Translations under genes and position numbers: made by a program | DNA from: Wohlfahrtiimonas sp. G9077 | GTDB taxonomy: Bacteria > Pseudomonadota > Gammaproteobacteria > Cardiobacteriales > Wohlfahrtiimonadaceae | Direction: 5' to 3' | DNA length: 64,000 nucleotides | Assembly: GCF_002252155.1 (NCBI RefSeq) | Contig: NZ_NEFD01000002.1 | Location: 248,001 to 312,000, forward strand | The notes under the pieces: model-generated | What the model was told of the DNA's origin: nothing | What the model saw: only the letters and a program-made list of their open reading frames with translations | Databases searched by the model: none | Shown here: in pieces, positions 1 through 64,000 of the stretch | Position numbering within the stretch: the stretch's first letter is position 1 | Layout of the letters: each line of letters starts with the position of its first letter

Positions 1-561
1 CACCACGTTGGCCATCTCTTTACCGAGCGTTGATGGCGTTGCAGATTGACCATGCGTGCGTGACAATAATGGAATGTCTGCCAATGTGTGTGCCATTGTG
101 CGAAGCGTTGCGATGATGTTGGCCAATTCTGGCATCATCACATCATTCACGCTCTCTTTGAGCATCAATGCATAGGATAAATTGTTGATGTCTTCAGAAG
201 TACACGCAAAGTGTAAAAACTCAGAGTATTGTTCCACTTCAGGGACAGAACGGAACGCATCTTTTAACCAATACTCCACGGCTTTGACATCATGATTGGT
301 GGTTTTTTCGATCTCTTTGACGGCTTTAGCGTCGCTTGGCGCAAAGTTTAGATAGATGTCGCGCAATAACTGCACGGTGTCATTAGAGAATGCTGGCACT
401 TCAGGAATGCCTGCATTTTCAGACAATGCGATGAACCATTCAATTTCTACAGTGATTCTGGCTTTAATCAAGCCATATTCACTCATGAGTTTTTGTAATG
501 GTGAGGTTTGGCGTGAATAACGACCATCGAGTGGAGAAAGTGCAGTAATTGCATCCAACAT
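1..561 (-). CDS. purB: Adenylosuccinate lyase, N-terminal part (cut by window edge)
   Basis: PurB catalyses two fumarate-releasing steps of purine synthesis: SAICAR to AICAR, and adenylosuccinate to AMP, in the cytosol. The 187 visible residues start with MLDAITALSPLDGRY, the usual opening of gammaproteobacterial PurB, and include the stretch around TSEDINNLSYALML. Near the edge lies LSRTHGQSATPSTLGKE, which matches the conserved TxxQxATPTT-like region of the fumarase/aspartase superfamily. The start ATG at 561 has GGGG about eight bases upstream and lies two bases past the stop of the DUF423 gene, so purB is probably the last visible gene of an operon with the three genes before it. The C-terminal catalytic region is outside the window. 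Confidence 0.95.
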   Translation of the reverse strand, partial: MLDAITALSPLDGRYSRQTSPLQKLMSEYGLIKARITVEIEWFIALSENAGIPEVPAFSNDTVQLLRDIYLNFAPSDAKAVKEIEKTTNHDVKAVEYWLKDAFRSVPEVEQYSEFLHFACTSEDINNLSYALMLKESVNDVMMPELANIIATLRTMAHTLADIPLLSRTHGQSATPSTLGKEMANVV

Positions 562-563
562 AT

Positions 564-962
564 TTAAGCCCCTTTAGGAATAACAATGTTTGAAGAAAAT
601 TTAAAACAGCCAATCAAAAATAATAACCACGCAATCATCAATGAGGTGCCGCCAATCGGCGCAACCATTCCGAATGCTGTGATGCCCGTCAATGCGATGG
701 CGTATAAGCTACCGGCAAAGCACACAATGCCAAGCGTGAAGAGTGCGCTGGCAATGAAAAAATAACGTTGGGTTTGAAATAAATATGCCGCAAAAGTCGA
801 TAAGAGAATGGCAACGCCATGGATCATCTGATAATAGTTGCCGCGTTCCCATAAACTCATTTGATATTCGTTAAACATGGGTTTTAATGCGTGCGCACCA
901 AATGCACCAAACGCCACGGCAAGGGTGCACATCAATCCGCCAATGATGAAAAAACTACGCAT
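564..962 (-). CDS. DUF423 family small membrane protein
   Basis: The 132-residue protein has about four hydrophobic segments and the family's GAFGAHAL motif just after the first one (roughly residues 18-25), followed by WERGNYYQMIHGVAI. This is the DUF423 (YgdD-like) inner-membrane family, whose biochemical function is not established. An upstream start at 1031 would add 23 residues lying inside the preceding reductase gene. I prefer the ATG at 962 because it gives the family's usual N-terminus (MRSFFIIGG) directly before the first membrane segment. The gene overlaps the arsC-like gene by 8 bases and is followed after two bases by purB, so translation is probably coupled. Confidence 0.88.
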   Translation of the reverse strand: MRSFFIIGGLMCTLAVAFGAFGAHALKPMFNEYQMSLWERGNYYQMIHGVAILLSTFAAYLFQTQRYFFIASALFTLGIVCFAGSLYAIALTGITAFGMVAPIGGTSLMIAWLLFLIGCFKFSSNIVIPKGA

Positions 963-1323
963 CTGTTGTTTCCTCAAAAAGGGTGAGAAGGGCTGTGTGA
1001 TCCGGGCGGCCAATTTTGGCGCGTTGATCATCTGTCACCACAATCGGGCGCTCTAATAGGGCAATGTTATCCGCTAAATATGCGAGTTTTTGTGCATCTG
1101 ACCAAGTGGCCCATTGATCTTTGATGGGGGTAAATGCATCATCTTTCATGCGCACCATGGCATCAATGTTGTGATCAAGATAGCCTGCAATCTCTGTTAA
1201 TGTGGCCAAGCTTGGCGGCGTTTGTAAATAATGGATGACATTAAAATCCACGCCTTTTTCTGTCAATAGAGCAAATGCTGCCCGTGATTTAGAACAATTG
1301 TCATTATGATAAATGGTCCACAT
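955..1323 (-). CDS. ArsC-family reductase (arsenate reductase-like / YfgD-like)
   Basis: A 122-residue thioredoxin-fold protein of the glutaredoxin-linked ArsC family. The putative catalytic cysteine is C10 in HNDNCSKSR. Arginines at about 58, 92 (ERPIVV) and 106 (KIGRP) match the spacing of the three arsenate-binding arginines of plasmid R773 ArsC. There is no arsR or arsB nearby. It sits in an operon with a helicase, a DUF423 protein and purB, so a role in arsenic resistance is not supported by context, and it may be a general YfgD-type thiol reductase. The start at 1323 overlaps the helicase stop codon by one base. Confidence 0.85.
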   Translation of the reverse strand: MWTIYHNDNCSKSRAAFALLTEKGVDFNVIHYLQTPPSLATLTEIAGYLDHNIDAMVRMKDDAFTPIKDQWATWSDAQKLAYLADNIALLERPIVVTDDQRAKIGRPDHTALLTLFEETTDA

Positions 1324-2879
1324 TATGGCCTCCCGAGACGATAAAATTCTTGTAAATAATTGACGCGCTGCTTTGGACTCATGATGCGAATGCCAGGCAG
1401 CTTCGGAAAATTTTTGGGCAACATTGATTCGGCAATGTATAGCGTGTGTTTTGTGCGCGTGATGGCGACATATAACAGGTTGATCTCTTCGATGATTTTG
1501 AGGATTTGGCTGGCATCTGCGCTTTTTGCTAAACGTTTAACTTCATCTTCTGTGATGAAATCCTCAACCAAATAAACCTCATCATATTCAAGCCCTTTAC
1601 TGCGATGCACGGTGGAAAAAACTAAATCGGCTTGATCCTTATTCTCTTTATCCACTAAGCGTGCTTTGAGCTTTTTCATCACATTAAAGAGATTTGGTCC
1701 ATAGAGCCGCACCAGTTCAATCAGCATTTTAAGTTGTGCATCATTGGTGGTTTCGGCATATTCCTCAAGAGCTTCAAGGCTTGGGAATGTTTTGATCATA
1801 GGACTGTGGATTTTATCGAATTTGCCCAAGTGTAGATTCACCACATCATAAAGGGATGTGCCTTCCTCTGTATGGGTATAAGCATGAATGCTGCCTTCAA
1901 AATAGAGGCTGCCAGTTAGGGAAGGATCATGAATGTAACGAATGGCTTCGCGCAATAAACCTAAATTTGTGCGGCCAAGCACGATCTTTTGATGTAAATT
2001 TTCACGCTTGCCAAGACCTTTGATTTCGGTCTCTTCTTTGATATGTAGATGGGCTTTCCAACCTAAAATCGATTGCGCAAGTTTGGCAATGTCTGATGAA
2101 AATCGAAAGCTTGAGCTCAATGGAAAGGTGATAAAATCTGTCTCTTCTAACGCATTGACGGCATAACGCCAACTGTAAATTTGTTGGTGGCGATCCCCCA
2201 CGATCATTTTTTTAGCCGGCTGCTTTAAGAAAATATCGAGCATCACAGGAGAGGCATCTTGCCCTTCATCAAAACAGATGTAATCAAAGGGCAATTCTGG
2301 GCTCAACAATTGAAACTTTTTGAGATAAAAATCGTGTGTGATGGGGATTTCGGCCTGATTCATCTTACGCATCCAGGTGCGCGTGTGTTCGATGATCTCA
2401 TTTTGATGATGACTGACAAAGGCTTTGGCTTTTGCATCATGTAATGTTGCCGCATAATTGAGCTCTGTGGCACTGTGGGCGGCACTGTTGCAATAGAACA
2501 TCATCAATCCATCGATGTGATGGGCCATTAAATAGGCGCGCTGTATGGGCATTGATTGATTCAGTGCCAACAGTTGAACGATCTCAGAGAGGCCATAGCC
2601 ATGATTTTTAATTTGATAACCGCCGCGGCGCACCACATAACGATAAGCCAATGAATGGGCAGTTTCTACGGTGACATTGTGCAATTGCGCATCTTCAAAG
2701 CGCACAATCGCTTCTTGTTTGACGGTTTGATTAAAGGCTAAATAGAGGATCCGAGCATCAGAAGGGCGCGATTTGGCATAGGCAACGATGGTGGTTGTCT
2801 TGCCAGAGCCAGCAACCGCATTCACTTTTAAGTTGGCATCAATTGCAAGAATTGCATCTTGCTCGGGGGTCAGCTTCAT
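1323..2879 (-). CDS. Compact UvrD/Rep-type superfamily 1 helicase (FBH1-like)
   Basis: A 518-residue SF1A DNA helicase. Motifs in order: Q-motif region LTPEQ near residue 3; Walker A AVAGSGKTTT at 21-30; motif Ia-like FNQTVKQEA and TAHSLA; Walker B FDEGQD around 203-208 (DEGQ rather than DEXH); motif III GDRHQQIYSWR at 228-238; motif V TVHRSKGLEYDEVYL at 423-437; motif VI YVAITRTK at 470-477. It is much shorter than UvrD or Rep (about 670-720). The arrangement of FNQTVKQEA and VTVETAHSLAY resembles the bacterial relatives of eukaryotic F-box helicase FBH1, which removes Rad51 filaments. Function here is inferred only. It appears to be first of the minus-strand operon ending in purB. Confidence 0.85.
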   Translation of the reverse strand: MKLTPEQDAILAIDANLKVNAVAGSGKTTTIVAYAKSRPSDARILYLAFNQTVKQEAIVRFEDAQLHNVTVETAHSLAYRYVVRRGGYQIKNHGYGLSEIVQLLALNQSMPIQRAYLMAHHIDGLMMFYCNSAAHSATELNYAATLHDAKAKAFVSHHQNEIIEHTRTWMRKMNQAEIPITHDFYLKKFQLLSPELPFDYICFDEGQDASPVMLDIFLKQPAKKMIVGDRHQQIYSWRYAVNALEETDFITFPLSSSFRFSSDIAKLAQSILGWKAHLHIKEETEIKGLGKRENLHQKIVLGRTNLGLLREAIRYIHDPSLTGSLYFEGSIHAYTHTEEGTSLYDVVNLHLGKFDKIHSPMIKTFPSLEALEEYAETTNDAQLKMLIELVRLYGPNLFNVMKKLKARLVDKENKDQADLVFSTVHRSKGLEYDEVYLVEDFITEDEVKRLAKSADASQILKIIEEINLLYVAITRTKHTLYIAESMLPKNFPKLPGIRIMSPKQRVNYLQEFYRLGRP

Positions 2880-2962
2880 TATTTAGGCAAAGTCATAAGA
2901 TCGAGGTGATATTACAAAAGTGCTATTCTAACAAAGATCATAAAAGATTGAGCGACTAAATT

Positions 2963-3766
2963 ATGGGAGAGCGCATGCGGGTTTTGGTGATTGGTTATGG
3001 CGCAATGGCAAAAGCAGTGTTGCAAGCTTTGCCAGAGGGAATGTTTGTGACAGGCTTGGTGGTGCGTCAAGGCAATGAAAAAGCTGTACAAAATGAGGTT
3101 GGCCGCTCGATTCAAGTGGTGTCAAACATTGATGAGATTCAAAATGCGCCAGATGTTGTGATTGAAATGGCAGGGCAAAGCGCTTTGAAAATGCATTTGC
3201 CCAAAGCCATGACATTTGGCGTGCCCATTGGCATCATTTCTGTGGGGGCATTTGCCGATGATGATTGGCATCAATCCATGCTGGATTCAGCGCGTGTTTA
3301 TGGCAGCCGCTTGCACATTTTATCTGGTGCAATCGCAGGCGTTGATGCATTGAGTGCGGCAGTTTATGTAGGATTAGATGAAGTGATCTATCAAGGCAGA
3401 AAGCCGCCGGAAGGCTGGTAAGGGAGCCATGCAGAACACTGTGTGGATTTGGCTCAATTAACTGAAGCGGTGACATTTTATCGTGGTACGGCTAGGGAAG
3501 CGGCAACACTGTTTCCGGCCAATACCAATGTGGCGGCAACGCTTGCACTGGCCGGCATTGGCATGGATCAAACAACGGTGGAGCTCACTGCAGATCCAAG
3601 CATTGGCCGCAATCAACATTGCGTGACAGCCCGCGGCGCATTTGGTCAATTGACAGTGATGATTGAAGGTGAGCCGTTGGATGATAATCCCAAAACTTCT
3701 CAATTGGCTGCCATGAGCGTGGTGCGTTTTTGTCATGATTTGATGCGGCCAATCGTGATTGCATAA
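2963..3766 (+). pseudogene. nadX: L-aspartate dehydrogenase, interrupted by an in-frame TAA
   Basis: Read through a single stop, this is a full-length (about 267 residue) aspartate dehydrogenase, which makes iminoaspartate for NAD synthesis or runs in reverse for aspartate synthesis. The N-terminal Rossmann motif is VIGYGAMAKAV. The central part has VGAFADDD and GAIAGVDALSAA. The C-terminal part has NTNVAATLALAG and TADPSIGRNQH. The TAA at 3419-3421 follows YQGRKPPEGW, where the family normally has W-K-G; one A-to-T change of AAA would produce it. The downstream half continues in the same frame with GSHAEHCVDL and has no other lesion. The true start is more likely the ATG at 2975, since GGGAGA precedes it. 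Decayed gene, recoding or sequence error cannot be separated here. Confidence 0.85.
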
Positions 3767-3780
3767 TGATTGGGGCAATA

Positions 3781-3808
3781 AAAAAGGTCGACTTAGTCGA
3801 CCTTTTTT
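3781..3808. terminator. Bidirectional intrinsic terminator
   Basis: A perfect stem AAAAAGGTCGAC / GTCGACCTTTTT with a three-base TTA loop, flanked by A-run on one side and T-run on the other. It lies between the convergent aspartate dehydrogenase gene and pntB and can serve both strands. Confidence 0.9.
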
Positions 3809-3827
3809 GAATCATGCATGAAACGAT

Positions 3828-5252
3828 TTACACAGATTTCACCGCTGCAATCATGTCATTGACCATCTTCTGAGCATCGCCATACACCATGTTGGTGTTG
3901 TCGAGGTAGAAGAGATGGTTTTCAATGCCGGAGAAACCTGCGCCTTGACCACGCTTAATGACAAACACTTGTTTTGCCATGTCTGCATTTAAGATTGGCA
4001 TGCCGTAAATTGGACTGGATTTATCTGTACGTGCCACAGGGTTGACAACATCGTTCGCACCGATGACTAAGACTGCATCTGTGTCTTTAAATTCATCGTT
4101 GATTTCATCTAAGTCAAAGATTAAATCATAAGGAATGCCAGCTTCTGCTAACAATACGTTCATGTGTCCTGGCATACGACCCGCCACAGGATGGATGGCA
4201 AACTTAACATCCACGCCTTTATCTTCAAGCAATTTTGTCAATTCAGCCACTTTGTGCTGTGCTTGCGCCACTGCTAAACCATAACCTGGTACGATGATCA
4301 CTTTTTGTGCATATGCCATTGTCATTGCAGCGTCGCCTGCACTCACAGGTTTTAAGCTGCCCGTGATCTCTTCAGTGCTGGCTTGTGCATCACCAAAGTT
4401 AGAGAACAATACGTTGGACAATGAACGGTTCATCGCTTTGGCCATTAAAATGGTCAATAAAGAACCAGCTGCGCCCACAACCATACCAGAAACCACTAAG
4501 CCGTAGTTATTGGTTGCAATCCCTTCAAATGCCACCGCTAAACCTGTTAACGCATTGAATAAAGAGATGACCACAGGCATGTCCGCACCGCCAATTGGAA
4601 TGGCGATTAAAATACCCAAAGCGGCTGCCACTACGAACAATAACACCACATAGAAGTAATCAGGATGAGTTGCTTCTGGCGTAACATTGGCAAGCATGAT
4701 GACAAACAAAATGGCCGCCATCAATAAACCTGCATTGATGAGGTTACGACCTTTGATGCGCACGGTTTTGTTCATGCGACCATCTAATTTCATCCACGCG
4801 ATGATGGAACCTGTAAAGGAGATCACGCCGATTAAGCCGCCGATACCCGCTAACAACAGCATAGGCGGTACGCTTCTAAAGTCTGCGCCACTGTGTAATT
4901 CCACCAATGTGCCAGTGCGAAGCAATGTGATGGCTGCAATACATGCTGCAGAGGCTGAACCCACACCATTATAAATGGCGATCATTTGTGGCATGTCCGT
5001 CATTTTGACGCTTTTTGCCGTAATGTTCGCAATGATGCCACCGATTAAAATGGCAATGATGATGAGTAAGTAATTGCTGTGCACATCAGGATGAATGAAG
5101 GTGATGAGCGTTGCAAAAGCCATCGCATAACCTGCCCAAACAATCCCTGAGCGTGCTGTGGAAGGATGACTCATGCGTTTGAGCGCAAAAATAAAAGTGA
5201 TCGCCGTGGCAAAATAGCCAAGATTGACGATAAATTGTAATAATCCACTCAT
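3828..5252 (-). CDS. pntB: NAD(P) transhydrogenase subunit beta
   Basis: The beta subunit of the proton-translocating transhydrogenase in the inner membrane, which transfers hydride between NADH and NADP+ using the proton gradient. The 474 residues comprise about eight to nine hydrophobic segments (residues 1 to about 270) followed by the soluble NADP(H)-binding domain III. That domain contains IVPGYGLAVAQAQH, the DVKFAIHPVAGRMPGHMNVLLAEA region and the GANDVVNPVA segment, all conserved in PntB. It is last in a three-gene operon, four bases after the small alpha subunit, and is closed by the terminator at 3781-3808. Confidence 0.96.
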   Translation of the reverse strand: MSGLLQFIVNLGYFATAITFIFALKRMSHPSTARSGIVWAGYAMAFATLITFIHPDVHSNYLLIIIAILIGGIIANITAKSVKMTDMPQMIAIYNGVGSASAACIAAITLLRTGTLVELHSGADFRSVPPMLLLAGIGGLIGVISFTGSIIAWMKLDGRMNKTVRIKGRNLINAGLLMAAILFVIMLANVTPEATHPDYFYVVLLFVVAAALGILIAIPIGGADMPVVISLFNALTGLAVAFEGIATNNYGLVVSGMVVGAAGSLLTILMAKAMNRSLSNVLFSNFGDAQASTEEITGSLKPVSAGDAAMTMAYAQKVIIVPGYGLAVAQAQHKVAELTKLLEDKGVDVKFAIHPVAGRMPGHMNVLLAEAGIPYDLIFDLDEINDEFKDTDAVLVIGANDVVNPVARTDKSSPIYGMPILNADMAKQVFVIKRGQGAGFSGIENHLFYLDNTNMVYGDAQKMVNDMIAAVKSV

Positions 5253-5255
5253 TGT

Positions 5256-5537
5256 TTATTTCCCCTTTTTATCGCTTGGCTTAAACATTTCGAGCATGCG
5301 TTCGGTCACAACGTAACCCCCCACAGCATTTGCTGCACCAAAAATCACTGCGATGAAACCTAAAGTTGTTTGCCAAAAGCCCTCAGCTTCACCAAGAGCG
5401 ATCATTGCGCCAATTAACACGACGCCATGAATGAAGTTAGAACCCGACATTAACGGCGTATGTAAGATTGCAGGAACCCTTGAAATGATTTCAAACCCCA
5501 CAATCGCCGCAAGTGCGATGACGAAAAGTGTAATCAT
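5256..5537 (-). CDS. pntAB: NAD(P) transhydrogenase alpha subunit, membrane part (PntA2)
   Basis: This 93-residue protein supplies the membrane helices that in E. coli are the C-terminal part of the single PntA chain. Three hydrophobic segments are visible, with VGFEIISRVPAILHTPLMSGSNFIHG in the middle, a strongly conserved membrane-domain stretch. Having it as a separate gene is the split alpha-subunit architecture known from Rhodospirillum rubrum. It sits three bases from the large alpha subunit gene and four bases from pntB. Confidence 0.93.
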   Translation of the reverse strand: MITLFVIALAAIVGFEIISRVPAILHTPLMSGSNFIHGVVLIGAMIALGEAEGFWQTTLGFIAVIFGAANAVGGYVVTERMLEMFKPSDKKGK

Positions 5538-5539
5538 GA

Positions 5540-6655
5540 TTATTTCTCCAATGTTTGACGAACGCGTTCATGCACGATTTTGCCATCTTTTGTTAAGAGG
5601 CATTGCGCGATGACTTCATCGTCATAATCTAAAGTCAATTGCCCATCGGCCATAAATGGAGAGAGCAAGTTAAAGATGTTTTTTGCATACATTTCTGATG
5701 CGTGAAGGGCGGCGCGAGAGGCAACATTCACAGGGCCAGAGATGGTGACATTGTTGTATTGCACAATTTTACCCACTTGTGTCAATGCACAGTTGCCGCC
5801 TGTTTCTGCCGCTAAATCGATGATGACAGAACCCGCTGGCATCTCTTCGACCATATCTTCTGTGATGATCACAGGCGCTTTGCGACCTGGAATGGCTGCT
5901 GTGCTGATCACAGCGTGCGCTTTGCTTAAATGCTTTTTAAGGGCAGCGGCTTGCATGGCAACTTCTTCTTCGGTCAACTCACGGGCATAACCGCCTTCAC
6001 CGGCAGCATTCACGCCTGTATCAATGAGTTTGGCACCTAAAGATTCCACTTGTTCTTTGGCATCTGGGCGAATGTCATAGGCTTCCACTTGGGCGCCCAA
6101 ACGACGCGCAGTACCAATGGCTTGTAAACCGGCAACGCCTGCGCCAATGACCACAACTTTTGCCGGACGAATGGTGCCTGCCGCTGTGGTTAACATTGGG
6201 AATAAACGTGGTGATAAGGATGCGGCCATTAATACGCCTTCATAGCCCACGATGGTGGCTTGAGAGGAGAGGGCATCCATGCTTTGTGCACGCGTGATTC
6301 TTGGAATCAATTCCATGGCAAAGGAAGTGATGTTTTTCGCTTGTAGTGCTTTGACCACATCCGCATTTTGATACGGATTGAGTAAGCCCACCAAAATGGA
6401 GTTTGGCGCAAGGGCTTCGATGGTTTCTAAACTTGGGGCTTGCACACAAAGGACAATATCATTTTCACCAAATGTTGGGGCATTGACCGCAACATCTTGG
6501 TAGCTTTCATCAGGGAAGAAAGCTTGCTTGCCAGCATTTGGCGTGACAGTTACAGAGAATCCGAGATCACTGAAACGTTTGGCAACTAAAGGATCAAGCG
6601 CAACACGCTTCTCCTGAGCTGCACATTCCTTGAGGACAATAATATTTTGTGTCAT
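5540..6655 (-). CDS. pntAA: NAD(P) transhydrogenase alpha subunit, soluble NAD-binding part (PntA1)
   Basis: The 371-residue NAD(H)-binding domain I, related to alanine dehydrogenase. The N-terminal half carries KECAAQEKRVALDP, typical of the AlaDH/PNT fold. The nucleotide-binding loop is VVIGAGVAGLQAIGTARRLGA (around 170-190), followed by EAYDIRP. The chain ends after the soluble domain, consistent with the membrane helices being encoded by the next gene. The start ATG at 6655 has AAGGTG seven bases upstream. An AT-only palindrome TTAATATATTAA (6677-6688) lies in the promoter region. Confidence 0.95.
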   Translation of the reverse strand: MTQNIIVLKECAAQEKRVALDPLVAKRFSDLGFSVTVTPNAGKQAFFPDESYQDVAVNAPTFGENDIVLCVQAPSLETIEALAPNSILVGLLNPYQNADVVKALQAKNITSFAMELIPRITRAQSMDALSSQATIVGYEGVLMAASLSPRLFPMLTTAAGTIRPAKVVVIGAGVAGLQAIGTARRLGAQVEAYDIRPDAKEQVESLGAKLIDTGVNAAGEGGYARELTEEEVAMQAAALKKHLSKAHAVISTAAIPGRKAPVIITEDMVEEMPAGSVIIDLAAETGGNCALTQVGKIVQYNNVTISGPVNVASRAALHASEMYAKNIFNLLSPFMADGQLTLDYDDEVIAQCLLTKDGKIVHERVRQTLEK

Positions 6656-6743
6656 GTGTACACCTTAAAATTGCAGTTAATATATTAAGTCGGGTCATCC
6701 TATCATATTTTTTTAATTATCCGTATTTGCACGAAGTAATTAA

Positions 6744-7295
6744 TTAATTTTGCTCAATATTTGTCGGTTTTTCACCCTGTAAATTCGAGGATGTAATGCG
6801 CTGTCTGAAGGTACTGAGTTTGATGGATTGATCCGGCTCTTTTTGAAGCTCATAAATCACCTCATAGACGATGGAGGGATTCTCAACGTATGTGGGGACA
6901 TTTGGCCCTTCCACTTTATATTGCGCAAGCACGCCACACAAGCGTTTGTTGCGATTAGGATCAAAGTAAAGCTCTTGATTATACGCATAATTTTGAATGG
7001 TTAAGGTGGCATTTGGCGACGTACTTTTAACGAGTTCAGGAATGCCTTGGGCTAAGATTTTTTCAAGCAGCGCCGTGCTGCTCTCATCGGTGCACTCTTC
7101 GATGATGTTGATGTCATCAGTCTCAATGCCTGTCACCGTGGATTCTGCTTCTAGAGCATTGGCTGCACGAAACTCTATGGCGCCCATTTTCCATGCCACG
7201 CCTGCTCCTGCAAGCAATAGCACCACGAGTGACCACGCAAAAACTGCCGAAGAACGCTGTGTAGATGTTTGTTTTAATTCTTGATTATCTGACAT
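6744..7295 (-). CDS. Unknown membrane-anchored protein in the dnaB operon
   Basis: I do not recognise this 183-residue protein. It has a short polar N-terminus (1-16), one hydrophobic segment at about 17-35 (FAWSLVVLLLAGAGVAW), and a soluble remainder that is acidic just after the membrane (ETDDINIIEECTDES). It should be a single-pass protein with the C-terminal domain outside the cytosol. Two cysteines after the membrane segment, at about 68 and 120, could form a disulfide. The segment TLTIQNYAYNQELYFDPNR followed by YKVEG suggests a small beta-rich domain. It starts 35 bases after dnaB with a good GGAG site, so it is probably co-transcribed with dnaB. Length and codon use look normal, so it is a real gene. 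Confidence 0.75.
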   Translation of the reverse strand: MSDNQELKQTSTQRSSAVFAWSLVVLLLAGAGVAWKMGAIEFRAANALEAESTVTGIETDDINIIEECTDESSTALLEKILAQGIPELVKSTSPNATLTIQNYAYNQELYFDPNRNKRLCGVLAQYKVEGPNVPTYVENPSIVYEVIYELQKEPDQSIKLSTFRQRITSSNLQGEKPTNIEQN

Positions 7296-7330
7296 AAAAA
7301 GTGCTCCATAAAGTTAAGTTATTGACATTG

Positions 7331-8710
7331 TTATTCGTCTGTACCCGCCATATTGTTATAGTCGATGGTGGTTAAATTTGCAAAGCGAGAGTACTTTCCT
7401 TGGAATGCAAGTTTAACGGTACCAATCGGACCATTACGCTGTTTCCCAATGATGACTTCTGCAACGCCTTTGTCTGGGCTCTCAGGATTGTATACTTCAT
7501 CGCGATAAATAAAGCAAATTAAGTCAGCATCCTGCTCGATGGCGCCAGATTCACGTAAGTCACTCATAATGGGGCGTTTATTGGGGCGCTGCTCAAGGCT
7601 TCGGTTGAGCTGTGAGAGCACAATCACCGGCACTTCTAATTCACGGGCCATGAGTTTGAGAGAACGAGAGATTTCAGACACCTCAGCAACACGTTGATCG
7701 CCTAAGCCCGGCACTTTCATCAATTGTAGGTAATCCACCATGATGAGCCCTAAATCTTTCTCTTCACGTTTAAGACGACGGGCACGGGCACGCATTTCAG
7801 AGGGGCTTAAGCCGCCCTGATCATCAATAAAAATGCGTGTTTGGTTCAGTTGCTTGGTGGCAGAAACCAAGCGCTGCATCTCATGGGCATCTAGACGGCC
7901 AGAACGCAAATTGGTCTGTTCAATGCGCCCAAGCGATGAGAACATCCGCATCACGAGCTGTTCTGAGGGCATCTCCATACTGAACACAGCGATCGGTTTT
8001 TTAGTCGACAGCGCCACAGCCTCAACAATGTTCATGGCAAAAGTGGTTTTACCCATCGATGGACGGCCTGCAACCACGATCATATCGCCATTTTGTAGGC
8101 CTGAGGTCATGTTATCAAACTCAGTCCAGCCTGTGGGCGCCCCAGTGATGCCATCTTCAATTTTGCCAAGTTCATCCAAGCGCTGAAGAGAGGCTTTTAA
8201 TACGGTATTGATGCCCACTAAACCTTCACCGGCTTTTGAACCTTGTTCTGCGATGGCAAAGACGCTTTTTTCCGCATCTTCGAGCATCTCTGCGGTGGTT
8301 TTACCGTCGGGATTAAAGCCTGTGTCGACAATTTTTGACCCAGCACCAATGAGTTGGCGGACAATGGAGCGATCACGAATGATGTCAGCGTACGCCGTGA
8401 TGTTTGTGGCACCGGTTGTTTCTGCAGCAAGCATTGCCAAATAGGTGCGTCCACCGGCATCTTCTAATTTGTTTTGCTGTGCTAAGTGATCGGCCACCGT
8501 TAAAATGTCGATGGGCTTACCATCTTCGGCAAGGGCATGAATGGTGGTGAAAATTAAACGATGATCCCCACGATAGAAGTCAATGGCATTGATGCGCCCA
8601 TCAATGCGTTGCCAACCGTCTGCATCATAAAGCAAAGCACCAAGCAAGGCTTGCTCTGCTTCTATGGAGTGCGGTGGGATTTTAAGTTGTTGAATTTGTT
8701 GATCATCCAT
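7331..8710 (-). CDS. dnaB: Replicative DNA helicase DnaB
   Basis: The hexameric 5'-3' helicase of the replication fork, loaded at oriC and partner of DnaG primase. The N-terminal domain starts with KIPPHSIEAEQALLGALL, the family signature. The RecA-like C-terminal domain has Walker A VAGRPSMGKTTFAMN, FSMEMPSEQLVMRM, Walker B-like LIMVDYLQLM, and SDLRESGAIEQDADLICFIYR with the arginine finger region. I chose the ATG at 8710 (459 residues) over one at 8764. A TATAAT at 8781-8786 would leave almost no leader before 8764, and the shorter form fits the family better. An in-frame start at 8764 would add 18 residues. Confidence 0.95.
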   Translation of the reverse strand: MDDQQIQQLKIPPHSIEAEQALLGALLYDADGWQRIDGRINAIDFYRGDHRLIFTTIHALAEDGKPIDILTVADHLAQQNKLEDAGGRTYLAMLAAETTGATNITAYADIIRDRSIVRQLIGAGSKIVDTGFNPDGKTTAEMLEDAEKSVFAIAEQGSKAGEGLVGINTVLKASLQRLDELGKIEDGITGAPTGWTEFDNMTSGLQNGDMIVVAGRPSMGKTTFAMNIVEAVALSTKKPIAVFSMEMPSEQLVMRMFSSLGRIEQTNLRSGRLDAHEMQRLVSATKQLNQTRIFIDDQGGLSPSEMRARARRLKREEKDLGLIMVDYLQLMKVPGLGDQRVAEVSEISRSLKLMARELEVPVIVLSQLNRSLEQRPNKRPIMSDLRESGAIEQDADLICFIYRDEVYNPESPDKGVAEVIIGKQRNGPIGTVKLAFQGKYSRFANLTTIDYNNMAGTDE

Positions 8711-8780
8711 GGTGCTGACAGATTTCCTAATGATGGACTGAATAAAGGGCGATAATTCTAACATAGATCATGAAATTTTA

Positions 8781-8786
8781 ATTATA
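8781..8786 (-). promoter_or_regulatory. Candidate -10 box for dnaB
   Basis: A consensus TATAAT on the minus strand, about 70 bases before the preferred dnaB start. No convincing -35 is seen at the right distance. It supports the shorter dnaB start. Confidence 0.4.
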
Positions 8787-8810
8787 CGGACATCGATCAC
8801 GAATTTTTAC

Positions 8811-8839
8811 TTGCAAGTATGAATCGTTCTCGTTAGAAT
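8811..8839 (+). promoter_or_regulatory. Sigma-70-type promoter for the MepK-like gene
   Basis: TTGCAA at 8811-8816 and TAGAAT at 8834-8839 are separated by exactly 17 bases. Transcription would start near 8846 and give a leader of about 88 bases. That leader contains an inverted repeat TGTCA-N5-TGACA at 8875-8889 and the palindrome ACACGTGT at 8897-8904. Confidence 0.6.
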
Positions 8840-8933
8840 CTTCGTAATTTGTTGAATTTATAGCGAAGTCATCTTGTCAGTTTTTGACATCATTCAACAC
8901 GTGTGACACATTCAAAATTAGAAAAGAGGTAGC

Positions 8934-9590
8934 ATGAATACTCTCAACGACAACCAGCCATCGATCATTGAAACGGTTGATGACACCTTGTTCTATGAGC
9001 AATACATTACTGCACATAATGAATTAGTGTGTGAAAATCGCCGTAATTTATTAAAACTCACCACAGGCGCATTGGCCGCAACTTCTCTTATGGGCGTGTT
9101 TGCTATGCAACCTTCGCTTGCGAAAGAAGCAGTAACGAAAGAACGCGAGTTGAGAATTTATACGCCTGCTTTAGGAGAAACCACCCGCGTGATCTATTGG
9201 ATCCCTGGTGAAGGTTACATCCGTGAATCTTTAGATGAAATCTCTTGGGCCTTGCGTGATCGTCGTACAAAAAGCGCAAAACTCTATGACCCGCACGTGT
9301 TAGATCAATTGTATGCCCTTCGTTTGCAATTGGGTTATCACAAACCCACACATGCACTCAGCGGTTATCGTTCACCACAAACAAATGCGATGCTCAGCCG
9401 TCAGCAAGGTGGCGTGGCGAAAAACAGCTTCCACATGCGTGGTCGTGCCATTGACATTAGAATGCCAGGCACAGCAACATCAAACATCAGACGCGCGGCG
9501 CTTTCATTGAAAGCAGGTGGCGTGGGTTATTATAGCCGCTCTAATTTTGTCCACATTGACAGCGGACAAGTGAGAACTTGGGGTCGCTAA
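8934..9590 (+). CDS. mepK: MepK/YcbK-like murein endopeptidase with twin-arginine signal
   Basis: A 218-residue DUF882/peptidase M15-type protein, predicted to cleave peptide cross-links in periplasmic peptidoglycan. The zinc-binding motifs are SFHMRGRAIDI (S-x2-H-x3-G-x-A-x-D, around 164-174) and FVHIDSG near residue 206. GYRSPQTNAML precedes them, as in the family. The signal region has a twin-arginine motif RRNLLKL with R36-R37, then a hydrophobic stretch ending near ALA-type sites, so Tat export is likely, as for E. coli YcbK. The 35 residues before the arginines are unusually long. No closer start exists, and AGAGGT stands seven bases before this ATG. Confidence 0.87.
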   Translation: MNTLNDNQPSIIETVDDTLFYEQYITAHNELVCENRRNLLKLTTGALAATSLMGVFAMQPSLAKEAVTKERELRIYTPALGETTRVIYWIPGEGYIRESLDEISWALRDRRTKSAKLYDPHVLDQLYALRLQLGYHKPTHALSGYRSPQTNAMLSRQQGGVAKNSFHMRGRAIDIRMPGTATSNIRRAALSLKAGGVGYYSRSNFVHIDSGQVRTWGR

Positions 9591-9607
9591 TCCGTTAAAA
9601 AATTTGT

Positions 9608-9633
9608 AAGCCATGGGTTCATGGCTTTTTTTT
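9608..9633 (+). terminator. Intrinsic terminator after the MepK-like gene
   Basis: Stem AAGCCATG / CATGGCTT with loop GGTT, followed by a run of T. It covers the region of a spurious upstream pyrE start at 9613. Confidence 0.88.
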
Positions 9634-9660
9634 CGTGTATCAGTTGAGTTAGGATTTATT

Positions 9661-10302
9661 ATGAAGGATCATCAAAAAGCATTCATCGAATTAGCGATTC
9701 AATACAATGCGTTAAAGTTCGGCGAGTTCACTTTAAAATCAGGCCGCATCAGCCCTTATTTTTTCAATGCAGGTGCATTTAATACAGGTGAAGCATTGGC
9801 AAAGCTCGGTGAATTTTATGCCACGATGATCAACGAAGCCGGTTTATCATTTGACATGATGTTTGGCCCTGCTTATAAAGGCATTCCTTTGGTTTCATCT
9901 ACCGTTTCTGCTTTGTATGCCAAATTTGGACAAAACTATCCTTGGAGCTTTAACCGCAAAGAGGCCAAAGATCATGGCGAAGGCGGCATGATTGTAGGTT
10001 CTGCATTAACGGGCAATGTGTTATTGATCGATGATGTGATGACGGCCGGCACTGCCATCCGTGAATCCATTGAGTTGATTGAAAAAGCAGGAGCAAAGCC
10101 AACGGCGGTTGTGTTGATGCTTGATCGAGAAGAACGCGGTAAAACTGAGCGCTCTGCCGTACAAGAGATGCGTGAAACATTTGGTTTACATGTCAGTGCA
10201 TTGATCACCATGAGTGATTTGATCCAATATTTAGAACAAAGCGGTGAGCATGCCGAAACATTGGCAAACATGAAAGCGTACCGCGCACAATACGGAGTGT
10301 AA
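9661..10302 (+). CDS. pyrE: Orotate phosphoribosyltransferase
   Basis: PyrE joins orotate to PRPP to give orotidine monophosphate in pyrimidine synthesis. The 213-residue protein has FGEFTLKSGRISPYFFNAG at its start, YKGIPL, and the PRPP-binding loop LLIDDVMTAGTAIRES (around 121-136), all standard for the E. coli type. The start at 9661 gives the normal N-terminus MKDHQKAFIELA and lies after the terminator at 9608-9633. A longer reading from 9613 would begin inside that terminator. Two bases separate it from nudF. Confidence 0.96.
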   Translation: MKDHQKAFIELAIQYNALKFGEFTLKSGRISPYFFNAGAFNTGEALAKLGEFYATMINEAGLSFDMMFGPAYKGIPLVSSTVSALYAKFGQNYPWSFNRKEAKDHGEGGMIVGSALTGNVLLIDDVMTAGTAIRESIELIEKAGAKPTAVVLMLDREERGKTERSAVQEMRETFGLHVSALITMSDLIQYLEQSGEHAETLANMKAYRAQYGV

Positions 10303-10303
10303 A

Positions 10304-10906
10304 ATGTCTGTGCCTGATCGCGCTAAGATTCATGTGAAATCTCATCAACGCTTGTTTGATGGCTTTTATAAAGTGGATGAGCTCATTTTCGATCACCCAA
10401 CCTTTAAAGGCGAGATGATTGAGGATGTGCGCCGCGAGATCTTTGTGCGTAAAGATGCCGTTGCGGTGTTGCCGTATGATCCTGTGACGGATCAAGTATT
10501 GTTGATTCGTCAGCTTCGCATCGCAGCGATCGGGCACACTGAGCATCCGTGGGTGGTTGAATTGATCGCAGGGCTCATTGATAAAGCAGGGGAAGATGTG
10601 AAAGATGTCGCAGTGCGTGAAGCGTATGAAGAAGCTGGTTTATCGCTGACACATTTGCGTCACATTGGTGAATTTTTCCCATCGGTGGGCGGCAGCAATG
10701 AGTATATGTATCTTTTTGCAGCGGTGTGTGATTTATCCGCAGCAGGCGGTTATTATGGGCTTTGTGAGGAGAAAGAGGACATCGAAGCTTTTGTCATCAG
10801 CCGCACCGAAGCCATGAATCGTCTCAATAATGGAGAAATTCAAACCGCTTCCACCATTATTGCGTTACAATGGTTGGCGCTGAATTATCAGTCGTATCAA
10901 AAATAG
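10304..10906 (+). CDS. nudF: ADP-ribose pyrophosphatase (Nudix hydrolase)
   Basis: A 200-residue Nudix enzyme of the NudF/ADPRase type, which splits ADP-ribose into AMP and ribose 5-phosphate. The Nudix box fits the G-x5-E-x7-REUxEExGU pattern: it begins with G in AGLIDKAGED and ends in REAYEEAGL (around 90-112). The upstream segment LLIRQLRIAA...WVVELIAG and the downstream FFPSVGGSNEYMYLF match the ADP-ribose subgroup. It begins one base after the pyrE stop, so the two are co-transcribed. Substrate assignment is by family resemblance. Confidence 0.9.
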   Translation: MSVPDRAKIHVKSHQRLFDGFYKVDELIFDHPTFKGEMIEDVRREIFVRKDAVAVLPYDPVTDQVLLIRQLRIAAIGHTEHPWVVELIAGLIDKAGEDVKDVAVREAYEEAGLSLTHLRHIGEFFPSVGGSNEYMYLFAAVCDLSAAGGYYGLCEEKEDIEAFVISRTEAMNRLNNGEIQTASTIIALQWLALNYQSYQK

Positions 10907-10928
10907 ACACAATAATTTTGAGGTTATT

Positions 10929-11546
10929 ATGATTTTGCACATTCATCCTGACAATCCCCAAGCGCGTTTGATCAATCAAGCGGTGGAGATTTTGCGTGCG
11001 GGTGGAATTGTGATTTATCCGACCGATTCTAGTTACAGCTTTTGTTGTATGCTTGGAAATCAAAGTGGTATGGAACGCATTCGCCAAATTCGTGAGGTGG
11101 ATGATGACCATTTTTTCTCTTTGGTGTGTCGTGATTTATCAGAATTGGCCACGTATGCCATGGTGGATAACAGTCAATATCGTTTGTTGCGCGCGGTGTT
11201 ACCGGGGGCGTATACATTCATTTTAAAGGGGTCGAAAGACATTCCGAAAAAACTATTGACGCCCAAACGTAAAACCATTGGTTTACGCATGCCAAAGCAT
11301 AAGATCACTCAGGATTTGTTAGAAGCGTTAGGCGAGCCTTTGTTGAGCACAACAGTGACATTGCCTAACTATTCGGCGGAAGATTTACGGGAAATTTATC
11401 AGATCGAGGATTTGTTAGAAAAACGCGTCGATGCAATCATTGATGCCGGTGACTGTAGTCACTTGCCCACGACAGTGATTGATTTAACATCTGGTGTGCC
11501 AGAAATTATCCGCGAAGGTGAGGGAGCGATTGATCTATTTGTTTAA
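10929..11546 (+). CDS. yciO: YciO family protein (YrdC/Sua5 fold)
   Basis: A 205-residue protein that closely follows E. coli YciO in its opening (IHPDNPQARLINQAVEI) and in its motifs VIYPTDSSYSF, CRDLSELATYA, FILKGSKDIPKKLL and KRKTIGLRMP. These are the nucleotide and RNA-binding motifs of the YrdC/Sua5 fold, which in TsaC makes threonylcarbamoyl-AMP for tRNA t6A. YciO itself is a paralogue whose cellular role is less settled. It lies 22 bases after nudF and is probably the last gene of the pyrE-nudF-yciO unit. Confidence 0.9.
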   Translation: MILHIHPDNPQARLINQAVEILRAGGIVIYPTDSSYSFCCMLGNQSGMERIRQIREVDDDHFFSLVCRDLSELATYAMVDNSQYRLLRAVLPGAYTFILKGSKDIPKKLLTPKRKTIGLRMPKHKITQDLLEALGEPLLSTTVTLPNYSAEDLREIYQIEDLLEKRVDAIIDAGDCSHLPTTVIDLTSGVPEIIREGEGAIDLFV

Positions 11547-11590
11547 ATTTTATTGCGTATGATGTAAAAAATATGCAATTTAATTTTAAA

Positions 11591-11599
11591 TGGTATACA
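11591..11599 (+). promoter_or_regulatory. Extended -10 promoter for rplS
   Basis: TGG immediately followed by TATACA, an extended -10 arrangement, 58 bases before the rplS start. The -35 position has no good match, as is usual for extended -10 promoters. It would let rplS be expressed independently of the upstream genes. Confidence 0.45.
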
Positions 11600-11656
11600 A
11601 TGCTTTCCTTTTTATGGTTACCAAATAGTTGGTTTTGAGTAATAGGTTTATCAATT

Positions 11657-12013
11657 ATGAATATCGTACAGCAATTAGAGCAAGAGATGATGAACCGTGA
11701 ACTTCCTGAGTTTTCAACAGGGGATACGGTTATCGTTAATGTAAAAGTTAAAGAAGGAAACCGTGAACGTGTTCAAGCATTCGAAGGCGTAGTGATCGCT
11801 AAGCGTAATCGCGGTATGGGTTCTGCTTTCACAGTTCGTAAAATTTCTCATGGTGTTGGTGTAGAACGTACGTTCCAAACATACAGCCCATTGATCGCAT
11901 CATTAAGCGTTAAACGTCGCGGTGATGTTCGTAAAGCGAAGATTTACTATCTTCGTAATCTTGAAGGTAAGGCAGCTCGTATTAAAGAGAAACTTACAAT
12001 CAAAGCGAAATAA
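11657..12013 (+). CDS. rplS: 50S ribosomal protein L19
   Basis: A 118-residue L19 located at the 30S-50S interface. The sequence has the family segments [46 protein letters not shown] and the C-terminal [16 protein letters not shown]. In most gammaproteobacteria rplS ends the rpsP-rimM-trmD-rplS operon, but none of those genes is adjacent here. It stands alone with its own likely promoter at 11591 and an intrinsic terminator at 12032-12060. Confidence 0.97.
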
Positions 12014-12031
12014 TTTTCGAATCATCTCAGC

Positions 12032-12060
12032 AAAAACCCTAGCTTGTTCTAGGGTTTTTG
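12032..12060 (+). terminator. Intrinsic terminator after rplS
   Basis: An 11-bp perfect stem AAAAACCCTAG / CTAGGGTTTTT with loop CTTGTT. The long T-run of the 3' arm acts as the release tract. Confidence 0.92.
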
Positions 12061-12078
12061 TTTATGGGGCGAAAAAAC

Positions 12079-12915
12079 ATGGTCAAACAAATTTATTGCA
12101 TCACAGATGGCAAAATGGGGCATCAGCGCCAAACGGAAGGTTTAGCCACAGCATTGCAAATGCTCATGCCTGCAAACATTACATGGTTGCCTGCGTTTTC
12201 CTTATGGCAATATTTATTGAGCGGTGGAAAATGTGCATCATCCATTGATAAAAATGCCATCGTCATTGGGGCAGGGCATCGCACACATTTTGCATTGCTC
12301 TATTATCGCTTGCGTTATCATGCTAAAAGCATTGTCATCATGAAACCCTCATTGCCAAAATCATGGTTTGATCATTGCATTGTGCCGCGCCATGATCATG
12401 TGACCGGTTCAAATGTATTGGTGACAGAAGGCGCGATGAATGTGCTTTCCCTTCAAACAGTCGAGAAAATCCCACAAACGGTGATTTTAATTGGCGGCCC
12501 GAGTGAACATTGCGCATGGCGTAATGAAGACATTTATCAGCAGCTCATCGATTGGGTGAAAACAACGAATGGGCGGATGATTTTATCCACATCAAGGCGT
12601 ACACCTGCGGACTTTTTAAACAATATGCCAGATGCGTTAAAAGCCGCGATTGAGTGCCATGATGTGGCAAATTTACCAAGTGATTGGCTGCCTAAAACGT
12701 TGCTTGAAAGTCAACATGCATGGGTAACGGCAGATTCTGTCTCCATGGTGTTTGAGGCTTTAAGTGCAGATTGTGACACAAAAGTGATTGCAGTGGCAGG
12801 TTTAACCGGTAAAATGGCGGAAAATTTACAGCAATTACCGCATTTAATGAGCACGCGCTTAAACGAATCGGGGCGTGTGGCACAACAATTATTAGCAATG
12901 GGGCTTTTTGAATGA
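12079..12915 (+). CDS. ELM1/GtrOC1-family putative envelope glycosyltransferase
   Basis: A 278-residue protein of the family annotated as mitochondrial fission ELM1 (formerly DUF1022). Diagnostic features are the N-terminal ITDGKMGHQRQTEGLA, the central VILIGGPSEH, MILSTSRRTPADF and the C-terminal AWVTADSVSMVFEAL, which resembles the donor-binding end of GT-B glycosyltransferases. Bacterial members often sit in lipopolysaccharide-core gene groups. Here the next gene, overlapping by four bases, encodes an O-antigen-ligase-like protein, which supports an envelope glycan role by inference. The start at 12079 follows GGGGCG; an earlier one at 12058 lies inside the rplS terminator. Confidence 0.8.
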   Translation: MVKQIYCITDGKMGHQRQTEGLATALQMLMPANITWLPAFSLWQYLLSGGKCASSIDKNAIVIGAGHRTHFALLYYRLRYHAKSIVIMKPSLPKSWFDHCIVPRHDHVTGSNVLVTEGAMNVLSLQTVEKIPQTVILIGGPSEHCAWRNEDIYQQLIDWVKTTNGRMILSTSRRTPADFLNNMPDALKAAIECHDVANLPSDWLPKTLLESQHAWVTADSVSMVFEALSADCDTKVIAVAGLTGKMAENLQQLPHLMSTRLNESGRVAQQLLAMGLFE

Positions 12916-14165
12916 CATCAGAGAAATCGTGCGGCTTACCACAAAAGGTGGCCATTTTTTTCTTCTCCGCCATGTTTTGGCTATACATTGCCAAGATGGG
13001 GATTTTTAATGGCGTTGTGATTGCCACGGCCGTATGGGGCATTTATGTATTGATTCGCCATCGCTGTGAAGTGATCAGCTATTTAAAATCATCCCAATTT
13101 TTATGGCTGTTTTTACTGCTCTTTGTGCCGGTGGTGATTTCTGCCATTGGTAGTTTAACCCCGAAAGATAGTTGGCGCACTGTGCTCAATATCAGCCGCT
13201 TTTTCTTCATTGGCGGGTTGGCAATTGTCTTAACACAAAGTTCTGTGGAGAAAATTCGCTGGGTCGTGTTGGGCTTCATTGCCTTGATCTCTGTGGATGC
13301 TGTGATTGAATGGCTCACCGGTTATCATTTAACGGGCGCGAGTCGTGATCGCGTGCGCATTATGGGGCTCTTTCAGTTTTACCATTTAGGCTATGTGCTC
13401 GGCACATTGACGCCCATCATTTTCTATCAAACGTACCAAAGTTTTGCGACCAAAGAGCGCGGACGCTTTGCATGGTTAGTCATTACAGCCTGTGCTTTGA
13501 TTGCCATTTTTGTGGCCGGTGCACGCGCAGGTTGGGTCTCTTTATTGGTCAGCGGTGGCTTGTTATTATTGTGGTTGTTGATCCATCAAAAGATCTCTTG
13601 GAAGCGCGTCATTGTGGCATTAGGATTGTGTATCGTCGTTGCAGGGGGTATCACACAAATTCCGATGGTGAAAAATCGCTTGGTGAATCCAAATGGTGCG
13701 GCCACTGTGGAATTTGGCAGTTATGAATGGTTTGATAAATTATCTTCTGCACGCTTAGTGTTGTGGGAATTTGCTTGGAAACATTATCAAGAATATCCTG
13801 TGATTGGCGCAGGCACAGGCAGCTTTCATCAAACCTTTACAGAGCAGCCCCAAGAGTTAAAAGGCGCGCATGATGAGGCGTTCTTCCCACATTTTCATGG
13901 TTTAGAAGTATTGTCAGAAACAGGTACTGTGGGCTTTATTTGTTACCTCATTGTGGTATTCAGTGTATTGTGGCTGTTGTTGTCTGCCCCCTATTTTTCA
14001 GTATGGTTGGCGGTGGCATTCATTGCCATGATGCCGATCAATACCCATGTGGCATTTTATGGCAGTTTTTGGGCAGTATTGATTTGGGTGCCTTTGATCT
14101 TGGGCTTACGCGAAAGATTTTTACGCCGTAAGGCTGACGCAGCACTTGAAAATAGACTAAACTGA
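12912..14165 (+). CDS. O-antigen ligase/polymerase family membrane protein
   Basis: A 417-residue protein with about ten to twelve hydrophobic segments and one long hydrophilic loop (around 255-320) late in the chain, the topology of WaaL O-antigen ligases and Wzy-type polymerases. The large loop contains LVLWEFAWKHYQEYPVIGAGTGSFHQTF and HFHGLEVLSETGTVG, matching the (R/K)xxxW...PxxGxG and H...E..ETG patterns of the family. Such proteins move undecaprenyl-linked glycans onto lipid A core or protein. It overlaps the ELM1-family gene by four bases (ATGA). Whether it is a ligase or a polymerase cannot be told from sequence. Confidence 0.85.
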   Translation: MTSEKSCGLPQKVAIFFFSAMFWLYIAKMGIFNGVVIATAVWGIYVLIRHRCEVISYLKSSQFLWLFLLLFVPVVISAIGSLTPKDSWRTVLNISRFFFIGGLAIVLTQSSVEKIRWVVLGFIALISVDAVIEWLTGYHLTGASRDRVRIMGLFQFYHLGYVLGTLTPIIFYQTYQSFATKERGRFAWLVITACALIAIFVAGARAGWVSLLVSGGLLLLWLLIHQKISWKRVIVALGLCIVVAGGITQIPMVKNRLVNPNGAATVEFGSYEWFDKLSSARLVLWEFAWKHYQEYPVIGAGTGSFHQTFTEQPQELKGAHDEAFFPHFHGLEVLSETGTVGFICYLIVVFSVLWLLLSAPYFSVWLAVAFIAMMPINTHVAFYGSFWAVLIWVPLILGLRERFLRRKADAALENRLN

Positions 14166-14205
14166 TAGCATTCATGAATCCATTGAGTTTTTAAGAGGGA
14201 GTTTT

Positions 14206-15090
14206 ATGTTTAAACGTATTTTATTATGGACAGTGACGAACGTTGCGGTGATTGCAGTCATCACAGTGATTTTATCCGTCACCGGTTTGAGCGGTGCGTT
14301 AAACGGTGGCCAAGGTTTATTGCCAATGTTGCTTGCCGCAGCGGTGGTGGGTTTTACAGGTTCCATCATCTCTTTATTGATGTCAAAAAAAATGGCCATC
14401 CATGGCATGGGTGTGCACATTATTACGGAACCTTCTAACCAAATGGAAGCATGGCTTGTGGACACAGTGCATCGCCAAGCAAAAGCGGCGGGCATTGGTT
14501 TGCCGGATGTGGGTATTTTTGAATCAGCTGATCCGAATGCCTTTGCAACGGGGGCGAATAAAAATGCAGCCCTTGTGGCCGTCAGCACAGGTTTATTGCA
14601 CACAATGAATCGAGATGAAATTGAAGCGGTGCTCGGTCATGAAGTTGCCCACGTTGCCAATGGTGACATGGTGACATTGACTTTAATCCAAGGCGTGGTG
14701 AATACCTTTGTGATCTTCTTATCACGCATTGTGGCGAACATCATCACATCAGCCTTGCAAGGGAATAATGATGATGAGGCACCAGTTGAAAACAGCGGCA
14801 CATTCTTCATTGTCTCTTTTGTATTGCAGATCATTTTTGGTTTCTTGGCGAGCATCATTGTGGCGTGGTTCAGCCGTAAGCGTGAGTTTAAAGCCGATGA
14901 AGGCGGCGCACGTTTAGCCGGACGCGATAAAATGATTGGTGCATTACAAGCCTTACAGCGCGGTCATGCAAACGAAGATTTGCCGGGCAATATGGCAGCA
15001 TTTGGCATCTCTGGTAAAGTTGCGAATTTATTCAGTACGCATCCACCGTTAGAAGAACGCATTGATGCTTTACGCTTACAGCCGCGTTAA
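14206..15090 (+). CDS. htpX: Membrane metalloprotease HtpX
   Basis: A 294-residue M48 protease that degrades damaged inner-membrane proteins. Two N-terminal hydrophobic segments (about 7-25 and 35-58) are followed by the zinc motif HEVAH near residue 145 in VLGHEVAHVANGDM, then two further hydrophobic segments. The third zinc ligand is in FKADEGGARLAG. FSTHPPLEERI near the C-terminus is the HtpX signature. Its start has GAGGGAG upstream. A bidirectional terminator closes the gene. In other species htpX responds to envelope stress, but no recognised operator was seen here. Confidence 0.96.
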   Translation: MFKRILLWTVTNVAVIAVITVILSVTGLSGALNGGQGLLPMLLAAAVVGFTGSIISLLMSKKMAIHGMGVHIITEPSNQMEAWLVDTVHRQAKAAGIGLPDVGIFESADPNAFATGANKNAALVAVSTGLLHTMNRDEIEAVLGHEVAHVANGDMVTLTLIQGVVNTFVIFLSRIVANIITSALQGNNDDEAPVENSGTFFIVSFVLQIIFGFLASIIVAWFSRKREFKADEGGARLAGRDKMIGALQALQRGHANEDLPGNMAAFGISGKVANLFSTHPPLEERIDALRLQPR

Positions 15091-15105
15091 TGAAGTGAAT
15101 TGAAT

Positions 15106-15136
15106 AAAAAACCGTTGATGATTCAACGGTTTTTTT
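15106..15136. terminator. Bidirectional intrinsic terminator
   Basis: Stem AAAAAACCGTTGA / TCAACGGTTTTTT with loop TGAT, between the convergent htpX and glycosyltransferase genes. It has an A-run on one side and a T-run on the other. Confidence 0.92.
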
Positions 15137-15141
15137 ATGAA

Positions 15142-16149
15142 TCAGCCAAAAATCTTTGCAAGCAGCCAAGCGGACTTGATGTGGTTGTTTAAAAAGAGCT
15201 TGGCAATGATGCGTTTGATGAAGGGTAAATCCTGTAAATCGATCATTTGTTCTGTGATTAAGCGGGCAAAGTTTGCTTGAGCAATCGGGAAAAGTGTGGC
15301 TTTGAGTACAGGTTCTTTAGTTTTACGGATGATCTTGCTTACAAGCATGCGATACGCATCCTCTGCCATCTGTTGTTTAAGGCGCGCTGCCATTGCTTGA
15401 GAAATGCGCGGCGCTTTAAAAAAGTAATCATACGTATATTGCAGGCGGCGCGTGGCATCATTGAGATAACGTTGATGTTTTAAACTTGACGTCACGCTGC
15501 TCGGGTGTCTGCGATAAAAATAGAGTGGTAAATCAATGAAGGCATAATCGCGCGTGTTTGCGAGGATTTGCAGCGTGTAGAGTACATCATCTTCATAGAA
15601 GATCTCTTCACAAAAGCGCTCATGACGATAGCGCTCGGTTCGGTAGAGTTTATTCCAAACATTTGCTTGCGGCGAATGGGCATCTTTATCTAAAAAGCGC
15701 ACAAAGCCATCGGAATAAACCGTCACAGGCAAAGGCGAAGGAATCGCAACGGGCTGAATGTGATCCTCATCACTGAATAAAACCTTATCAAACGCCACGC
15801 AATCGATGGTGTCAGAGGATTCAATGACGGATAAGCTCATTTTTAAAGCCTCAGGATGCAGCAAATCATCGCCATCGAGAATCATGAAGTAATCGCACTG
15901 TTGTATTTTTTCTAAACCCACATTGCGCGAATGGCACGGCGAGCCATAGTTGCGCTCATTTTGTATGGCCACAAAGCGTGGATCTTTTTCGCTAAAGGCC
16001 GTGAGCTTTACAAATGTGTCATCGGTGGAACAATCATCAATGCAGTAACAGGTAAAATCCGCATGACTTTGCTCAGCGATTGCCGTTAAGCAAGATGTGA
16101 CATAATCAGAGAGATTGTAAAACACAACAATGATGCCAACACTTTTCAT
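15142..16149 (-). CDS. Family 2 glycosyltransferase
   Basis: A 335-residue GT-A glycosyltransferase. The N-terminal Rossmann-like segment VGIIVVFYNLSDYVTSCLTAI, the CIDDCSTDDT nucleotide-binding motif, NYGSPCHSRNVGLE and the metal-binding FMILDGDDLLHPEAL (DGDD) are typical of the WcaA/GT2 group. The C-terminal half contains FYEDDVLYTLQ, a plausible catalytic-base region (EDD). It has no clear membrane segment. It is transcribed after putP but is separated from it by a hairpin with a T-run. Its acceptor is unknown; proximity to the O-antigen-ligase-like gene across the terminator suggests an envelope glycan. Confidence 0.88.
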   Translation of the reverse strand: MKSVGIIVVFYNLSDYVTSCLTAIAEQSHADFTCYCIDDCSTDDTFVKLTAFSEKDPRFVAIQNERNYGSPCHSRNVGLEKIQQCDYFMILDGDDLLHPEALKMSLSVIESSDTIDCVAFDKVLFSDEDHIQPVAIPSPLPVTVYSDGFVRFLDKDAHSPQANVWNKLYRTERYRHERFCEEIFYEDDVLYTLQILANTRDYAFIDLPLYFYRRHPSSVTSSLKHQRYLNDATRRLQYTYDYFFKAPRISQAMAARLKQQMAEDAYRMLVSKIIRKTKEPVLKATLFPIAQANFARLITEQMIDLQDLPFIKRIIAKLFLNNHIKSAWLLAKIFG

Positions 16150-16164
16150 AAAAAATCTCCATTA

Positions 16165-16189
16165 AAAAATTGCCCCAATGAAGGGGCAA
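16165..16189 (-). terminator. Intrinsic terminator after putP
   Basis: Read on the minus strand, TTGCCCC and GGGGCAA form a stem with a six-base loop, followed by TTTTTT. It lies between putP and the downstream glycosyltransferase, so the latter may rely on readthrough or its own promoter. Confidence 0.85.
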
Positions 16190-16197
16190 ATCAAGGA

Positions 16198-17760
16198 TTA
16201 TTGTAAGTAAGCTTTTGTGGCATCATCAAAGCGCTGCTGCATAGACTTTGATGCAGGTTGACCGATTTTGCTGAACACCACAATGGCAATCGTCGCTAAA
16301 ATGAAGCCTGGGATGATTTCATACAAGGATAAAATCGGCACGCTGTCAAATAGGCCTTGGCTGATGTTTTGGTATTGATCATCTGTTAAGCCGCCGTAAG
16401 TGAGGGAAATATAAATCGGGACGATGTTTTTATATAAAATCACCGACAATGCACCCACGATCATGCCTGCTAAAGCGCCATTACGCGTCATGCCTTTCCA
16501 TAAGAGGGATAAAATCACCACCGGACCAAATGCCGCCCCAAAGCCTGCCCAAGCGTAGGAAACTAAGGATAAGACTTTACTGTTTGGATCTTTGGCAATG
16601 AAGATGGCGATCGCTGCAATCATGAACACCATAAAGCGACCGACCCACACAAGTTCTCTATCTGAGGCATTGCGTCTAAAGAATCCTTTGTATAAATCTT
16701 CAGTTAAAGCGCTTGATGACACAAGGAGCTGACAGCTCAACGTACTCATCACTGCTGCCAATACACCGGATAACACAATGCCTGCCACCCAAGGATTGAG
16801 CAGGTATTTGGCCAATTCCATAAAGACTTTTTCAGAATCACCATTGACGATGCCAGCAATCGCTGCATTTTGCGTAAAGTATGCACGGCCAAAAAAGCCA
16901 ATGCAGATGGCGCCAAATAGACACAAGGCCATCCAAGTGATGGAGATGCGGCGGGCTTTTGGAATGGTGTTCACAGATTCAGCCGCCATAAAGCGCACCA
17001 AAATGTGTGGCTGACCAAAATAACCCAATCCCCATGCTAAAAGGGAGATGATGCCGATGGTGGTCATGTTGTGGAAGATGTTCATGAAGTTAGGATTTTC
17101 TTTTAATACGATCTCCATCGTTTGTGGAAGGTCAGACAAGGAGAGGATCACCATGGTGGGCAGCAGCAATAAAGCAAAGATCATCAAAGTCGCTTGAATG
17201 GTGTCTGTCCAACTGACGGCTAAAAAGCCCCCAATGAATACATATAAAATGGTTGCCAAAGCGCCCACCCAAAGAGCCGTATCATAATTCATGTTAAAGG
17301 TGCTTTGGAATAAGCGCGCACCCGCCACAATGCCAGAGGCACAGTAGATCAAAAAGAAGAATAGGATGATGAGGGCTGCGAAGATTTTCAATAAGCGTTT
17401 GTCATCTTCAAAGCGGCTATGAAAATAGTCTGGCAATGTTAAGGCATTGTTATTGAATTCAGTAAAGACGCGAAGGCGTCCTGCCACAAATAGCCAGTTT
17501 AAATACGCACCGAGGGTTAAGCCGATGGCGATCCATGATTCTGATAAGCCTGCTAAATAAATCGCGCCGGGTAAGCCCATTAAGAGCCAACCGCTCATGT
17601 CGGATGCACCCGCAGAGAGCGCCGTGACCACACTGCCAAGGCTGCGACCCCCTAAAATATAATCGGATAAATTTTGCGTGGCGCGATAAGCGATGAAGCC
17701 AATGGCGATCATCGCAAATATGTATAAGAAAAATGTAATGGTTAATGGGTTAAATGACAT
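16198..17760 (-). CDS. putP: Sodium/proline symporter
   Basis: A 520-residue member of the sodium:solute symporter family with about thirteen hydrophobic segments. PutP features are DYILGGRSLG near the start, ALSAGASDMSGWLLMGLPGA (sodium-binding region), the NALTLPDYFHSRF segment, and ILSGVLAAVMSTLSCQLLVSSSALTEDLY. Length agrees with E. coli PutP (502). It imports proline with sodium. The start has an ideal AGGAGGT site, which is the 3' half of a perfect 14-base palindrome. It begins 28 bases after the ybeY stop, and a TATAAT lies in that gap, so it probably has its own promoter. No putA is in the window. Confidence 0.94.
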   Translation of the reverse strand: MSFNPLTITFFLYIFAMIAIGFIAYRATQNLSDYILGGRSLGSVVTALSAGASDMSGWLLMGLPGAIYLAGLSESWIAIGLTLGAYLNWLFVAGRLRVFTEFNNNALTLPDYFHSRFEDDKRLLKIFAALIILFFFLIYCASGIVAGARLFQSTFNMNYDTALWVGALATILYVFIGGFLAVSWTDTIQATLMIFALLLLPTMVILSLSDLPQTMEIVLKENPNFMNIFHNMTTIGIISLLAWGLGYFGQPHILVRFMAAESVNTIPKARRISITWMALCLFGAICIGFFGRAYFTQNAAIAGIVNGDSEKVFMELAKYLLNPWVAGIVLSGVLAAVMSTLSCQLLVSSSALTEDLYKGFFRRNASDRELVWVGRFMVFMIAAIAIFIAKDPNSKVLSLVSYAWAGFGAAFGPVVILSLLWKGMTRNGALAGMIVGALSVILYKNIVPIYISLTYGGLTDDQYQNISQGLFDSVPILSLYEIIPGFILATIAIVVFSKIGQPASKSMQQRFDDATKAYLQ

Positions 17761-17764
17761 GTCT

Positions 17765-17787
17765 ACCTCCTAGGAGGTGACATTATA
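17765..17787 (-). promoter_or_regulatory. putP promoter -10 and palindromic ribosome-binding site
   Basis: On the minus strand TATAAT (17782-17787) is followed after three bases by the perfect palindrome ACCTCCTAGGAGGT (17765-17778). The palindrome's right half is the putP Shine-Dalgarno sequence, four bases before the ATG. A transcript coming from ybeY could pair the two halves and hide the site. A transcript started from this -10, near 17775, would lack most of the left half. The palindrome could also be a protein operator. Confidence 0.6.
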
Positions 17788-17788
17788 C

Positions 17789-18256
17789 TCAAATTTCGTA
17801 AGGATTTTTGATGGATAACGCCTCTAAAATCTCAATTTCCAAACTTTCCATCTCTTCGGCCTCTTCATCGATGATGTGATCATAGCCTAAAAGGTGCAAG
17901 ACACCATGTGTCACCATGTGGGCTAAGTGATGATCGAAGGTTTTTTCTTGCTCGGTGGCTTCCGCTTCCACCACGCTCAAACAGATGATTAAATCTCCAA
18001 GAAAATAGACATCACTCTCTGGCAGATTACATGTTGAAGGAAAAGAGAGCACATTTGTGGGCTTATCTTTGGCGCGATAGGTGTGATTGAGGGCTTGAAT
18101 CTCCTCATCATCTGCAAAACGAATGGTGAGCTCTACAGTTGGCTCATCAATGGCGATGAAGGACAGGGCATTATTGACCCAAACAGCCAATTGATCATCC
18201 GTTGGGATGCTTGGATGGGTGGATGCATTTTGTACATCTAGCACTAAATCACTCAT
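17789..18256 (-). CDS. ybeY: Endoribonuclease YbeY
   Basis: A 155-residue metal-dependent RNase that matures 16S rRNA 3' ends and takes part in ribosome quality control. The H-x3-H-x5-H zinc motif is HGVLHLLGYDH, preceded by HHLAHMVTHG. Upstream landmarks are IRFADDEEIQALNHTYRAKDKPTNVLSFP and YFLGDLIIC, all characteristic. The start at 18256 overlaps the phoH end by 8 bases. Earlier in-frame starts would run far into phoH. The phoH-ybeY pairing is conserved in proteobacteria, and the usual ybeX and lnt do not follow here. Confidence 0.95.
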   Translation of the reverse strand: MSDLVLDVQNASTHPSIPTDDQLAVWVNNALSFIAIDEPTVELTIRFADDEEIQALNHTYRAKDKPTNVLSFPSTCNLPESDVYFLGDLIICLSVVEAEATEQEKTFDHHLAHMVTHGVLHLLGYDHIIDEEAEEMESLEIEILEALSIKNPYEI

Positions 18257-19211
18257 GACTGTTGTCCTCAGCCTTTTGATAAGCATTGATGATTTTGGCC
18301 ACAAGCGGATGGCGTACCACATCTTTTGAGTCAAAGAATGTCATGGAGATGCCTTCGACGCCTTCAAGCACATGCATGGCATTTTTAAGCCCTGATTTGA
18401 CATGTTTAGGTAAGTCAATTTGGGAAATGTCGCCTGTAATCACCGCTGTTGAGTTAAACCCTAAACGGGTGAGGAACATTTTCATCTGTTCAACGGTTGT
18501 GTTTTGCGCTTCATCTAAAATAATGAAGGCATCGTTTAAAGTGCGACCACGCATAAAGGCAAGGGGGGCAATCTCGATCACGTTGCGCTCGATGAGTTTG
18601 AGCACCGTTTCAAAACCCAGCATTTCGTACAATGCATCATATAAAGGGCGCAAATATGGATCGACTTTTTGTGTCAAATCACCCGGTAAAAAGCCTAAAC
18701 GCTCGCCTGCTTCAACGGCAGGGCGCACTAAAATGATGCGGCGAATGGTTTGGCGCTCTAAGGCATCCACGGCCGAGGCCACCGCTAAAAATGTTTTACC
18801 GGTACCGGCAGGGCCAATGCCAAAGTTGATGGCATTTTCTGAAATTTCATTGAGATATTGTTGTTGATTGAGGCTGCGCCCGCGGATCATGCCGCGCTTA
18901 TTTTTTAAGACCACCTCTTTGCGCTGAGTGTGTGCCGTATTGATGGCAGAGGCAACATCAAAGTTCGCGCCATGAAGGGTTAAACGCACCACGTCTTCAT
19001 CTAAAATTTCTTCAGCTGTGGCATCATAAAGGTGTTCTAAAACCAATTTAGCCGCAGCTTCGGCTTTTTCTTCCCCAATGATTTTAAATTGAGTGCCACG
19101 ATTGGCAATCTCCACAGCAAAATGTCTCTCCACTAAATGTAAATGGGCATTTAAATTGCCACAGAGATTTGCGAGGCGTTCATTGTTGTCTGGAAAAGTC
19201 AGCTCAATCAT
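18249..19211 (-). CDS. ybeZ: PhoH-like ATPase (YbeZ)
   Basis: A 320-residue P-loop ATPase of the PhoH family, thought to work with YbeY in RNA metabolism. A KH-like N-terminal region (about 1-100) is followed by RGRSLNQQQYLNEI, Walker A GPAGTGKTFLA around residue 130, VRPAVEAGERLGFLPGDL, and Walker B AFIILDEAQNTT, then TRLGFNSTAVITGD. The upstream miaB often found before it is absent; the next gene upstream is divergent pilB. A TATAAT at 19238-19243 (minus strand) lies about 30 bases before the start and is a candidate -10. Confidence 0.95.
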   Translation of the reverse strand: MIELTFPDNNERLANLCGNLNAHLHLVERHFAVEIANRGTQFKIIGEEKAEAAAKLVLEHLYDATAEEILDEDVVRLTLHGANFDVASAINTAHTQRKEVVLKNKRGMIRGRSLNQQQYLNEISENAINFGIGPAGTGKTFLAVASAVDALERQTIRRIILVRPAVEAGERLGFLPGDLTQKVDPYLRPLYDALYEMLGFETVLKLIERNVIEIAPLAFMRGRTLNDAFIILDEAQNTTVEQMKMFLTRLGFNSTAVITGDISQIDLPKHVKSGLKNAMHVLEGVEGISMTFFDSKDVVRHPLVAKIINAYQKAEDNSHE

Positions 19212-19349
19212 TCATCTACCATATCCAAAAGGAAACCATTATACACCCAACGCCCCTAGAAGAAAGAGTGCATCTCTATTTCTAAGGTGGCAATAATTCG
19301 CTATAATCAAACCCATGAATCGATTGACCTTTAAAAGTGAGAATCTGGT

Positions 19350-21104
19350 GTGGCTATAAATCCAACGCAAAATAATACGAATGATGCAGCGCAACCGAAG
19401 AGTCCTTCATTGATGCGATTGATGCACAATGGCCTTGTGAAGGCATTGATGGAAAAAGGATTGGTGACCGAAGCGCACTTAGACCGAGCCGATACCATCA
19501 TGCAGGCCGATAAATGCTCCTTAATGCGAGCATTGATCACCTTGAACATTGCGCCGCAAGCGCTGTTTGAAGTGACGCAGAGTTTGTCAAACTTGCCGCG
19601 TTTTGACTTTAGAGCATTTGATCTACGCACAAAACCGCCTGAGCTGTTGTCCACAGAAGAGATGGAAAAAAACCTTGTGTTTCCGCTTCGCATGAAAAAT
19701 GGCACGCTTTATGTGGCGGTGGCGGATCCGACGGATAGCCGCATGCTTGAAACATTGCGCTTTAAGTCACGCGCCATCATTGAGCCCATTTTGGTGGCGC
19801 CCATGCAATTGGTGGCACATTTTGAATCGTATGGCGGCGTGAACCGTGAGAAGTTGCAAAGCATCTTCACCCAAATGGAGACGCAAAAGAAAGAAGAAAC
19901 CACAGATCCGGATGCATCGGTCACTTATAACTTAATGAGTGACAAAGACAATTCACCGATCGTGCGCTTCATTAACGGCGTATTGGCCGATGCCATTACG
20001 CGCGGTGTGTCGGATTTGCACTTTGAACCGTATGAACACAGTTATCGCGTGCGCTTTCGCATCGATGGTGTTTTGCAAGAGGTGTATACACCGCCAGATA
20101 GCTTTAGAGATCAAATTGCGGCGCGTATTAAAGTCATGTCCCAATTAGACATCACCGAAAAGCGCGTGCCACAAGATGGTCGCATTAAAGTGGATTTGAA
20201 AGGCCGCATCATTGACTTTCGTGTGAGCATCTGTCCGACCCTTTGGGGCGAGAAGATTGTTATGCGTATTTTAGACAGCTCGGCTGCGAACCTTAACATC
20301 GAGATTTTGGGCTTCAGTGACATTCAAAAGAAAAACATTCTAGAAGCCATTCAAAAGCCACAAGGGATGATTTTGGTCACAGGTCCCACAGGTTCGGGTA
20401 AAACGGTGACGCTTTACACCTGTTTAGGCATTTTAAATCAGCCGACCACAAACATTTCGACGGCAGAAGATCCTGTAGAGATCAACTTAGAAGGCATCAA
20501 TCAGGTGCCGGTGAATCCTAAAGTTGGGCTGAACTTTGCGGCGGCGTTAAAATCCTTCCTTCGTCAGGATCCGGACATCATCATGGTGGGGGAGATTCGT
20601 GACTTAGAAACGGCAGACATTGCCATTAAAGCGGCACAAACCGGTCACTTGGTATTATCAACCTTACATACAAACTCCGCACCTGAAACGTTAACCCGTT
20701 TGATCAACATGGGCGTGGAAACCTTTAATATTGCCTCTACGGTGCACTTGATCATCGCTCAGCGCTTAGCGCGTCGTTTATGTTCTTACTGTAAGGAGCC
20801 AGTGCGCATTGAGTCAAAAGTGTTGGAAACTTTAGGCTTTTCCGCAATGCAGGCTGCAGGACAAATTTATGGTCCTGTGGGTTGTGAGATGTGTAACAAA
20901 GGCTATAAAGGGCGTGTGGGTATTTATGAAGTGATGCCCATTTCTGATACCATGGAACGCATGATTTTAGACAAAGCGAGTGCTGTTGACATTGCAGAGC
21001 AGGCTCGTTTAGAAGGGGTGGATAGCATTCGTCAATCTGCCATCAAAAAAGTAGTAGAAGGGGTGACCAGCATCGATGAGTTATTGCGTGTCACCACGGA
21101 TTAA
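19350..21104 (+). CDS. pilB: Type IV pilus assembly ATPase PilB
   Basis: The hexameric ATPase that drives pilin polymerisation, acting on the cytosolic face of PilC. The 584 residues include an N-terminal MshEN-type domain (about 20-150), Walker A GPTGSGKT near 345-352, the Asp box with STAEDPVE, Walker B DPDIIMVGEIRD, and the His box TGHLVLSTLHTN. A zinc-binding four-cysteine cluster follows, with CSYC near 477-480 and CEMC near 511-514. It starts with GTG and has only a weak ribosome-binding site. pilC and pilD lie about 14 kb away rather than adjacent, and a pilin array lies 22 kb away. Confidence 0.96.
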   Translation: MAINPTQNNTNDAAQPKSPSLMRLMHNGLVKALMEKGLVTEAHLDRADTIMQADKCSLMRALITLNIAPQALFEVTQSLSNLPRFDFRAFDLRTKPPELLSTEEMEKNLVFPLRMKNGTLYVAVADPTDSRMLETLRFKSRAIIEPILVAPMQLVAHFESYGGVNREKLQSIFTQMETQKKEETTDPDASVTYNLMSDKDNSPIVRFINGVLADAITRGVSDLHFEPYEHSYRVRFRIDGVLQEVYTPPDSFRDQIAARIKVMSQLDITEKRVPQDGRIKVDLKGRIIDFRVSICPTLWGEKIVMRILDSSAANLNIEILGFSDIQKKNILEAIQKPQGMILVTGPTGSGKTVTLYTCLGILNQPTTNISTAEDPVEINLEGINQVPVNPKVGLNFAAALKSFLRQDPDIIMVGEIRDLETADIAIKAAQTGHLVLSTLHTNSAPETLTRLINMGVETFNIASTVHLIIAQRLARRLCSYCKEPVRIESKVLETLGFSAMQAAGQIYGPVGCEMCNKGYKGRVGIYEVMPISDTMERMILDKASAVDIAEQARLEGVDSIRQSAIKKVVEGVTSIDELLRVTTD

Positions 21105-21143
21105 TGATGCGGTCTTGTTTAAGTTAATGATATGGAGACTATG

Positions 21144-21524
21144 ATGAAAAAAGTGATTGATTCACCAAAAGCGCCAAAAGCCGTTGGCCCTTATTCACAA
21201 GCACAAGTGTTTAAAGATTTATTGTTCACATCGGGTCAAATCCCATTAGATCCAGACAGCGGTGCTGTTGTGGGCAATGATGTGAAAACCCAAGCCCAGC
21301 GCGTATTTGAAAATTTACGTGCTGTGCTTGAAGAAGCAGGTGCAAGCTTTGATACAGTGATCAAAGCCACTTGCTATTTAGACAATATGGAAGATTTCGC
21401 GGCGTTTAACGAAATCTATGCTCATTATTTAGGTGAAAGCTTGCCTGCACGTTCATGCTTCGAAGTGGCACGTTTGCCAAAAGATGTATTGTGCGAAGTT
21501 GAACTGATTGCATATGTCCCATAA
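21144..21524 (+). CDS. ridA: RidA family enamine/imine deaminase
   Basis: A 126-residue YjgF/YER057c/UK114 protein that hydrolyses reactive 2-aminoacrylate-type enamines to keto acids and ammonia. Landmarks are KAPKAVGPYSQA, TSGQIPLDP, QAQRVFENLRAVLEEAGASFD, the ATCYL segment and FEVARLPKDVLCEVELIA, which contains the catalytic arginine. I chose the ATG at 21144, because GGAG ends six bases before it. ATGs at 21132 and 21141 are too close to or overlap that site. It is in a run of plus-strand genes after pilB. Confidence 0.93.
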   Translation: MKKVIDSPKAPKAVGPYSQAQVFKDLLFTSGQIPLDPDSGAVVGNDVKTQAQRVFENLRAVLEEAGASFDTVIKATCYLDNMEDFAAFNEIYAHYLGESLPARSCFEVARLPKDVLCEVELIAYVP

Positions 21525-21527
21525 TTT

Positions 21528-22217
21528 ATGCGTTTAGATCAATTCCTACAAAAGACTTTAGGGGTTTCTCGCCAAACGGCCAGAAGCATTCTTAAAAGCA
21601 AACAAGTGAGCGTCAATGGGGAAATGGTCAAACAAGCAAAACATCAACTCGATCTTGCTGTGGATCGAGTTTTTTATGGCCAAGAGCCGCTTGTTTACCA
21701 AGAATTCTACTATTGGATGCTCAATAAACCGAAGGGTTATGTCTCAAGTCACATTCATGATGGTGGCATTCCCATTTACCAATTGTTAGAAGATTTTAGC
21801 CATGTGGAGATGCATTGCGCAGGGCGCTTAGATGTGGATACCACAGGTTTAGTGCTCATCACGAACAATGGCCAATGGTCGCACAGAGTGGCGCACCCAA
21901 GCCAAGCGTGCTTTAAGCGTTATCGCGTGATGACACAATTGCCATTGTCAGATGATGCCATTGCAGCCTTGGAAAAAGGTGTCACCCTTGGCAATGGTGA
22001 AACCACATTGCCAGCTAAAGTGGTGCGTTTAGCGGACAATGAAATTGAGCTGTCCATTTGTGAAGGCAAATTCCATCAAGTCAAACGCATGCTCAAAGCT
22101 GTGGGCAATGAAGTGATTGATTTGCACCGTTTACAAATTGGTGCCATCACCCTTGGCGATCTCGCTGAAGGGGATTACCGAGCATTAACAGAAGCAGAGA
22201 TTGAGGAGTTTGCATGA
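21528..22217 (+). CDS. rsuA: 16S rRNA pseudouridine synthase RsuA family
   Basis: A 229-residue pseudouridine synthase, in E. coli responsible for pseudouridine 516 of 16S rRNA. An S4 RNA-binding domain (about 1-58: MRLDQFLQKTLGVSRQTARSIL) precedes the catalytic domain, which has NKPKGYVSS, the active-site GRLDVDTTGLVLITN with catalytic Asp, and KRYRV. EGKFHQVKRMLKAVG is typical of the RsuA/RluE branch. It begins three bases after ridA and overlaps the next methyltransferase gene by four bases, so it is part of one transcript. Confidence 0.9.
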   Translation: MRLDQFLQKTLGVSRQTARSILKSKQVSVNGEMVKQAKHQLDLAVDRVFYGQEPLVYQEFYYWMLNKPKGYVSSHIHDGGIPIYQLLEDFSHVEMHCAGRLDVDTTGLVLITNNGQWSHRVAHPSQACFKRYRVMTQLPLSDDAIAALEKGVTLGNGETTLPAKVVRLADNEIELSICEGKFHQVKRMLKAVGNEVIDLHRLQIGAITLGDLAEGDYRALTEAEIEEFA

Positions 22218-23251
22218 TGCAAGATGCATTTAGCGCCCTTTATCAGCGCGCTGCCCATCAAACCTTTGATCAAAGTCTTTGGTTTGTGGATGAAAATTAT
22301 GATGTGGCAAGTCGCCCATTGATGATCAATGTAACAGATGCCATCACCAACCGCATTGACATTGCAGATTACTTAGCTGAGCATTGCACGGTGAATTTAT
22401 CGGATTATGATTGCGCATCGTATGCCGATCATAGCATTGATGCAGTGTATTTGCGCGTGCCTAAATCTAAGGCATTGCTCAATCATATGGTGCGTGAATC
22501 ATTGCGTGTCTTAAAGCGAAATGGGCGCTTAATTTGCGTGGGCTTTAACGATGAAGGGATTAAAAACACCTTTAAAAAGATTGAAAAAGCCACCGGTGAA
22601 CTCATCGAGCAAGAGTTATTAGGCAAAGGGCTACGCATTGCAGAATTTAGCGTCACTGCAGTGAATGCTGCGGCGATTGAAGATCGTGGCTATCAAAACA
22701 CCCTCAATGTTGCCAATGATTTAGGTTTAACGATTGTGGGCAAAGCAGGTGTGTATGGGGCAGAGAAGATCGATGCGGGCAGTGCATGGCTGTGCGATGT
22801 GATGTTAGAGAATCTCTCGACCTTGCCAAATGCAGTGTTAGATTTAGGCTGCGGCAATGGTTTGATTGCTCTGCGTTTAGCGCAGCACTTTCCGGCAACC
22901 CATTATGTGGCGACGGACAATAACGTCACCGCAGTTGAAATGTGCCGCTTAAACTTTGCTAAAAATGGTGTGCAAGGTGAGGTAATTTTAGCTGATTGCG
23001 GACAGACTTTAGCTGATCGCAGCTTTGAGATGATTGTGTGTAATCCGCCTTTTCATCAAGGTTTTGACACCTCTGAAGCCTTAACATTGAAGTTCTTAGC
23101 CACCATTGAGCGTTTGCTCACTAGAAAAGGGCAAGCGTGGCTTGTGATGAATCGATTTTTAAAAGTCGAGCACCTCATTAAAGGCACAGGGCTACAATTG
23201 ACGAAGATTGATGAGAATCATCAATTTAAAATCTTAAAGCTCAATCGATGA
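22214..23251 (+). CDS. rsmC: RsmC/RlmG-type rRNA guanine-N2 methyltransferase
   Basis: A 345-residue class I SAM methyltransferase with a duplicated fold, as in RsmC (m2G1207 of 16S rRNA) and RlmG. The N-terminal half is a degenerate methyltransferase domain. The C-terminal half has the SAM-binding VLDLGCGNGLIALRLA (around 215-230), YVATDNN, and the catalytic NPPFHQG, a signature of guanine-N2 methylation. RsmC and RlmG cannot be separated with certainty from sequence alone. Overlap with rsuA places two small-subunit rRNA modification genes together. A terminator follows. Confidence 0.82.
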   Translation: MMQDAFSALYQRAAHQTFDQSLWFVDENYDVASRPLMINVTDAITNRIDIADYLAEHCTVNLSDYDCASYADHSIDAVYLRVPKSKALLNHMVRESLRVLKRNGRLICVGFNDEGIKNTFKKIEKATGELIEQELLGKGLRIAEFSVTAVNAAAIEDRGYQNTLNVANDLGLTIVGKAGVYGAEKIDAGSAWLCDVMLENLSTLPNAVLDLGCGNGLIALRLAQHFPATHYVATDNNVTAVEMCRLNFAKNGVQGEVILADCGQTLADRSFEMIVCNPPFHQGFDTSEALTLKFLATIERLLTRKGQAWLVMNRFLKVEHLIKGTGLQLTKIDENHQFKILKLNR

Positions 23252-23254
23252 GCA

Positions 23255-23286
23255 TAAAAAAACCCTCAACATTGAGGGTTTTTTAT
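23255..23286. terminator. Bidirectional intrinsic terminator
   Basis: A-run, then AACCCTC and GAGGGTT arms around a short loop, then a T-run. It lies between the convergent rsmC-like gene and pckA. Confidence 0.88.
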
Positions 23287-23301
23287 TAGATTAGAGATGC
23301 A

Positions 23302-24915
23302 TTAATCTTTTTGTGGACCTGCAGCCACTAAAGATTTGCCTAAATCTGTGTCTGTGTATTGGGCAAAGTTTTTGATGAAGCGGTTCGCTAAATCATCTGC
23401 TTTTGCTTCCCATTCAGCAGCATTGGCATACGTATCACGTGGATCTAACAATTTAGGATCAACATTTGGTAATTCAGTTGGCACTTCTAAATTGAAGATT
23501 GGGATGTGTTTAGAAGGCAATTGATCAATTTCACCACTGATGATGGAATTGATGATGGTGCGCGTATCTTTCAATGAGATGCGTTTACCTGTACCGTTCC
23601 AACCTGTGTTCACTAAGTAAGCTTCTGCACCTGATTCTTGCATTTTCTTCACCAATACATCTGAGTATTGTGTTGGGTGAAGCAATAAGAATGCTGCGCC
23701 AAAACATGCTGAGAATGTGGGTGTTGGCTCAGTAATGCCGCGTTCTGTACCGGCAACTTTTGAAGTAAAGCCTGATAAGAAGTAGTATTGCGTTTGCTCT
23801 GGGGTTAATTTAGACACCGGTGGGAACACGCCAAATGCATCCGCCGTTAAGAAGATCACTTTTTGTGCAGGACCTGCTTTAGAGATCGGCTCCACAATGT
23901 TTTCAATGTGGTTAATCGGGTAAGACACACGCGTGTTTTCTGTTTTAGAACCATCGTTGAAATCTACAGTACCATCTTCTAACACCACAACGTTTTCTAA
24001 CAATGCATCACGGCGGATCGCACCATAAATTTCAGGTTCATGATCTTTAGATAAATTGATGGTTTTTGCATAGCAGCCGCCTTCAAAGTTAAACACGCCA
24101 TCATCATCCCAGCCGTGTTCATCATCACCGATCAATTCGCGGTTTGGATCTGTCGACAATGTGGTTTTACCTGTGCCAGATAAACCAAAGAAAATCGCCA
24201 CATCGCCATCTTTACCCACGTTTGCAGAGCAGTGCATGGAGGCAATGCCTTTTAATGGCAATAAGTAGTTCATGACAGAGAAGAGACCTTTTTTCATCTC
24301 ACCGCCGTACCATGTACCACCGATCAATTGAACATTTTCAGTTAAGTTAAATGCCACGAAGTTTTCTGAGTGTAAACCGTGTTCTTTCCAGTTTTCATCA
24401 GTACATTTTGCGCCATTCATCACGGTGAAGTTTGGTTCAAATGTTTTGAGCTCTTCTTCCGTTGGGCGAATGAACATGTTTTTCACAAAATGTGCTTGCC
24501 ATGCCACTTCTGTGATGAAGCGTACGCTTAAACGTGTGTCTTTGTTTGCGCCACAAAATGCATCAATGATGTAGAGTTTTTTGCCTGTCAATTGATGCGT
24601 GACCACATCTTTTAACTCTGTCCAGACTTCTTGCGTAATGGGATCATTATCATTTTTAACGCCACCGGTACCATTCCACCATAAAGTGTTTTCTGTGGTG
24701 GCATCTTTGACGATGAATTTATCTTTTGGGGAACGACCAGTGAAAATACCTGTATCCACTGCCAGCGCACCTAGATTGGTTAAGGTTGCTTTTTCATAGC
24801 CAGTTAATGATGGATCCATTTCTGCCTCAAACAGCACATCATAACTCGGATTATAAATAATCTCCGATGCTACAATATTGTGTGATTGCAAAAAGGCCTT
24901 AATCTTATCGATCAT
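23302..24915 (-). CDS. pckA: Phosphoenolpyruvate carboxykinase (ATP)
   Basis: Converts oxaloacetate to phosphoenolpyruvate with ATP, the entry step of gluconeogenesis. The 537 residues match E. coli PckA in length. Signatures include [31 protein letters not shown], the kinase loop [12 protein letters not shown] near residue 245, [25 protein letters not shown], and the C-terminal [23 protein letters not shown] lies six bases before the start. The upstream region holds a candidate -10 and a tandem direct repeat that could be a regulatory site. Confidence 0.97.
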
Positions 24916-24941
24916 TTCAATCTCCAGGATGAGTGTCAGTG

Positions 24942-24974
24942 TAATAAAGTTAAATAATAAAGTTGAATATTATA
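24942..24974 (-). promoter_or_regulatory. pckA upstream region: -10 box and tandem direct repeat
   Basis: TAATAAAGTT occurs twice (24942-24951 and 24955-24964) with three bases between, a perfect 13-base-period repeat. A minus-strand TATAAT lies at 24969-24974, so the repeats would sit at and just after the transcription start. This is a plausible operator but has no recognised consensus. Confidence 0.45.
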
Positions 24975-25018
24975 CAAGAATGCTACAATTTTACTACAAA
25001 TAGTTCGAGTTATTTCGA

Positions 25019-26179
25019 TCACATGATTTGTGCTTTTAGCTTTTGGAATTTGTTTTGGAATTTGTATTTAAACTGATCCCAATAACGCTTCATAAAGCTT
25101 GCTTGTTCCACGGTTTCTTGTGCATAAAGTGGGGTGTTTAAAATGGTTTGTGTGCCATTTTTAACGATGAATTCGCCAATTTTTTGACCTTTTTCGACAG
25201 GCGCAATGAGGGGTTTTTTCACCTCAACGCTTGCACGTAAATTGTCATATTGACCACGCGGATAAGTGATGTAGATGTTTTTATCCGACACTAAATTCAC
25301 GCTGTTGCTTTCCCCTTCATGAATGGGAGATTGCAAAATCACTTGGTCAGCATCGTATAATTTTTTGTGCTCAAAGTTCATAAACGCATAGTTCAAAAGC
25401 TCTGTCGATAACTGAGCGCGCTCTTTTTCGCTGTTTGTGCCAAGCACCACAACAATCACGCGAAAGCCATTACGAATGGCGCTTGAGGCTAAGTTATAGC
25501 CCGCTGAACGGGTGTGACCTGTTTTGATGCCATCCACACTTGGATCAGTCCACAATAATGTGTTGCGGTTTTTTTGCGTGATGCCATTCCAAGTGAAGGA
25601 TTTGTGTGAGTAGATTTCATAATGTTCTGGGAAATCTTGAATCAAATGGCGCGACAAAACAGCAAGATCATAGGCGCTGCTGTAATGATTCGGATGAGGT
25701 AAACCTGAAGCATTCATGAAATTGGTGTCATTCATGCCAAGTTCTTTGGCTTTTTTGTTCATCTCAACGGCAAAATTTGGCTCACTGCCACGTAAATATT
25801 CTGCTAAAGCAATCGATGAATCATTGCCTGATTGAATCACAAGGCCAAGCACTAAATCATGCACGGTGATCTGTGTGCCAGCTTCTGCAAACATGCGTGA
25901 ACCTTCTTGAGATTGGGCATATGGCGAGATGCTCACTTTAGCATCGGGTGCAATGACCCCTTTGTCTAACGCTTCGGCGATGAGGTAGCTTGTCATCACT
26001 TTGGTGACGCTTGCAGGCTCAAGGCGCTCTTTGCCATTGTAATCGGCTAAGATTTCGCCAGTGTCATAATCCATGATCACCCATGCTTTGACGGGGACAT
26101 TGACGTGAATCAGGGGCAATTGCTGAGCAAAGCTCGCAGTTGAAAAAATCGAAAGACAAACCAGTAGAATTTTTTTCAT
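25019..26179 (-). CDS. dacA: D-alanyl-D-alanine carboxypeptidase (PBP5/6 type)
   Basis: A low-molecular-weight penicillin-binding protein that trims the terminal D-Ala from periplasmic peptidoglycan stem peptides. A signal peptide (about 1-18, ending ASFAQQ) is followed by the three active-site motifs: SVTK (in LEPASVTKVMTSYL), SGN (IQSGNDSSIALAEYL) and KTG (DGIKTGHTRSAGYNL). A C-terminal beta domain ends in an amphipathic, lysine-rich helix (YWDQFKYKFQNKFQKLKAQIM region), the usual membrane anchor. It is the last gene of the elongation cluster, 15 bases after rlpA. Confidence 0.95.
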   Translation of the reverse strand: MKKILLVCLSIFSTASFAQQLPLIHVNVPVKAWVIMDYDTGEILADYNGKERLEPASVTKVMTSYLIAEALDKGVIAPDAKVSISPYAQSQEGSRMFAEAGTQITVHDLVLGLVIQSGNDSSIALAEYLRGSEPNFAVEMNKKAKELGMNDTNFMNASGLPHPNHYSSAYDLAVLSRHLIQDFPEHYEIYSHKSFTWNGITQKNRNTLLWTDPSVDGIKTGHTRSAGYNLASSAIRNGFRVIVVVLGTNSEKERAQLSTELLNYAFMNFEHKKLYDADQVILQSPIHEGESNSVNLVSDKNIYITYPRGQYDNLRASVEVKKPLIAPVEKGQKIGEFIVKNGTQTILNTPLYAQETVEQASFMKRYWDQFKYKFQNKFQKLKAQIM

Positions 26180-26194
26180 GAATCGACTCTATGT

Positions 26195-27037
26195 TTATGA
26201 CTGAATGTGGAAGGTTTTTGCCGATAAACCCTCTTTTTTGAGGGCCAATGCTGCTTCATCGGCTGCTTGTTGGGTATTATAACGATGAACAATCACGCGG
26301 TAAAACTGTCCGTCGTAATGAACTTCGGTGGGTAATTGATAGGCTTGCTGAATTTGCTCTTTAAAATTGCTCGCATTGTAAGGGCTGCTGTAGGCATTGA
26401 GCTGAATGGTGTAATTGCCATTAGCATCATGCTTTGGCAAGATCGGCGCATCATTATTGACCAAAGGATCACCATGGGAATCGGAGATCACATCGGTGGC
26501 CTCTGGAATGTATGTGTGCCCATAGGCTGCTTTTTCAGCGTTTAAGTGTTGGTAAGGCTTTAATGCCACCACGCGCACTTTCGCTGTCCCTTTGCCGATC
26601 ATGCCCAAATCTTTAGCGGCTTGATAGGACAGATCAATGATTCGGCCTTTCGCAAAAGGTCCGCGATCATCAACGCGCACATTGACGGATTTACCATTTT
26701 CAAGATTTGTCACTTGCACATAAGTGGGGATGGGTAATGTGCGATGCGCCGCTGAATAAGCATACATATTATAAGGCGTGCCACTTGAAGTGCGCTTAGC
26801 ATGGAAATCTTTCCCATACCAAGAAGCAATGCCCGTTTCGCTGTAGCCTTTTGAGGTTTCTTTGACATGATACGTCTGCCCAAGGGCTTGATAGCTTTTC
26901 GGGTTGCCATATTTACTGACGGGCTCTTTTTTCGGCACGGCACCATGGCTGTTTTGTTCGGTTTTTGGTGCACTGCTACAGCCTGCAATGATGAGCGGGA
27001 CTAAAGCGGCGACAAGTAACAGAGGTTTACGCATCAT
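26195..27037 (-). CDS. rlpA: RlpA septal ring lytic transglycosylase, lipoprotein
   Basis: A 280-residue outer-membrane lipoprotein. The lipobox is LIIAGCSS, with the acylated cysteine near residue 20. A double-psi beta-barrel domain (about 65-160) has TGIASWYGKDFHAKRTSSG, AAHRTLPIPTYVQVTN and VRVDDRGPF, including the catalytic-type residues of RlpA. A SPOR domain (about 205-280: YTIQLNAYSSPYNAS to the end) should target denuded glycan at the septum. In Pseudomonas RlpA cleaves denuded glycan strands. Its start overlaps the mltB stop, so the two are translationally coupled. Confidence 0.92.
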   Translation of the reverse strand: MMRKPLLLVAALVPLIIAGCSSAPKTEQNSHGAVPKKEPVSKYGNPKSYQALGQTYHVKETSKGYSETGIASWYGKDFHAKRTSSGTPYNMYAYSAAHRTLPIPTYVQVTNLENGKSVNVRVDDRGPFAKGRIIDLSYQAAKDLGMIGKGTAKVRVVALKPYQHLNAEKAAYGHTYIPEATDVISDSHGDPLVNNDAPILPKHDANGNYTIQLNAYSSPYNASNFKEQIQQAYQLPTEVHYDGQFYRVIVHRYNTQQAADEAALALKKEGLSAKTFHIQS

Positions 27038-28071
27038 TATTTTCTTTCGTTGATGGCATTGGCCAATTGAGAAACCGCCAACGCATACATATTTGAGTGG
27101 TTGTAACGGGTGATCACATAGAAGTTATGAAACCCTAACCAATATTCATAATGATTGGGCGACACTTCAAAATCCATCAAGGTCACAGGTGCTGTGGTGT
27201 TAAGATTCGTTTGAACACCCAGTGATTTGAGTTTGGCAAGGCTCGTTTTAGGTGGCAATACGCGCCCACGTTGGAAATAGCTGGCCACTGCCTGAGGATT
27301 GGTGACATCGACTTTAGCAATCAATGGACCATTGCGCTGCCAACCATGTTTAGATAAATAGTTGGCCACAGAGCCAATCGCATCCACAGGATTGTCCCAT
27401 AAATCTTTCACGCCATCGCCATCAAAATCGACCGCATATTGTAAATAGCTTGAGGGCATAAATTGCGGATAACCCATTGCGCCAGCATAGGAGCCTTTAA
27501 AGCTGAAGGGATCACGTTTCATGCCGTAAGCGATTTTAAGGAAATTGGCAAGCTCTTTAGAGAAAAACTCAGCACGACGCGGATATTCAAAGCTCAAGGT
27601 TGCGAGTGCATCCACCACCGCCCAATTGCCTTTATTGGTGCCATAACCCGTTTCTACACCAATGATGGCGGCAATCACAGCAGCCGAGACGCCATATTCG
27701 CGTTCAGCACGTTCTAAGGCGGATTGATATTGATGGTAAAACGCCACGCCTTGATTGATGCGCTGTTCTGTCATGAAAATGGGACGATAGCGACCCCAAT
27801 TCATTTTTTCCGCAGGGCGATTCATCGCCTCAACAATCGTGGGCTTAATCGATGCACGGTTCATGGTTTGTGTGAGCCATGCTTGATCAATGCCGGTGGA
27901 TTGATGGGTTTTTTCAATGAAATTTGCCACATCCGCACGTTCTGCTAAATGTGTTTGCGCGCGCGGCACCGCTTGCTCAGGATGCGCTGTACGCGTTGGC
28001 ACAGGTGCATTTGAGCATGCACTGATGAATAGGATCGTTGAACAGGCTAACCAGAGATTGAGTCGTTTCAC
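27037..28071 (-). CDS. mltB: Membrane-bound lytic murein transglycosylase B
   Basis: A 344-residue lipoprotein (lipobox LFISACSN) that cleaves the glycan backbone of peptidoglycan with formation of 1,6-anhydro ends. The catalytic glutamate lies in IIGVETGYGTNKGNWAVVDAL, followed by YPRRAEFFSKEL and YAGAMGYPQFMPSSY, all MltB/SltB signatures. DFDGDGVKDLWDNPVDAIGSVANY is the calcium-binding EF-hand-like loop. It overlaps rodA by four bases, tying it to the elongation machinery. Confidence 0.94.
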   Translation of the reverse strand: MKRLNLWLACSTILFISACSNAPVPTRTAHPEQAVPRAQTHLAERADVANFIEKTHQSTGIDQAWLTQTMNRASIKPTIVEAMNRPAEKMNWGRYRPIFMTEQRINQGVAFYHQYQSALERAEREYGVSAAVIAAIIGVETGYGTNKGNWAVVDALATLSFEYPRRAEFFSKELANFLKIAYGMKRDPFSFKGSYAGAMGYPQFMPSSYLQYAVDFDGDGVKDLWDNPVDAIGSVANYLSKHGWQRNGPLIAKVDVTNPQAVASYFQRGRVLPPKTSLAKLKSLGVQTNLNTTAPVTLMDFEVSPNHYEYWLGFHNFYVITRYNHSNMYALAVSQLANAINERK

Positions 28072-29204
28072 GTTGTGTATTCCTTTTCTTTTTTAGGCTC
28101 GGGGTGGGCGAAAATGCTCATGATTATACCAAATGAGATGAACAAGGTCACAATGGATGTGCCACCGTAACTGATGAAGGGTAATGGCACGCCCACGATT
28201 GGTAATAAACCACTGACCATGCCAGCATTGACAAAGATGTAAAAGAAGAAGCATGCCGTAATCGATCCGCCAATCAGTTTATTAAAGGGCGTTTGGGAGC
28301 GGTTGACTAAGTAAAATGCACGCAAAATGATCATAAAGTACAAGGATAACAAAAAGGCGATGCCCACAAAACCAAATTCTTCTGCTGTGATGGCATAGAT
28401 AAAGTCAGTGGAGGATTCTGGCAGGAATTTCAAAGAGGCCTGTGTACTGTTGAGCCAGCCTTTGCCATACATACCGCCTGAGCCAATGGCAATTTTCGAT
28501 TGAATGATTTGATAACCTTTGCCAAGTGGATCAGATTCAGGATTAAGCAGCGTTAAAATTCGGCTCTTTTGATACGCTTGTAAGCCAAACTCCCACACAA
28601 ACGGCAGCGCGCTGCCCACAATCACAAGGGTTGCAATGATGTAACGCCACAATAAACCACTGAAAAAGAGCACCGTAATGCAGGCAAAGAGAATCAAAAG
28701 CGCTGTGCCTAAATCGGGCTGACGTAAGACCAAGGCAAAGGGAATCAAAGTGATGATGAGGGCCAATATGATATTGATAAAGCTTGGCGGTAAATTGCGA
28801 TTGCTGAGGAAATAAGCCACCATCATTGGGGCGGCTAATTTGGCAAATTCAGAAGGCTGAAAGCGCACTACTTTTAAATCGAGCCAGCGGTGCGAGCCAT
28901 TGACCTCAACACCCACCACATAAATGAGGGCGAGCGCAATGAGCGTGATGCCAAAAAAGTAGGGCGTCAAACTTTTAATGACATGTGGCGGAATGAAGGC
29001 GATGAACATCATGGCGATGATGCCAATGATCATGCGTAGGGCTTGGGCTTGGACAATGGCAAAATTGCCGCCTGAGGCACTGTATAAAATGGCCAAACCA
29101 CAAGCGCACACCGTTAAAAGCAATAAAAATAGCGTGGTATCCAAATGAAAAAGCGCCAATAAACCTTTGGGTTTAGGGGCGAGATGTGCGTCGAATCGTT
29201 GCAT
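28068..29204 (-). CDS. rodA: Rod-shape SEDS glycosyltransferase RodA
   Basis: A 378-residue SEDS membrane protein, the peptidoglycan polymerase that works with PBP2 in cell elongation. About ten hydrophobic segments are visible. Landmarks include GSHRWLDLKVVRFQPSEFAKLA (central loop), RQPDLGTALLIL, NSTQASLKFLPESSTDFIYAITAEEFGF and the C-terminal GLLPIVGVPLPFISYGGTS. It starts on the last base of the mrdA stop codon. Confidence 0.96.
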   Translation of the reverse strand: MQRFDAHLAPKPKGLLALFHLDTTLFLLLLTVCACGLAILYSASGGNFAIVQAQALRMIIGIIAMMFIAFIPPHVIKSLTPYFFGITLIALALIYVVGVEVNGSHRWLDLKVVRFQPSEFAKLAAPMMVAYFLSNRNLPPSFINIILALIITLIPFALVLRQPDLGTALLILFACITVLFFSGLLWRYIIATLVIVGSALPFVWEFGLQAYQKSRILTLLNPESDPLGKGYQIIQSKIAIGSGGMYGKGWLNSTQASLKFLPESSTDFIYAITAEEFGFVGIAFLLSLYFMIILRAFYLVNRSQTPFNKLIGGSITACFFFYIFVNAGMVSGLLPIVGVPLPFISYGGTSIVTLFISFGIIMSIFAHPEPKKEKEYTT

Positions 29205-31123
29205 TATTCACCTGCCTTTGCATTGGTTTTAGGGGTTTGTAGCGGCGCTTTAAAGCCCGTCATCCATGCGTGGATCACCTCTTTGGCAAGGGGTGCGGCA
29301 ACGCCTGAGCCTGAGCCACCATTTTCTAAAAAGACCGTCACCACAATGCTTGGGTCATTTGCTGGCGCAAAGGCTGTAAACCACGCGTGATCGTGATGTT
29401 TTTTGGCCAATGCATCTTTGTTGTAAACGGCATTTTGGGCAATGGATTTGACTTGTGCTGTCCCTGATTTACCGGCAATTTTATAGTTTAAACCGGTGGC
29501 GATGCGCCGTGCGGTGCCTTTATTGTCATGCACAACACCCACCATTCCATCGATGATGCTTTGCCAATATTCAGGGCGGCTGACGTGAATGGGCTCAATG
29601 GGCACCGGTTCATTGATCACTGTCTCATTGGTGCTTGGATTACGGATGGAGTGCAAAATATGTGGCACAAAAGCTTGGCCACGCTGAGCCACAATCGTAG
29701 TGGCTTGATTGACCTGTAATGGCGTTGTCAGCCAATAACTTTGCCCGATGCCCGCGGTGACGGTTTCGCCATCAAACCAAGGTTGATTAAAACTCAAGCG
29801 CTTATATTCTGGCGTTGGCAGAACGCCACGACTTTCACCAAGTAAATCAATGCCGGTGGGCTGGCCTAAATAGAACTGTTTTAAAAAGTCCGTCATCGGC
29901 GTGATGCCCATTTTATAAGCTAAGTCATAGTAATACACATCACATGATTGCACGAGGGAGAGGTATAAATTCACTTTGCCATGACCCCAACGGCGCCAAT
30001 CGCGGAATTTATGTTTATTGCCGGGCACTTGGAAATAACCTTGGCAATTGATGTGGGACGTTGCTGTGATGATGCCGGCCTCTAAACCTGCTAAAGCAAT
30101 TTGTGGCTTAATGGTGGAGCCCGGCGGATAACGACCTTGCATCACTCGATTAAGAAAAGGTTTATTCGGATTGCTGTTTAAATCATTAAAATCTTTATGG
30201 CTGATGCCGTTCACAAATAAGTTTGGGTTGTAATTTGGTTTTGAGACAAAGGCGAGCACTTCACCGGTTTTGGGGTCAAATGCCACAATGGCGCCGGTGT
30301 GATCACCGAGCACCTCTTCTGCCACTTTTTGTAAGCGCATGTCGAGCGTGAGATAAATGTCGCGTCCGGGCGTTGGCAAAGTTTGCTCAAGGCGACGGAT
30401 GATGCGGCCATTGGAATTGGTTTCCACTTCCTCAAAGCCCATGGTGCCGCGCAATACATCTTCAAAACTCTTTTCTGCCCCTTTTTTACCAATGTGAGTG
30501 AGGGTAAGGTATTGGTTTTGGATGTTTTTTGCCTCGATGTCCTTCATGTCGTTTTGATCGATCCGCCCAACATAGCCGAGCGCATGAACCGCCGTATTAT
30601 ATTCAGGATAAAAGCGCGTGAGTTGAGATGAGATGTCCACGCCATCGAGCTGATAGAGATTGACCGATAAGCGATTGATCTCCTCTTCTGTCAGTTGCTC
30701 TTTTAAAGGCACCGGCGTTTGGCGCGCGGTGACGCGATCGGTACGATAATATTTGTTGATCTCTTGCTCAGAAATATCCACCCATTGTGAGAGCGTCTCG
30801 ATGATTTCAGCCACCGGTTTTGAGGTGTTTTGACGCGTGATGGTGAGATTAAATGAAGGCACATTTGTAGCAAGTACCACGCCATTGCGATCAAAAATCT
30901 GCCCGCGCGTTGGCGGCATTGGAATGAGTTGAATGCGGTTAGAATCCGACATGGTGGAATATTTGTGGTGCAAATTGATCTGCAAGTGAAACAGCTGCGT
31001 CAGCAGCAGCGTAAAGCACGCAATGATGATGATCAGCATGAACAAGACGCGATTGCGAAAAATGATCTGTAATTTAGCTTTACTTCGTTTTTTTCGCGCA
31101 ATGACTTTAGAGAAAAATACCAT
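29204..31123 (-). CDS. mrdA: Penicillin-binding protein 2
   Basis: The 639-residue class B transpeptidase of the elongasome, anchored by one N-terminal membrane segment (about 27-47). The dimerisation/head region contains PPTRGQIFDRNGVVLATNVP. The active-site motifs are STIK in YPPGSTIKPQIALAG, SCD in LVQSCDVYYYDLA and KSGT in IAGKSGTAQV. It forms a complex with RodA, whose gene follows with a one-base overlap, and follows mreD with six bases between. Confidence 0.96.
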   Translation of the reverse strand: MVFFSKVIARKKRSKAKLQIIFRNRVLFMLIIIIACFTLLLTQLFHLQINLHHKYSTMSDSNRIQLIPMPPTRGQIFDRNGVVLATNVPSFNLTITRQNTSKPVAEIIETLSQWVDISEQEINKYYRTDRVTARQTPVPLKEQLTEEEINRLSVNLYQLDGVDISSQLTRFYPEYNTAVHALGYVGRIDQNDMKDIEAKNIQNQYLTLTHIGKKGAEKSFEDVLRGTMGFEEVETNSNGRIIRRLEQTLPTPGRDIYLTLDMRLQKVAEEVLGDHTGAIVAFDPKTGEVLAFVSKPNYNPNLFVNGISHKDFNDLNSNPNKPFLNRVMQGRYPPGSTIKPQIALAGLEAGIITATSHINCQGYFQVPGNKHKFRDWRRWGHGKVNLYLSLVQSCDVYYYDLAYKMGITPMTDFLKQFYLGQPTGIDLLGESRGVLPTPEYKRLSFNQPWFDGETVTAGIGQSYWLTTPLQVNQATTIVAQRGQAFVPHILHSIRNPSTNETVINEPVPIEPIHVSRPEYWQSIIDGMVGVVHDNKGTARRIATGLNYKIAGKSGTAQVKSIAQNAVYNKDALAKKHHDHAWFTAFAPANDPSIVVTVFLENGGSGSGVAAPLAKEVIHAWMTGFKAPLQTPKTNAKAGE

Positions 31124-31129
31124 ACGTTT

Positions 31130-31612
31130 TTATCGAGAAGGGATCTTCAGTATATGACAAGCTTCGTTCAATAACGTCAGAATCAATGGCCAAAAGAGGG
31201 CGGAGGTGACAATGGAACCAAACATCCAGAAGTTAAACTCATTGGTGTTGCCCACCATGTTATTGATGATCAATGAGAGTAACACTTGTAACACATAAAA
31301 GCCCATAAAAGCTAAGGATAGCTGACCGATGGAAATTCTGTTGAGCCATTTGTTGTGGCGTTTTGTAATGTAGGCTGTGATGGCAAAAATGAGCGCATTG
31401 AGCCCAAGGGGATAAAAGAGCGTGATGTCTAAGAGTAAGCCCACGCTCCATGCTGAAAGAATGCTGAACTGTTTTTTGGTGTAATGGAGCCAAAAGAGCG
31501 TGATCATCAATAAAAATTGTGGGCGAAAGGGCTCAAGGTAATTCGACAGAGAGATGAGCTCTAACGACAATCCCAATACAATGGAAACAATTAATAAAAT
31601 GTAGTACTTCAT
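31130..31612 (-). CDS. mreD: Rod shape-determining protein MreD
   Basis: A 160-residue inner-membrane protein with about five to six hydrophobic segments. Sequence conservation in MreD is low, but the segment RPQFLLMITLFWLHY and the later SVGLLLDITLFYPLGLNALIFAITAY are the usual recognisable stretches. It belongs to the MreBCD-RodA-PBP2 complex. Position between mreC (four-base overlap) and mrdA confirms the identification. Confidence 0.92.
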   Translation of the reverse strand: MKYYILLIVSIVLGLSLELISLSNYLEPFRPQFLLMITLFWLHYTKKQFSILSAWSVGLLLDITLFYPLGLNALIFAITAYITKRHNKWLNRISIGQLSLAFMGFYVLQVLLSLIINNMVGNTNEFNFWMFGSIVTSALFWPLILTLLNEACHILKIPSR

Positions 31613-32487
31613 TGTGCCGCAGCCTCAGGCAATGGGGATAAATCAGGTTCGATGGATTTGAGCACCAAAACTTCACGGGTTTTATTGAGTTCTGCCGTGG
31701 GCTTTGCACTGATTTTGGCAAAGTGGTTGGTGGGATCGTGCTCAATACTCGTGACAATTGCCACAGGATAACCTTGTGGAAAACGTTGATCTAAACCTGA
31801 AGAGATCAACAAATCCCCCACTTTAATGTCTTCATCAATGGGGATGTTTAAAATGTTTAAGGATTGGCTATTGCCGGTGCCTTGTGCAAGGCCGCGGATG
31901 CCATTGCGATTGACTTGCACCGAGAAAATGTGCTGTGGATCTGAGATTAAAATGGCTTTGCTCGAGCGCGGATTGACTTCAATGATCTGGCCAATGACGC
32001 CGGATGTATCAATGATGGGTTGATGCACCTCAACGGCATCATTGCTGCCGCGATTGAGCTCAACAATGAAGCGATAAGGATTGGTGTTTGTGCTCATGAT
32101 CTCGGCAATGATCGATGGATATTGCAGAGTGTTTGAAGAGCGCAGCAACAAGCGCAGACGGCGATTTTCTGCCAATAAGCTGGCATTGCGCTGTACTTCA
32201 AACTCTAAAATGTATTGACGATTTTGTAATTGCTCGATGGTGTCAATGAGCTCTTTTTTATCGCTTGCCCAGATTTTGATCTGTTTGCCAAGGGTGCTTG
32301 GCAATTCGGCCAATAATTTAATGGGATAAATGACAGAATTGACCGATGATTTAATGGGCATCGTGTGCAGTGTGCGTGCATCTAAATACAACAAAACAAC
32401 TGACGCGAGCACAGCAATCACCATTTTAATGGTGATGATGCTTTGGTTCGGAATCAGTTGCTTTTTTTGCGCGCTTGATTGTGTCAT
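31609..32487 (-). CDS. mreC: Rod shape-determining protein MreC
   Basis: A 292-residue periplasmic scaffold with one N-terminal membrane segment (about 21-41), a coiled-coil stretch (about 75-115, including ELIDTIEQLQNRQ and ENRRLRLLL) and two beta-barrel domains. Typical family elements are VIDTSGVIGQI-like DTSGVIGQIIEV, ILISDPQHIFSVQVNRNGIRG and GDLLISSGLDQRFPQGYPVA. It links MreB to the periplasmic enzymes and activates PBP2. It starts five bases after mreB. Confidence 0.95.
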   Translation of the reverse strand: MTQSSAQKKQLIPNQSIITIKMVIAVLASVVLLYLDARTLHTMPIKSSVNSVIYPIKLLAELPSTLGKQIKIWASDKKELIDTIEQLQNRQYILEFEVQRNASLLAENRRLRLLLRSSNTLQYPSIIAEIMSTNTNPYRFIVELNRGSNDAVEVHQPIIDTSGVIGQIIEVNPRSSKAILISDPQHIFSVQVNRNGIRGLAQGTGNSQSLNILNIPIDEDIKVGDLLISSGLDQRFPQGYPVAIVTSIEHDPTNHFAKISAKPTAELNKTREVLVLKSIEPDLSPLPEAAAQ

Positions 32488-32492
32488 TCAAT

Positions 32493-33542
32493 TTATTCAA
32501 GTGCAAATGCGTTTAAACCATACATGCCTTGCATTTCTAGCGCTTTACCGCCGCCACGCACAACGCAAGTTAATGGATCATCAGCAATGAGGGCATCTAA
32601 GCCGGTCTCTTCTGAAATTAACTTATCAATATTGCGAAGCAGGGCGCCGCCGCCTGTGATGACAATGCCGCGCTCTGAGATGTCTGCGGCCAATTCAGGT
32701 GGCGTTTGCTCAAGGGCTAAACGCACCGCGCTGACGATGCCTTGTAATGGTTCCATCAAGGCTTCTAAAATTTCATTGGACGTTAAAGTAAAGGTGCGTG
32801 GAATGCCTTCACTTAAGTTACGGCCACGCACTTGTGTCTCTAGCACTTCATTGAGTGGGTAGGCGGTGCCCACATCTTGTTTGATGCGTTCAGCGGTTGG
32901 TTCACCAATGAGCATGCCATAGTTGCGACGCACATATTGAATGATGGCTTCATCAAAATGGTCACCACCAATGCGGATGGAGTTGGCATACACAATCCCT
33001 GTTAATGAGATCACCGCCACTTCAGATGTACCGCCGCCGATGTCTAAAATCATGGAGCCTGTGGCTTCATGCACGGGAATGCCAGCGCCGAGGGCTGCAG
33101 CCATCGGTTCAGGAATCAATTTAACATCAATGGCGCCCGATGCTTCTGTGGCTTCTTTGATGGCACGCTTTTCAACATGGGTTGCGCCTGATGGAACACA
33201 AACAATGATGCGTGGCGTCGGTTTGATGAAGGCACGTTTGTGCAATACGCGATTGATGAAGCTGCCGAGCATGTCCTCTGTGCGTTCGATGTCTGCAATC
33301 ACGCCATCTTTTAATGGGCGATATGCATCGATGCCATCAGGGGTTCTGCCAAGCATGCGTTTGGCTTCATGGCCGACAGCGGCGACTCGTTCACGGCCTG
33401 TTTTTTTATCTTTTTCCATTGCCACAACGGACGGCTCATTTAAAATGATGCCTTGTCCGCGAGCATAGATGAGTGTGTTCGCTGTTCCGAGGTCGATTGA
33501 AAGATCACAAGAGAAGAGTGACTTTAGTCGTTTTGGTATCAT
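32493..33542 (-). CDS. mreB: Actin-like rod shape protein MreB
   Basis: The 349-residue bacterial actin that directs lateral wall synthesis. The phosphate-1 loop is [14 protein letters not shown], adenosine-binding [12 protein letters not shown] and VITGGGALL are present, and [18 protein letters not shown] matches MreB throughout. I chose the ATG at 33542 ([11 protein letters not shown]) because it gives the usual N-terminus and GGA lies in range; an ATG at 33560 would add six residues with no ribosome-binding site. It is first in an eight-gene cluster ending with dacA. Confidence 0.95.
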
Positions 33543-33688
33543 AATTTGTCCATCTGCCATCAGGAAAATAAAAATAAGGTGCCCATTTTACATGGTTTTG
33601 AGGGAATATAAACCTATGGGGCTATAAAAAAATGTGACAATGCAGTAACATACAGTGGCTTTTAAAAATAGACATGTATAGGTGCCTT

Positions 33689-34441
33689 ATGAAAAAGAAA
33701 AAGTTGATTGCAGGAAATTGGAAAATGAATGGCGACGTTGCACTCGCGCAAACCATCGTCGATGGCATTAAAGATGCTGCTGATCAAAGCAATCACGATG
33801 TGGTGATCGCGCCGCCTTTTGTGTATTTGCCACAAGTGGCTTTGTGGACAAAAGAGAGCAACATTCAGCTCAGTGCACAAAATTTAGCAAAATTTGATCA
33901 AGGCGCTTATACCGGCGAAGTCTCTGGCAAAATGCTCAAAGACATTGGTTGCCAATATGTGTTGGTGGGGCATTCAGAGCGTCGTCAATACTTTGGTGAA
34001 ACCAATGAGATTGTGGCAGAAAAAGTTGATTTTGCCCTTAAAAATGGTTTAACCCCGATTTTATGTGTGGGCGAAACCCTTGAAGAACGCGAAAGCGATG
34101 CTTGGAAAAGCGTGATCGAAGCGCAGCTTGAAAGCGTGGTTAAACTCATTGGTATCGAAGCGTTTAACAATGTTGTGGTGGCGTATGAACCTGTTTGGGC
34201 AATTGGCACAGGCAAGTCAGCGAGCGCAGAGATTGCCAACGAAGTGCATGCGTTTATTTTCTGTACATTAACAGGCAAAAGTGATAGTATTCGCGATTCT
34301 TTACGTATTCTATATGGTGGAAGTGTCACGGCTGATAACTCCGCACAATATATGGCCATGAGTCATATTGATGGCGTGTTAGTGGGCGGCGCTTCATTGA
34401 AACCAGATGCATTTTCACAAATTATTCGAAGTGTTGAGTAA
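33689..34441 (+). CDS. tpiA: Triosephosphate isomerase
   Basis: Interconverts dihydroxyacetone phosphate and glyceraldehyde 3-phosphate. The 250 residues start with KLIAGNWKMNGD (N and K of the active site), contain GHSERRQYFGE with the catalytic histidine, and AYEPVWAIGTGKSAS with the catalytic glutamate, then YGGSV and LVGGASL for phosphate binding. The start at 33689 follows AGGTG with proper spacing; an earlier start at 33674 is poorer. It is divergent from mreB and 15 bases before secG, the common tpiA-secG order. Confidence 0.97.
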   Translation: MKKKKLIAGNWKMNGDVALAQTIVDGIKDAADQSNHDVVIAPPFVYLPQVALWTKESNIQLSAQNLAKFDQGAYTGEVSGKMLKDIGCQYVLVGHSERRQYFGETNEIVAEKVDFALKNGLTPILCVGETLEERESDAWKSVIEAQLESVVKLIGIEAFNNVVVAYEPVWAIGTGKSASAEIANEVHAFIFCTLTGKSDSIRDSLRILYGGSVTADNSAQYMAMSHIDGVLVGGASLKPDAFSQIIRSVE

Positions 34442-34456
34442 CATTGAAGGTTTAAT

Positions 34457-34804
34457 ATGGTATTAACAACAATCATTACAGTGATTCACGTTATTGTGGC
34501 TTTGTGTATTGTCGGATTGGTTTTGATTCAACACGGCAAAGGCGCAGACGCAGGAACGGCTTTTGGTAGCGGAGCTTCTGGTACAGTATTTGGCGCTGCC
34601 GGTAAAAGTAACTTTTTAGCACGCATGACAAAATGGTTAGTGGTGGTGTTTTTCCTCACCAGTTTTTCCATGATGGTTTTGTATGGTAAAAAGGCAACAA
34701 TTGAAGGCGAGAGCGTGTTAGATGTGCCAGCTGTATCGATTGTGCCAACGATTGAAGATCTGTCTGTTCCTTCTGTTGATCCTGTAGAAAATTCAACAAA
34801 ATAA
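34457..34804 (+). CDS. secG: Protein-export membrane protein SecG
   Basis: The 115-residue small subunit of the SecYEG translocon. Two hydrophobic segments (about 2-23 and 54-74) flank the highly conserved GLVLIQHGKGADAGTAFGSGASGTVFGAAGKSNFL. The polar C-terminal tail is slightly longer than minimal SecG. An inverted repeat begins at its last stop base, and tRNA-Leu(GAG) follows, the same secG-leu tRNA neighbourhood as in E. coli. Confidence 0.95.
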   Translation: MVLTTIITVIHVIVALCIVGLVLIQHGKGADAGTAFGSGASGTVFGAAGKSNFLARMTKWLVVVFFLTSFSMMVLYGKKATIEGESVLDVPAVSIVPTIEDLSVPSVDPVENSTK

Positions 34805-34830
34805 ATTAATGTGCAAATCGCGCATTAATT
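34804..34830 (+). other. Inverted repeat between secG and tRNA-Leu
   Basis: AATTAATGTGC and GCGCATTAATT form an 11-bp stem with one wobble pair around a five-base loop, directly at the secG stop. There is no T-run, so it may act as an RNA processing or stability element rather than as an intrinsic terminator. Confidence 0.6.
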
Positions 34831-34874
34831 ATGCAGACAAATAGAAAAATTAATATATACTGTTTGAGTTAATT

Positions 34875-34959
34875 GCCGGCGTGGTGGAATTGGTAGACAC
34901 GCTACCTTGAGGTGGTAGTGCTGAAAGGCTTCCCGGTTCAAGTCCGGGCGTCGGTACCA
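34875..34959 (+). tRNA. tRNA-Leu (anticodon GAG)
   Basis: An 85-base class II tRNA with encoded CCA. The acceptor arms GCCGGCG and CGTCGGT pair over seven positions (two G-U). The D arm holds AATTGGTAGAC. The anticodon stem CTACC/GGTAG encloses TTGAGGT, giving anticodon GAG at 34909-34911 (reads CUU/CUC). A long variable arm TGCTGAAAGGCTT is followed by the T arm CCCGG-TTCAAGT-CCGGG. The candidate -10 TATACT at 34856-34861 lies just upstream. pilC starts 25 bases after the CCA. Confidence 0.97.
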
Positions 34960-34984
34960 TTATACTAATAAAGAATGGAAACCT

Positions 34985-36202
34985 ATGGCTTTAGATAATC
35001 GAAAAGAAGTCGACTATAATTGGGTTGGTCGTGATAAGTTAGGTAATCGTGTTGAAGGTGTTTTAAAAGCAGCCTCTCCCACTAAGGTGAGATCTCTGTT
35101 AAATGCCCAAGGCATTCAGCCACTCAAAATTGTCAAAGCTAAAGTCAAAAAAGGTAAGGGCGGTAAAGTTAAGCCCGATGACATTATGCTCTTCACGCGC
35201 CAATTGGCGACGATGTTGGCAGCAGGTTTACCATTATCTGAAGCACTCTCTATGCAGGCTTCAGGTGCATCTAAAATTGCTTTAAGTGAATTGTTATATA
35301 CAGTCAAAACCGACGTTGATCGCGGTGGCGGCTTGTCGAACGCTTTAGCAAAACATCCTTTTATCTTTGATCGCACTTATGTGGGCTTAGTGGCCGCAGG
35401 TGAGCGTTCAGGGACGCTTGAAATCATCTTAGCGCAATTGGCAGACTTCTTAGAGAAATCAAGCCGCATCAAAAAAACCATCAAAAAAGCTCTGGTCTAT
35501 CCTGCGATCGTGATTTTTATCGCGTTGAGCATCACCGCTTTAATTTTATGGAAAGTGGTGCCCGTTTTTGCGGACATGTTTAAAGAGCAGGGCAGAGAAT
35601 TGCCAGGGGCAACACAATTTGTGGTGAACATCTCAGAAGGGATTCGCTCGTGGGGCTTTATTTATACCTTGATGGGCATTGGCGTTTTCATTTATCTCTT
35701 TAAACGTTTACTGCGTACCAATCTTAAATTTAAACGTAAATTCGATGAAGTGGTGTTAAAACTGCCCATTTTTGGTAACTTAATCGTTTTATCTAACAGC
35801 GCAAACTTTGCAAGTACGTTGGCAACGATGTATGAAGCTGGTACACCGATGATTGCAGCATTAACAACGGTTGCAGACTCAACAAGTAACTCAGTCTTTA
35901 AAGAAGCGATTGAGAAAATTAATGCGAACGTTTCCATCGGCCAAGAGCTGAACTTTGCGATGCGTCAATCAAAAATGTTCCCCGACATGGTGAGCTATAT
36001 GGTGGGCATTGGCGAAAAATCCGGTAACTTGTCTGAGATGTTAAATAAAGTCTCGAACTTATACATGGAAGACATTGACAATGCTGTGGGCGCGATGATG
36101 TCAATGATTGAACCGATTTTGATCGTGATTTTAGGTTCGCTCGTGGGTGGTATTGTTGTGGCGATGTATTTACCGCTCTTTAGTATGGCTGAAGGTATGT
36201 AG
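34985..36202 (+). CDS. pilC: Type IV pilus inner-membrane platform protein PilC
   Basis: A 405-residue T2SSF-domain protein that couples PilB (extension) and retraction ATPases to pilin insertion. Two homologous cytosolic domains (about 70-190 and 270-395) contain LFTRQLATMLAAGLPLSEAL and ANFASTLATMYEAGTPMIAAL, and each is followed by a hydrophobic segment. YVGLVAAGERSGTLE and VSYMVGIGEKSGNLSEML are the paired GExSG motifs. Three membrane segments are visible. It begins 25 bases after tRNA-Leu and its stop overlaps the GTG start of pilD. Confidence 0.96.
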   Translation: MALDNRKEVDYNWVGRDKLGNRVEGVLKAASPTKVRSLLNAQGIQPLKIVKAKVKKGKGGKVKPDDIMLFTRQLATMLAAGLPLSEALSMQASGASKIALSELLYTVKTDVDRGGGLSNALAKHPFIFDRTYVGLVAAGERSGTLEIILAQLADFLEKSSRIKKTIKKALVYPAIVIFIALSITALILWKVVPVFADMFKEQGRELPGATQFVVNISEGIRSWGFIYTLMGIGVFIYLFKRLLRTNLKFKRKFDEVVLKLPIFGNLIVLSNSANFASTLATMYEAGTPMIAALTTVADSTSNSVFKEAIEKINANVSIGQELNFAMRQSKMFPDMVSYMVGIGEKSGNLSEMLNKVSNLYMEDIDNAVGAMMSMIEPILIVILGSLVGGIVVAMYLPLFSMAEGM

Positions 36203-37131
36203 TGCAAGCAGAAATCCCCTTATTCATTTTAATTTTTATTCTCGGAGCTGCCATTGGCAGCTTTTTGAATGTTGTTGCCTATCGTTTGCCCAAAATTCTG
36301 TTTGATCAAGATTATCGTGTGATCTCAGGTTTTTTGCGTGAAGAAGCGGCCAAGTCCGATCGCTTTAAAAGTGGCATTCCCATTTTAGATCGCATTTTAT
36401 CCCGTCAAAATGCCGATCAACTCTTAACAAAACACGATGTATTACCGGCTAAAGGATTATTGTATTTAGCCACGCCCGCATCAAGCTGCCCAAACTGTGG
36501 CCACAAAATCCGCGCCTATGAAAACATTCCTGTTTTAGGCTGGCTCTTTTTAAGGGGCAAATGCTCAGGCTGCCATTCGCGCATTTCTGTGCAATATCCA
36601 CTTGTGGAGCTTTTGACAGGATTATTGACGGTTGCGGTGGTTTACGTCACGGGTTTAGATTTAAATGGCGCGCTCTTTGTCTTTTTTATGTGGATTTTAA
36701 TGACGCTCTCATTGATTGATTTAAAATTCTACGTATTGCCGGATCAATTGACCTTACCCTTGATGTGGCTAGGCTTATTATCGAGCTTTTTTGGTTGGAT
36801 TCAGGTGGATTTCAAGGAAGCTTTTTTAGGTGCAATCGTCGGTTACCTCTCTTTGTGGTTCATCAATCAAGTGGCGCGCCTCATTTTGCGCCGTGATGGC
36901 ATGGGCAATGGCGACTTTAAATTATTGGCCGCCCTTGGCGCATGGCTGGGTTTAGGCAATCTCTTTAATGTGATTTTACTCTCCTCCATCAGTGGCGCAG
37001 TGGTTGGCATTGTGGTGATGATGATCTCTAAAAACCGCATGATCCCGTATGGTCCATTCTTAGCGCTCGCAGCTCTATTGATTGTGCTCTTTGGCATTGA
37101 GCCGCACACCTTTTTCTATCTTGCCTCATGA
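36202..37131 (+). CDS. pilD: Prepilin peptidase / N-methyltransferase PilD
   Basis: A 309-residue inner-membrane aspartyl protease that cleaves the leader of type IV prepilins and methylates the new N-terminal Phe. The N-terminal membrane segment has GSFLNVVAYRLP. The cytosolic methyltransferase domain has two CxxC pairs (CPNCGH and CSGCH). The catalytic aspartates are in SLIDLKFYVLPD and GMGNGDFKLLAALGAW. The loop between YRLP and the first CxxC is about 60 residues, longer than in Pseudomonas PilD. It uses a GTG start inside the pilC stop (TAGTG) and overlaps coaE by four bases. Confidence 0.95.
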   Translation: MQAEIPLFILIFILGAAIGSFLNVVAYRLPKILFDQDYRVISGFLREEAAKSDRFKSGIPILDRILSRQNADQLLTKHDVLPAKGLLYLATPASSCPNCGHKIRAYENIPVLGWLFLRGKCSGCHSRISVQYPLVELLTGLLTVAVVYVTGLDLNGALFVFFMWILMTLSLIDLKFYVLPDQLTLPLMWLGLLSSFFGWIQVDFKEAFLGAIVGYLSLWFINQVARLILRRDGMGNGDFKLLAALGAWLGLGNLFNVILLSSISGAVVGIVVMMISKNRMIPYGPFLALAALLIVLFGIEPHTFFYLAS

Positions 37132-37757
37132 TGGATCGACAGATCATCGTTTTAACGGGTGGCATAGCTTCTGGCAAAACATTGGCATCGAATGATTTAG
37201 GTGCCCTTAATGCTCATGTGATTGATACAGATGTCATTGCGCGCCAATTATTAACAGTTGATGGCAATCCCTATTCTGACGCCGCTCTTACAGCCGTTAA
37301 AGATGCCTTTGGTGATGCAATTTTTAAAGATGGCGAGATTGACCGCGTGAAACTGCGCGCGTTGATCTTCAGTGATCCCGCGCATAAAGCGACGCTTGAA
37401 GGCATTATGCATCCACTGATTTTCCAGCGCGTTCAGGATCTTTTAGGCAAAGGCGATGGCTTGTATGATTTAGTGGTGGTGCCTTTATTGCATGAAGGCT
37501 CGCCATATGTGGCGCTTGCTGACCAAATTCTGGTGATGGAAGTGGATGAAAACACACAACTTCAGCGCGTCATGGCGCGTGATCACATTGATGCAGATTT
37601 GGCAAAACGCATCATTGATTCCCAACCGAGCAATCAAGCACGCCGCGCTTTAGCGAACACCATCATCATTAATACGAATGCTCAATATACGCAAAAAGTA
37701 TTGAAACAGTTAGATAAACAGTATAGTCTAGCACCATCTAAGAATAGGGTGACATGA
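37128..37757 (+). CDS. coaE: Dephospho-CoA kinase
   Basis: Catalyses the last step of coenzyme A synthesis, phosphorylating dephospho-CoA with ATP. The 209-residue P-loop protein has Walker A LTGGIASGKTLAS, the acceptor-site VIDTDVIARQL, HPLIFQRV and VVPLLHEGSPY, and the lid-region QRVMARDHI. The LHEG replaces the more common LFE(T/S)G but the environment is conserved. It overlaps pilD by four bases, and the pilD-coaE-zapD order matches many gammaproteobacteria. Confidence 0.95.
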   Translation: MMDRQIIVLTGGIASGKTLASNDLGALNAHVIDTDVIARQLLTVDGNPYSDAALTAVKDAFGDAIFKDGEIDRVKLRALIFSDPAHKATLEGIMHPLIFQRVQDLLGKGDGLYDLVVVPLLHEGSPYVALADQILVMEVDENTQLQRVMARDHIDADLAKRIIDSQPSNQARRALANTIIINTNAQYTQKVLKQLDKQYSLAPSKNRVT

Positions 37758-37760
37758 TTT

Positions 37761-38474
37761 ATGATTTATGAATTTCCTCTCAGTGAGGGTGTTCGCCGTT
37801 TGTTGCGTGCGGAGATGCTGTTTAAACAGAGCCAGTCGCACATTGAGTATGACAATCCATTTAGCACGATTGCAGCATTGTCGGCATTGGTGGATTTAGT
37901 GGAAGTGATCTCGAAAAATAATTTAAAAATTGAGATGATCAAGCAGTTAGATCGTTTGCAGTATAAAGAAGAGATTAATGATGCACAGCGTCAAGAGATG
38001 AAAGAGCTCAGTCAAGATTTAGTGTTTGGCAGCGTCAAAGCTTTTGATGAGGTCAAAGAGAATATCTTTTTAAATGTGGTTCGTCAGCGTTTGAAAATGA
38101 CGGGAGGATTAGGCGCCTTTGATTTGCCTAATCTTCATCATTGGTTGCGCTTTGAACACGGATTGCGTTTAGAGCACATGGATCGTTGGTTTGCCCAGTT
38201 TGCGCCCACAGAAAAAGCATTGAATTATGTTTTATCGATGTTGCGTACGTTGTCAGATCAAGAAGTGTGCCATTTTAAACAAGGACTATTTTACAAAACG
38301 GTAAAATGGGACGCTGAATTGGTGCGCGTGGACATGGGCGATCGAATGATCTACCCAGAATTCAGTGGGAATAAACAACAATTGAGCATTCGATTAATGG
38401 AACAAGCATCACCTTTTGATCCTGTGACACAAGTCAAAGAGGATTTAGAGATGGTGGTTGAACGTTGTGGTTAA
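37761..38474 (+). CDS. zapD: Cell division protein ZapD
   Basis: A 237-residue FtsZ-binding protein (YacF) that bundles FtsZ filaments at the division site. It starts IYEFPLSEGVRRLLRAEMLF, typical of ZapD, whose members begin with an LNERxRxxLRLE-like segment. Later stretches LPNLHHWLR and a C-terminal beta-rich MIYPEFSGNKQQLSIRLM also fit. There is no catalytic motif to check, so identity rests on overall resemblance and on the coaE-zapD neighbourhood. The yacG gene that often follows is missing; fabG follows instead. Confidence 0.88.
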   Translation: MIYEFPLSEGVRRLLRAEMLFKQSQSHIEYDNPFSTIAALSALVDLVEVISKNNLKIEMIKQLDRLQYKEEINDAQRQEMKELSQDLVFGSVKAFDEVKENIFLNVVRQRLKMTGGLGAFDLPNLHHWLRFEHGLRLEHMDRWFAQFAPTEKALNYVLSMLRTLSDQEVCHFKQGLFYKTVKWDAELVRVDMGDRMIYPEFSGNKQQLSIRLMEQASPFDPVTQVKEDLEMVVERCG

Positions 38475-38487
38475 TAGAGGTTTTTTT

Positions 38488-39222
38488 ATGAGTCAAGAAA
38501 AGAAAATTGCATTGGTAACAGGCGCAACTCGCGGGATTGGTAAAGCGATTGCCGAAGCTTTGGTGGCAGCTAACTACTTTGTGGTGGGCACAGCAACATC
38601 GGACAACGGTGTGGCAACCATTCAAGGTTTTTTAGGTGACAATGGGGATGCACTCGTATTGAATGTTGCAGATGGCGAAAGCATTGATGCAGTATTAAAA
38701 GCCATTACCGAAAAACATGGCGCGATCTCTGTATTGGTGAACAATGCAGGCATCACAAAAGATCAGTTACTCATGAGAATGAAAGACCAAGATTGGTCTG
38801 ATGTGATCACGACTAACTTAACCAGTATTTATAAATTATCGAAAGCAGTGATGCGCGATATGATGAAAGCGCGTTTTGGCCGCATTGTGAACATTACCTC
38901 CATCGTGGGTGTAACAGGCAATGCTGGGCAGACGAACTATGCAGCGGCAAAAGCAGGTGTAATCGGCTTTACAAAATCCATGGCCATTGAAGTTGCGAGC
39001 CGTGGCATTACGGTAAACTGTGTCGCACCCGGGTTTATTGACACCGATATGACAAAAGATCTGCCTGAAGCAGTGAAAACGTCATTACTCAAAAATATTC
39101 CAATGAATATGCTCGGTCAACCTGAAGATATTGCCAATGCAGTGAAGTTTTTAGTGGCGGATGAGTCAGGTTACATCACTGGCGAAACGATCCATGTGAA
39201 CGGCGGAATGTACATGCCATAG
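38488..39222 (+). CDS. fabG: 3-oxoacyl-[acyl-carrier-protein] reductase
   Basis: A 244-residue short-chain dehydrogenase that reduces 3-oxoacyl-ACP with NADPH in fatty-acid elongation. The cofactor motif is [16 protein letters not shown], with [16 protein letters not shown] and catalytic Ser (NITSIVG), Tyr and Lys (YAAAKAG). GRIVNITS and GFIDTDMT are further FabG marks. The start at 38488 follows AGAGG; an in-frame ATG at 38458 lies inside zapD. The usual fabH and fabD are not upstream, so this fab cluster has been joined to coaE-zapD. Confidence 0.95.
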
Positions 39223-39240
39223 TGCAGACTTGAAAAAGTC

Positions 39241-39270
39241 TTGGACTTTGTGCAACATTTTTTCTAAAAT
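39241..39270 (+). promoter_or_regulatory. Sigma-70-type promoter for acpP
   Basis: TTGGAC at 39241-39246 and TAAAAT at 39265-39270 are 18 bases apart in the fabG-acpP gap. A separate strong promoter for acpP fits the need for abundant carrier protein. The leader would be about 50 bases. Confidence 0.55.
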
Positions 39271-39325
39271 ACAATTTGGTAATTTGATACCTATATTTTT
39301 TATTAAGTTAAGGATTTTTAAAATT

Positions 39326-39565
39326 ATGAGCGATATCGAAGCACGTGTTAAGAAGATTGTTATGGAACAACTTCAAGTGAAAGAAGATCAAGTCACAAAT
39401 TCAGCTTCTTTCATTGATGATCTAAGCGCGGACTCTTTAGATACAGTTGAGTTGGTAATGGCTCTTGAAGAAGAGTTTGATTGTGAAATTCCAGATGAAG
39501 AAGCTGAAAAAATCACAACAGTTCAACAAGCGATTGACTACGTGACAGCAAACTTAGATAAATAA
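39326..39565 (+). CDS. acpP: Acyl carrier protein
   Basis: A 79-residue acidic carrier of growing acyl chains. The phosphopantetheine attachment serine is in [15 protein letters not shown], followed by [26 protein letters not shown], closely like E. coli AcpP. The start at 39326 gives the normal N-terminus [12 protein letters not shown]; an upstream in-frame start at 39230 would add an unrelated 32-residue stretch covering the promoter. It has its own promoter and is followed by a hairpin before fabF. Confidence 0.97.
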
Positions 39566-39609
39566 TTTATTCAATGTCATAATTTGAATAATCTGGTCAG
39601 AATTGTCGA

Positions 39610-39661
39610 TAGAGCGGTTCTCATAGGACTCAAAGGTTTTATGAAACCGTTCTATTTTTTT
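39610..39661 (+). terminator. Terminator or attenuator between acpP and fabF
   Basis: A long imperfect stem (TAGAGCGGTT.CTCATA pairing with TATGAAACCGTTCTA) followed by seven T. It would end most acpP transcripts, leaving readthrough for the fabF-mltG-tmk-holB genes, which begin 28 bases later. Confidence 0.8.
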
Positions 39662-39688
39662 ATCATATAAACATTAAGGAAATCGGTT

Positions 39689-40930
39689 ATGAAACAGCGA
39701 GTAGTTGTCACAGGCTTAGGCATCGTTTCTGCATTGGGTAATACTGTGGAATCGGCTTGGACGAATATTTTAGCTGGAGTGAGTGGTGCTGCACCCATTA
39801 CTGCATTTGATGCAACAGGGTATCCGGTCACTTTTTCGGCATCAACCAAAGATTTTGACGTTTCAAAATACATGAATCCGAAAGATGCCAAACGTATGGA
39901 TCTATTCATTCAATATGGTATTGGCGCGGCTGTGGATGCGATTAAAGATGCAGGTCTTGAAATCACAGATGCCAATGCAGATCGTATTGGTGCAATGCTT
40001 GGCTCTGGCATTGGTGGCTTGCCCGGCATTGAAGATAACTGCGAAACTTTATTGAAAAAAGGCCCGAATCGAATCAGTCCTTTTTATGTGCCACGTTCAA
40101 TCATTAATATGTTGCCCGGTCAATTATCCATTTTGACTGGTTTTAAAGGCCCTTCCATTTCCGCTGTGACGGCATGTGCCTCTGGAACACATTCCATTGG
40201 TTTAGCGGCGCGCATGATCGCGTATGGAGATGCCGATGTGATGATCGCAGGTGGTGCAGAAATGGCCACAACCCCAACAGGTATCGGTGGTTTTGCCGCT
40301 GCGCGTGCCTTATCTGCTCGCAATGATGAACCCACAAAAGCCTCGCGCCCTTGGGACAAAGACCGTGATGGTTTTGTGCTTGGCGATGGTGCGGGCGTCA
40401 TCATTTTAGAATCCTATGAACATGCTGTAAAACGCGGTGCACGCATTTACTGTGAATTGGTGGGCTTTGGTGCCACAAGTGATGCTTATCACATCACATC
40501 CCCCATGGAAAACGGTGAAGGCGCAGCGCGTTGTATGCAAATGGCATTGAACGATGCAAAAATGAACCCTGATGCCATTGATTACATCAATGCGCACGGT
40601 ACATCCACAAAATTGGGTGACATGGCAGAATTAACCGCTGTGAAATCCATTTTTGGTGAGCATGCGTATCAATTGGCCATGAGCTCAACAAAATCCATGA
40701 CCGGTCACTTATTGGGTGCTGCCGGCGGGATTGAAGCGGTGTTTGCCATTTTGTCCATCCGTGACAATGTTGCACCGCCCACCATTAACTTAGACAACCC
40801 AGATGAAGGGTGCGACTTAAACTTAGTGCCGCACACTGCTCAAGCACGTCAAATTGATGTGGCCATCTCCAACTCCTTTGGCTTTGGCGGCACAAATGGC
40901 ACCTTGATCTTCTCTAGGATGCAAGATTAA
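39689..40930 (+). CDS. fabF: 3-oxoacyl-[acyl-carrier-protein] synthase II
   Basis: A 413-residue condensing enzyme that extends acyl-ACP with malonyl-ACP. The catalytic cysteine is in [12 protein letters not shown], with the two histidines in [11 protein letters not shown] and GHLLGAAGG and the conserved Lys in STKSMTGH. The N-terminal [15 protein letters not shown] and the C-terminal [14 protein letters not shown] complete the KAS II pattern. Its stop overlaps the mltG start by one base. Confidence 0.97.
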
Positions 40931-42006
40931 TGGCATCACTGTTGCATTATCTTCAAAAAGCATTGCTGTTCATCGTTAAATATGTGCTCTCGCGCGCCAT
41001 TTTATTGGCGGTCTTTGTGGGGCTCTTTTTGTGGCTCGCACAATTTGGGTACAACTTTTTAACGTACATGAAAACGCCCATGATCACCACCGAAACGCCT
41101 GTTTTGGTGGAAGTGAAACCGGGCATGAACAGCGATGCATTATTGCGTGAATTAAAAGCGAAAATCCCTTCGACAGATCCAAATTTCCTTAAAATCTATG
41201 GCCGCTTAACGGGCACGCTCAGTGACATTAAAGCTGGTGAATATGAGATCACCGATCAAATGCGACCAGCAGACTTTTGGACAAATGTCATCAAAGGGCG
41301 CAGTATGCAATACAGCTTTACGTTGGTGGAAGGTTGGAACTTTAAACAGATGCGCGATGCGATGATCAATCATCCAAACATTGTGCAAACCATTCCAAAA
41401 GATGCATCACCAGATGAAATCATGACATTGATTGGCCATAAAGGTGAACCTTATGAAGGTTACTTCATGCCGGAAACGTATCTCTTTCCGCGTGGGTATA
41501 CGGATGTTGAGCTTTTAAAACGCAGTTATGAATCCATGCAGCAGTTTGTCAATCAAGTGTGGGACAAGCGTGATTTAGACTTGCCCATCAACAATCAACA
41601 TGAATTATTAACGCTTGCCTCCATCATTGAAAAAGAGACAGGCGTTGCCCATGAGCGCCCAGAAATTGCTGGCGTCTTTGTGCGCCGCTTACAAAAAGGC
41701 ATGCGTTTACAAACGGACCCAACGGTGATTTATGGTTTAGGTGATCGCTATCGCGGAACGATTTACCGCAGCGATCTTCAGCGCGATACGCCATACAACA
41801 CGTATACACGTAATGGTTTGCCGCCAACGCCCATTGCCATGCCAAGTGTTGCGGCCGTTTATGCTGCTGCTAACCCTAAAGAGGGCAATAGTCTTTACTT
41901 TGTGGCCAAAGGCGATGGTTCGGGCGAACATGTCTTTAGCGCAACGTTAGAACAGCACAATCAAGCGGTTCGCAATTATCGAGCGCGCTTAAATAATGGA
42001 AATTAA
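40930..42006 (+). CDS. mltG: Endolytic murein transglycosylase MltG
   Basis: A 358-residue YceG-family protein anchored by one N-terminal membrane segment (about 16-40). It cuts nascent glycan strands in the periplasm and is thought to set their length. The LysM-like region carries VEVKPGMNSDALLRELK. The catalytic domain has EGYFMPETYLFPRG, the catalytic glutamate in LASIIEKETGVAHERPEIAGVFVRRL, and LQTDPTVIYGLG and PYNTYTRNGLPPTPIAMPS, all diagnostic. It sits in the standard fabF-mltG-tmk-holB order (no pabC between). Confidence 0.95.
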   Translation: MASLLHYLQKALLFIVKYVLSRAILLAVFVGLFLWLAQFGYNFLTYMKTPMITTETPVLVEVKPGMNSDALLRELKAKIPSTDPNFLKIYGRLTGTLSDIKAGEYEITDQMRPADFWTNVIKGRSMQYSFTLVEGWNFKQMRDAMINHPNIVQTIPKDASPDEIMTLIGHKGEPYEGYFMPETYLFPRGYTDVELLKRSYESMQQFVNQVWDKRDLDLPINNQHELLTLASIIEKETGVAHERPEIAGVFVRRLQKGMRLQTDPTVIYGLGDRYRGTIYRSDLQRDTPYNTYTRNGLPPTPIAMPSVAAVYAAANPKEGNSLYFVAKGDGSGEHVFSATLEQHNQAVRNYRARLNNGN

Positions 42007-42008
42007 AC

Positions 42009-42620
42009 ATGCAAACAGGACGTTTCATTACGTTTGAAGGCACGGAAGGCGCGGGCAAAAGCACGCAAATTCCATTGCTCAAAGCTTGGCTTGAGGCGCA
42101 CGGTAAAACCGTCATCACCACAAGAGAGCCGGGCGGCACGCCCTTATCTGAAAAGATTCGCGGTTTATTATTAAATGATGAGATGACGGCAGAAACTGAG
42201 CTGTTGCTTATGTTTGCTGCGCGTAAAGAGCACATTGAACAGGTGATTGGGCCAGCATTAGCGCGTGGCGATTGGGTTTTGTGTGATCGCTTCACAGAGG
42301 CAACTTACGCTTATCAAGCCGCAGGACGCGCCATTGATGTGGCACGCATTGCCTATTTAGAAGATTGGCTGCAAGGCACATTGCGCCCAGATTGCACATT
42401 GTGGTTTGACATTGATGTGGCCAAAGGCATGGCGCGTGCGGAAAAACGTCATGCGCTTGATCGCTTTGAGCAAGAAGCCATGAGCTTTTTTGACAAAGTG
42501 CGCAGTGGCTATGCTGAGCAAGCCGCAAAGCGACCAGCACAATTTAAACGCATTGATGCTGCATTAAGCATTGATGAGATCACTTTGCAAATCACAGAAC
42601 AGTTGCAACCGCTGCTATGA
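42009..42620 (+). CDS. tmk: Thymidylate kinase
   Basis: Phosphorylates dTMP to dTDP. The 203-residue P-loop kinase has FEGTEGAGKSTQ, the TREPGGTPLSEKIR motif carrying the DR/EPGG signature, LCDRFTEATYAYQAAGR, and the lid arginines near AEKRHALDRFE. It starts two bases after mltG and overlaps holB by four bases. Confidence 0.96.
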   Translation: MQTGRFITFEGTEGAGKSTQIPLLKAWLEAHGKTVITTREPGGTPLSEKIRGLLLNDEMTAETELLLMFAARKEHIEQVIGPALARGDWVLCDRFTEATYAYQAAGRAIDVARIAYLEDWLQGTLRPDCTLWFDIDVAKGMARAEKRHALDRFEQEAMSFFDKVRSGYAEQAAKRPAQFKRIDAALSIDEITLQITEQLQPLL

Positions 42621-43558
42621 GTCAAGCCCTTTCGTTTCATGCATTGCCATGGTTTGATCAGCCCTTAGCCGAGTTAATGGCGCGTTATGATCATGGGCAG
42701 TTTCCGCAATCTCTGTTGATACTCGGTGAGCAAGGCATTGGCAAACAACAGTTTGCTGAAGATGTGGCACAAAGCATGTTGTGCTTAAATCGCACCCATC
42801 ATGAGCCGTGCGGGCAGTGCCAAAGTTGTGTGTGGTTAAAGCGCGGCAATCATCCGGATTACTTAGCCGTGATGACAGAAGAAAAAAGCCAAGTAATTAA
42901 GATTGACCAAATTCGTCAGCTCATTCAATTCGCGCAAATGACCAGTGAAACGGGGCGCAAAGTGATCGTGATCCACAATGCCGATGAGATGAATGTCAAT
43001 GCGGCCAATGCGCTTTTAAAAACGTTAGAAGAGCCAATGCCAAGCTGCTACCTCATTTTGGTGAGTGATCATCCCAAAAAACTGCCCATCACCATCCGAA
43101 GTCGCTGCCAACGTTTGCCATTGATGCTCAATGATCCCGCTTTGGCGTTGGATTGGTTGCGCACAAATGTGCCGGATGCCGCGCCTCATGCCATTGAGCA
43201 AGCGATGGCATTGAGCCATCATCGCCCGTTACAAGCCAAAGCCTTGTTAGCGAGTGATGGTTTAGAAACACTGACAACGCTGCAAAAGCAGTTTGCCAAA
43301 TTTACGCAGCAGCCCATCGACAATTCCGAGCTTGTGGAGATCATGACAAAAAATTGGGCGCTGGCCAGTTTGGCCATTCATTTGTGGCTTTCACAGGCAT
43401 TAAAAGGGCAAGGCAACATCGCAGGGCTCAGCGCAATGGCACCCCAAAAATTGATGGTACTGTATGATGATTTCGTCCGTTTGATGAATTTATCGAGCAC
43501 CACCGTAAAGCAAGAATGGCTCATTGAAGATTGGTTGACAAAATTTGTCACCCCTTAA
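42617..43558 (+). CDS. holB: DNA polymerase III subunit delta'
   Basis: A 313-residue clamp-loader subunit. The AAA+ fold carries a degenerate P-loop (GEQGIGKQQFAEDVA, with Gln after the Lys), the four-cysteine zinc module in CLNRTHHEPCGQCQSCVW, IDQIRQLIQFAQMTSETGRKVIVI, NAANALLKTLEEP (sensor) and the SRC motif in RSRCQRLPL. It is the last of the fabF-mltG-tmk-holB group. The pilZ and tatD genes that often follow holB are absent, and a pilin array starts 144 bases later. Confidence 0.94.
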   Translation: MSQALSFHALPWFDQPLAELMARYDHGQFPQSLLILGEQGIGKQQFAEDVAQSMLCLNRTHHEPCGQCQSCVWLKRGNHPDYLAVMTEEKSQVIKIDQIRQLIQFAQMTSETGRKVIVIHNADEMNVNAANALLKTLEEPMPSCYLILVSDHPKKLPITIRSRCQRLPLMLNDPALALDWLRTNVPDAAPHAIEQAMALSHHRPLQAKALLASDGLETLTTLQKQFAKFTQQPIDNSELVEIMTKNWALASLAIHLWLSQALKGQGNIAGLSAMAPQKLMVLYDDFVRLMNLSSTTVKQEWLIEDWLTKFVTP

Positions 43559-43625
43559 ACCAAAATATAGCAGAGATTAAGTTGCTACATTTTTATCCTA
43601 TTGATATTAATATAAAATATATTAT

Positions 43626-43641
43626 TGGCATGGTTTGTGCT
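43626..43641 (+). promoter_or_regulatory. Sigma-54-type promoter for the pilin array
   Basis: The sequence TTGGCATGGTTTGTGCTT spans 43625-43642 and has the invariant GG (43627-43628) and GC (43639-43640) separated by exactly ten bases. The TGGCA of the -24 element is intact and the -12 element is GTGCT. Transcription would start near 43652, about 50 bases before the first pilin. Sigma-54 control of pilA is well known in Pseudomonas and relatives. Confidence 0.75.
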
Positions 43642-43702
43642 TTATTAAAAGCATGTCTGACAGGCTAATATTAATTTTAAACTAATTTATTTAGGAGTCG
43701 TT

Positions 43703-44149
43703 ATGTTACAAAAAGGTTTTACATTAATTGAGTTAATGATCGTTGTTGCGATTATCGGTATTTTATCTATGTTTGCATTGCCTGCATACCAAGATTACAC
43801 AAAACGTACCTACGTTGCGGAAGGTTTAGGCTTAGCCTCTGCTGCGAAAATGGCTGCTACTGAATACTACTCTTCAGAAGCTAAATGGCCAAAAGATAAT
43901 CCTGCAGCAGGTTTGCCAGATAAAGCTCAGATCAAAAGTGGTGATTCAGTAAAATCTGTTGAATTAAAGTCAGATGATGGTGAAAAAGCAGAATTGATCG
44001 TCACATATGGTAAAAAAGTGGAGGATAATAGCAAGATTACTTTAGTGCCAAACGCAGCAGCAGGTTCAGTGACTTGGGTGTGTGACAAAACAGGTACGAA
44101 TGTACAAACAAAATGGTTACCTTCTAACTGCCGTGATCAAGTTAAATAA
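43703..44149 (+). CDS. Type IV pilin, class A copy 1
   Basis: A 148-residue type IVa major-type pilin. The five-residue leader MLQKG precedes the processing site, giving mature N-terminal Phe and the invariant Glu5 in [16 protein letters not shown]. The first 45 residues are the same in all four copies. Class A marks are SAAKMA, EYYSSEA, a SGDSV stretch, and [12 protein letters not shown]. The C-terminal disulfide loop should join C127 and C143, ending in [15 protein letters not shown] precedes the start. It should be processed by PilD and assembled by PilB/PilC. It is nearest the sigma-54 promoter, so probably the most strongly expressed. Confidence 0.93.
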
Positions 44150-44206
44150 ATATTTGATATGAAATTGAACTTTCAATTCATTTTATTTAAAAATAAGGAA
44201 TAAGAG

Positions 44207-44743
44207 ATGTTACAAAAAGGTTTTACATTAATTGAGTTGATGATTGTTGTTGCCATCATTGGTATTTTGTCTATGTTTGCATTGCCTGCATACCAAGATT
44301 ACACAAAACGTACCTACGTAGCGGAAGGTTTAGGCTTAGCCGCACCTGCAAAAATGGCAGCAGCAGAATATTATGCCTCTGAAGCATCATGGCCACTCAC
44401 AAATGAAAAGGCTGGTTTGCCAGCGCCGGACAAGATCAAAGGACAATCTGTAGAAGGACTTGGATTAGTGGGTGGAGGTTATGCAAACTCAGGTTCAACC
44501 AAAGGTGCGGCAGCAGGTAAAGATGTGACAAACATCGTTATTTTTTATAATCAAAAAGTTGCTGAGAAAACGAATACGGTTCCTGCTGATGGAGCTGTCG
44601 CAGGTACGGAACTAGGGACATTGGTGATTGCACCAGTTGATGGTAGTACAACGGGCTCAATTGAATGGGCTTGTATTAAGCAAACTGGATTAGAGCTCAA
44701 ATGGTTGCCAAGTAATTGTCGTGAAAAAGTACCAACGGCATAA
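44207..44743 (+). CDS. Type IV pilin, class B copy 1
   Basis: A 178-residue pilin, the longest of the four. The leader and hydrophobic helix are the same as in the other copies. After residue 45 it switches to class [29 protein letters not shown], then a glycine-rich [21 protein letters not shown]. The predicted disulfide loop is C156-C171, with KWLPSNCRE. It follows the first copy by 57 bases, which contain a small hairpin (AATTGAA/TTCAATT) without a strong T-run, so cotranscription is likely. Confidence 0.92.
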
Positions 44744-44769
44744 TAATATCAATAATCGAGGAATTTAAT

Positions 44770-45255
44770 ATGTTACAAAAAGGTTTTACATTAATTGAGT
44801 TGATGATCGTTGTTGCGATCATCGGTATTTTATCTATGTTTGCATTGCCTGCATACCAAGATTACACAAAACGCACCTACGTTGCAGAAGGTTTAGGTTT
44901 AGCCTCTGCAGCAAAAATGGCTGTCACAGAATATTACTCTTCAGAAGCCAATTGGCCATTAAATAATACAGCTGCAGGTTTACCAACTGACACCGATATT
45001 TCAAGTGGTGATTCTGTAACATCCATTACAGTTAGTGCTACGGAAGTTAAGGATGGTTTAAATACAGATCCGAAAATTACGATTAAATATGGTAAAAAAG
45101 TAGCTGATGGTAAAATTATCACTTTAGTGCCAAATGCAGCAGCAGGTTCAGTGACATGGACGTGTTCTGCAAAAGATAAGGAAGTTACTGTACTTAAAAA
45201 ATGGTTACCATCTAACTGCCGTGATCAAGCAACTAATGCACCTACAAAATATTAA
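44770..45255 (+). CDS. Type IV pilin, class A copy 2
   Basis: A 161-residue pilin resembling the first copy: SAAKMA, EYYSSEA, the AAGLP and SSGDSVTSI stretches, and [14 protein letters not shown]. The disulfide loop would be C132-C150, with [11 protein letters not shown]. It begins only 26 bases after the previous pilin, with a GAGGAA site. Its central part (about 85-118) differs from copy 1 in sequence and length, as expected of surface-exposed loops. Confidence 0.92.
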
Positions 45256-45329
45256 TCAGTACCGTAATAAGGTTACTTTCTAGATTTTTGTGATGAAGCA
45301 ATAAAAACTTAATACATAAGGAATTTAAT

Positions 45330-45848
45330 ATGTTACAAAAAGGTTTTACATTAATTGAGTTGATGATCGTTGTTGCCATCATCGGTATTTTGTCTATGTT
45401 TGCATTGCCTGCATACCAAGATTACACCAAACGTACCTACGTTGCGGAAGGTTTGGGCTTGGCAGCACCTGCAAAAATGGCAGTGACAGAATATTATGCA
45501 ACAGCTGCTGAATACCCTACCGATAATGCTAAAGCTGGCTTACCAGCAGCCGGTGATATCAAAGGGCAAAGCGTTACGGGTGTTGGTATTGGTAAAGATG
45601 GTATCGTTGTTGTAACTTACGGGACTAAAGTAGTTAAGAAAGAAGCCAAGCCTGTCGCTAACGCAACCACCGGTGCAACACCTGTGTTAGGTTCTATCAC
45701 ATTAACACCAGATGCGACCTCGGGTTCTGTGACATGGAAATGCTCGCATTATAATGCGGATAGTACAGATAGTGATGATGGTTTGAAGAGTAAATGGTTG
45801 CCATCTAACTGTCGTGCAACAGCAAACGGTAAAACAGGAACACCATAG
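45330..45848 (+). CDS. Type IV pilin, class B copy 2
   Basis: A 172-residue pilin of the same class as the second copy: [27 protein letters not shown]. The disulfide loop is the longest, C138-C161, enclosing an Asp/Ser-rich stretch (STDSDDG) before KWLPSNCRA. The gap before it is 74 bases; the ribosome-binding region AAGGAATTTAATATG nearly repeats that of copy 3. A strong terminator closes the array. Confidence 0.92.
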
Positions 45849-45874
45849 TTTTTAGGTGAAGCAATAATAATTTT

Positions 45875-45899
45875 AAAACCCCGCTTCGCGGGGTTTTTT
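45875..45899. terminator. Intrinsic terminator after the pilin array
   Basis: Stem AAAACCCCG / CGGGGTTTT with a CTTCG loop and a run of six T. It can also serve uvrB on the other strand through its A-run. Confidence 0.93.
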
Positions 45900-45909
45900 A
45901 TTGCTTAGA

Positions 45910-47904
45910 TTAAATTAGCACGCGTCTAAGGTGCTCGATTTGGTCCCGCACGCGGGCAGCCTCCTCAAATTCTAGGTTTTTCGCGTGTTCCATCATCGCT
46001 TTTTCAAGCACTGCAATTTGAGCGGTGACAGTTTTGGGATCTTGCACTTGATGGAGATCAATGTCAGGTGACCAAATTTGTCGCTCGTCATTTTGCTCGG
46101 TGATGTCACGGGCGCCTTCCATAATGTCCGCCACTTTTTTATGCACGGTTGTGGGCGTAATGCCATGAAGCGCATTGTATGCTTCCTGCTTTGCACGCCG
46201 TCTTTCTGTCTCCTCAATGGCAAAGGCCATCGCTTTGGTGATTTTATTGGCGTATAAAATCGCTTTACCTTCTGAATTGCGTGCCGCGCGCCCGATGGTT
46301 TGGATGAGCGAACGCTCAGAGCGCAAAAAGCCCTCTTTATCGGCATCTAAAATCGCCACGAGGGAAACTTCCGGAATGTCGAGCCCTTCGCGCAATAGGT
46401 TAATGCCCACTAACACATCAAACACGCCTAAGCGCAGATCACGGATGATCTCGGTGCGCTCGACGGTGTCAATGTCCGAGTGCAAATAACGCACCTTGAC
46501 TTGATGCTCGCTTAAAAAGTCCGTCAAATCCTCGCTCATGCGTTTGGTTAAGGTGGTGATGAGCACGCGCTCATTTTTGGCCGCGCGGATGTAAATTTCA
46601 CTGAGTACATCATCCACTTGTGTATCGGCCGGGCGCACTTCAATGATGGGATCGAGTAAACCGGTCGGGCGCACCACTTGCTCGGCGATGTTGTCCGCAT
46701 GTTCGGCTTCATAGGTGCTTGGCGTTGCTGAAACGAAGATCGATTGCGGCATTAGCTGTTCAAACTCATCAAATCGCAAGGGGCGATTGTCGAGGGCTGA
46801 GGGCAAGCGAAAACCATAAGTGACCAAGTTCTCTTTGCGGGAGCGATCGCCTTTATACATCGCGCCAATTTGTGGAATGGTGACGTGGGATTCATCAATA
46901 AAAAGGAGCGCATTGTCAGGCAGATAATCAAAGAGCGTGGGCGGCGCGGCACCGGGATTTCTGCCAGAGAGATAGCGAGAATAGTTTTCGATGCCTTGGC
47001 AATAGCCGAGTTCCACAATCATCTCAAGATCAAAGCGCGTGCGCTGCTCAAGGCGTTGGGCTTCTACCAATTTATTCTGTGCCCGTAAATGCTCAAGTTG
47101 TTGCACCAGTTCGGCTTTAATGCCATCAATCGCGCCCAATAATGTTTCCCGCGGCGTCACATAATGGCTGGATGGATACACCGTTAAGCGCGGCACTTTG
47201 CGCTCAATGTGGCCCGTTAATGGATCAAAAAAGCTTAAGCGCTCCACTTCTTCATCAAAGAGCTCAATGCGCACAGCATAGCGCTCACTTTCTGCGGGGA
47301 ATACATCAATGACATCGCCGCGCACACGAAAATGCCCGCGCTCTAACACGGTATCATTGCGGGTGTATTGCAGTTCAGCCAAGCGCTTTAAAATGCTGCG
47401 CTGATCGATCACTTCACCGACTGAGAGATGTAAAATCATCTTCATGTAGTGATCTTTATCCCCAAGCCCATAAATGGAGGAAACCGTTGCCACGATGATG
47501 GTGTCATTGCGCTCTAAAATGGCTTTAGTGGCCGATAAGCGCATTTGCTCGATATGATCATTGACGGAGGCATCTTTTTCAATGTAAGTGTCCGATGCTG
47601 CCACATAAGCCTCAGGTTGATAATAATCGTAGTAAGAGACAAAGTATTCCACGGCATTATTGGGGAAAAATTCTTTCATTTCCCCATAAAGTTGGGCGGC
47701 CAATGTTTTATTTGGCGCAAGAATGATGGCAGGGCGCTGCGTTTGTGCGATAATGTTCGCCATGGTGAAGGTTTTGCCTGAACCGGTAACCCCAAGCAGC
47801 GTTTGTGCCGCTAAGCCATTGTTTAATCCATCGATCAAACTTTGTATGGCAAGCGGTTGGTCCCCCGCGGGCTGATAGTGACTGTTGAGTTCAAATGCGT
47901 TCAT
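45910..47904 (-). CDS. uvrB: UvrABC excision nuclease subunit B
   Basis: The damage-verifying helicase-like subunit of nucleotide excision repair. The 664 residues include Walker [11 protein letters not shown] at about 38-47, the beta-hairpin [11 protein letters not shown] that probes the duplex, DESHVTIPQ (motif II), [27 protein letters not shown] and [10 protein letters not shown]-like [13 protein letters not shown], and the C-terminal UVR domain (about 625-660, [17 protein letters not shown]) that binds UvrC. It is monocistronic here, facing the pilin array. Confidence 0.97.
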
Positions 47905-48007
47905 TTTGATAAAATATTCTCAATAAAGATTGAATTTTAATGGTGTTGCCACCATCCATATACAAGTGTGAAATTTAAATTGTATGATTTAAAAAATCAG
48001 TTACGAT

Positions 48008-48020
48008 GGTAAAGTTTACC
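48008..48020. promoter_or_regulatory. Palindrome upstream of lon
   Basis: GGTAAA-G-TTTACC is a perfect dyad 41 bases before the lon start, with partly symmetric flanks (CGAT on the left, GATCG on the right). It could be an operator or a leader hairpin; no known regulator consensus is recognised. Confidence 0.4.
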
Positions 48021-48060
48021 GATCGTTATCTAAAAATTATTTTGGAGTCGTTATTATATT

Positions 48061-50541
48061 ATGTCACATTCCCCAGAAGTTCATCAGCGTCCAATGATTG
48101 CAATTCGTGATTTGGTGGTGTTTCCGACATTAACCGTGCCACTTTTAATTGGTCGCCCTCTATCTATGGGTGCACTACAGGCTGCTGAGCATTTTAATAA
48201 TGAAGTTATCTTAGTGACTCATATTTCAATGGATAGCGAAACTGTGAACATGGAGAGTGTTTACGGTACAGGCGTGATCGGGCGCATTATCCAAAAAGTG
48301 CAGATCGAAGATGGTACCTATAAAGTCCTTGTGGAAACAGAAGAGCGCATTAAATTGCACAGCATCACGCAAGTGGCCGCAAAAGATGATGAAGAATATG
48401 ATCATTGCATGGCAGATTATGAAGTGTTGCCGGTGGAAGAGGATTTGTCCGAAAACTTAGCCAAAGTTTATGGCAATGTGATCCGCAATCTCTTTAACAA
48501 TGTGGCAAGCCTGACAAAAGTGCCAGAAGATCTGTTAAAGCATCTAAAAAATGAAGAAGATTTATATAGTTTAGCCGTGAAGGTGATCAACTATTTGCCG
48601 GTCTCCATTGCCAAAAAGCAAGAGATCCTTGAAGAGGATACCATCGGGCAATTGGTGAAAAATTTAGTCTCTCAGCTCACCTATGAAGTCGATGTGCTTG
48701 AGACACAAAACCGCATTCAAGCGTCTGTGCAAAAACAGATGAGCAAGAATCAGCGCGAATACTATTTAAATGAGCAGATCAAAGCAATCCGCAGTGAATT
48801 AGATGATTTAAATGACACAGGTTTATCTGAATTGGATCAACTTGAAGCGCAAATCATCGCTGCAAAAATGCCAAAAGAGGCAGAAGAGAAAGCATTGCTT
48901 GAGTTGAAACGCTTAAAGTCAATGCCAGCGATGTCATCTGAAGGCACTGTTGCGCGCACGTACATCGATTGGTTATTGAAAATGCCATGGAATCAGCGCT
49001 CGCGCCTTAAATATGACATCACCAAGGCAGAAGAGCGTTTAGATCAAGATCATTCAGGCTTAGATAAAGTCAAAGATCGCATTTTAGAGTATTTAGCGGT
49101 CACAAATCACACCAAAAGCGTGAAGGGCAACATTTTATGTTTAATTGGTCCGCCCGGTGTTGGTAAAACCACGTTGGCGCGCTCAATTGCTGAGGCAACA
49201 GGCCGCGAATTGGTGCGCATGAGCTTAGGCGGCGTACATGATGAATCAGAAATTCGTGGTCATCGCCGAACATACATTGGCGCATTGCCGGGTAAAATTG
49301 TGCAGATGCTGGCAAAAGCCAAAACGAAAAATCCGTTGATGCTTTTAGATGAGATCGACAAAATGGGTTCTGATTACAAAGGTGATCCTGCCCATGCCAT
49401 GCTTGAAGTGTTAGATCCTGAGCAAAACTCAACATTCAATGATCACTACTTAGATGTGGATGTGGATTTATCAGAAGTGATGTTCATCGCAACGGCCAAT
49501 AGCTTTAACATTCCAGGACCTTTGCGTGATCGCATGGAGATCATTGAATTATCAAGTTACACAGAGCTTGAAAAACTCGACATCGCGAAAAATTACTTGT
49601 TGCCAAAGCAGTTAAAAGAGCACAAGTTAAAAGAGAATGCCATTGAGATCTCGGATGATCTATTGCTCGACATCATTCGTTTATATACGAAAGAAGCCGG
49701 CGTACGCTCTTTAGATCGTCAAATTGCGAAAATCTGCCGTAAAGCGATTAAAGACATCCTTAAAGCTGGTGAAGCTGCCCACAAAGGGAAAGGCAAAGCA
49801 AAAGTGAAGGTCAGTGAGCATCCAACCATTGTATTGACCAAAGCATTGCTTGAACAATATTTAGGTGTGCCGCGTTTCCGCTTTGGCGTGAAGGAAAAAG
49901 AGGATCAAGTGGGCTATGTCAATGGCTTGGCTTGGACGCAATTAGGCGGTGAGTTGCTCGGCATTGAAGTGGAAGTGATGCCGGGGAAAGGCAATCTCAT
50001 TACGACAGGCAGCTTAGGCGATGTGATGAAAGAATCGATGCGCACCGCCATGAGCCTCATTCGTGCCCGCGCGAAATCTTATGGCTTGGCGGATGATTTT
50101 GCCGACAAGATCGACATCCACGTGCATGCACCAGAAGGTGCGGTGCCAAAAGATGGGCCAAGTGCCGGCGGCGCCATCACGGTGGCCATTTTGTCTGCCT
50201 TGCTAAATCAAGCGATTCGTTCAGACATCGGCATGACCGGTGAGGTCACTTTACGAGGTCACATTTTAGCCATTGGCGGCTTGAAAGAAAAGCTGCTGGC
50301 AGCGGCTCGTGCTGGGCTTAAAAAGGTGCTCATTCCTGAGGAAAATGTGAAGGATTTAGAAGACGTACCGGCAGAAATCAAGGCTCAATTGACCATCATT
50401 CAGGTGTCGCATTTTGATGAAGTGGTTTCGCACGCTTTTGTCAAAAATATCGAGAAAAATGAAGAATTTCAACGATATAGCGGTTTAAATGACTTTTCTG
50501 TGCCTGTGACGAACGTCAAGAGTGTTGAAAAACACTGCTAA
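48061..50541 (+). CDS. lon: ATP-dependent protease Lon
   Basis: An 826-residue cytosolic AAA+ serine protease that removes misfolded and regulatory proteins. An N-terminal substrate-binding domain (PMIAIRDLVVFPTLTVPLLIGR at the start) is followed by a coiled-coil region, Walker A GPPGVGKTTLARSIAEATGR, Walker B LMLLDEIDKMG, and the protease domain. Its catalytic dyad is Ser in PKDGPSAGGAIT (near 700) and Lys in IGGLKEKLLAA. It is about 40 residues longer than E. coli Lon, mainly at the C-terminus and in a lysine-rich insert (KGKGKAKVKV). hupB follows, the common lon-hupB order. Confidence 0.97.
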   Translation: MSHSPEVHQRPMIAIRDLVVFPTLTVPLLIGRPLSMGALQAAEHFNNEVILVTHISMDSETVNMESVYGTGVIGRIIQKVQIEDGTYKVLVETEERIKLHSITQVAAKDDEEYDHCMADYEVLPVEEDLSENLAKVYGNVIRNLFNNVASLTKVPEDLLKHLKNEEDLYSLAVKVINYLPVSIAKKQEILEEDTIGQLVKNLVSQLTYEVDVLETQNRIQASVQKQMSKNQREYYLNEQIKAIRSELDDLNDTGLSELDQLEAQIIAAKMPKEAEEKALLELKRLKSMPAMSSEGTVARTYIDWLLKMPWNQRSRLKYDITKAEERLDQDHSGLDKVKDRILEYLAVTNHTKSVKGNILCLIGPPGVGKTTLARSIAEATGRELVRMSLGGVHDESEIRGHRRTYIGALPGKIVQMLAKAKTKNPLMLLDEIDKMGSDYKGDPAHAMLEVLDPEQNSTFNDHYLDVDVDLSEVMFIATANSFNIPGPLRDRMEIIELSSYTELEKLDIAKNYLLPKQLKEHKLKENAIEISDDLLLDIIRLYTKEAGVRSLDRQIAKICRKAIKDILKAGEAAHKGKGKAKVKVSEHPTIVLTKALLEQYLGVPRFRFGVKEKEDQVGYVNGLAWTQLGGELLGIEVEVMPGKGNLITTGSLGDVMKESMRTAMSLIRARAKSYGLADDFADKIDIHVHAPEGAVPKDGPSAGGAITVAILSALLNQAIRSDIGMTGEVTLRGHILAIGGLKEKLLAAARAGLKKVLIPEENVKDLEDVPAEIKAQLTIIQVSHFDEVVSHAFVKNIEKNEEFQRYSGLNDFSVPVTNVKSVEKHC

Positions 50542-50547
50542 AATTTC

Positions 50548-50576
50548 TTGACTCGTCAGTAATTGCAACGTATAAA
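50548..50576 (+). promoter_or_regulatory. Sigma-70 promoter for hupB
   Basis: TTGACT at 50548-50553 and TATAAA at 50571-50576 are 17 bases apart, a near-consensus promoter starting seven bases after the lon stop. Transcription would begin near 50583. Confidence 0.8.
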
Positions 50577-50585
50577 GCATATTGA

Positions 50586-50605
50586 GCTCCCCAGAATAGG
50601 GGAGC
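50586..50605 (+). other. GC-rich hairpin at the 5' end of the hupB transcript
   Basis: GCTCCCC and GGGGAGC pair perfectly around AGAATA. There is no T-run, so it is unlikely to be a full terminator. It would form the first few bases of the hupB mRNA and may protect its 5' end, and it could also mark the 3' end of lon RNA. Confidence 0.65.
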
Positions 50606-50643
50606 AGTCATTCAAATGTGATAATAAACTAGGTAGGTATTTT

Positions 50644-50940
50644 ATGAACAAAACAGAATTGATTGCTGCGGTTGCAGAAAAAGCGGAAATTAGCAAAGTA
50701 TCAGCTGCGAAAACAGTTGATGCAGTAATGGAAACAATCAAAGAAACTTTACAAGCTGGTGATAGCGTAACGTTGATCGGTTTTGGTACTTTCTCAGTAC
50801 GTGATCGTGCAGCACGCACAGGTCGCGATCCACGTAACCCATCTAAAACAATTGAAATCAAAGCTTCTAAAGTACCTGCATTCAAAGCTGGTAAAGGCTT
50901 GAAAGATGCGGTTAACGGTTCTGCAAAAAAAGCTAAATAA
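50644..50940 (+). CDS. hupB: DNA-binding protein HU (beta type)
   Basis: A 98-residue nucleoid protein that bends DNA as a dimer. It begins [21 protein letters not shown] and carries the DNA-binding arm [21 protein letters not shown], including the intercalating-proline region NP. A lysine-rich tail (NGSAKKAK) makes it slightly longer than the 90-residue E. coli HU. The start at 50644 follows a GGTAGG-like site; a longer reading from 50563 would cover the promoter and hairpin. It is monocistronic with its own promoter and terminator. Confidence 0.97.
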
Positions 50941-50965
50941 TTTTTAGTTTTTTTATCTGAACAGG

Positions 50966-50999
50966 CTCTAATTCGACACGTTCGAGTTAGAGTTTTTTT
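50966..50999 (+). terminator. Intrinsic terminator after hupB
   Basis: CTCTAATTCGA pairs with TCGAGTTAGAG (one wobble) around a short loop, followed by seven T. Confidence 0.9.
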
Positions 51000-51043
51000 A
51001 TGTGTTATTCTATGGGCTTATTTTCATACTGATTGAATGAGCC

Positions 51044-54000
51044 ATGAGTCAAATTTCTTTATCATCTCTGTTTGAACTGTTGCCGCACACTGAGTGCAAA
51101 CGTGCCCACGCCTTTCGCCGAACATTACACACATTAAAAAAATCGCGCGGTGATGAGCCTCAAGCTTTAGAGGCATTGGCAACGGATATGATGACATCCG
51201 CAGAATGCGTGCTTGCTAAAAAAGCGGCCTTTCCTGAAATTACTTACAATGAATCCTTGCCCATTTATGCCGCGCGCGATGAGATCAAAGCGGCGCTTGA
51301 AGCGCATCCTGTCATTGTGGTGTGCGGGGAAACGGGCTCAGGGAAAACCACGCAATTGGCCAAATTTTGTTTGGAATTGGGTTTAGGGGCGCGCGGGCTC
51401 ATTGGCCATACGCAACCAAGACGATTGGCCGCACGCAGCGTGGCCGACCGCATTGCAGAGGAGCTACATGTCCCCATTGGCGGTTTTGTCGGCTATAAGA
51501 TGCGCTTTTCGGATCAAACAGCGCCTGAAACCACCGTCAAGCTCATGACCGATGGTATTTTATTGGCAGAGCTCACCAAAGATCCCTATCTCAATCAATA
51601 TGAAGTGATCATCATCGATGAAGCCCACGAGCGCTCATTGAACATTGACTTTTTGCTGGGTATTTTAAAGCGCATTTTAGAAAAGCGCCGTGATTTAAAA
51701 GTCATCATCACCTCAGCAACCATTGATCCTGAGAAATTCGCCACATTTTTTAAAACGCCGCATCATACTGTGCCCATCATCAATGTGTCAGGGCGTACTT
51801 ATCCTGTGGAGATTCGTTATCGCCCGCTCATTCAAGAGCGCGAAGGGGATGATTTAAGCCTCATTGAGGGGATTACAGCAGCGGTGCATGAACTGAGCAC
51901 AGAGCAACCGGGGGACATTTTGGTCTTTTTACCAGGAGAACGTGAAATCCGCGATGCTGCCGATGTGCTGTCTAAAGAATTTTCACGGCATTATGATGTC
52001 TTGCCGCTCTTTTCCCGCTTAAGCAATGCTGAGCAAAATCGCATCTTTAAGCCGCATCATAAACTGAGGATTGTACTGGCCACAAACGTTGCGGAAACCT
52101 CTTTAACGGTGCCTGGCATTAAATATGTGATTGATTCAGGCATTGCGCGCATCAGCCGATACAGTCCGCGTTCACGCTTACAGCGTTTATTGATTGAACC
52201 CATTGCCCAAGCATCTGCAAATCAGCGCAGCGGTCGTTGTGGCCGCGTGAGTGAAGGCATCGCTATTCGTCTCTTTAGTCGTGAGGATTTTGAGGCGCGC
52301 CCGCTCTTTTTAGATCCAGAAATTAAGCGCACGCAATTGGCCTCTGTCATTTTACAAATGGCGCATTTGCGTTTAGGCAATCCTGAGGATTTTACCTTCA
52401 TTGAGCCGCCAGAAGCCCGCCAGATCAAAGAAGGTTACATGGCGCTTCGAGAGATCAAAGCGATTGATGATCAAAGTCGCTTGACGCGTTTAGGGCGCCA
52501 ATTGGCATTGCTGCCGATTGATCCACGTTTTGGCGCGATGATCTTTAAAGGGGCAGAGCTTGGCGTTGCCCATGAAATGCTGATTTTGGTGGCGCTGTTA
52601 TCCATCCAAAACCCCAATGAACGCCCGATTGATAAGCAGCAAGCAGCCGATGAGAAGCATCGCTTGTTTAAAGATAAACAGTCCGATTTTATGGGCTATT
52701 TGAATTTGTGGTTTTGGTATCAACACAGCGTCAAGGGCAACTCCCAATCGTATTTGCGAGAATTGTGCCGCAAGCATTTTATCTCTTTTATGCGCATGCG
52801 CGAATGGTTTGAGCTCTATCAGCAGATTCGTGAGATGCTCAAATCAAGCAATGTGCGCCTCAATGATTTGCCGCAATTGGCAGAAACGCAAACCGGCGAT
52901 TATGATTTTCCGGCCTTTAACAGTGATTTGATTCATCAGTCGCTGTTGGTGGGTTTACTCGATCACATTGGCGCATTGGGTGAAGAGGGTGCTTATCAAG
53001 GCGCAATGGGGCAAAAATTCCGCATTTTTCCGGGCTCAAGTTTATATAAAAAGCCACCTAAATGGCTGATGGCGATGGAAATCGTGGAAACATCCCAAGT
53101 CTATGCACGCATGTGTGCTGGCATTAAACCTGAATGGCTGGAGGTCATTGGCAGCCATTTAATTAAATCGCAATACAATGAACCTCATTGGAGCAAAAAA
53201 CAGGGGCAAGCGGTGGCAGAAGAGACAGTATTTCTCTTTAATTTGGCCATCATTCGCAATCGTCCTGTGAGCTTTGGCGCCATTAATCCTGAATTGTCCC
53301 GTGAGTTGATGATTAAAGAGGGCTTGATTCAAGATGACATCGCCACACGAGCACCGTTTTATCGAAAAAATCGTGCCACCATTGAAAAAGTGGAAACGAT
53401 GGAAGATAAAACGCGCCGCCGTGACATTTTGGCCGAAGAAGTGGTGCTGTATGAATGGTACGATGCACGTTTACCAAGTGATTGCTACAGCGTTAAAAAG
53501 CTTGAAAAATGGTGTCAAGTCAAAGCCAACAATGATGCGCTGATTTTTTCAGAGCAGGACATTTTGGCCCACGATGGGGATTTGAATTTAGAAGAGTTTC
53601 CGGAGGTTTTAGAGCTCAATGGCCTAAAACTCAATGCGCAATATCTCTTTGATCCTGCGGCAGAAGATGATGGCATGACGCTGTTGGTGCCCTTGGCCGC
53701 ATTAAATTTATTGGATCAAACCCGTTTAGATTGGCTCTCGCATGGTTTGATCTTAGAGAAAATCACAGAATTGCTGCGCACATTGCCAAAAAGTTATCGT
53801 CGTCAATTTGTGCCGTTGCCGGATTTTGCCTCAGAGATTTTTAATGCCATTGAGTTTGCCGAAGGCAATCTCTATTTTCAGCTGCAAACCATCATTCAGC
53901 GTTTGCGCGGCATTGAGATTGAGCCCCATGAATTTGATGAAAAAGCCTTGCCAAAGCATCTACGCATGAACATTCGCATCATTGATGCGGGCGGCAAAAC

Positions 54001-55015
54001 CCTTGGGCAAGGGCGTGAGCTCGATGCATTGCAAAAGAAATTTTGCCACAAAGCAGAATCGGCCTTCCAACAATTGGTGGCAACGCAATCGCCGTCGAAA
54101 AAGCGTAAAAAAGTAGCGCCGGCTGAAAACGTCGTGGCCAATGAGCCGCAATCCGTTGCCTTTACCGATGACAATTGGGTGATTGAACCGGAAGTGAAGT
54201 TTACCCGTAATGGCATTGGGCTGGTGGGTTATGTGGCGCTTGAAGCCTCAGAAGATGGGTTAAAAGCCAAACTCTATGATCGACAAAGCGAAGCGAGCCG
54301 TGCGCATCTTCACACTTTGATTGAGCTCAGCTTAAAAGCCCTTCGCCAAGAAGTGAAATATCTACAAAAGCAGTGGCCGCAGTTTGGTAAGCTCGCGCTG
54401 ATGTTTAGGCAAGTGGGCAATGAGGCGATTTTAAAAGAGGATTTGATGAAAGCGGTGATTCGCGATTACCTCGATGAAGCCACATTGCCGCGCGATGCGA
54501 AAACCTTCAATCAGCTCATTGATACGATGCGTAAAGGCATTGTGAGTGAAGCGACCGATTTGACCAAATTGGTGATTGAAATCTTTATGGAGAGCGAGAA
54601 AGTGTCTGATGCGCTGCGTGCGCTGCATCCAATGAATCGCGCGCTGATTGAAAAGCCCATTCAAAAAGCGAAAGATCGTTTGATTTATGCTGGCTTCATC
54701 AGCGAAACGCCGGCCTTTTGGCGCGCACAATTGCCGCGTTATTTAAAAGCGATGGCGGTGCGCGTAGAGCGCTTTAGCCAAAACATCCGCCGTGATGAGG
54801 ATCATGCTGCCATCATCGCCAACCATTTAGCGCAGCTTGCGAAAGCATCAGCGAAGTTTGGCAACAGTCCTGAAGTGGTGGAGTATCGTTGGATGATCGA
54901 AGAGTTGGCGGTGTCGTTGTTTGCCCAGCCGATGAAAACAGCGGTGCCAGTTTCAGAAAAGCGCCTCAATAAAGTGTGGGAAGCCCTCGATTTGATGATG
55001 AAGAATCAGCGGTAG
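51044..55015 (+). CDS. hrpA: ATP-dependent RNA helicase HrpA
   Basis: A 1323-residue DEAH-box RNA helicase; E. coli HrpA is about 1300 residues and acts on stalled ribosomes and mRNA processing. Motifs: Walker A CGETGSGKTTQ (around 99-109), TQPRRLAARSVA, DEAHERS, TSATID, the motif V region TNVAETSLTVPGIKYVID and QRSGRCGRV. These are followed by the helicase-associated and OB-like domains and a long C-terminal DUF3418-type region (roughly 720-1300). AAEDDGMTLLVPLAAL and other stretches match HrpA across its length. A hairpin after the stop is the likely terminator. Confidence 0.96.
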   Translation: MSQISLSSLFELLPHTECKRAHAFRRTLHTLKKSRGDEPQALEALATDMMTSAECVLAKKAAFPEITYNESLPIYAARDEIKAALEAHPVIVVCGETGSGKTTQLAKFCLELGLGARGLIGHTQPRRLAARSVADRIAEELHVPIGGFVGYKMRFSDQTAPETTVKLMTDGILLAELTKDPYLNQYEVIIIDEAHERSLNIDFLLGILKRILEKRRDLKVIITSATIDPEKFATFFKTPHHTVPIINVSGRTYPVEIRYRPLIQEREGDDLSLIEGITAAVHELSTEQPGDILVFLPGEREIRDAADVLSKEFSRHYDVLPLFSRLSNAEQNRIFKPHHKLRIVLATNVAETSLTVPGIKYVIDSGIARISRYSPRSRLQRLLIEPIAQASANQRSGRCGRVSEGIAIRLFSREDFEARPLFLDPEIKRTQLASVILQMAHLRLGNPEDFTFIEPPEARQIKEGYMALREIKAIDDQSRLTRLGRQLALLPIDPRFGAMIFKGAELGVAHEMLILVALLSIQNPNERPIDKQQAADEKHRLFKDKQSDFMGYLNLWFWYQHSVKGNSQSYLRELCRKHFISFMRMREWFELYQQIREMLKSSNVRLNDLPQLAETQTGDYDFPAFNSDLIHQSLLVGLLDHIGALGEEGAYQGAMGQKFRIFPGSSLYKKPPKWLMAMEIVETSQVYARMCAGIKPEWLEVIGSHLIKSQYNEPHWSKKQGQAVAEETVFLFNLAIIRNRPVSFGAINPELSRELMIKEGLIQDDIATRAPFYRKNRATIEKVETMEDKTRRRDILAEEVVLYEWYDARLPSDCYSVKKLEKWCQVKANNDALIFSEQDILAHDGDLNLEEFPEVLELNGLKLNAQYLFDPAAEDDGMTLLVPLAALNLLDQTRLDWLSHGLILEKITELLRTLPKSYRRQFVPLPDFASEIFNAIEFAEGNLYFQLQTIIQRLRGIEIEPHEFDEKALPKHLRMNIRIIDAGGKTLGQGRELDALQKKFCHKAESAFQQLVATQSPSKKRKKVAPAENVVANEPQSVAFTDDNWVIEPEVKFTRNGIGLVGYVALEASEDGLKAKLYDRQSEASRAHLHTLIELSLKALRQEVKYLQKQWPQFGKLALMFRQVGNEAILKEDLMKAVIRDYLDEATLPRDAKTFNQLIDTMRKGIVSEATDLTKLVIEIFMESEKVSDALRALHPMNRALIEKPIQKAKDRLIYAGFISETPAFWRAQLPRYLKAMAVRVERFSQNIRRDEDHAAIIANHLAQLAKASAKFGNSPEVVEYRWMIEELAVSLFAQPMKTAVPVSEKRLNKVWEALDLMMKNQR

Positions 55016-55043
55016 CTTGATTGAATAAAATGAGCTTGCAATG

Positions 55044-55084
55044 CCCAATAGTTATGTTATATCTAGATAGCTATTGGGATTTTA
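55044..55084 (+). terminator. Probable terminator after hrpA
   Basis: CCCAATAGTTAT pairs with ATAGCTATTGGG (one wobble) around an 11-base AT-rich loop, followed by ATTTTAAC. The T-tract is short, so efficiency is uncertain. The remaining bases to 55188 hold no gene that I can support. Confidence 0.65.
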
Positions 55085-55188
55085 ACTCACAAAGTTGCCA
55101 ACGTTAGTGCAAACACCCTTGCCATAACACCCATAGATAAAATAATACATTGAAAATAAAGACAATTGATAGTCTTAAAGGGTGATTT

Positions 55189-56517
55189 ATGTCCACAGTT
55201 TTTGAAAATACAAGCACATTTAATGCGGCCGAAAATGCCGCTCCAACCAATTCATATACGCGTGTTGCTTTTGCGAGTTTCATTGGCACGGCAGTTGAAT
55301 TTTATGATTTTTATATTTTTGGTTTGGCAACAGCATTATTTATTGGGCCACTCTTTTTTCCATCAACAAGCCCTGAAGCACAATCATTATTGGCCTTTTT
55401 GACCTTTGGTGTGGCATTTGTGGCTCGTCCGGTGGGCTCAGCAATTTTTGGTCATTTTGGCGATCGCATTGGGCGTAAAACTACGTTAGTGGCCTCCTTG
55501 TTAATCATGGGAGTCAGCACCACATTGATTGGATTTTTACCTACATATTATTCAATTGGTTTTATGGCACCAATTTTATTGTGTTTATTACGCTTTGGAC
55601 AAGGTTTAGGATTAGGCGGGGAATGGGGCGGTGCAGCTTTGTTGGCTACAGAAAATGCGCCAAAAGGTAAACGCGCTTTATTTGGTATGTTTCCGCAATT
55701 AGGTCCACCAGTTGGATTCCTTGCCGCTTGTGGCATTTTTATTTTCATTGAACAGACATTAAGCAGTCAAGCCATTAACAGCTGGGGATGGCGTGTTCCT
55801 TTTATTTTGAGTGCAGTTTTAGTGATTGTAGGGTTATATGTACGATTAAGTATTATTGAGAGCCCAGCTTTTAAAAAATTAGAAAAAAACAATGATCGCG
55901 CACAGGTTCCACTCTTTGAAATGTGCTCTAAGCATATGCGCATGTTGGTATTAGGCTCAGTCAGTATGGTTGCGTGTTATACCATTTTCTTTATCATCAC
56001 AGTTTTTTCTTTGCAATATGGCACCGTGACTACAGGTGCATATTCTCGTACAGAATATTTGGTGATGTTATCGATTGCAGTTATCTTTATGGCTGTGGCC
56101 AGTCCAATTTCTGCACTGTTGTGTGATCGTTACGGACGTAAGCCAATTTTTATCATCAGTTATTTCATCATTATCGCCGCAGGATTACTGTTTGGTAGTG
56201 CCATTTTAAGTGGCAGCACAGTTTTAACAACGTTGTATTTATCATTTGGTTTATTTGCCATGGGTTTTAACTTTGCGCCGATGGGTGCATTTTTACCTGA
56301 AATTTTCCCCACAAATGTGCGTTATACAGGTGCATCAATGACCTATAATTTGGGTGGAATCTTAGGTGGCTCAGTGCCGCCATTTATCATCACCTATTTG
56401 ATGGGATTTGAAAAAGGCATCGATTATGTGGGGTATTATTTAGCCATTGTGGCAGTGATCAGTATGATTGCCATTTTGATGACGAAAGAGACGCGTCATG
56501 TGGATTTGATGGATTGA
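55189..56517 (+). CDS. MHS-family MFS transporter (ShiA/KgtP/ProP-like)
   Basis: A 442-residue inner-membrane symporter with twelve hydrophobic segments. The metabolite:H+ symporter subfamily is shown by FIGTAVEFYDFYIFG in the first segment, GHFGDRIGRKTTLV (loop 2-3), LCLLRFGQGLGLGGEWGGAALLATENAP, WGWRVPF and the second-half CDRYGRKP. Substrates in this family include shikimate, alpha-ketoglutarate, citrate and osmolytes such as proline; the sequence alone does not choose among them. It is monocistronic between two terminators. Codon use looks somewhat more AT-rich than its neighbours, which may mean later acquisition. Confidence 0.88.
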   Translation: MSTVFENTSTFNAAENAAPTNSYTRVAFASFIGTAVEFYDFYIFGLATALFIGPLFFPSTSPEAQSLLAFLTFGVAFVARPVGSAIFGHFGDRIGRKTTLVASLLIMGVSTTLIGFLPTYYSIGFMAPILLCLLRFGQGLGLGGEWGGAALLATENAPKGKRALFGMFPQLGPPVGFLAACGIFIFIEQTLSSQAINSWGWRVPFILSAVLVIVGLYVRLSIIESPAFKKLEKNNDRAQVPLFEMCSKHMRMLVLGSVSMVACYTIFFIITVFSLQYGTVTTGAYSRTEYLVMLSIAVIFMAVASPISALLCDRYGRKPIFIISYFIIIAAGLLFGSAILSGSTVLTTLYLSFGLFAMGFNFAPMGAFLPEIFPTNVRYTGASMTYNLGGILGGSVPPFIITYLMGFEKGIDYVGYYLAIVAVISMIAILMTKETRHVDLMD

Positions 56518-56530
56518 TGAATCACGGATT

Positions 56531-56557
56531 AAAAGCCCCGATGTTCGGGGCTTTTTT
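56531..56557 (+). terminator. Intrinsic terminator after the MHS transporter
   Basis: AAAAGCCCCG and CGGGGCTTTT form a perfect stem with loop ATGTT, followed by T-run. Confidence 0.93.
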
Positions 56558-56619
56558 ATCTCTGTTTTGCACAGAGCGCTTGATCAGTTAGAATGGGGCA
56601 GCATTAGGAGACGCACTTC

Positions 56620-57096
56620 ATGAAAAAAGGACTGATCAAATCCATGGCACATTTAGATTTTACGTTACTGTTTTTAATCATCATTGCAGGGCTTGGATTG
56701 TTGAGTAAAAACGATACAGTATTGATTGCGATGCTTGTGCTCATTGTGATGAAAATAACGCCGCTCAATCAATTGTTGCCATGGGTGGAGAAAAAGGGTT
56801 TATGGCTTGGGGTGATTGTGCTTACCATTGGTGTGATGTCGCCATTGGCAAGCGGCAAAATCAATCCGCTTGAAGTGCTGGGAAATTTAAAAAATTGGCA
56901 ATCGGTGATGGCAATCATCATGGGCATTGCCGTGGCATGGCTCGGCTCACAAGGCGCTGCCTTGTTAGAAACGCGCCCGATGTATGTGCCAGAACTGTTG
57001 ATTGGAACGATCATTGGCGTTGCGCTTTTTAATGGTGTACCTGTCGGCCCTCTCATTGCCGCAGGACTTTTATCTTTATTGGTACGATGGCAGTAA
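56620..57096 (+). CDS. DUF441 (YeaL-like) membrane protein
   Basis: A 158-residue inner-membrane protein with four to five hydrophobic segments. It follows the UPF0756/YeaL family in KITPLNQLLPWVEKKGL, ILTIGVMSPLASGKI, AWLGSQGAALL and GVALFNGVPVGPLIAAGLLSL. Function of the family is not established. The ATG at 56620 has AGGAG nine bases upstream; an alternative at 56644 would match the E. coli length better but lacks such a site. Confidence 0.87.
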   Translation: MKKGLIKSMAHLDFTLLFLIIIAGLGLLSKNDTVLIAMLVLIVMKITPLNQLLPWVEKKGLWLGVIVLTIGVMSPLASGKINPLEVLGNLKNWQSVMAIIMGIAVAWLGSQGAALLETRPMYVPELLIGTIIGVALFNGVPVGPLIAAGLLSLLVRWQ

Positions 57097-57142
57097 GCTT
57101 TAGCGTATAATGAGCTTTTTTATCCCAAAATGTGAGGGCAAA

Positions 57143-57418
57143 ATGCCAAAAGATTTCTTACAAAGCATGGCCGGTAAAATCCAAGAATCATTACCTGAAG
57201 GCCTCAAAAATACTCATGCAGAGATCGAAAATATGGTCAAAACGCAAATGGAAAATCTCTTGCCAAATTTTAAATTTGCCAAGCAAGATGAGTTCGAAAT
57301 TCAGCAAAAAATCTTATTGAAAACCCGCAGCGAAGTCGATGCATTAAAGCAGCGCATTGATGCATTAGAAGCGGTGATTGAATCATTGAAAAATCAAAAG
57401 GCGGATTTGGCAGAATGA
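57143..57418 (+). CDS. ubiK: Ubiquinone biosynthesis accessory factor UbiK
   Basis: A 91-residue protein with the BMFP (YqiC) domain. An N-terminal part (MPKDFLQSMAGKIQESLPEG) precedes LPNFKFAKQDEFEIQQKILLKTRSEVDALKQRIDALEAVIESL, a trimeric coiled coil. UbiK assists the late hydroxylation and methylation steps of ubiquinone synthesis in the UbiJ complex. The start at 57143 follows GAGGG with proper spacing; an upstream start at 57110 adds unrelated residues. The stop overlaps dsbB by four bases. Confidence 0.92.
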   Translation: MPKDFLQSMAGKIQESLPEGLKNTHAEIENMVKTQMENLLPNFKFAKQDEFEIQQKILLKTRSEVDALKQRIDALEAVIESLKNQKADLAE

Positions 57419-57960
57419 AACAATTGGCAGCATGGCAAAATCAGCGTTGGCCTTGGTTGCTTGGCGGCTTGATTGCGCTTGGGCTTGAGCTGATTGCGGT
57501 TTACTATTTTCAGGGGCATTTAAAACAAGATCCCTGTGAAAAGTGTGTTTACATCCGTTTTGCCTTGGTGGCAGTGTTTGTATTTGCCATGATTGCGGCG
57601 ATTAACCCGTGCGCATTGATTTTAAAAGCGGTGGGTTATGTGGGTGTTTTGTGGGCATTGGTGCAAGGTTGGTTGTACAGTTATCAGTTAGAGCGCATCA
57701 TTTTAGATCGCTTAAGCCCTGATTATAATCCCTTTACCAGCAGCTGCTCGCTAACGAATGCCAATTTTCCCTTCGGATTGCCCATGAATCGCTGGTTGCC
57801 ATCGCATTTTCAGCAGTTTGGCATTTGTGGGGAAGACACATGGCAGTGGATGGGCATGAATATGGCAGAATGGATGTTGATGATTTTTACGGCATTCATT
57901 GTGGTTGTGAGCGTGATGCTCTTGTCCGCCTTGTATGATGCATGGAGAAAAAAAGTATGA
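57415..57960 (+). CDS. dsbB: Disulfide bond formation protein B
   Basis: A 181-residue quinone-linked oxidase that recharges periplasmic DsbA. Four membrane segments are visible. The first redox pair is PCEKC (C41, C44) in the first periplasmic loop, followed by the conserved arginine in VYIRFA. The second pair is C111 and C138 in the second loop (SSCSL and FGICGED), matching C104 and C130 of E. coli DsbB. It is in a chain of overlapping genes beginning with the ubiquinone factor ubiK, fitting since DsbB passes electrons to quinone. Confidence 0.94.
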   Translation: MKQLAAWQNQRWPWLLGGLIALGLELIAVYYFQGHLKQDPCEKCVYIRFALVAVFVFAMIAAINPCALILKAVGYVGVLWALVQGWLYSYQLERIILDRLSPDYNPFTSSCSLTNANFPFGLPMNRWLPSHFQQFGICGEDTWQWMGMNMAEWMLMIFTAFIVVVSVMLLSALYDAWRKKV

Positions 57961-58340
57961 AACGATTGTTATGCCTATTGATGACAATGTTTGCTCTGCA
58001 AATGGGGTTTGCGATGGCACAGAGCCATCTTCAGCAGCCTTCAGATTACGCGGTGCTCAACCGCACGCAGCAGTTGATCGATGTGCGTACGCCTGCAGAA
58101 TTCAGTGAAGGGACATTGGAGAATGCCCAAAACATCGACTTTTTAGCCGATGATTTTAGAGAGAAAATTCAAACGCTCAATAAAAATGAGCCTGTGTATC
58201 TATTTTGCCGCTCAGGCAATCGCAGTGAAAAAGCCCGCAACATTCTCTTAGAGGAAGGCTTTAACGAAGTGTATGATTTAGAAGGTGGCTACAAAGCTTG
58301 GACATTGTGGCAAGAGATGAATAAGGAGAAAGAATCATGA
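57957..58340 (+). CDS. Exported single-domain rhodanese
   Basis: A 127-residue protein: signal peptide (about 1-21, MKRLLCLLMTMFALQMGFAMA) followed by one rhodanese domain. The active-site loop is LFCRSGNRS, with the catalytic cysteine, and LIDVRTPAEFSEGTLENAQNI is the CH2A-type motif. Periplasmic rhodaneses such as PspE are known, and their physiological sulfur acceptors are uncertain. The start at 57957 shares ATGA with the dsbB stop; an earlier in-frame ATG at 57942 would lengthen the signal region inside dsbB. Adjacency to dsbB suggests a link to periplasmic thiols. Confidence 0.88.
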   Translation: MKRLLCLLMTMFALQMGFAMAQSHLQQPSDYAVLNRTQQLIDVRTPAEFSEGTLENAQNIDFLADDFREKIQTLNKNEPVYLFCRSGNRSEKARNILLEEGFNEVYDLEGGYKAWTLWQEMNKEKES

Positions 58341-58708
58341 TGAAAGCCATTCGTTGGATTTTAGGCAAAATCATTTTGGCAGTGGATGCCATCACCGCAC
58401 CAACGCCGATGGCGCGTTCAGTTGAGGCGCAGCAAAAACTGGATGAAGCCACTGCAAAATTAAAATTGTATCAATATCATGCGTGCCCATTTTGCGTAAA
58501 AGTGCGCCGCGAGATTCGCCGCTTGAATTTGAACATTGAACTCATTGATGCCAAAGAACCTGCAGCAGAAAAACGCTTGATGGAAAATGGTGGTAAGCGC
58601 CAAGTGCCATGTTTGTACATCATCAATCCGGATAATTCCACAACGTGGTTATATGAATCCGATGCCATCATCATCTTTTTACAAACCTTGGCGAAGGAAG
58701 CGGTGTAA
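58337..58708 (+). CDS. Glutaredoxin-like protein with N-terminal hydrophobic segment
   Basis: A 123-residue protein with the glutaredoxin/GST N-terminal fold: LKLYQYHACPFCVKVRREIRRLNL, CPFC redox centre (C50, C53), the cis-proline region RQVPCLYI, and ESDAIIIFL closing the domain. The first 20 residues are hydrophobic with basic residues (MMKAIRWILGKIILAVDAI) and may bind the inner membrane. Such proteins are often annotated as glutaredoxin or GST N-terminal domain proteins without a known partner. It overlaps the rhodanese gene by four bases and abuts miaE. Confidence 0.85.
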   Translation: MMKAIRWILGKIILAVDAITAPTPMARSVEAQQKLDEATAKLKLYQYHACPFCVKVRREIRRLNLNIELIDAKEPAAEKRLMENGGKRQVPCLYIINPDNSTTWLYESDAIIIFLQTLAKEAV

Positions 58709-59319
58709 TGGCAGTTTTATTACCTGAAATTGAAACCTTTTTACAGTGTGAAACGCCACAAGCTTGGATCGATGAAGCAAAGAAGCCGGAGAACATGGAC
58801 ATTTTGCTCATTGATCATGCCAACTGTGAGAAAAAGGCGGCATTTACAGCGCTCAATCTCATCATGAAATACACCGAGCTTGAGGATTTGCAGCACAAAA
58901 TGTCCCGTTTAGCGCGTGAGGAATTGCGCCATTTTGAGCAAGTGGCCGCCATCATGAAAAAGCGCAATGTGACCTATCGTTATTTAGAGGCCTCTAAATA
59001 TGCTGAGCGCTTGCGTCAACATCTGCGTAAAACTGCCAAAGAGCGTTTGACGGATATTTTGATCATCGGCGCTTACATCGAAGCGCGTTCCTGTGAGCGT
59101 TTTTATCGCGTTGCGCCCCATTTAGATGATGAGCTCAACCATTTTTACAATGCGTTGATTAAGTCAGAAGGTCGCCATTATCAGGATTATTTAAAATTGG
59201 CAGAAAAATATGCCGGTCAATCCATTGATGAGCGCGTTGCTTTTTTTGGGGATGTGGAAAAGGCAGCGATTTTGACGCCAGATCCTGTTTTTCGTTTCCA
59301 CAGCGGCATTCCTGCATAA
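58708..59319 (+). CDS. miaE: tRNA-(ms2io6A) hydroxylase MiaE
   Basis: A 203-residue ferritin-like di-iron enzyme that hydroxylates the isopentenyl group of ms2i6A37 in tRNA. The likely iron ligands are spread over the helices in NCEKKAAFTAL, AREELRHFEQV (E-x2-H), AYIEARSCERF and SEGRHYQDYL (E-x2-H), as in MiaE. It starts on the last base of the glutaredoxin-like gene. The other genes of this modification pathway (miaA, miaB) are not in the window. Confidence 0.93.
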   Translation: MAVLLPEIETFLQCETPQAWIDEAKKPENMDILLIDHANCEKKAAFTALNLIMKYTELEDLQHKMSRLAREELRHFEQVAAIMKKRNVTYRYLEASKYAERLRQHLRKTAKERLTDILIIGAYIEARSCERFYRVAPHLDDELNHFYNALIKSEGRHYQDYLKLAEKYAGQSIDERVAFFGDVEKAAILTPDPVFRFHSGIPA

Positions 59320-59320
59320 G

Positions 59321-59884
59321 ATGGTGCAAATTGATTGGGTGGTGATCAAAAAGCCCATCAAGCATTTGTACATTCGCATTCAAAAAGATGGCAAAGTGCG
59401 TGTCAGCGCACCGAAACATTTATCACAAGCGGCATTAGATGCCGCTTTGTTGCATCATGAGTCTTGGGTTTTAACAAAGCTTGCGGCGTTTGATGCAGCA
59501 AAAACCACAGATGGTGTTTATCTTTGGGGGCAACCTTATGTGGGTGATGAGAATATGGATGCACTGTATCGGCAAGCATTGAATGCGGCGATTCCGCCAT
59601 TGTTAGAGAAATGGCTGCCCATGATGAAGGTGCCATTAAAAGAGTGGCGCCTTAAAAAAATGAAAACTCGCTGGGGCACATGTAATCCGCGGGCACAGCG
59701 CATTTGGCTCAATGTCTATCTTGCTGCGTATCCACAAGACTGTTTAGAGTATGTGATTGTGCACGAGCTCACCCATTTATTAGAAGCGAGTCATAATCAC
59801 CGCTTTAAGGCATTGATGACTCACTTTTTGCCCGATTGGCGCGCCCGTGCTGAGTTGCTTAAAACGCTACGACATACGATTTAA
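59321..59884 (+). CDS. YgjP-like zinc metallopeptidase (DUF45)
   Basis: A 187-residue protein of the YgjP/WLM family. The zinc motif is HELTHLLEASH (H148, E149, H152 and H158), preceded by WGTCNPRAQRIWLNVYL, a family signature, and an N-terminal strand region KHLYIRIQKDGKVRVSAP. Family members are annotated as SprT-like metallopeptidases; the true activity is uncertain. It starts one base after miaE. Its last 18 bases overlap, in antisense, the end of recD, so no terminator separates the two. Confidence 0.88.
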   Translation: MVQIDWVVIKKPIKHLYIRIQKDGKVRVSAPKHLSQAALDAALLHHESWVLTKLAAFDAAKTTDGVYLWGQPYVGDENMDALYRQALNAAIPPLLEKWLPMMKVPLKEWRLKKMKTRWGTCNPRAQRIWLNVYLAAYPQDCLEYVIVHELTHLLEASHNHRFKALMTHFLPDWRARAELLKTLRHTI

Positions 59885-61675
59885 CTGCGCGCCGATGCCG
59901 CTGAAACGCTCGGTATGATTGCCAATGGTGGTTTTGATGATGCGCGGCGTGCCAATCAAAGTGAGCTGTTTTTTTGCCCGCGTGATGCCTGTATATAAGA
60001 GTTCCTTGGTGAGGATTTTGCTATAAAAATCCGGCAACACCAGCATCACATGATCAAATTCACTGCCTTGGGATTTATGGATCGTCATGGCAAATGCGGT
60101 TTCATAATGGGGCAAGAGTTGAACCGGCAGCGCCCTTAGCTCGCCATTGTCGCTTTCAAAGTAAGCAATGATGCGGCCATTGTCTTCGGTGATGATGCCA
60201 ACATCGCCATTGAAGATGTGATTGACATAATCATTTTGTAAAATCATGATGGCTTGGCCATGATAGAGCGCATTGCCATCGGCATGAAAGAGCGTGTGGC
60301 TGATGTATTCATTGAGCGCATGAGTACCAAATTCTGACACATTGGTGGCCGACAAAATGCGCACCGATTGTAATGCCTGAAAGAGCAAGCGAGGCTCAGC
60401 TTTGTCTTGGCACAATTGGACATAATCTTGAAGCAGCAGATGGATCAAAGTGCGCCAATCGGCAGTTTCTCCGGTGTTGATGAAGGTGAGCTCATCGGGC
60501 GATTGTGACACAATGGGTAGAAAATCATTCACCCGCTGTTCATTCACCGCTTTTGCCAATTGCCCGATGCCTGAATCCGCAGAGAAGCGATGACTTTTGG
60601 TTAACAGCGTCACATTGTTGAGCGGCACCTGTTTGGGGGTAAAATCTGTGGGCAATGATTGCCCCATGATTTTTTCAATGAGGGCAAGGCGCTTGGCATC
60701 ATAGCCAATGTTTTGGCAAATCTCTCCCATAATGGCACCAGCTTCCACGGAGGCCAGCTGATCTTTATCGCCCAAAATAATGATGCGCACATGCGGCGGC
60801 AACGCTTCAATTAAGAGATTAAAAATATAGAGATCAATCATGGAGGCTTCATCGATGATGATCAGATCTGTCGGCAAAGGATGATACTGATGATAACGTG
60901 GCTTAATTTGATTGGGGTTAAAGCTCAATAAACGGTGCAGCGTGGTGCTTTGACTCGGGATTTTATCCAGTAAATGGATCAGTTCTGGCCGCTGGGCTTT
61001 AAAATCGGTTTTTTGCTTTTCAATGGATTCACTCAAGCGTGCCGCTGCTTTCCCCGTGGGGGCAGCAAGTGAAATGTGTAAATTCGGATGCTCATTGAGG
61101 AGCAGCATCAAAATGCGAATCACCGTGGTGGTTTTACCGGTGCCGGGCCCGCCAGAAATGATGGAGGTTGGCGAAAGAAGTGCATTAATGGCGGCGATTT
61201 TTTGATGATCAATGGCATCACTTTTGGGAAACAGCTGATGCAATAGTTGCAGCGTGCTTTCTTTTGGCATCGTGGCTGCGCTGTCTTGATGGCGCTTTAG
61301 AAAGTCCACAATTAAGGTTTCATAATGTAGGTTCTTTGCCAAATAAACGCCGCCGTTGGCGATGGCTAAGGGATAATTGGGTTGCTGCTCAATCCAAGCG
61401 AACAGAGGCGCCCAATCCTCTGGATCATGAATGCCGGCCAATTGCTTGAGCGTTGTCATGCATTCTTGAATCTTTTGGACATCAAAACCGGTCAACCAAC
61501 GTGCATGATAGATGTATTCAAGTGGCACCATGGTGTGCTTTGAGCCATATGCGTGGCTGACAATCAAGGCAAGCAATTGTAGTTTTGGGTCTGTTTTGCT
61601 CAAAATTTTGGCAAAATGGCAATCAATGCTGTTAAAAAAGCCAGAGTTTTTGGCATAGGTTAATAAATCGCTCAT
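59867..61675 (-). CDS. recD: Exodeoxyribonuclease V subunit alpha (RecD)
   Basis: The 602-residue 5'-3' helicase subunit of RecBCD, which processes double-strand ends for recombination. After an N-terminal RecB-contacting domain, it has Walker A SGGPGTGKTTT at about 174-184, Walker B IIDEASMIDL, motif III ILGDKDQLASVEAGAIMGEI, motif V MTIHKSQGSEFDHV and motif VI YTGITRAKKQL. Length agrees with E. coli RecD (608). It overlaps the recB stop by four bases and converges on the YgjP-like gene. Confidence 0.95.
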   Translation of the reverse strand: MSDLLTYAKNSGFFNSIDCHFAKILSKTDPKLQLLALIVSHAYGSKHTMVPLEYIYHARWLTGFDVQKIQECMTTLKQLAGIHDPEDWAPLFAWIEQQPNYPLAIANGGVYLAKNLHYETLIVDFLKRHQDSAATMPKESTLQLLHQLFPKSDAIDHQKIAAINALLSPTSIISGGPGTGKTTTVIRILMLLLNEHPNLHISLAAPTGKAAARLSESIEKQKTDFKAQRPELIHLLDKIPSQSTTLHRLLSFNPNQIKPRYHQYHPLPTDLIIIDEASMIDLYIFNLLIEALPPHVRIIILGDKDQLASVEAGAIMGEICQNIGYDAKRLALIEKIMGQSLPTDFTPKQVPLNNVTLLTKSHRFSADSGIGQLAKAVNEQRVNDFLPIVSQSPDELTFINTGETADWRTLIHLLLQDYVQLCQDKAEPRLLFQALQSVRILSATNVSEFGTHALNEYISHTLFHADGNALYHGQAIMILQNDYVNHIFNGDVGIITEDNGRIIAYFESDNGELRALPVQLLPHYETAFAMTIHKSQGSEFDHVMLVLPDFYSKILTKELLYTGITRAKKQLTLIGTPRIIKTTIGNHTERFSGIGAQLNRMS

Positions 61676-64000
61676 GGTTGCTCCATCAATTGATCTAGGG
61701 CTTCAATGACTGCGCGATCTGGCACGATGTGATAAATGCCACTGTCGCCGCTGCTTGTCATACCGCGCACAAATAGGTAAAAGATGCCGCCAAAGTGGCG
61801 ATCATAGTCAAAATCCGGCATGCGAAAACGCAAATAACGAGTCAAAGCGACGGTGTAGATGAGATATTGAACATCATAATAATTGTCGAGCATCGCTTGA
61901 TGGAGCGCATCTTGATGATAATCCGCGAGCGAATGGCCAAGGTGATTGGTTTTATAATCGATGATGTAAAATTTCCCTTCATACATGAAGATCAGATCAA
62001 TAAAGCCTTTCATCATGCCCTCTAAGGTGAAAAAGTCGAGGGTTGCGGGTTGATCACGGTGCTGGTTTAAAAAATCATTGAAGCGCTCAGGCGTTAAATG
62101 TGCCACCGGAAAGAGAAATTCCAACTCATGAATGGCATTGGTATGCAGTGCATCCCCAAAGGTGTAATTGGGTAATAGGGGATTGGCAAAAATTTCCGTG
62201 AGCCATGTTTCTAGAATGGGCACCCACAACTCTAATTGTGTGGTGACGGTTTCAGGCAAGGCACTTTTTGTGATGAGTTCGGCCAAACGATTCTCTTCAA
62301 AGATGGCGTAGGGCGCATACTTTTCAAATAAAGTATGGATGAATGTGCCCACTTGCGCCCCTTTTGGAAAGGTGAAAATGGATGGCGCTGTCGCATCATC
62401 ATGAATGGGTGCAGGTTCAAGTTCAGGATGAATGGGCGATTCATCACTCATGTTATCTGCAAAATATGAGTTGGGCGCATGGCGCGTCAATTGCGTGAAG
62501 CTTGAAATGTTCCATTTACGATTAATCCGGCCATGAAAATGGGCCGCGCTTAAGTGCTCTTCGGTCATCATTGGCGGATCATATTCAATGATCGGTGCTT
62601 CATTCATCGGCACGACGTTGACGCATTTGAGTTGCGTTAAGGCATCAAAGGCAAATGGCTCATTGTCTTCGTGATTAAAGAGTTTGGCATAGACGACTTT
62701 GTCATTGATGTTGCTTTTGCCTGAGAGGAAGTTTTCTGACAGCGCAATCTCACAATAATATTTTGCGCGCGTGAGGGCAACATACAATAAGCGCATGTTT
62801 TCGGCCTGCATTTCAAGAAGGGCATCGGCCTCAAACTCAGGATTGGCCTGAAAATCAATGGTTTTTAAGGTTGGATCATCTTGGCAATTGATGATGAAGG
62901 GCGGTTTAATGCTGCGGGTTTCTAAACACGATGGCACAAACGTAATGGGGAATTCAAGCCCTTTTGAGCCGTGAATGGTCATTAATGTAATGACATTCAT
63001 TTCGCTCTCTAAACGTAAGCTGTAGCTGCCGCCGGCGGTTTCATCGCCGCCTTCATCCGGCATTTGCATCTGTAGATTGAGCCAATCGAGCAAGGCTTCT
63101 TTGGTCGGGGCCAGTAAACTTTGGGCTTGCAATAATTCACATACATGGCGAATGTCCGTCATGATACGGTCAAAATCCGGATGATTGCGAAAACGGTGAA
63201 TGCGATCATGGCGATGCAAGAATTTATCCATCATCGGAATGATGCCAAAGCGTTCCCACTCTTCAACGCATTGTTCGCGCTCGGAGAGTAAAGATTCATA
63301 TTGCAAGTGATCATGGAGCACATTGTGCAGATCCTGCAAAGTGAATTGATATAAAAGGGAGGCAAAGGTTTGCTTCATCAGCTCTTGATTGCGTAGGTTC
63401 AGCAAGCTTTTTAAAAAGAGATGGATGAGATGCGCCGCTTCACTTTTAAAGACTTTGTTTTTATCCGATAAATACACCGCGGGCAAATTGGCCGCGCGCA
63501 GGGCTTTTAAAATGACTGTGGCATCATTTTTATCCCGCACCAAAATGGTGATGTCATTGTTCTCAATTTTACGGCAGGTACCATCTTTATGGATTTGACC
63601 CTGTTTGAGTAAACATTTGATGCGCTCGGTGATGTAATGGGCTGTTGCCGTTTGAAACGCGGATTTATTATTGTTGCCCGCTAAATGGGCAATGGTGATG
63701 CCCGCTTGTGGGACATCATCAATCGATAGATAGCTCAGCGCCGCTTTTTCCGGCGTTTTGACCGCTTGAAAGGGGATGTTTTCATTTAAAAATGGATGGG
63801 GCGCTTGTTCAAAGAGTTCATTGACGCTTTCCACCAATGCGGCGCTTGAACGGTAATTGGTGCCAAGCGAATAGCTGTGCTGCGCGCACGCTTTGGCCTT
63901 TAAGTAAGTGTGAATGTCCGCCCCGCGAAATTGATAAATCGACTGTTTAGGATCACCGATCATCAATAATGTGCGCGCTTTGGTGTTGCCAAAGAGTTTT
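61672..64000 (-). CDS. recB: Exodeoxyribonuclease V subunit beta (RecB), C-terminal part
   Basis: The 3' part of recB; the frame stays open to the window edge. The visible 776 codons or so begin inside the helicase with KLFGNTKARTL, just before motif III MIGDPKQSIYQFRGADIHTY. Then come a specificity-type insertion, motif V TIHGSKGLEFPITFVPS, motif VI LLYVALTRAKYY, and the C-terminal nuclease domain with GFIDLIFMYEGKFYIIDYKTN, which carries the metal-binding Asp, Asp and Lys of RecB. RecB combines 3'-5' helicase and nuclease in the RecBCD complex. recC is not in the window. Confidence 0.95.
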   Translation of the reverse strand, partial: KLFGNTKARTLLMIGDPKQSIYQFRGADIHTYLKAKACAQHSYSLGTNYRSSAALVESVNELFEQAPHPFLNENIPFQAVKTPEKAALSYLSIDDVPQAGITIAHLAGNNNKSAFQTATAHYITERIKCLLKQGQIHKDGTCRKIENNDITILVRDKNDATVILKALRAANLPAVYLSDKNKVFKSEAAHLIHLFLKSLLNLRNQELMKQTFASLLYQFTLQDLHNVLHDHLQYESLLSEREQCVEEWERFGIIPMMDKFLHRHDRIHRFRNHPDFDRIMTDIRHVCELLQAQSLLAPTKEALLDWLNLQMQMPDEGGDETAGGSYSLRLESEMNVITLMTIHGSKGLEFPITFVPSCLETRSIKPPFIINCQDDPTLKTIDFQANPEFEADALLEMQAENMRLLYVALTRAKYYCEIALSENFLSGKSNINDKVVYAKLFNHEDNEPFAFDALTQLKCVNVVPMNEAPIIEYDPPMMTEEHLSAAHFHGRINRKWNISSFTQLTRHAPNSYFADNMSDESPIHPELEPAPIHDDATAPSIFTFPKGAQVGTFIHTLFEKYAPYAIFEENRLAELITKSALPETVTTQLELWVPILETWLTEIFANPLLPNYTFGDALHTNAIHELEFLFPVAHLTPERFNDFLNQHRDQPATLDFFTLEGMMKGFIDLIFMYEGKFYIIDYKTNHLGHSLADYHQDALHQAMLDNYYDVQYLIYTVALTRYLRFRMPDFDYDRHFGGIFYLFVRGMTSSGDSGIYHIVPDRAVIEALDQLMEQP

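Follow-up and report, generated by a model that had tools for sequence, protein, structure and literature searches.

A gene for aspartate dehydrogenase, nadX, lies near the beginning of the stretch of DNA analyzed here (64,000 nucleotides of Wohlfahrtiimonas sp. G9077, hereafter called the window), and it is interrupted by one in-frame stop codon. This raises the question of whether the stop is present in the living strain and, if so, what it would mean for the synthesis of NAD. The genome that carries the window comprises 2,099,247 bases in 14 contigs. We infer that its nearest relative among the genomes compared (G001) is strain DSM 18708 of the fly- and wound-associated species Wohlfahrtiimonas chitiniclastica. 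The DNA of this relative aligned with the window over 60,968 bases at a mean identity of approximately 92.7% (seven BLAST pieces, including three short pilin pieces); therefore, we regard the window's species as a sister of W. chitiniclastica. Woh60147 (JBLRMF000000000), an isolate of clinical origin that has been reported as an unclassified species, shows an ANI of 93.06% to W. chitiniclastica DSM 18708 (PMC12229853), and another report suggests a further possible new Wohlfahrtiimonas species (PMC5782874). We found no literature treating Wohlfahrtiimonas together with 'aspartate dehydrogenase', and the Wohlfahrtiimonas papers containing 'nicotin-' words include none, by title, on NAD needs.

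The interrupted nadX gene

Two open reading frames on the forward strand, at 2963-3421 and 3443-3766, belong to a single reading frame that is broken by the TAA at 3419-3421. The preliminary description had reported the codons TGG-TAA-GGG at 3416-3424, in a frame common to both halves of the gene, and this was correct. The first half matched positions 2-149 of the 263-position NCBIfam aspartate dehydrogenase model NF009828 with 152.8 bits, and the second half matched positions 151-262 with 169.6 bits. Each half alone is under the model's cut-off of 177 bits, whereas the protein read through the stop scored 337.6 bits and as a whole belongs to the family, with only the TAA at 3419-3421 interrupting the frame across the two NadX domains. 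With 114 codons of conserved family sequence lying in frame behind the stop, the match is not a matter of chance. Given that the halves share a frame and that a single model position is missing between them, a frameshift was ruled out, and the change is a nonsense one, as had been claimed. The gene resembles the known NadX family (NF009828; PF03447 and PF01958; solved structures 2DC1, 1J5P and 1H2H) in that its two halves cover almost the entire model; unlike that family, it stops after 148 residues.

The whole interrupted gene spans 2975-3766 on the + strand. The part before the stop, delimited by family models and by comparison with the sister species, lies at 2975-3418 (148 codons) and holds the NAD-binding domain (Pfam NAD_binding_3). 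The premature TAA at 3419-3421 is evident from the sequence and from comparison with relatives, and the part after it, placed by the family models at 3422-3766, consists of 114 codons with the Asp_DH_C domain (Pfam) and the normal TAA. Translation probably starts at the ATG of 2975 and not at 2963, since in the sister species the corresponding ATG is closely preceded by an in-frame stop. A Shine-Dalgarno-like GGAGAG is seen before this ATG, at 2966-2971, and is common to the sister species. A scan for promoters and terminators around nadX gave counts close to those of shuffles. The genome contains one copy of nadX, and no second copy was found in it.

Occurrence and origin of the stop codon

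NadX exceeded the NF009828 cut-off in 13 of the 32 genomes of the order, all 13 of which belong to the window's family. None of the 12 other NadX genes has a stop at the window's site, so that the gene is interrupted where its relatives are intact, as in a pseudogene. Eleven of these 12 are free of stops. The remaining one (G002) carries a single TGA, located at the extreme C-terminal end, and its frame is open through the window's stop site. Within the genus, nadX is open at this site in all five other genomes. Only the window's copy is stopped in the gene body. The earlier claim of a single nonsense change in an otherwise intact gene stands. Two conserved, separate proteins with this break in related genomes had been named as an observation that would speak against it; no such arrangement was seen in any of the order's 12 other NadX genes.

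The preliminary description had further derived the stop from a lysine codon, by a change of AAA to TAA in a family motif W-K-G, and here it was not supported. Among the 13 other aligned sequences (those of the 12 genomes and one MAG contig, L010), the stop column is mixed, with Lys in nine, Gln in two and Arg in two. Among the five congeners, Gln is found in the nearest relative (79% identical) and in one further genome, Lys in two and Arg in one. To derive TAA from a glutamine codon would take an equally short change and would fit the nearest relative better, so that lysine is not the best guess.

Within the family, a NadX above the cut-off is lacking in five of 18 genomes, although one of the five is only 80% complete, and therefore nadX may be dispensable in some relatives. 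In the order as a whole, NadX was found over its cut-off in 13 and NadB over its own in one of the 32 genomes, and 18 have neither; judged from these matches, the aspartate-based entry into NAD synthesis is patchy in the order.

Sequence conservation and age of the stop

All of the 75 positions that are invariant in the 13 other NadX sequences are kept in the window, 32 before the stop and 43 after it, which is a further likeness to the family. They include the G-x-G-A positions of the nucleotide-binding motif, close to the N-terminus, as well as N and H in the N-x-H stretch, the histidine of which we take to be catalytic. In relative-rate tests with G003 or G002 as the outgroup, the unique changes of the window and the sister numbered 8 versus 11 (p 0.65) and 8 versus 13 (p 0.38). 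With the invariant positions unchanged and the rates even, the gene does not display the relaxed constraint of a pseudogene. If the gene has been neutral since the stop arose, the lack of any change at invariant positions sets a bound on the age of the stop, which is under approximately 4%, 12% and 18% of the branch for dS values of 0.83, 0.30 and 0.20, respectively. A long-standing pseudogene was ruled out by this conservation test. Since the gene is undecayed apart from its stop, the stop would be either very young or not real, that is, an error; very recent loss and error, both among the options named in the preliminary description, are the leading readings.

The undecayed state of nadX is equally expected if the stop is an error, and this counts against a natural mutation. 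We rank a natural nonsense mutation first, as the most likely reading, and an error second. In the latter reading, which we consider rather improbable but worth weighing, the stop is an artefact of sequencing, assembly or culture passage, and nadX is intact in the living population. The absence of further decay in nadX and the open site in all five other genomes of the genus are in its favor, but the stop is a clean substitution, not an indel in a long homopolymer. In addition, we compared open reading frames of at least 100 codons in both directions, which flagged six of the 74 matched frames of W. chitiniclastica and seven of the 80 matched frames of the window. These were nadX, two genes at the window edges, one gene with a shifted start, and frames lying over longer ones (judged by overlap). 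Thus, nadX is the only flagged frame that is not edge-cut, start-shifted or overlapping a longer frame (judged by position), which argues against an artefact and indicates that the assembly is not generally poor in the window. The type of event is ordinary either way.

The gene is more diverged from the sister species than most of its neighbors: the window's NadX is 79% identical to that of the sister, compared with median protein identities of 97.7% one way and 97.2% the other. The dN/dS of nadX is 0.159 versus a median of 0.052, a value that four of 56 other genes reach or exceed, and its dS against the sister is the third highest of 58. Together with the family genomes that lack NadX, these results count against our main reading. 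The medians of the substitution rates were taken over 57 rows; the three rows of nadX, four pilin genes in tandem (matches of approximately 50%) and one unmatched gene were left out, and dN/dS covers 56 rows, as one gene is without synonymous change. Along the DNA, the identity to W. chitiniclastica is 99% at 2801-2900, 69-86% at 3001-3800 and 93% from 3901. This divergence could mean that nadX is under weaker constraint in the genus, or that alleles have been exchanged with a different lineage. By the relative-rate test, which was even, the copy in the window does not stand out. A helicase gene further upstream is likewise diverged, with 73-95% identity over 1601-2700.

Possible bypass of the stop

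If the stop is real, could it be bypassed? One possibility is that a suppressor tRNA or programmed readthrough passes the stop at a useful level, so that full-length enzyme is made. The conservation of all invariant positions after the stop would be in keeping with this, but a TAA-reading anticodon is absent among the 46 tRNA matches of the genome (30 read as loci, 15 from contig stretches and one in the window), which thus offer no suppressor tRNA. This set is incomplete, given that no isoleucine anticodon is listed among the 46. TAA is moreover the commonest stop in the window, ending 34 of the 57 compared genes, two of them with TAAG as in nadX, and a recoded TAA was ruled out on this basis. 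To our knowledge, UAAG is not among the leaky readthrough contexts, and the stop does not recur in any of the 12 NadX genes compared with the window's. Therefore, we regard readthrough as unlikely, with only a small chance of being correct.

Another possibility is that the two halves are translated separately and form a working split enzyme. It is true that the stop separates the two Pfam domains, and that an in-frame GTG at 3443-3445 (+ strand), the first start-like codon past the stop, follows soon after it, with a purine-rich AAGGGAG at the stop itself. However, this purine stretch is also found in the intact sister nadX, and it ends 16 bases before the GTG, which is too distant for good Shine-Dalgarno spacing. 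Four in-frame start codons occur as far as base 3560 (at 3443, 3449, 3470 and 3530), and by eye none of them has a well-spaced Shine-Dalgarno sequence. None of the order's 12 other NadX genes is split in this way. Split translation is thus unlikely as well, and we give it very little weight. A structure prediction for the intact W. chitiniclastica NadX, made from a two-row alignment, had a mean pLDDT of 56.8, with values below 50 over residues 117-242, and it was set aside as too poor for judging the position of the break.

We also considered the idea that the stop is fixed in the species and is put to use. Readthrough or restart would then supply aspartate dehydrogenase at a low level that can be adjusted, with nicotinamide riboside covering the rest. 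This seems highly improbable to us; if it were true, the sole entry into NAD synthesis would be held low at the level of translation.

Genes for NAD synthesis and salvage

The consequence of the stop had been said to depend on whether nadB is present elsewhere. Within the limits of a model search, the answer is negative: L-aspartate oxidase NadB was found over the TIGR00551 cut-off in none of the six genomes of the genus. The sole match to nadB in the window's own genome is SdhA, which scored 986.2 bits to sdhA_forward versus 349.8 bits to nadB (cut-off 452.75), and it was rejected. A 545-residue FAD protein of G004 was likewise rejected as nadB, being below each of the 25 curated cut-offs listed (28 families matched); G005 has a similar FAD protein.

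A check for nadA had been proposed together with that for nadB, and both nadA and nadC exceeded their cut-offs in all six genus genomes. In the window's genome they are open and lie as neighbors in divergent orientation, and nadA is adjoined by a gene encoding an NrtR-type winged helix. Palindromes of the form TATACTCANNNTGAGTATA lie between nadA and nadC, at 7678-7696 and 7767-7785 of L113 (contig 1 of G000), one of them with one mismatch; the number expected by chance is 0.01. Similar palindromes were seen by eye in G001-G004. No palindrome of this type was found in the window, with up to three mismatches, or in the 10-kb stretch around nadR and pnuC.

No nicotinate or nicotinamide phosphoribosyltransferase was found in the six genus genomes with TIGR01514 or with PF04095, the latter of which we take to cover nicotinamide phosphoribosyltransferase. 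In 14 control genomes, these two models matched in five and six genomes and exceeded their cut-offs in two and six, respectively. PnuC-type transporters and NadR were over their cut-offs in all six genus genomes. In the window's genome, nadR (L111, 3374-4606) and pnuC (L111, 4616-5302) are nine bases apart and both open, and NadR, which exceeds the TIGR01526 cut-off, has HTH and AAA_28 domains.

Judged by these searches, NadX looks like the only recognized entry from aspartate to quinolinate in the genome. Given that neither a nadB over the cut-off nor a nicotinate or nicotinamide phosphoribosyltransferase was found and that nadR and pnuC are present, the stop should cut this entry and leave the salvage of nicotinamide riboside. 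These results bear on the possibility of an artefact in both directions: the loss of what appears to be the sole quinolinate route would be costly where no precursor is supplied, as would fit an intact gene in the living population, but the existence of a salvage route (nadR, pnuC) argues the other way.

Predicted consequences and relation to known systems

Taking these points together, we think it probable that a very recent natural nonsense mutation has truncated NadX, cutting de novo NAD synthesis and leaving nicotinamide riboside salvage. In the proposed sequence of events, a nonsense mutation would have arisen very recently at 3419-3421 in the only gene found in the genome for the conversion of aspartate to iminoaspartate. 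Translation would most likely end after 148 residues, so that the NAD-binding domain is kept and Asp_DH_C is lost. If the stop is real in the living strain, as we infer, the truncated NadX is presumably inactive and the strain would make no quinolinate of its own; NAD would instead be obtained from nicotinamide riboside through PnuC and NadR. It is possible that iminoaspartate is reached by an enzyme or reaction outside the models used, and this counts against our explanation.

Host-associated bacteria are already known to lose genes for de novo NAD synthesis. If the stop is real, the present case would be an early-caught loss of the only recognized entry from aspartate to quinolinate, with the remaining pathway still intact. 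It would also predict that growth is rescued by quinolinate or nicotinamide riboside and not by nicotinic acid, a nutritional prediction helpful for culturing a poorly known group. If the stop is not real, the finding amounts to a single wrong base.

A missense change in nadA is reported to give nicotinic acid auxotrophy in E. coli NC101 (PMC8207962). Our case is similar in that a small change breaks the steps from aspartate to quinolinate and another source of NAD is present. It differs in that the affected step is the dehydrogenase NadX, not NadB or NadA, and in that no nicotinate phosphoribosyltransferase was found in the window's genome, so that nicotinic acid should not rescue growth. The function of NadR is described in a further report (PMC7221760). 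As in this known NadR-PnuC salvage, the nadR and pnuC-family genes are adjacent here and NadR is over the TIGR01526 cut-off; unlike it, the route is proposed as a fallback for a broken nadX, and its substrate is predicted.

Other features of the window

Two further differences from W. chitiniclastica were observed in the window. A gene for a major facilitator transporter at 55189-56517 is unmatched in the corresponding 80-kb stretch of that species. In addition, four tandem type IV pilin genes (Pfam Pilin) at 43703-45848 are approximately 50% identical to their W. chitiniclastica matches, and they possibly represent a pilin array or pilin variation.
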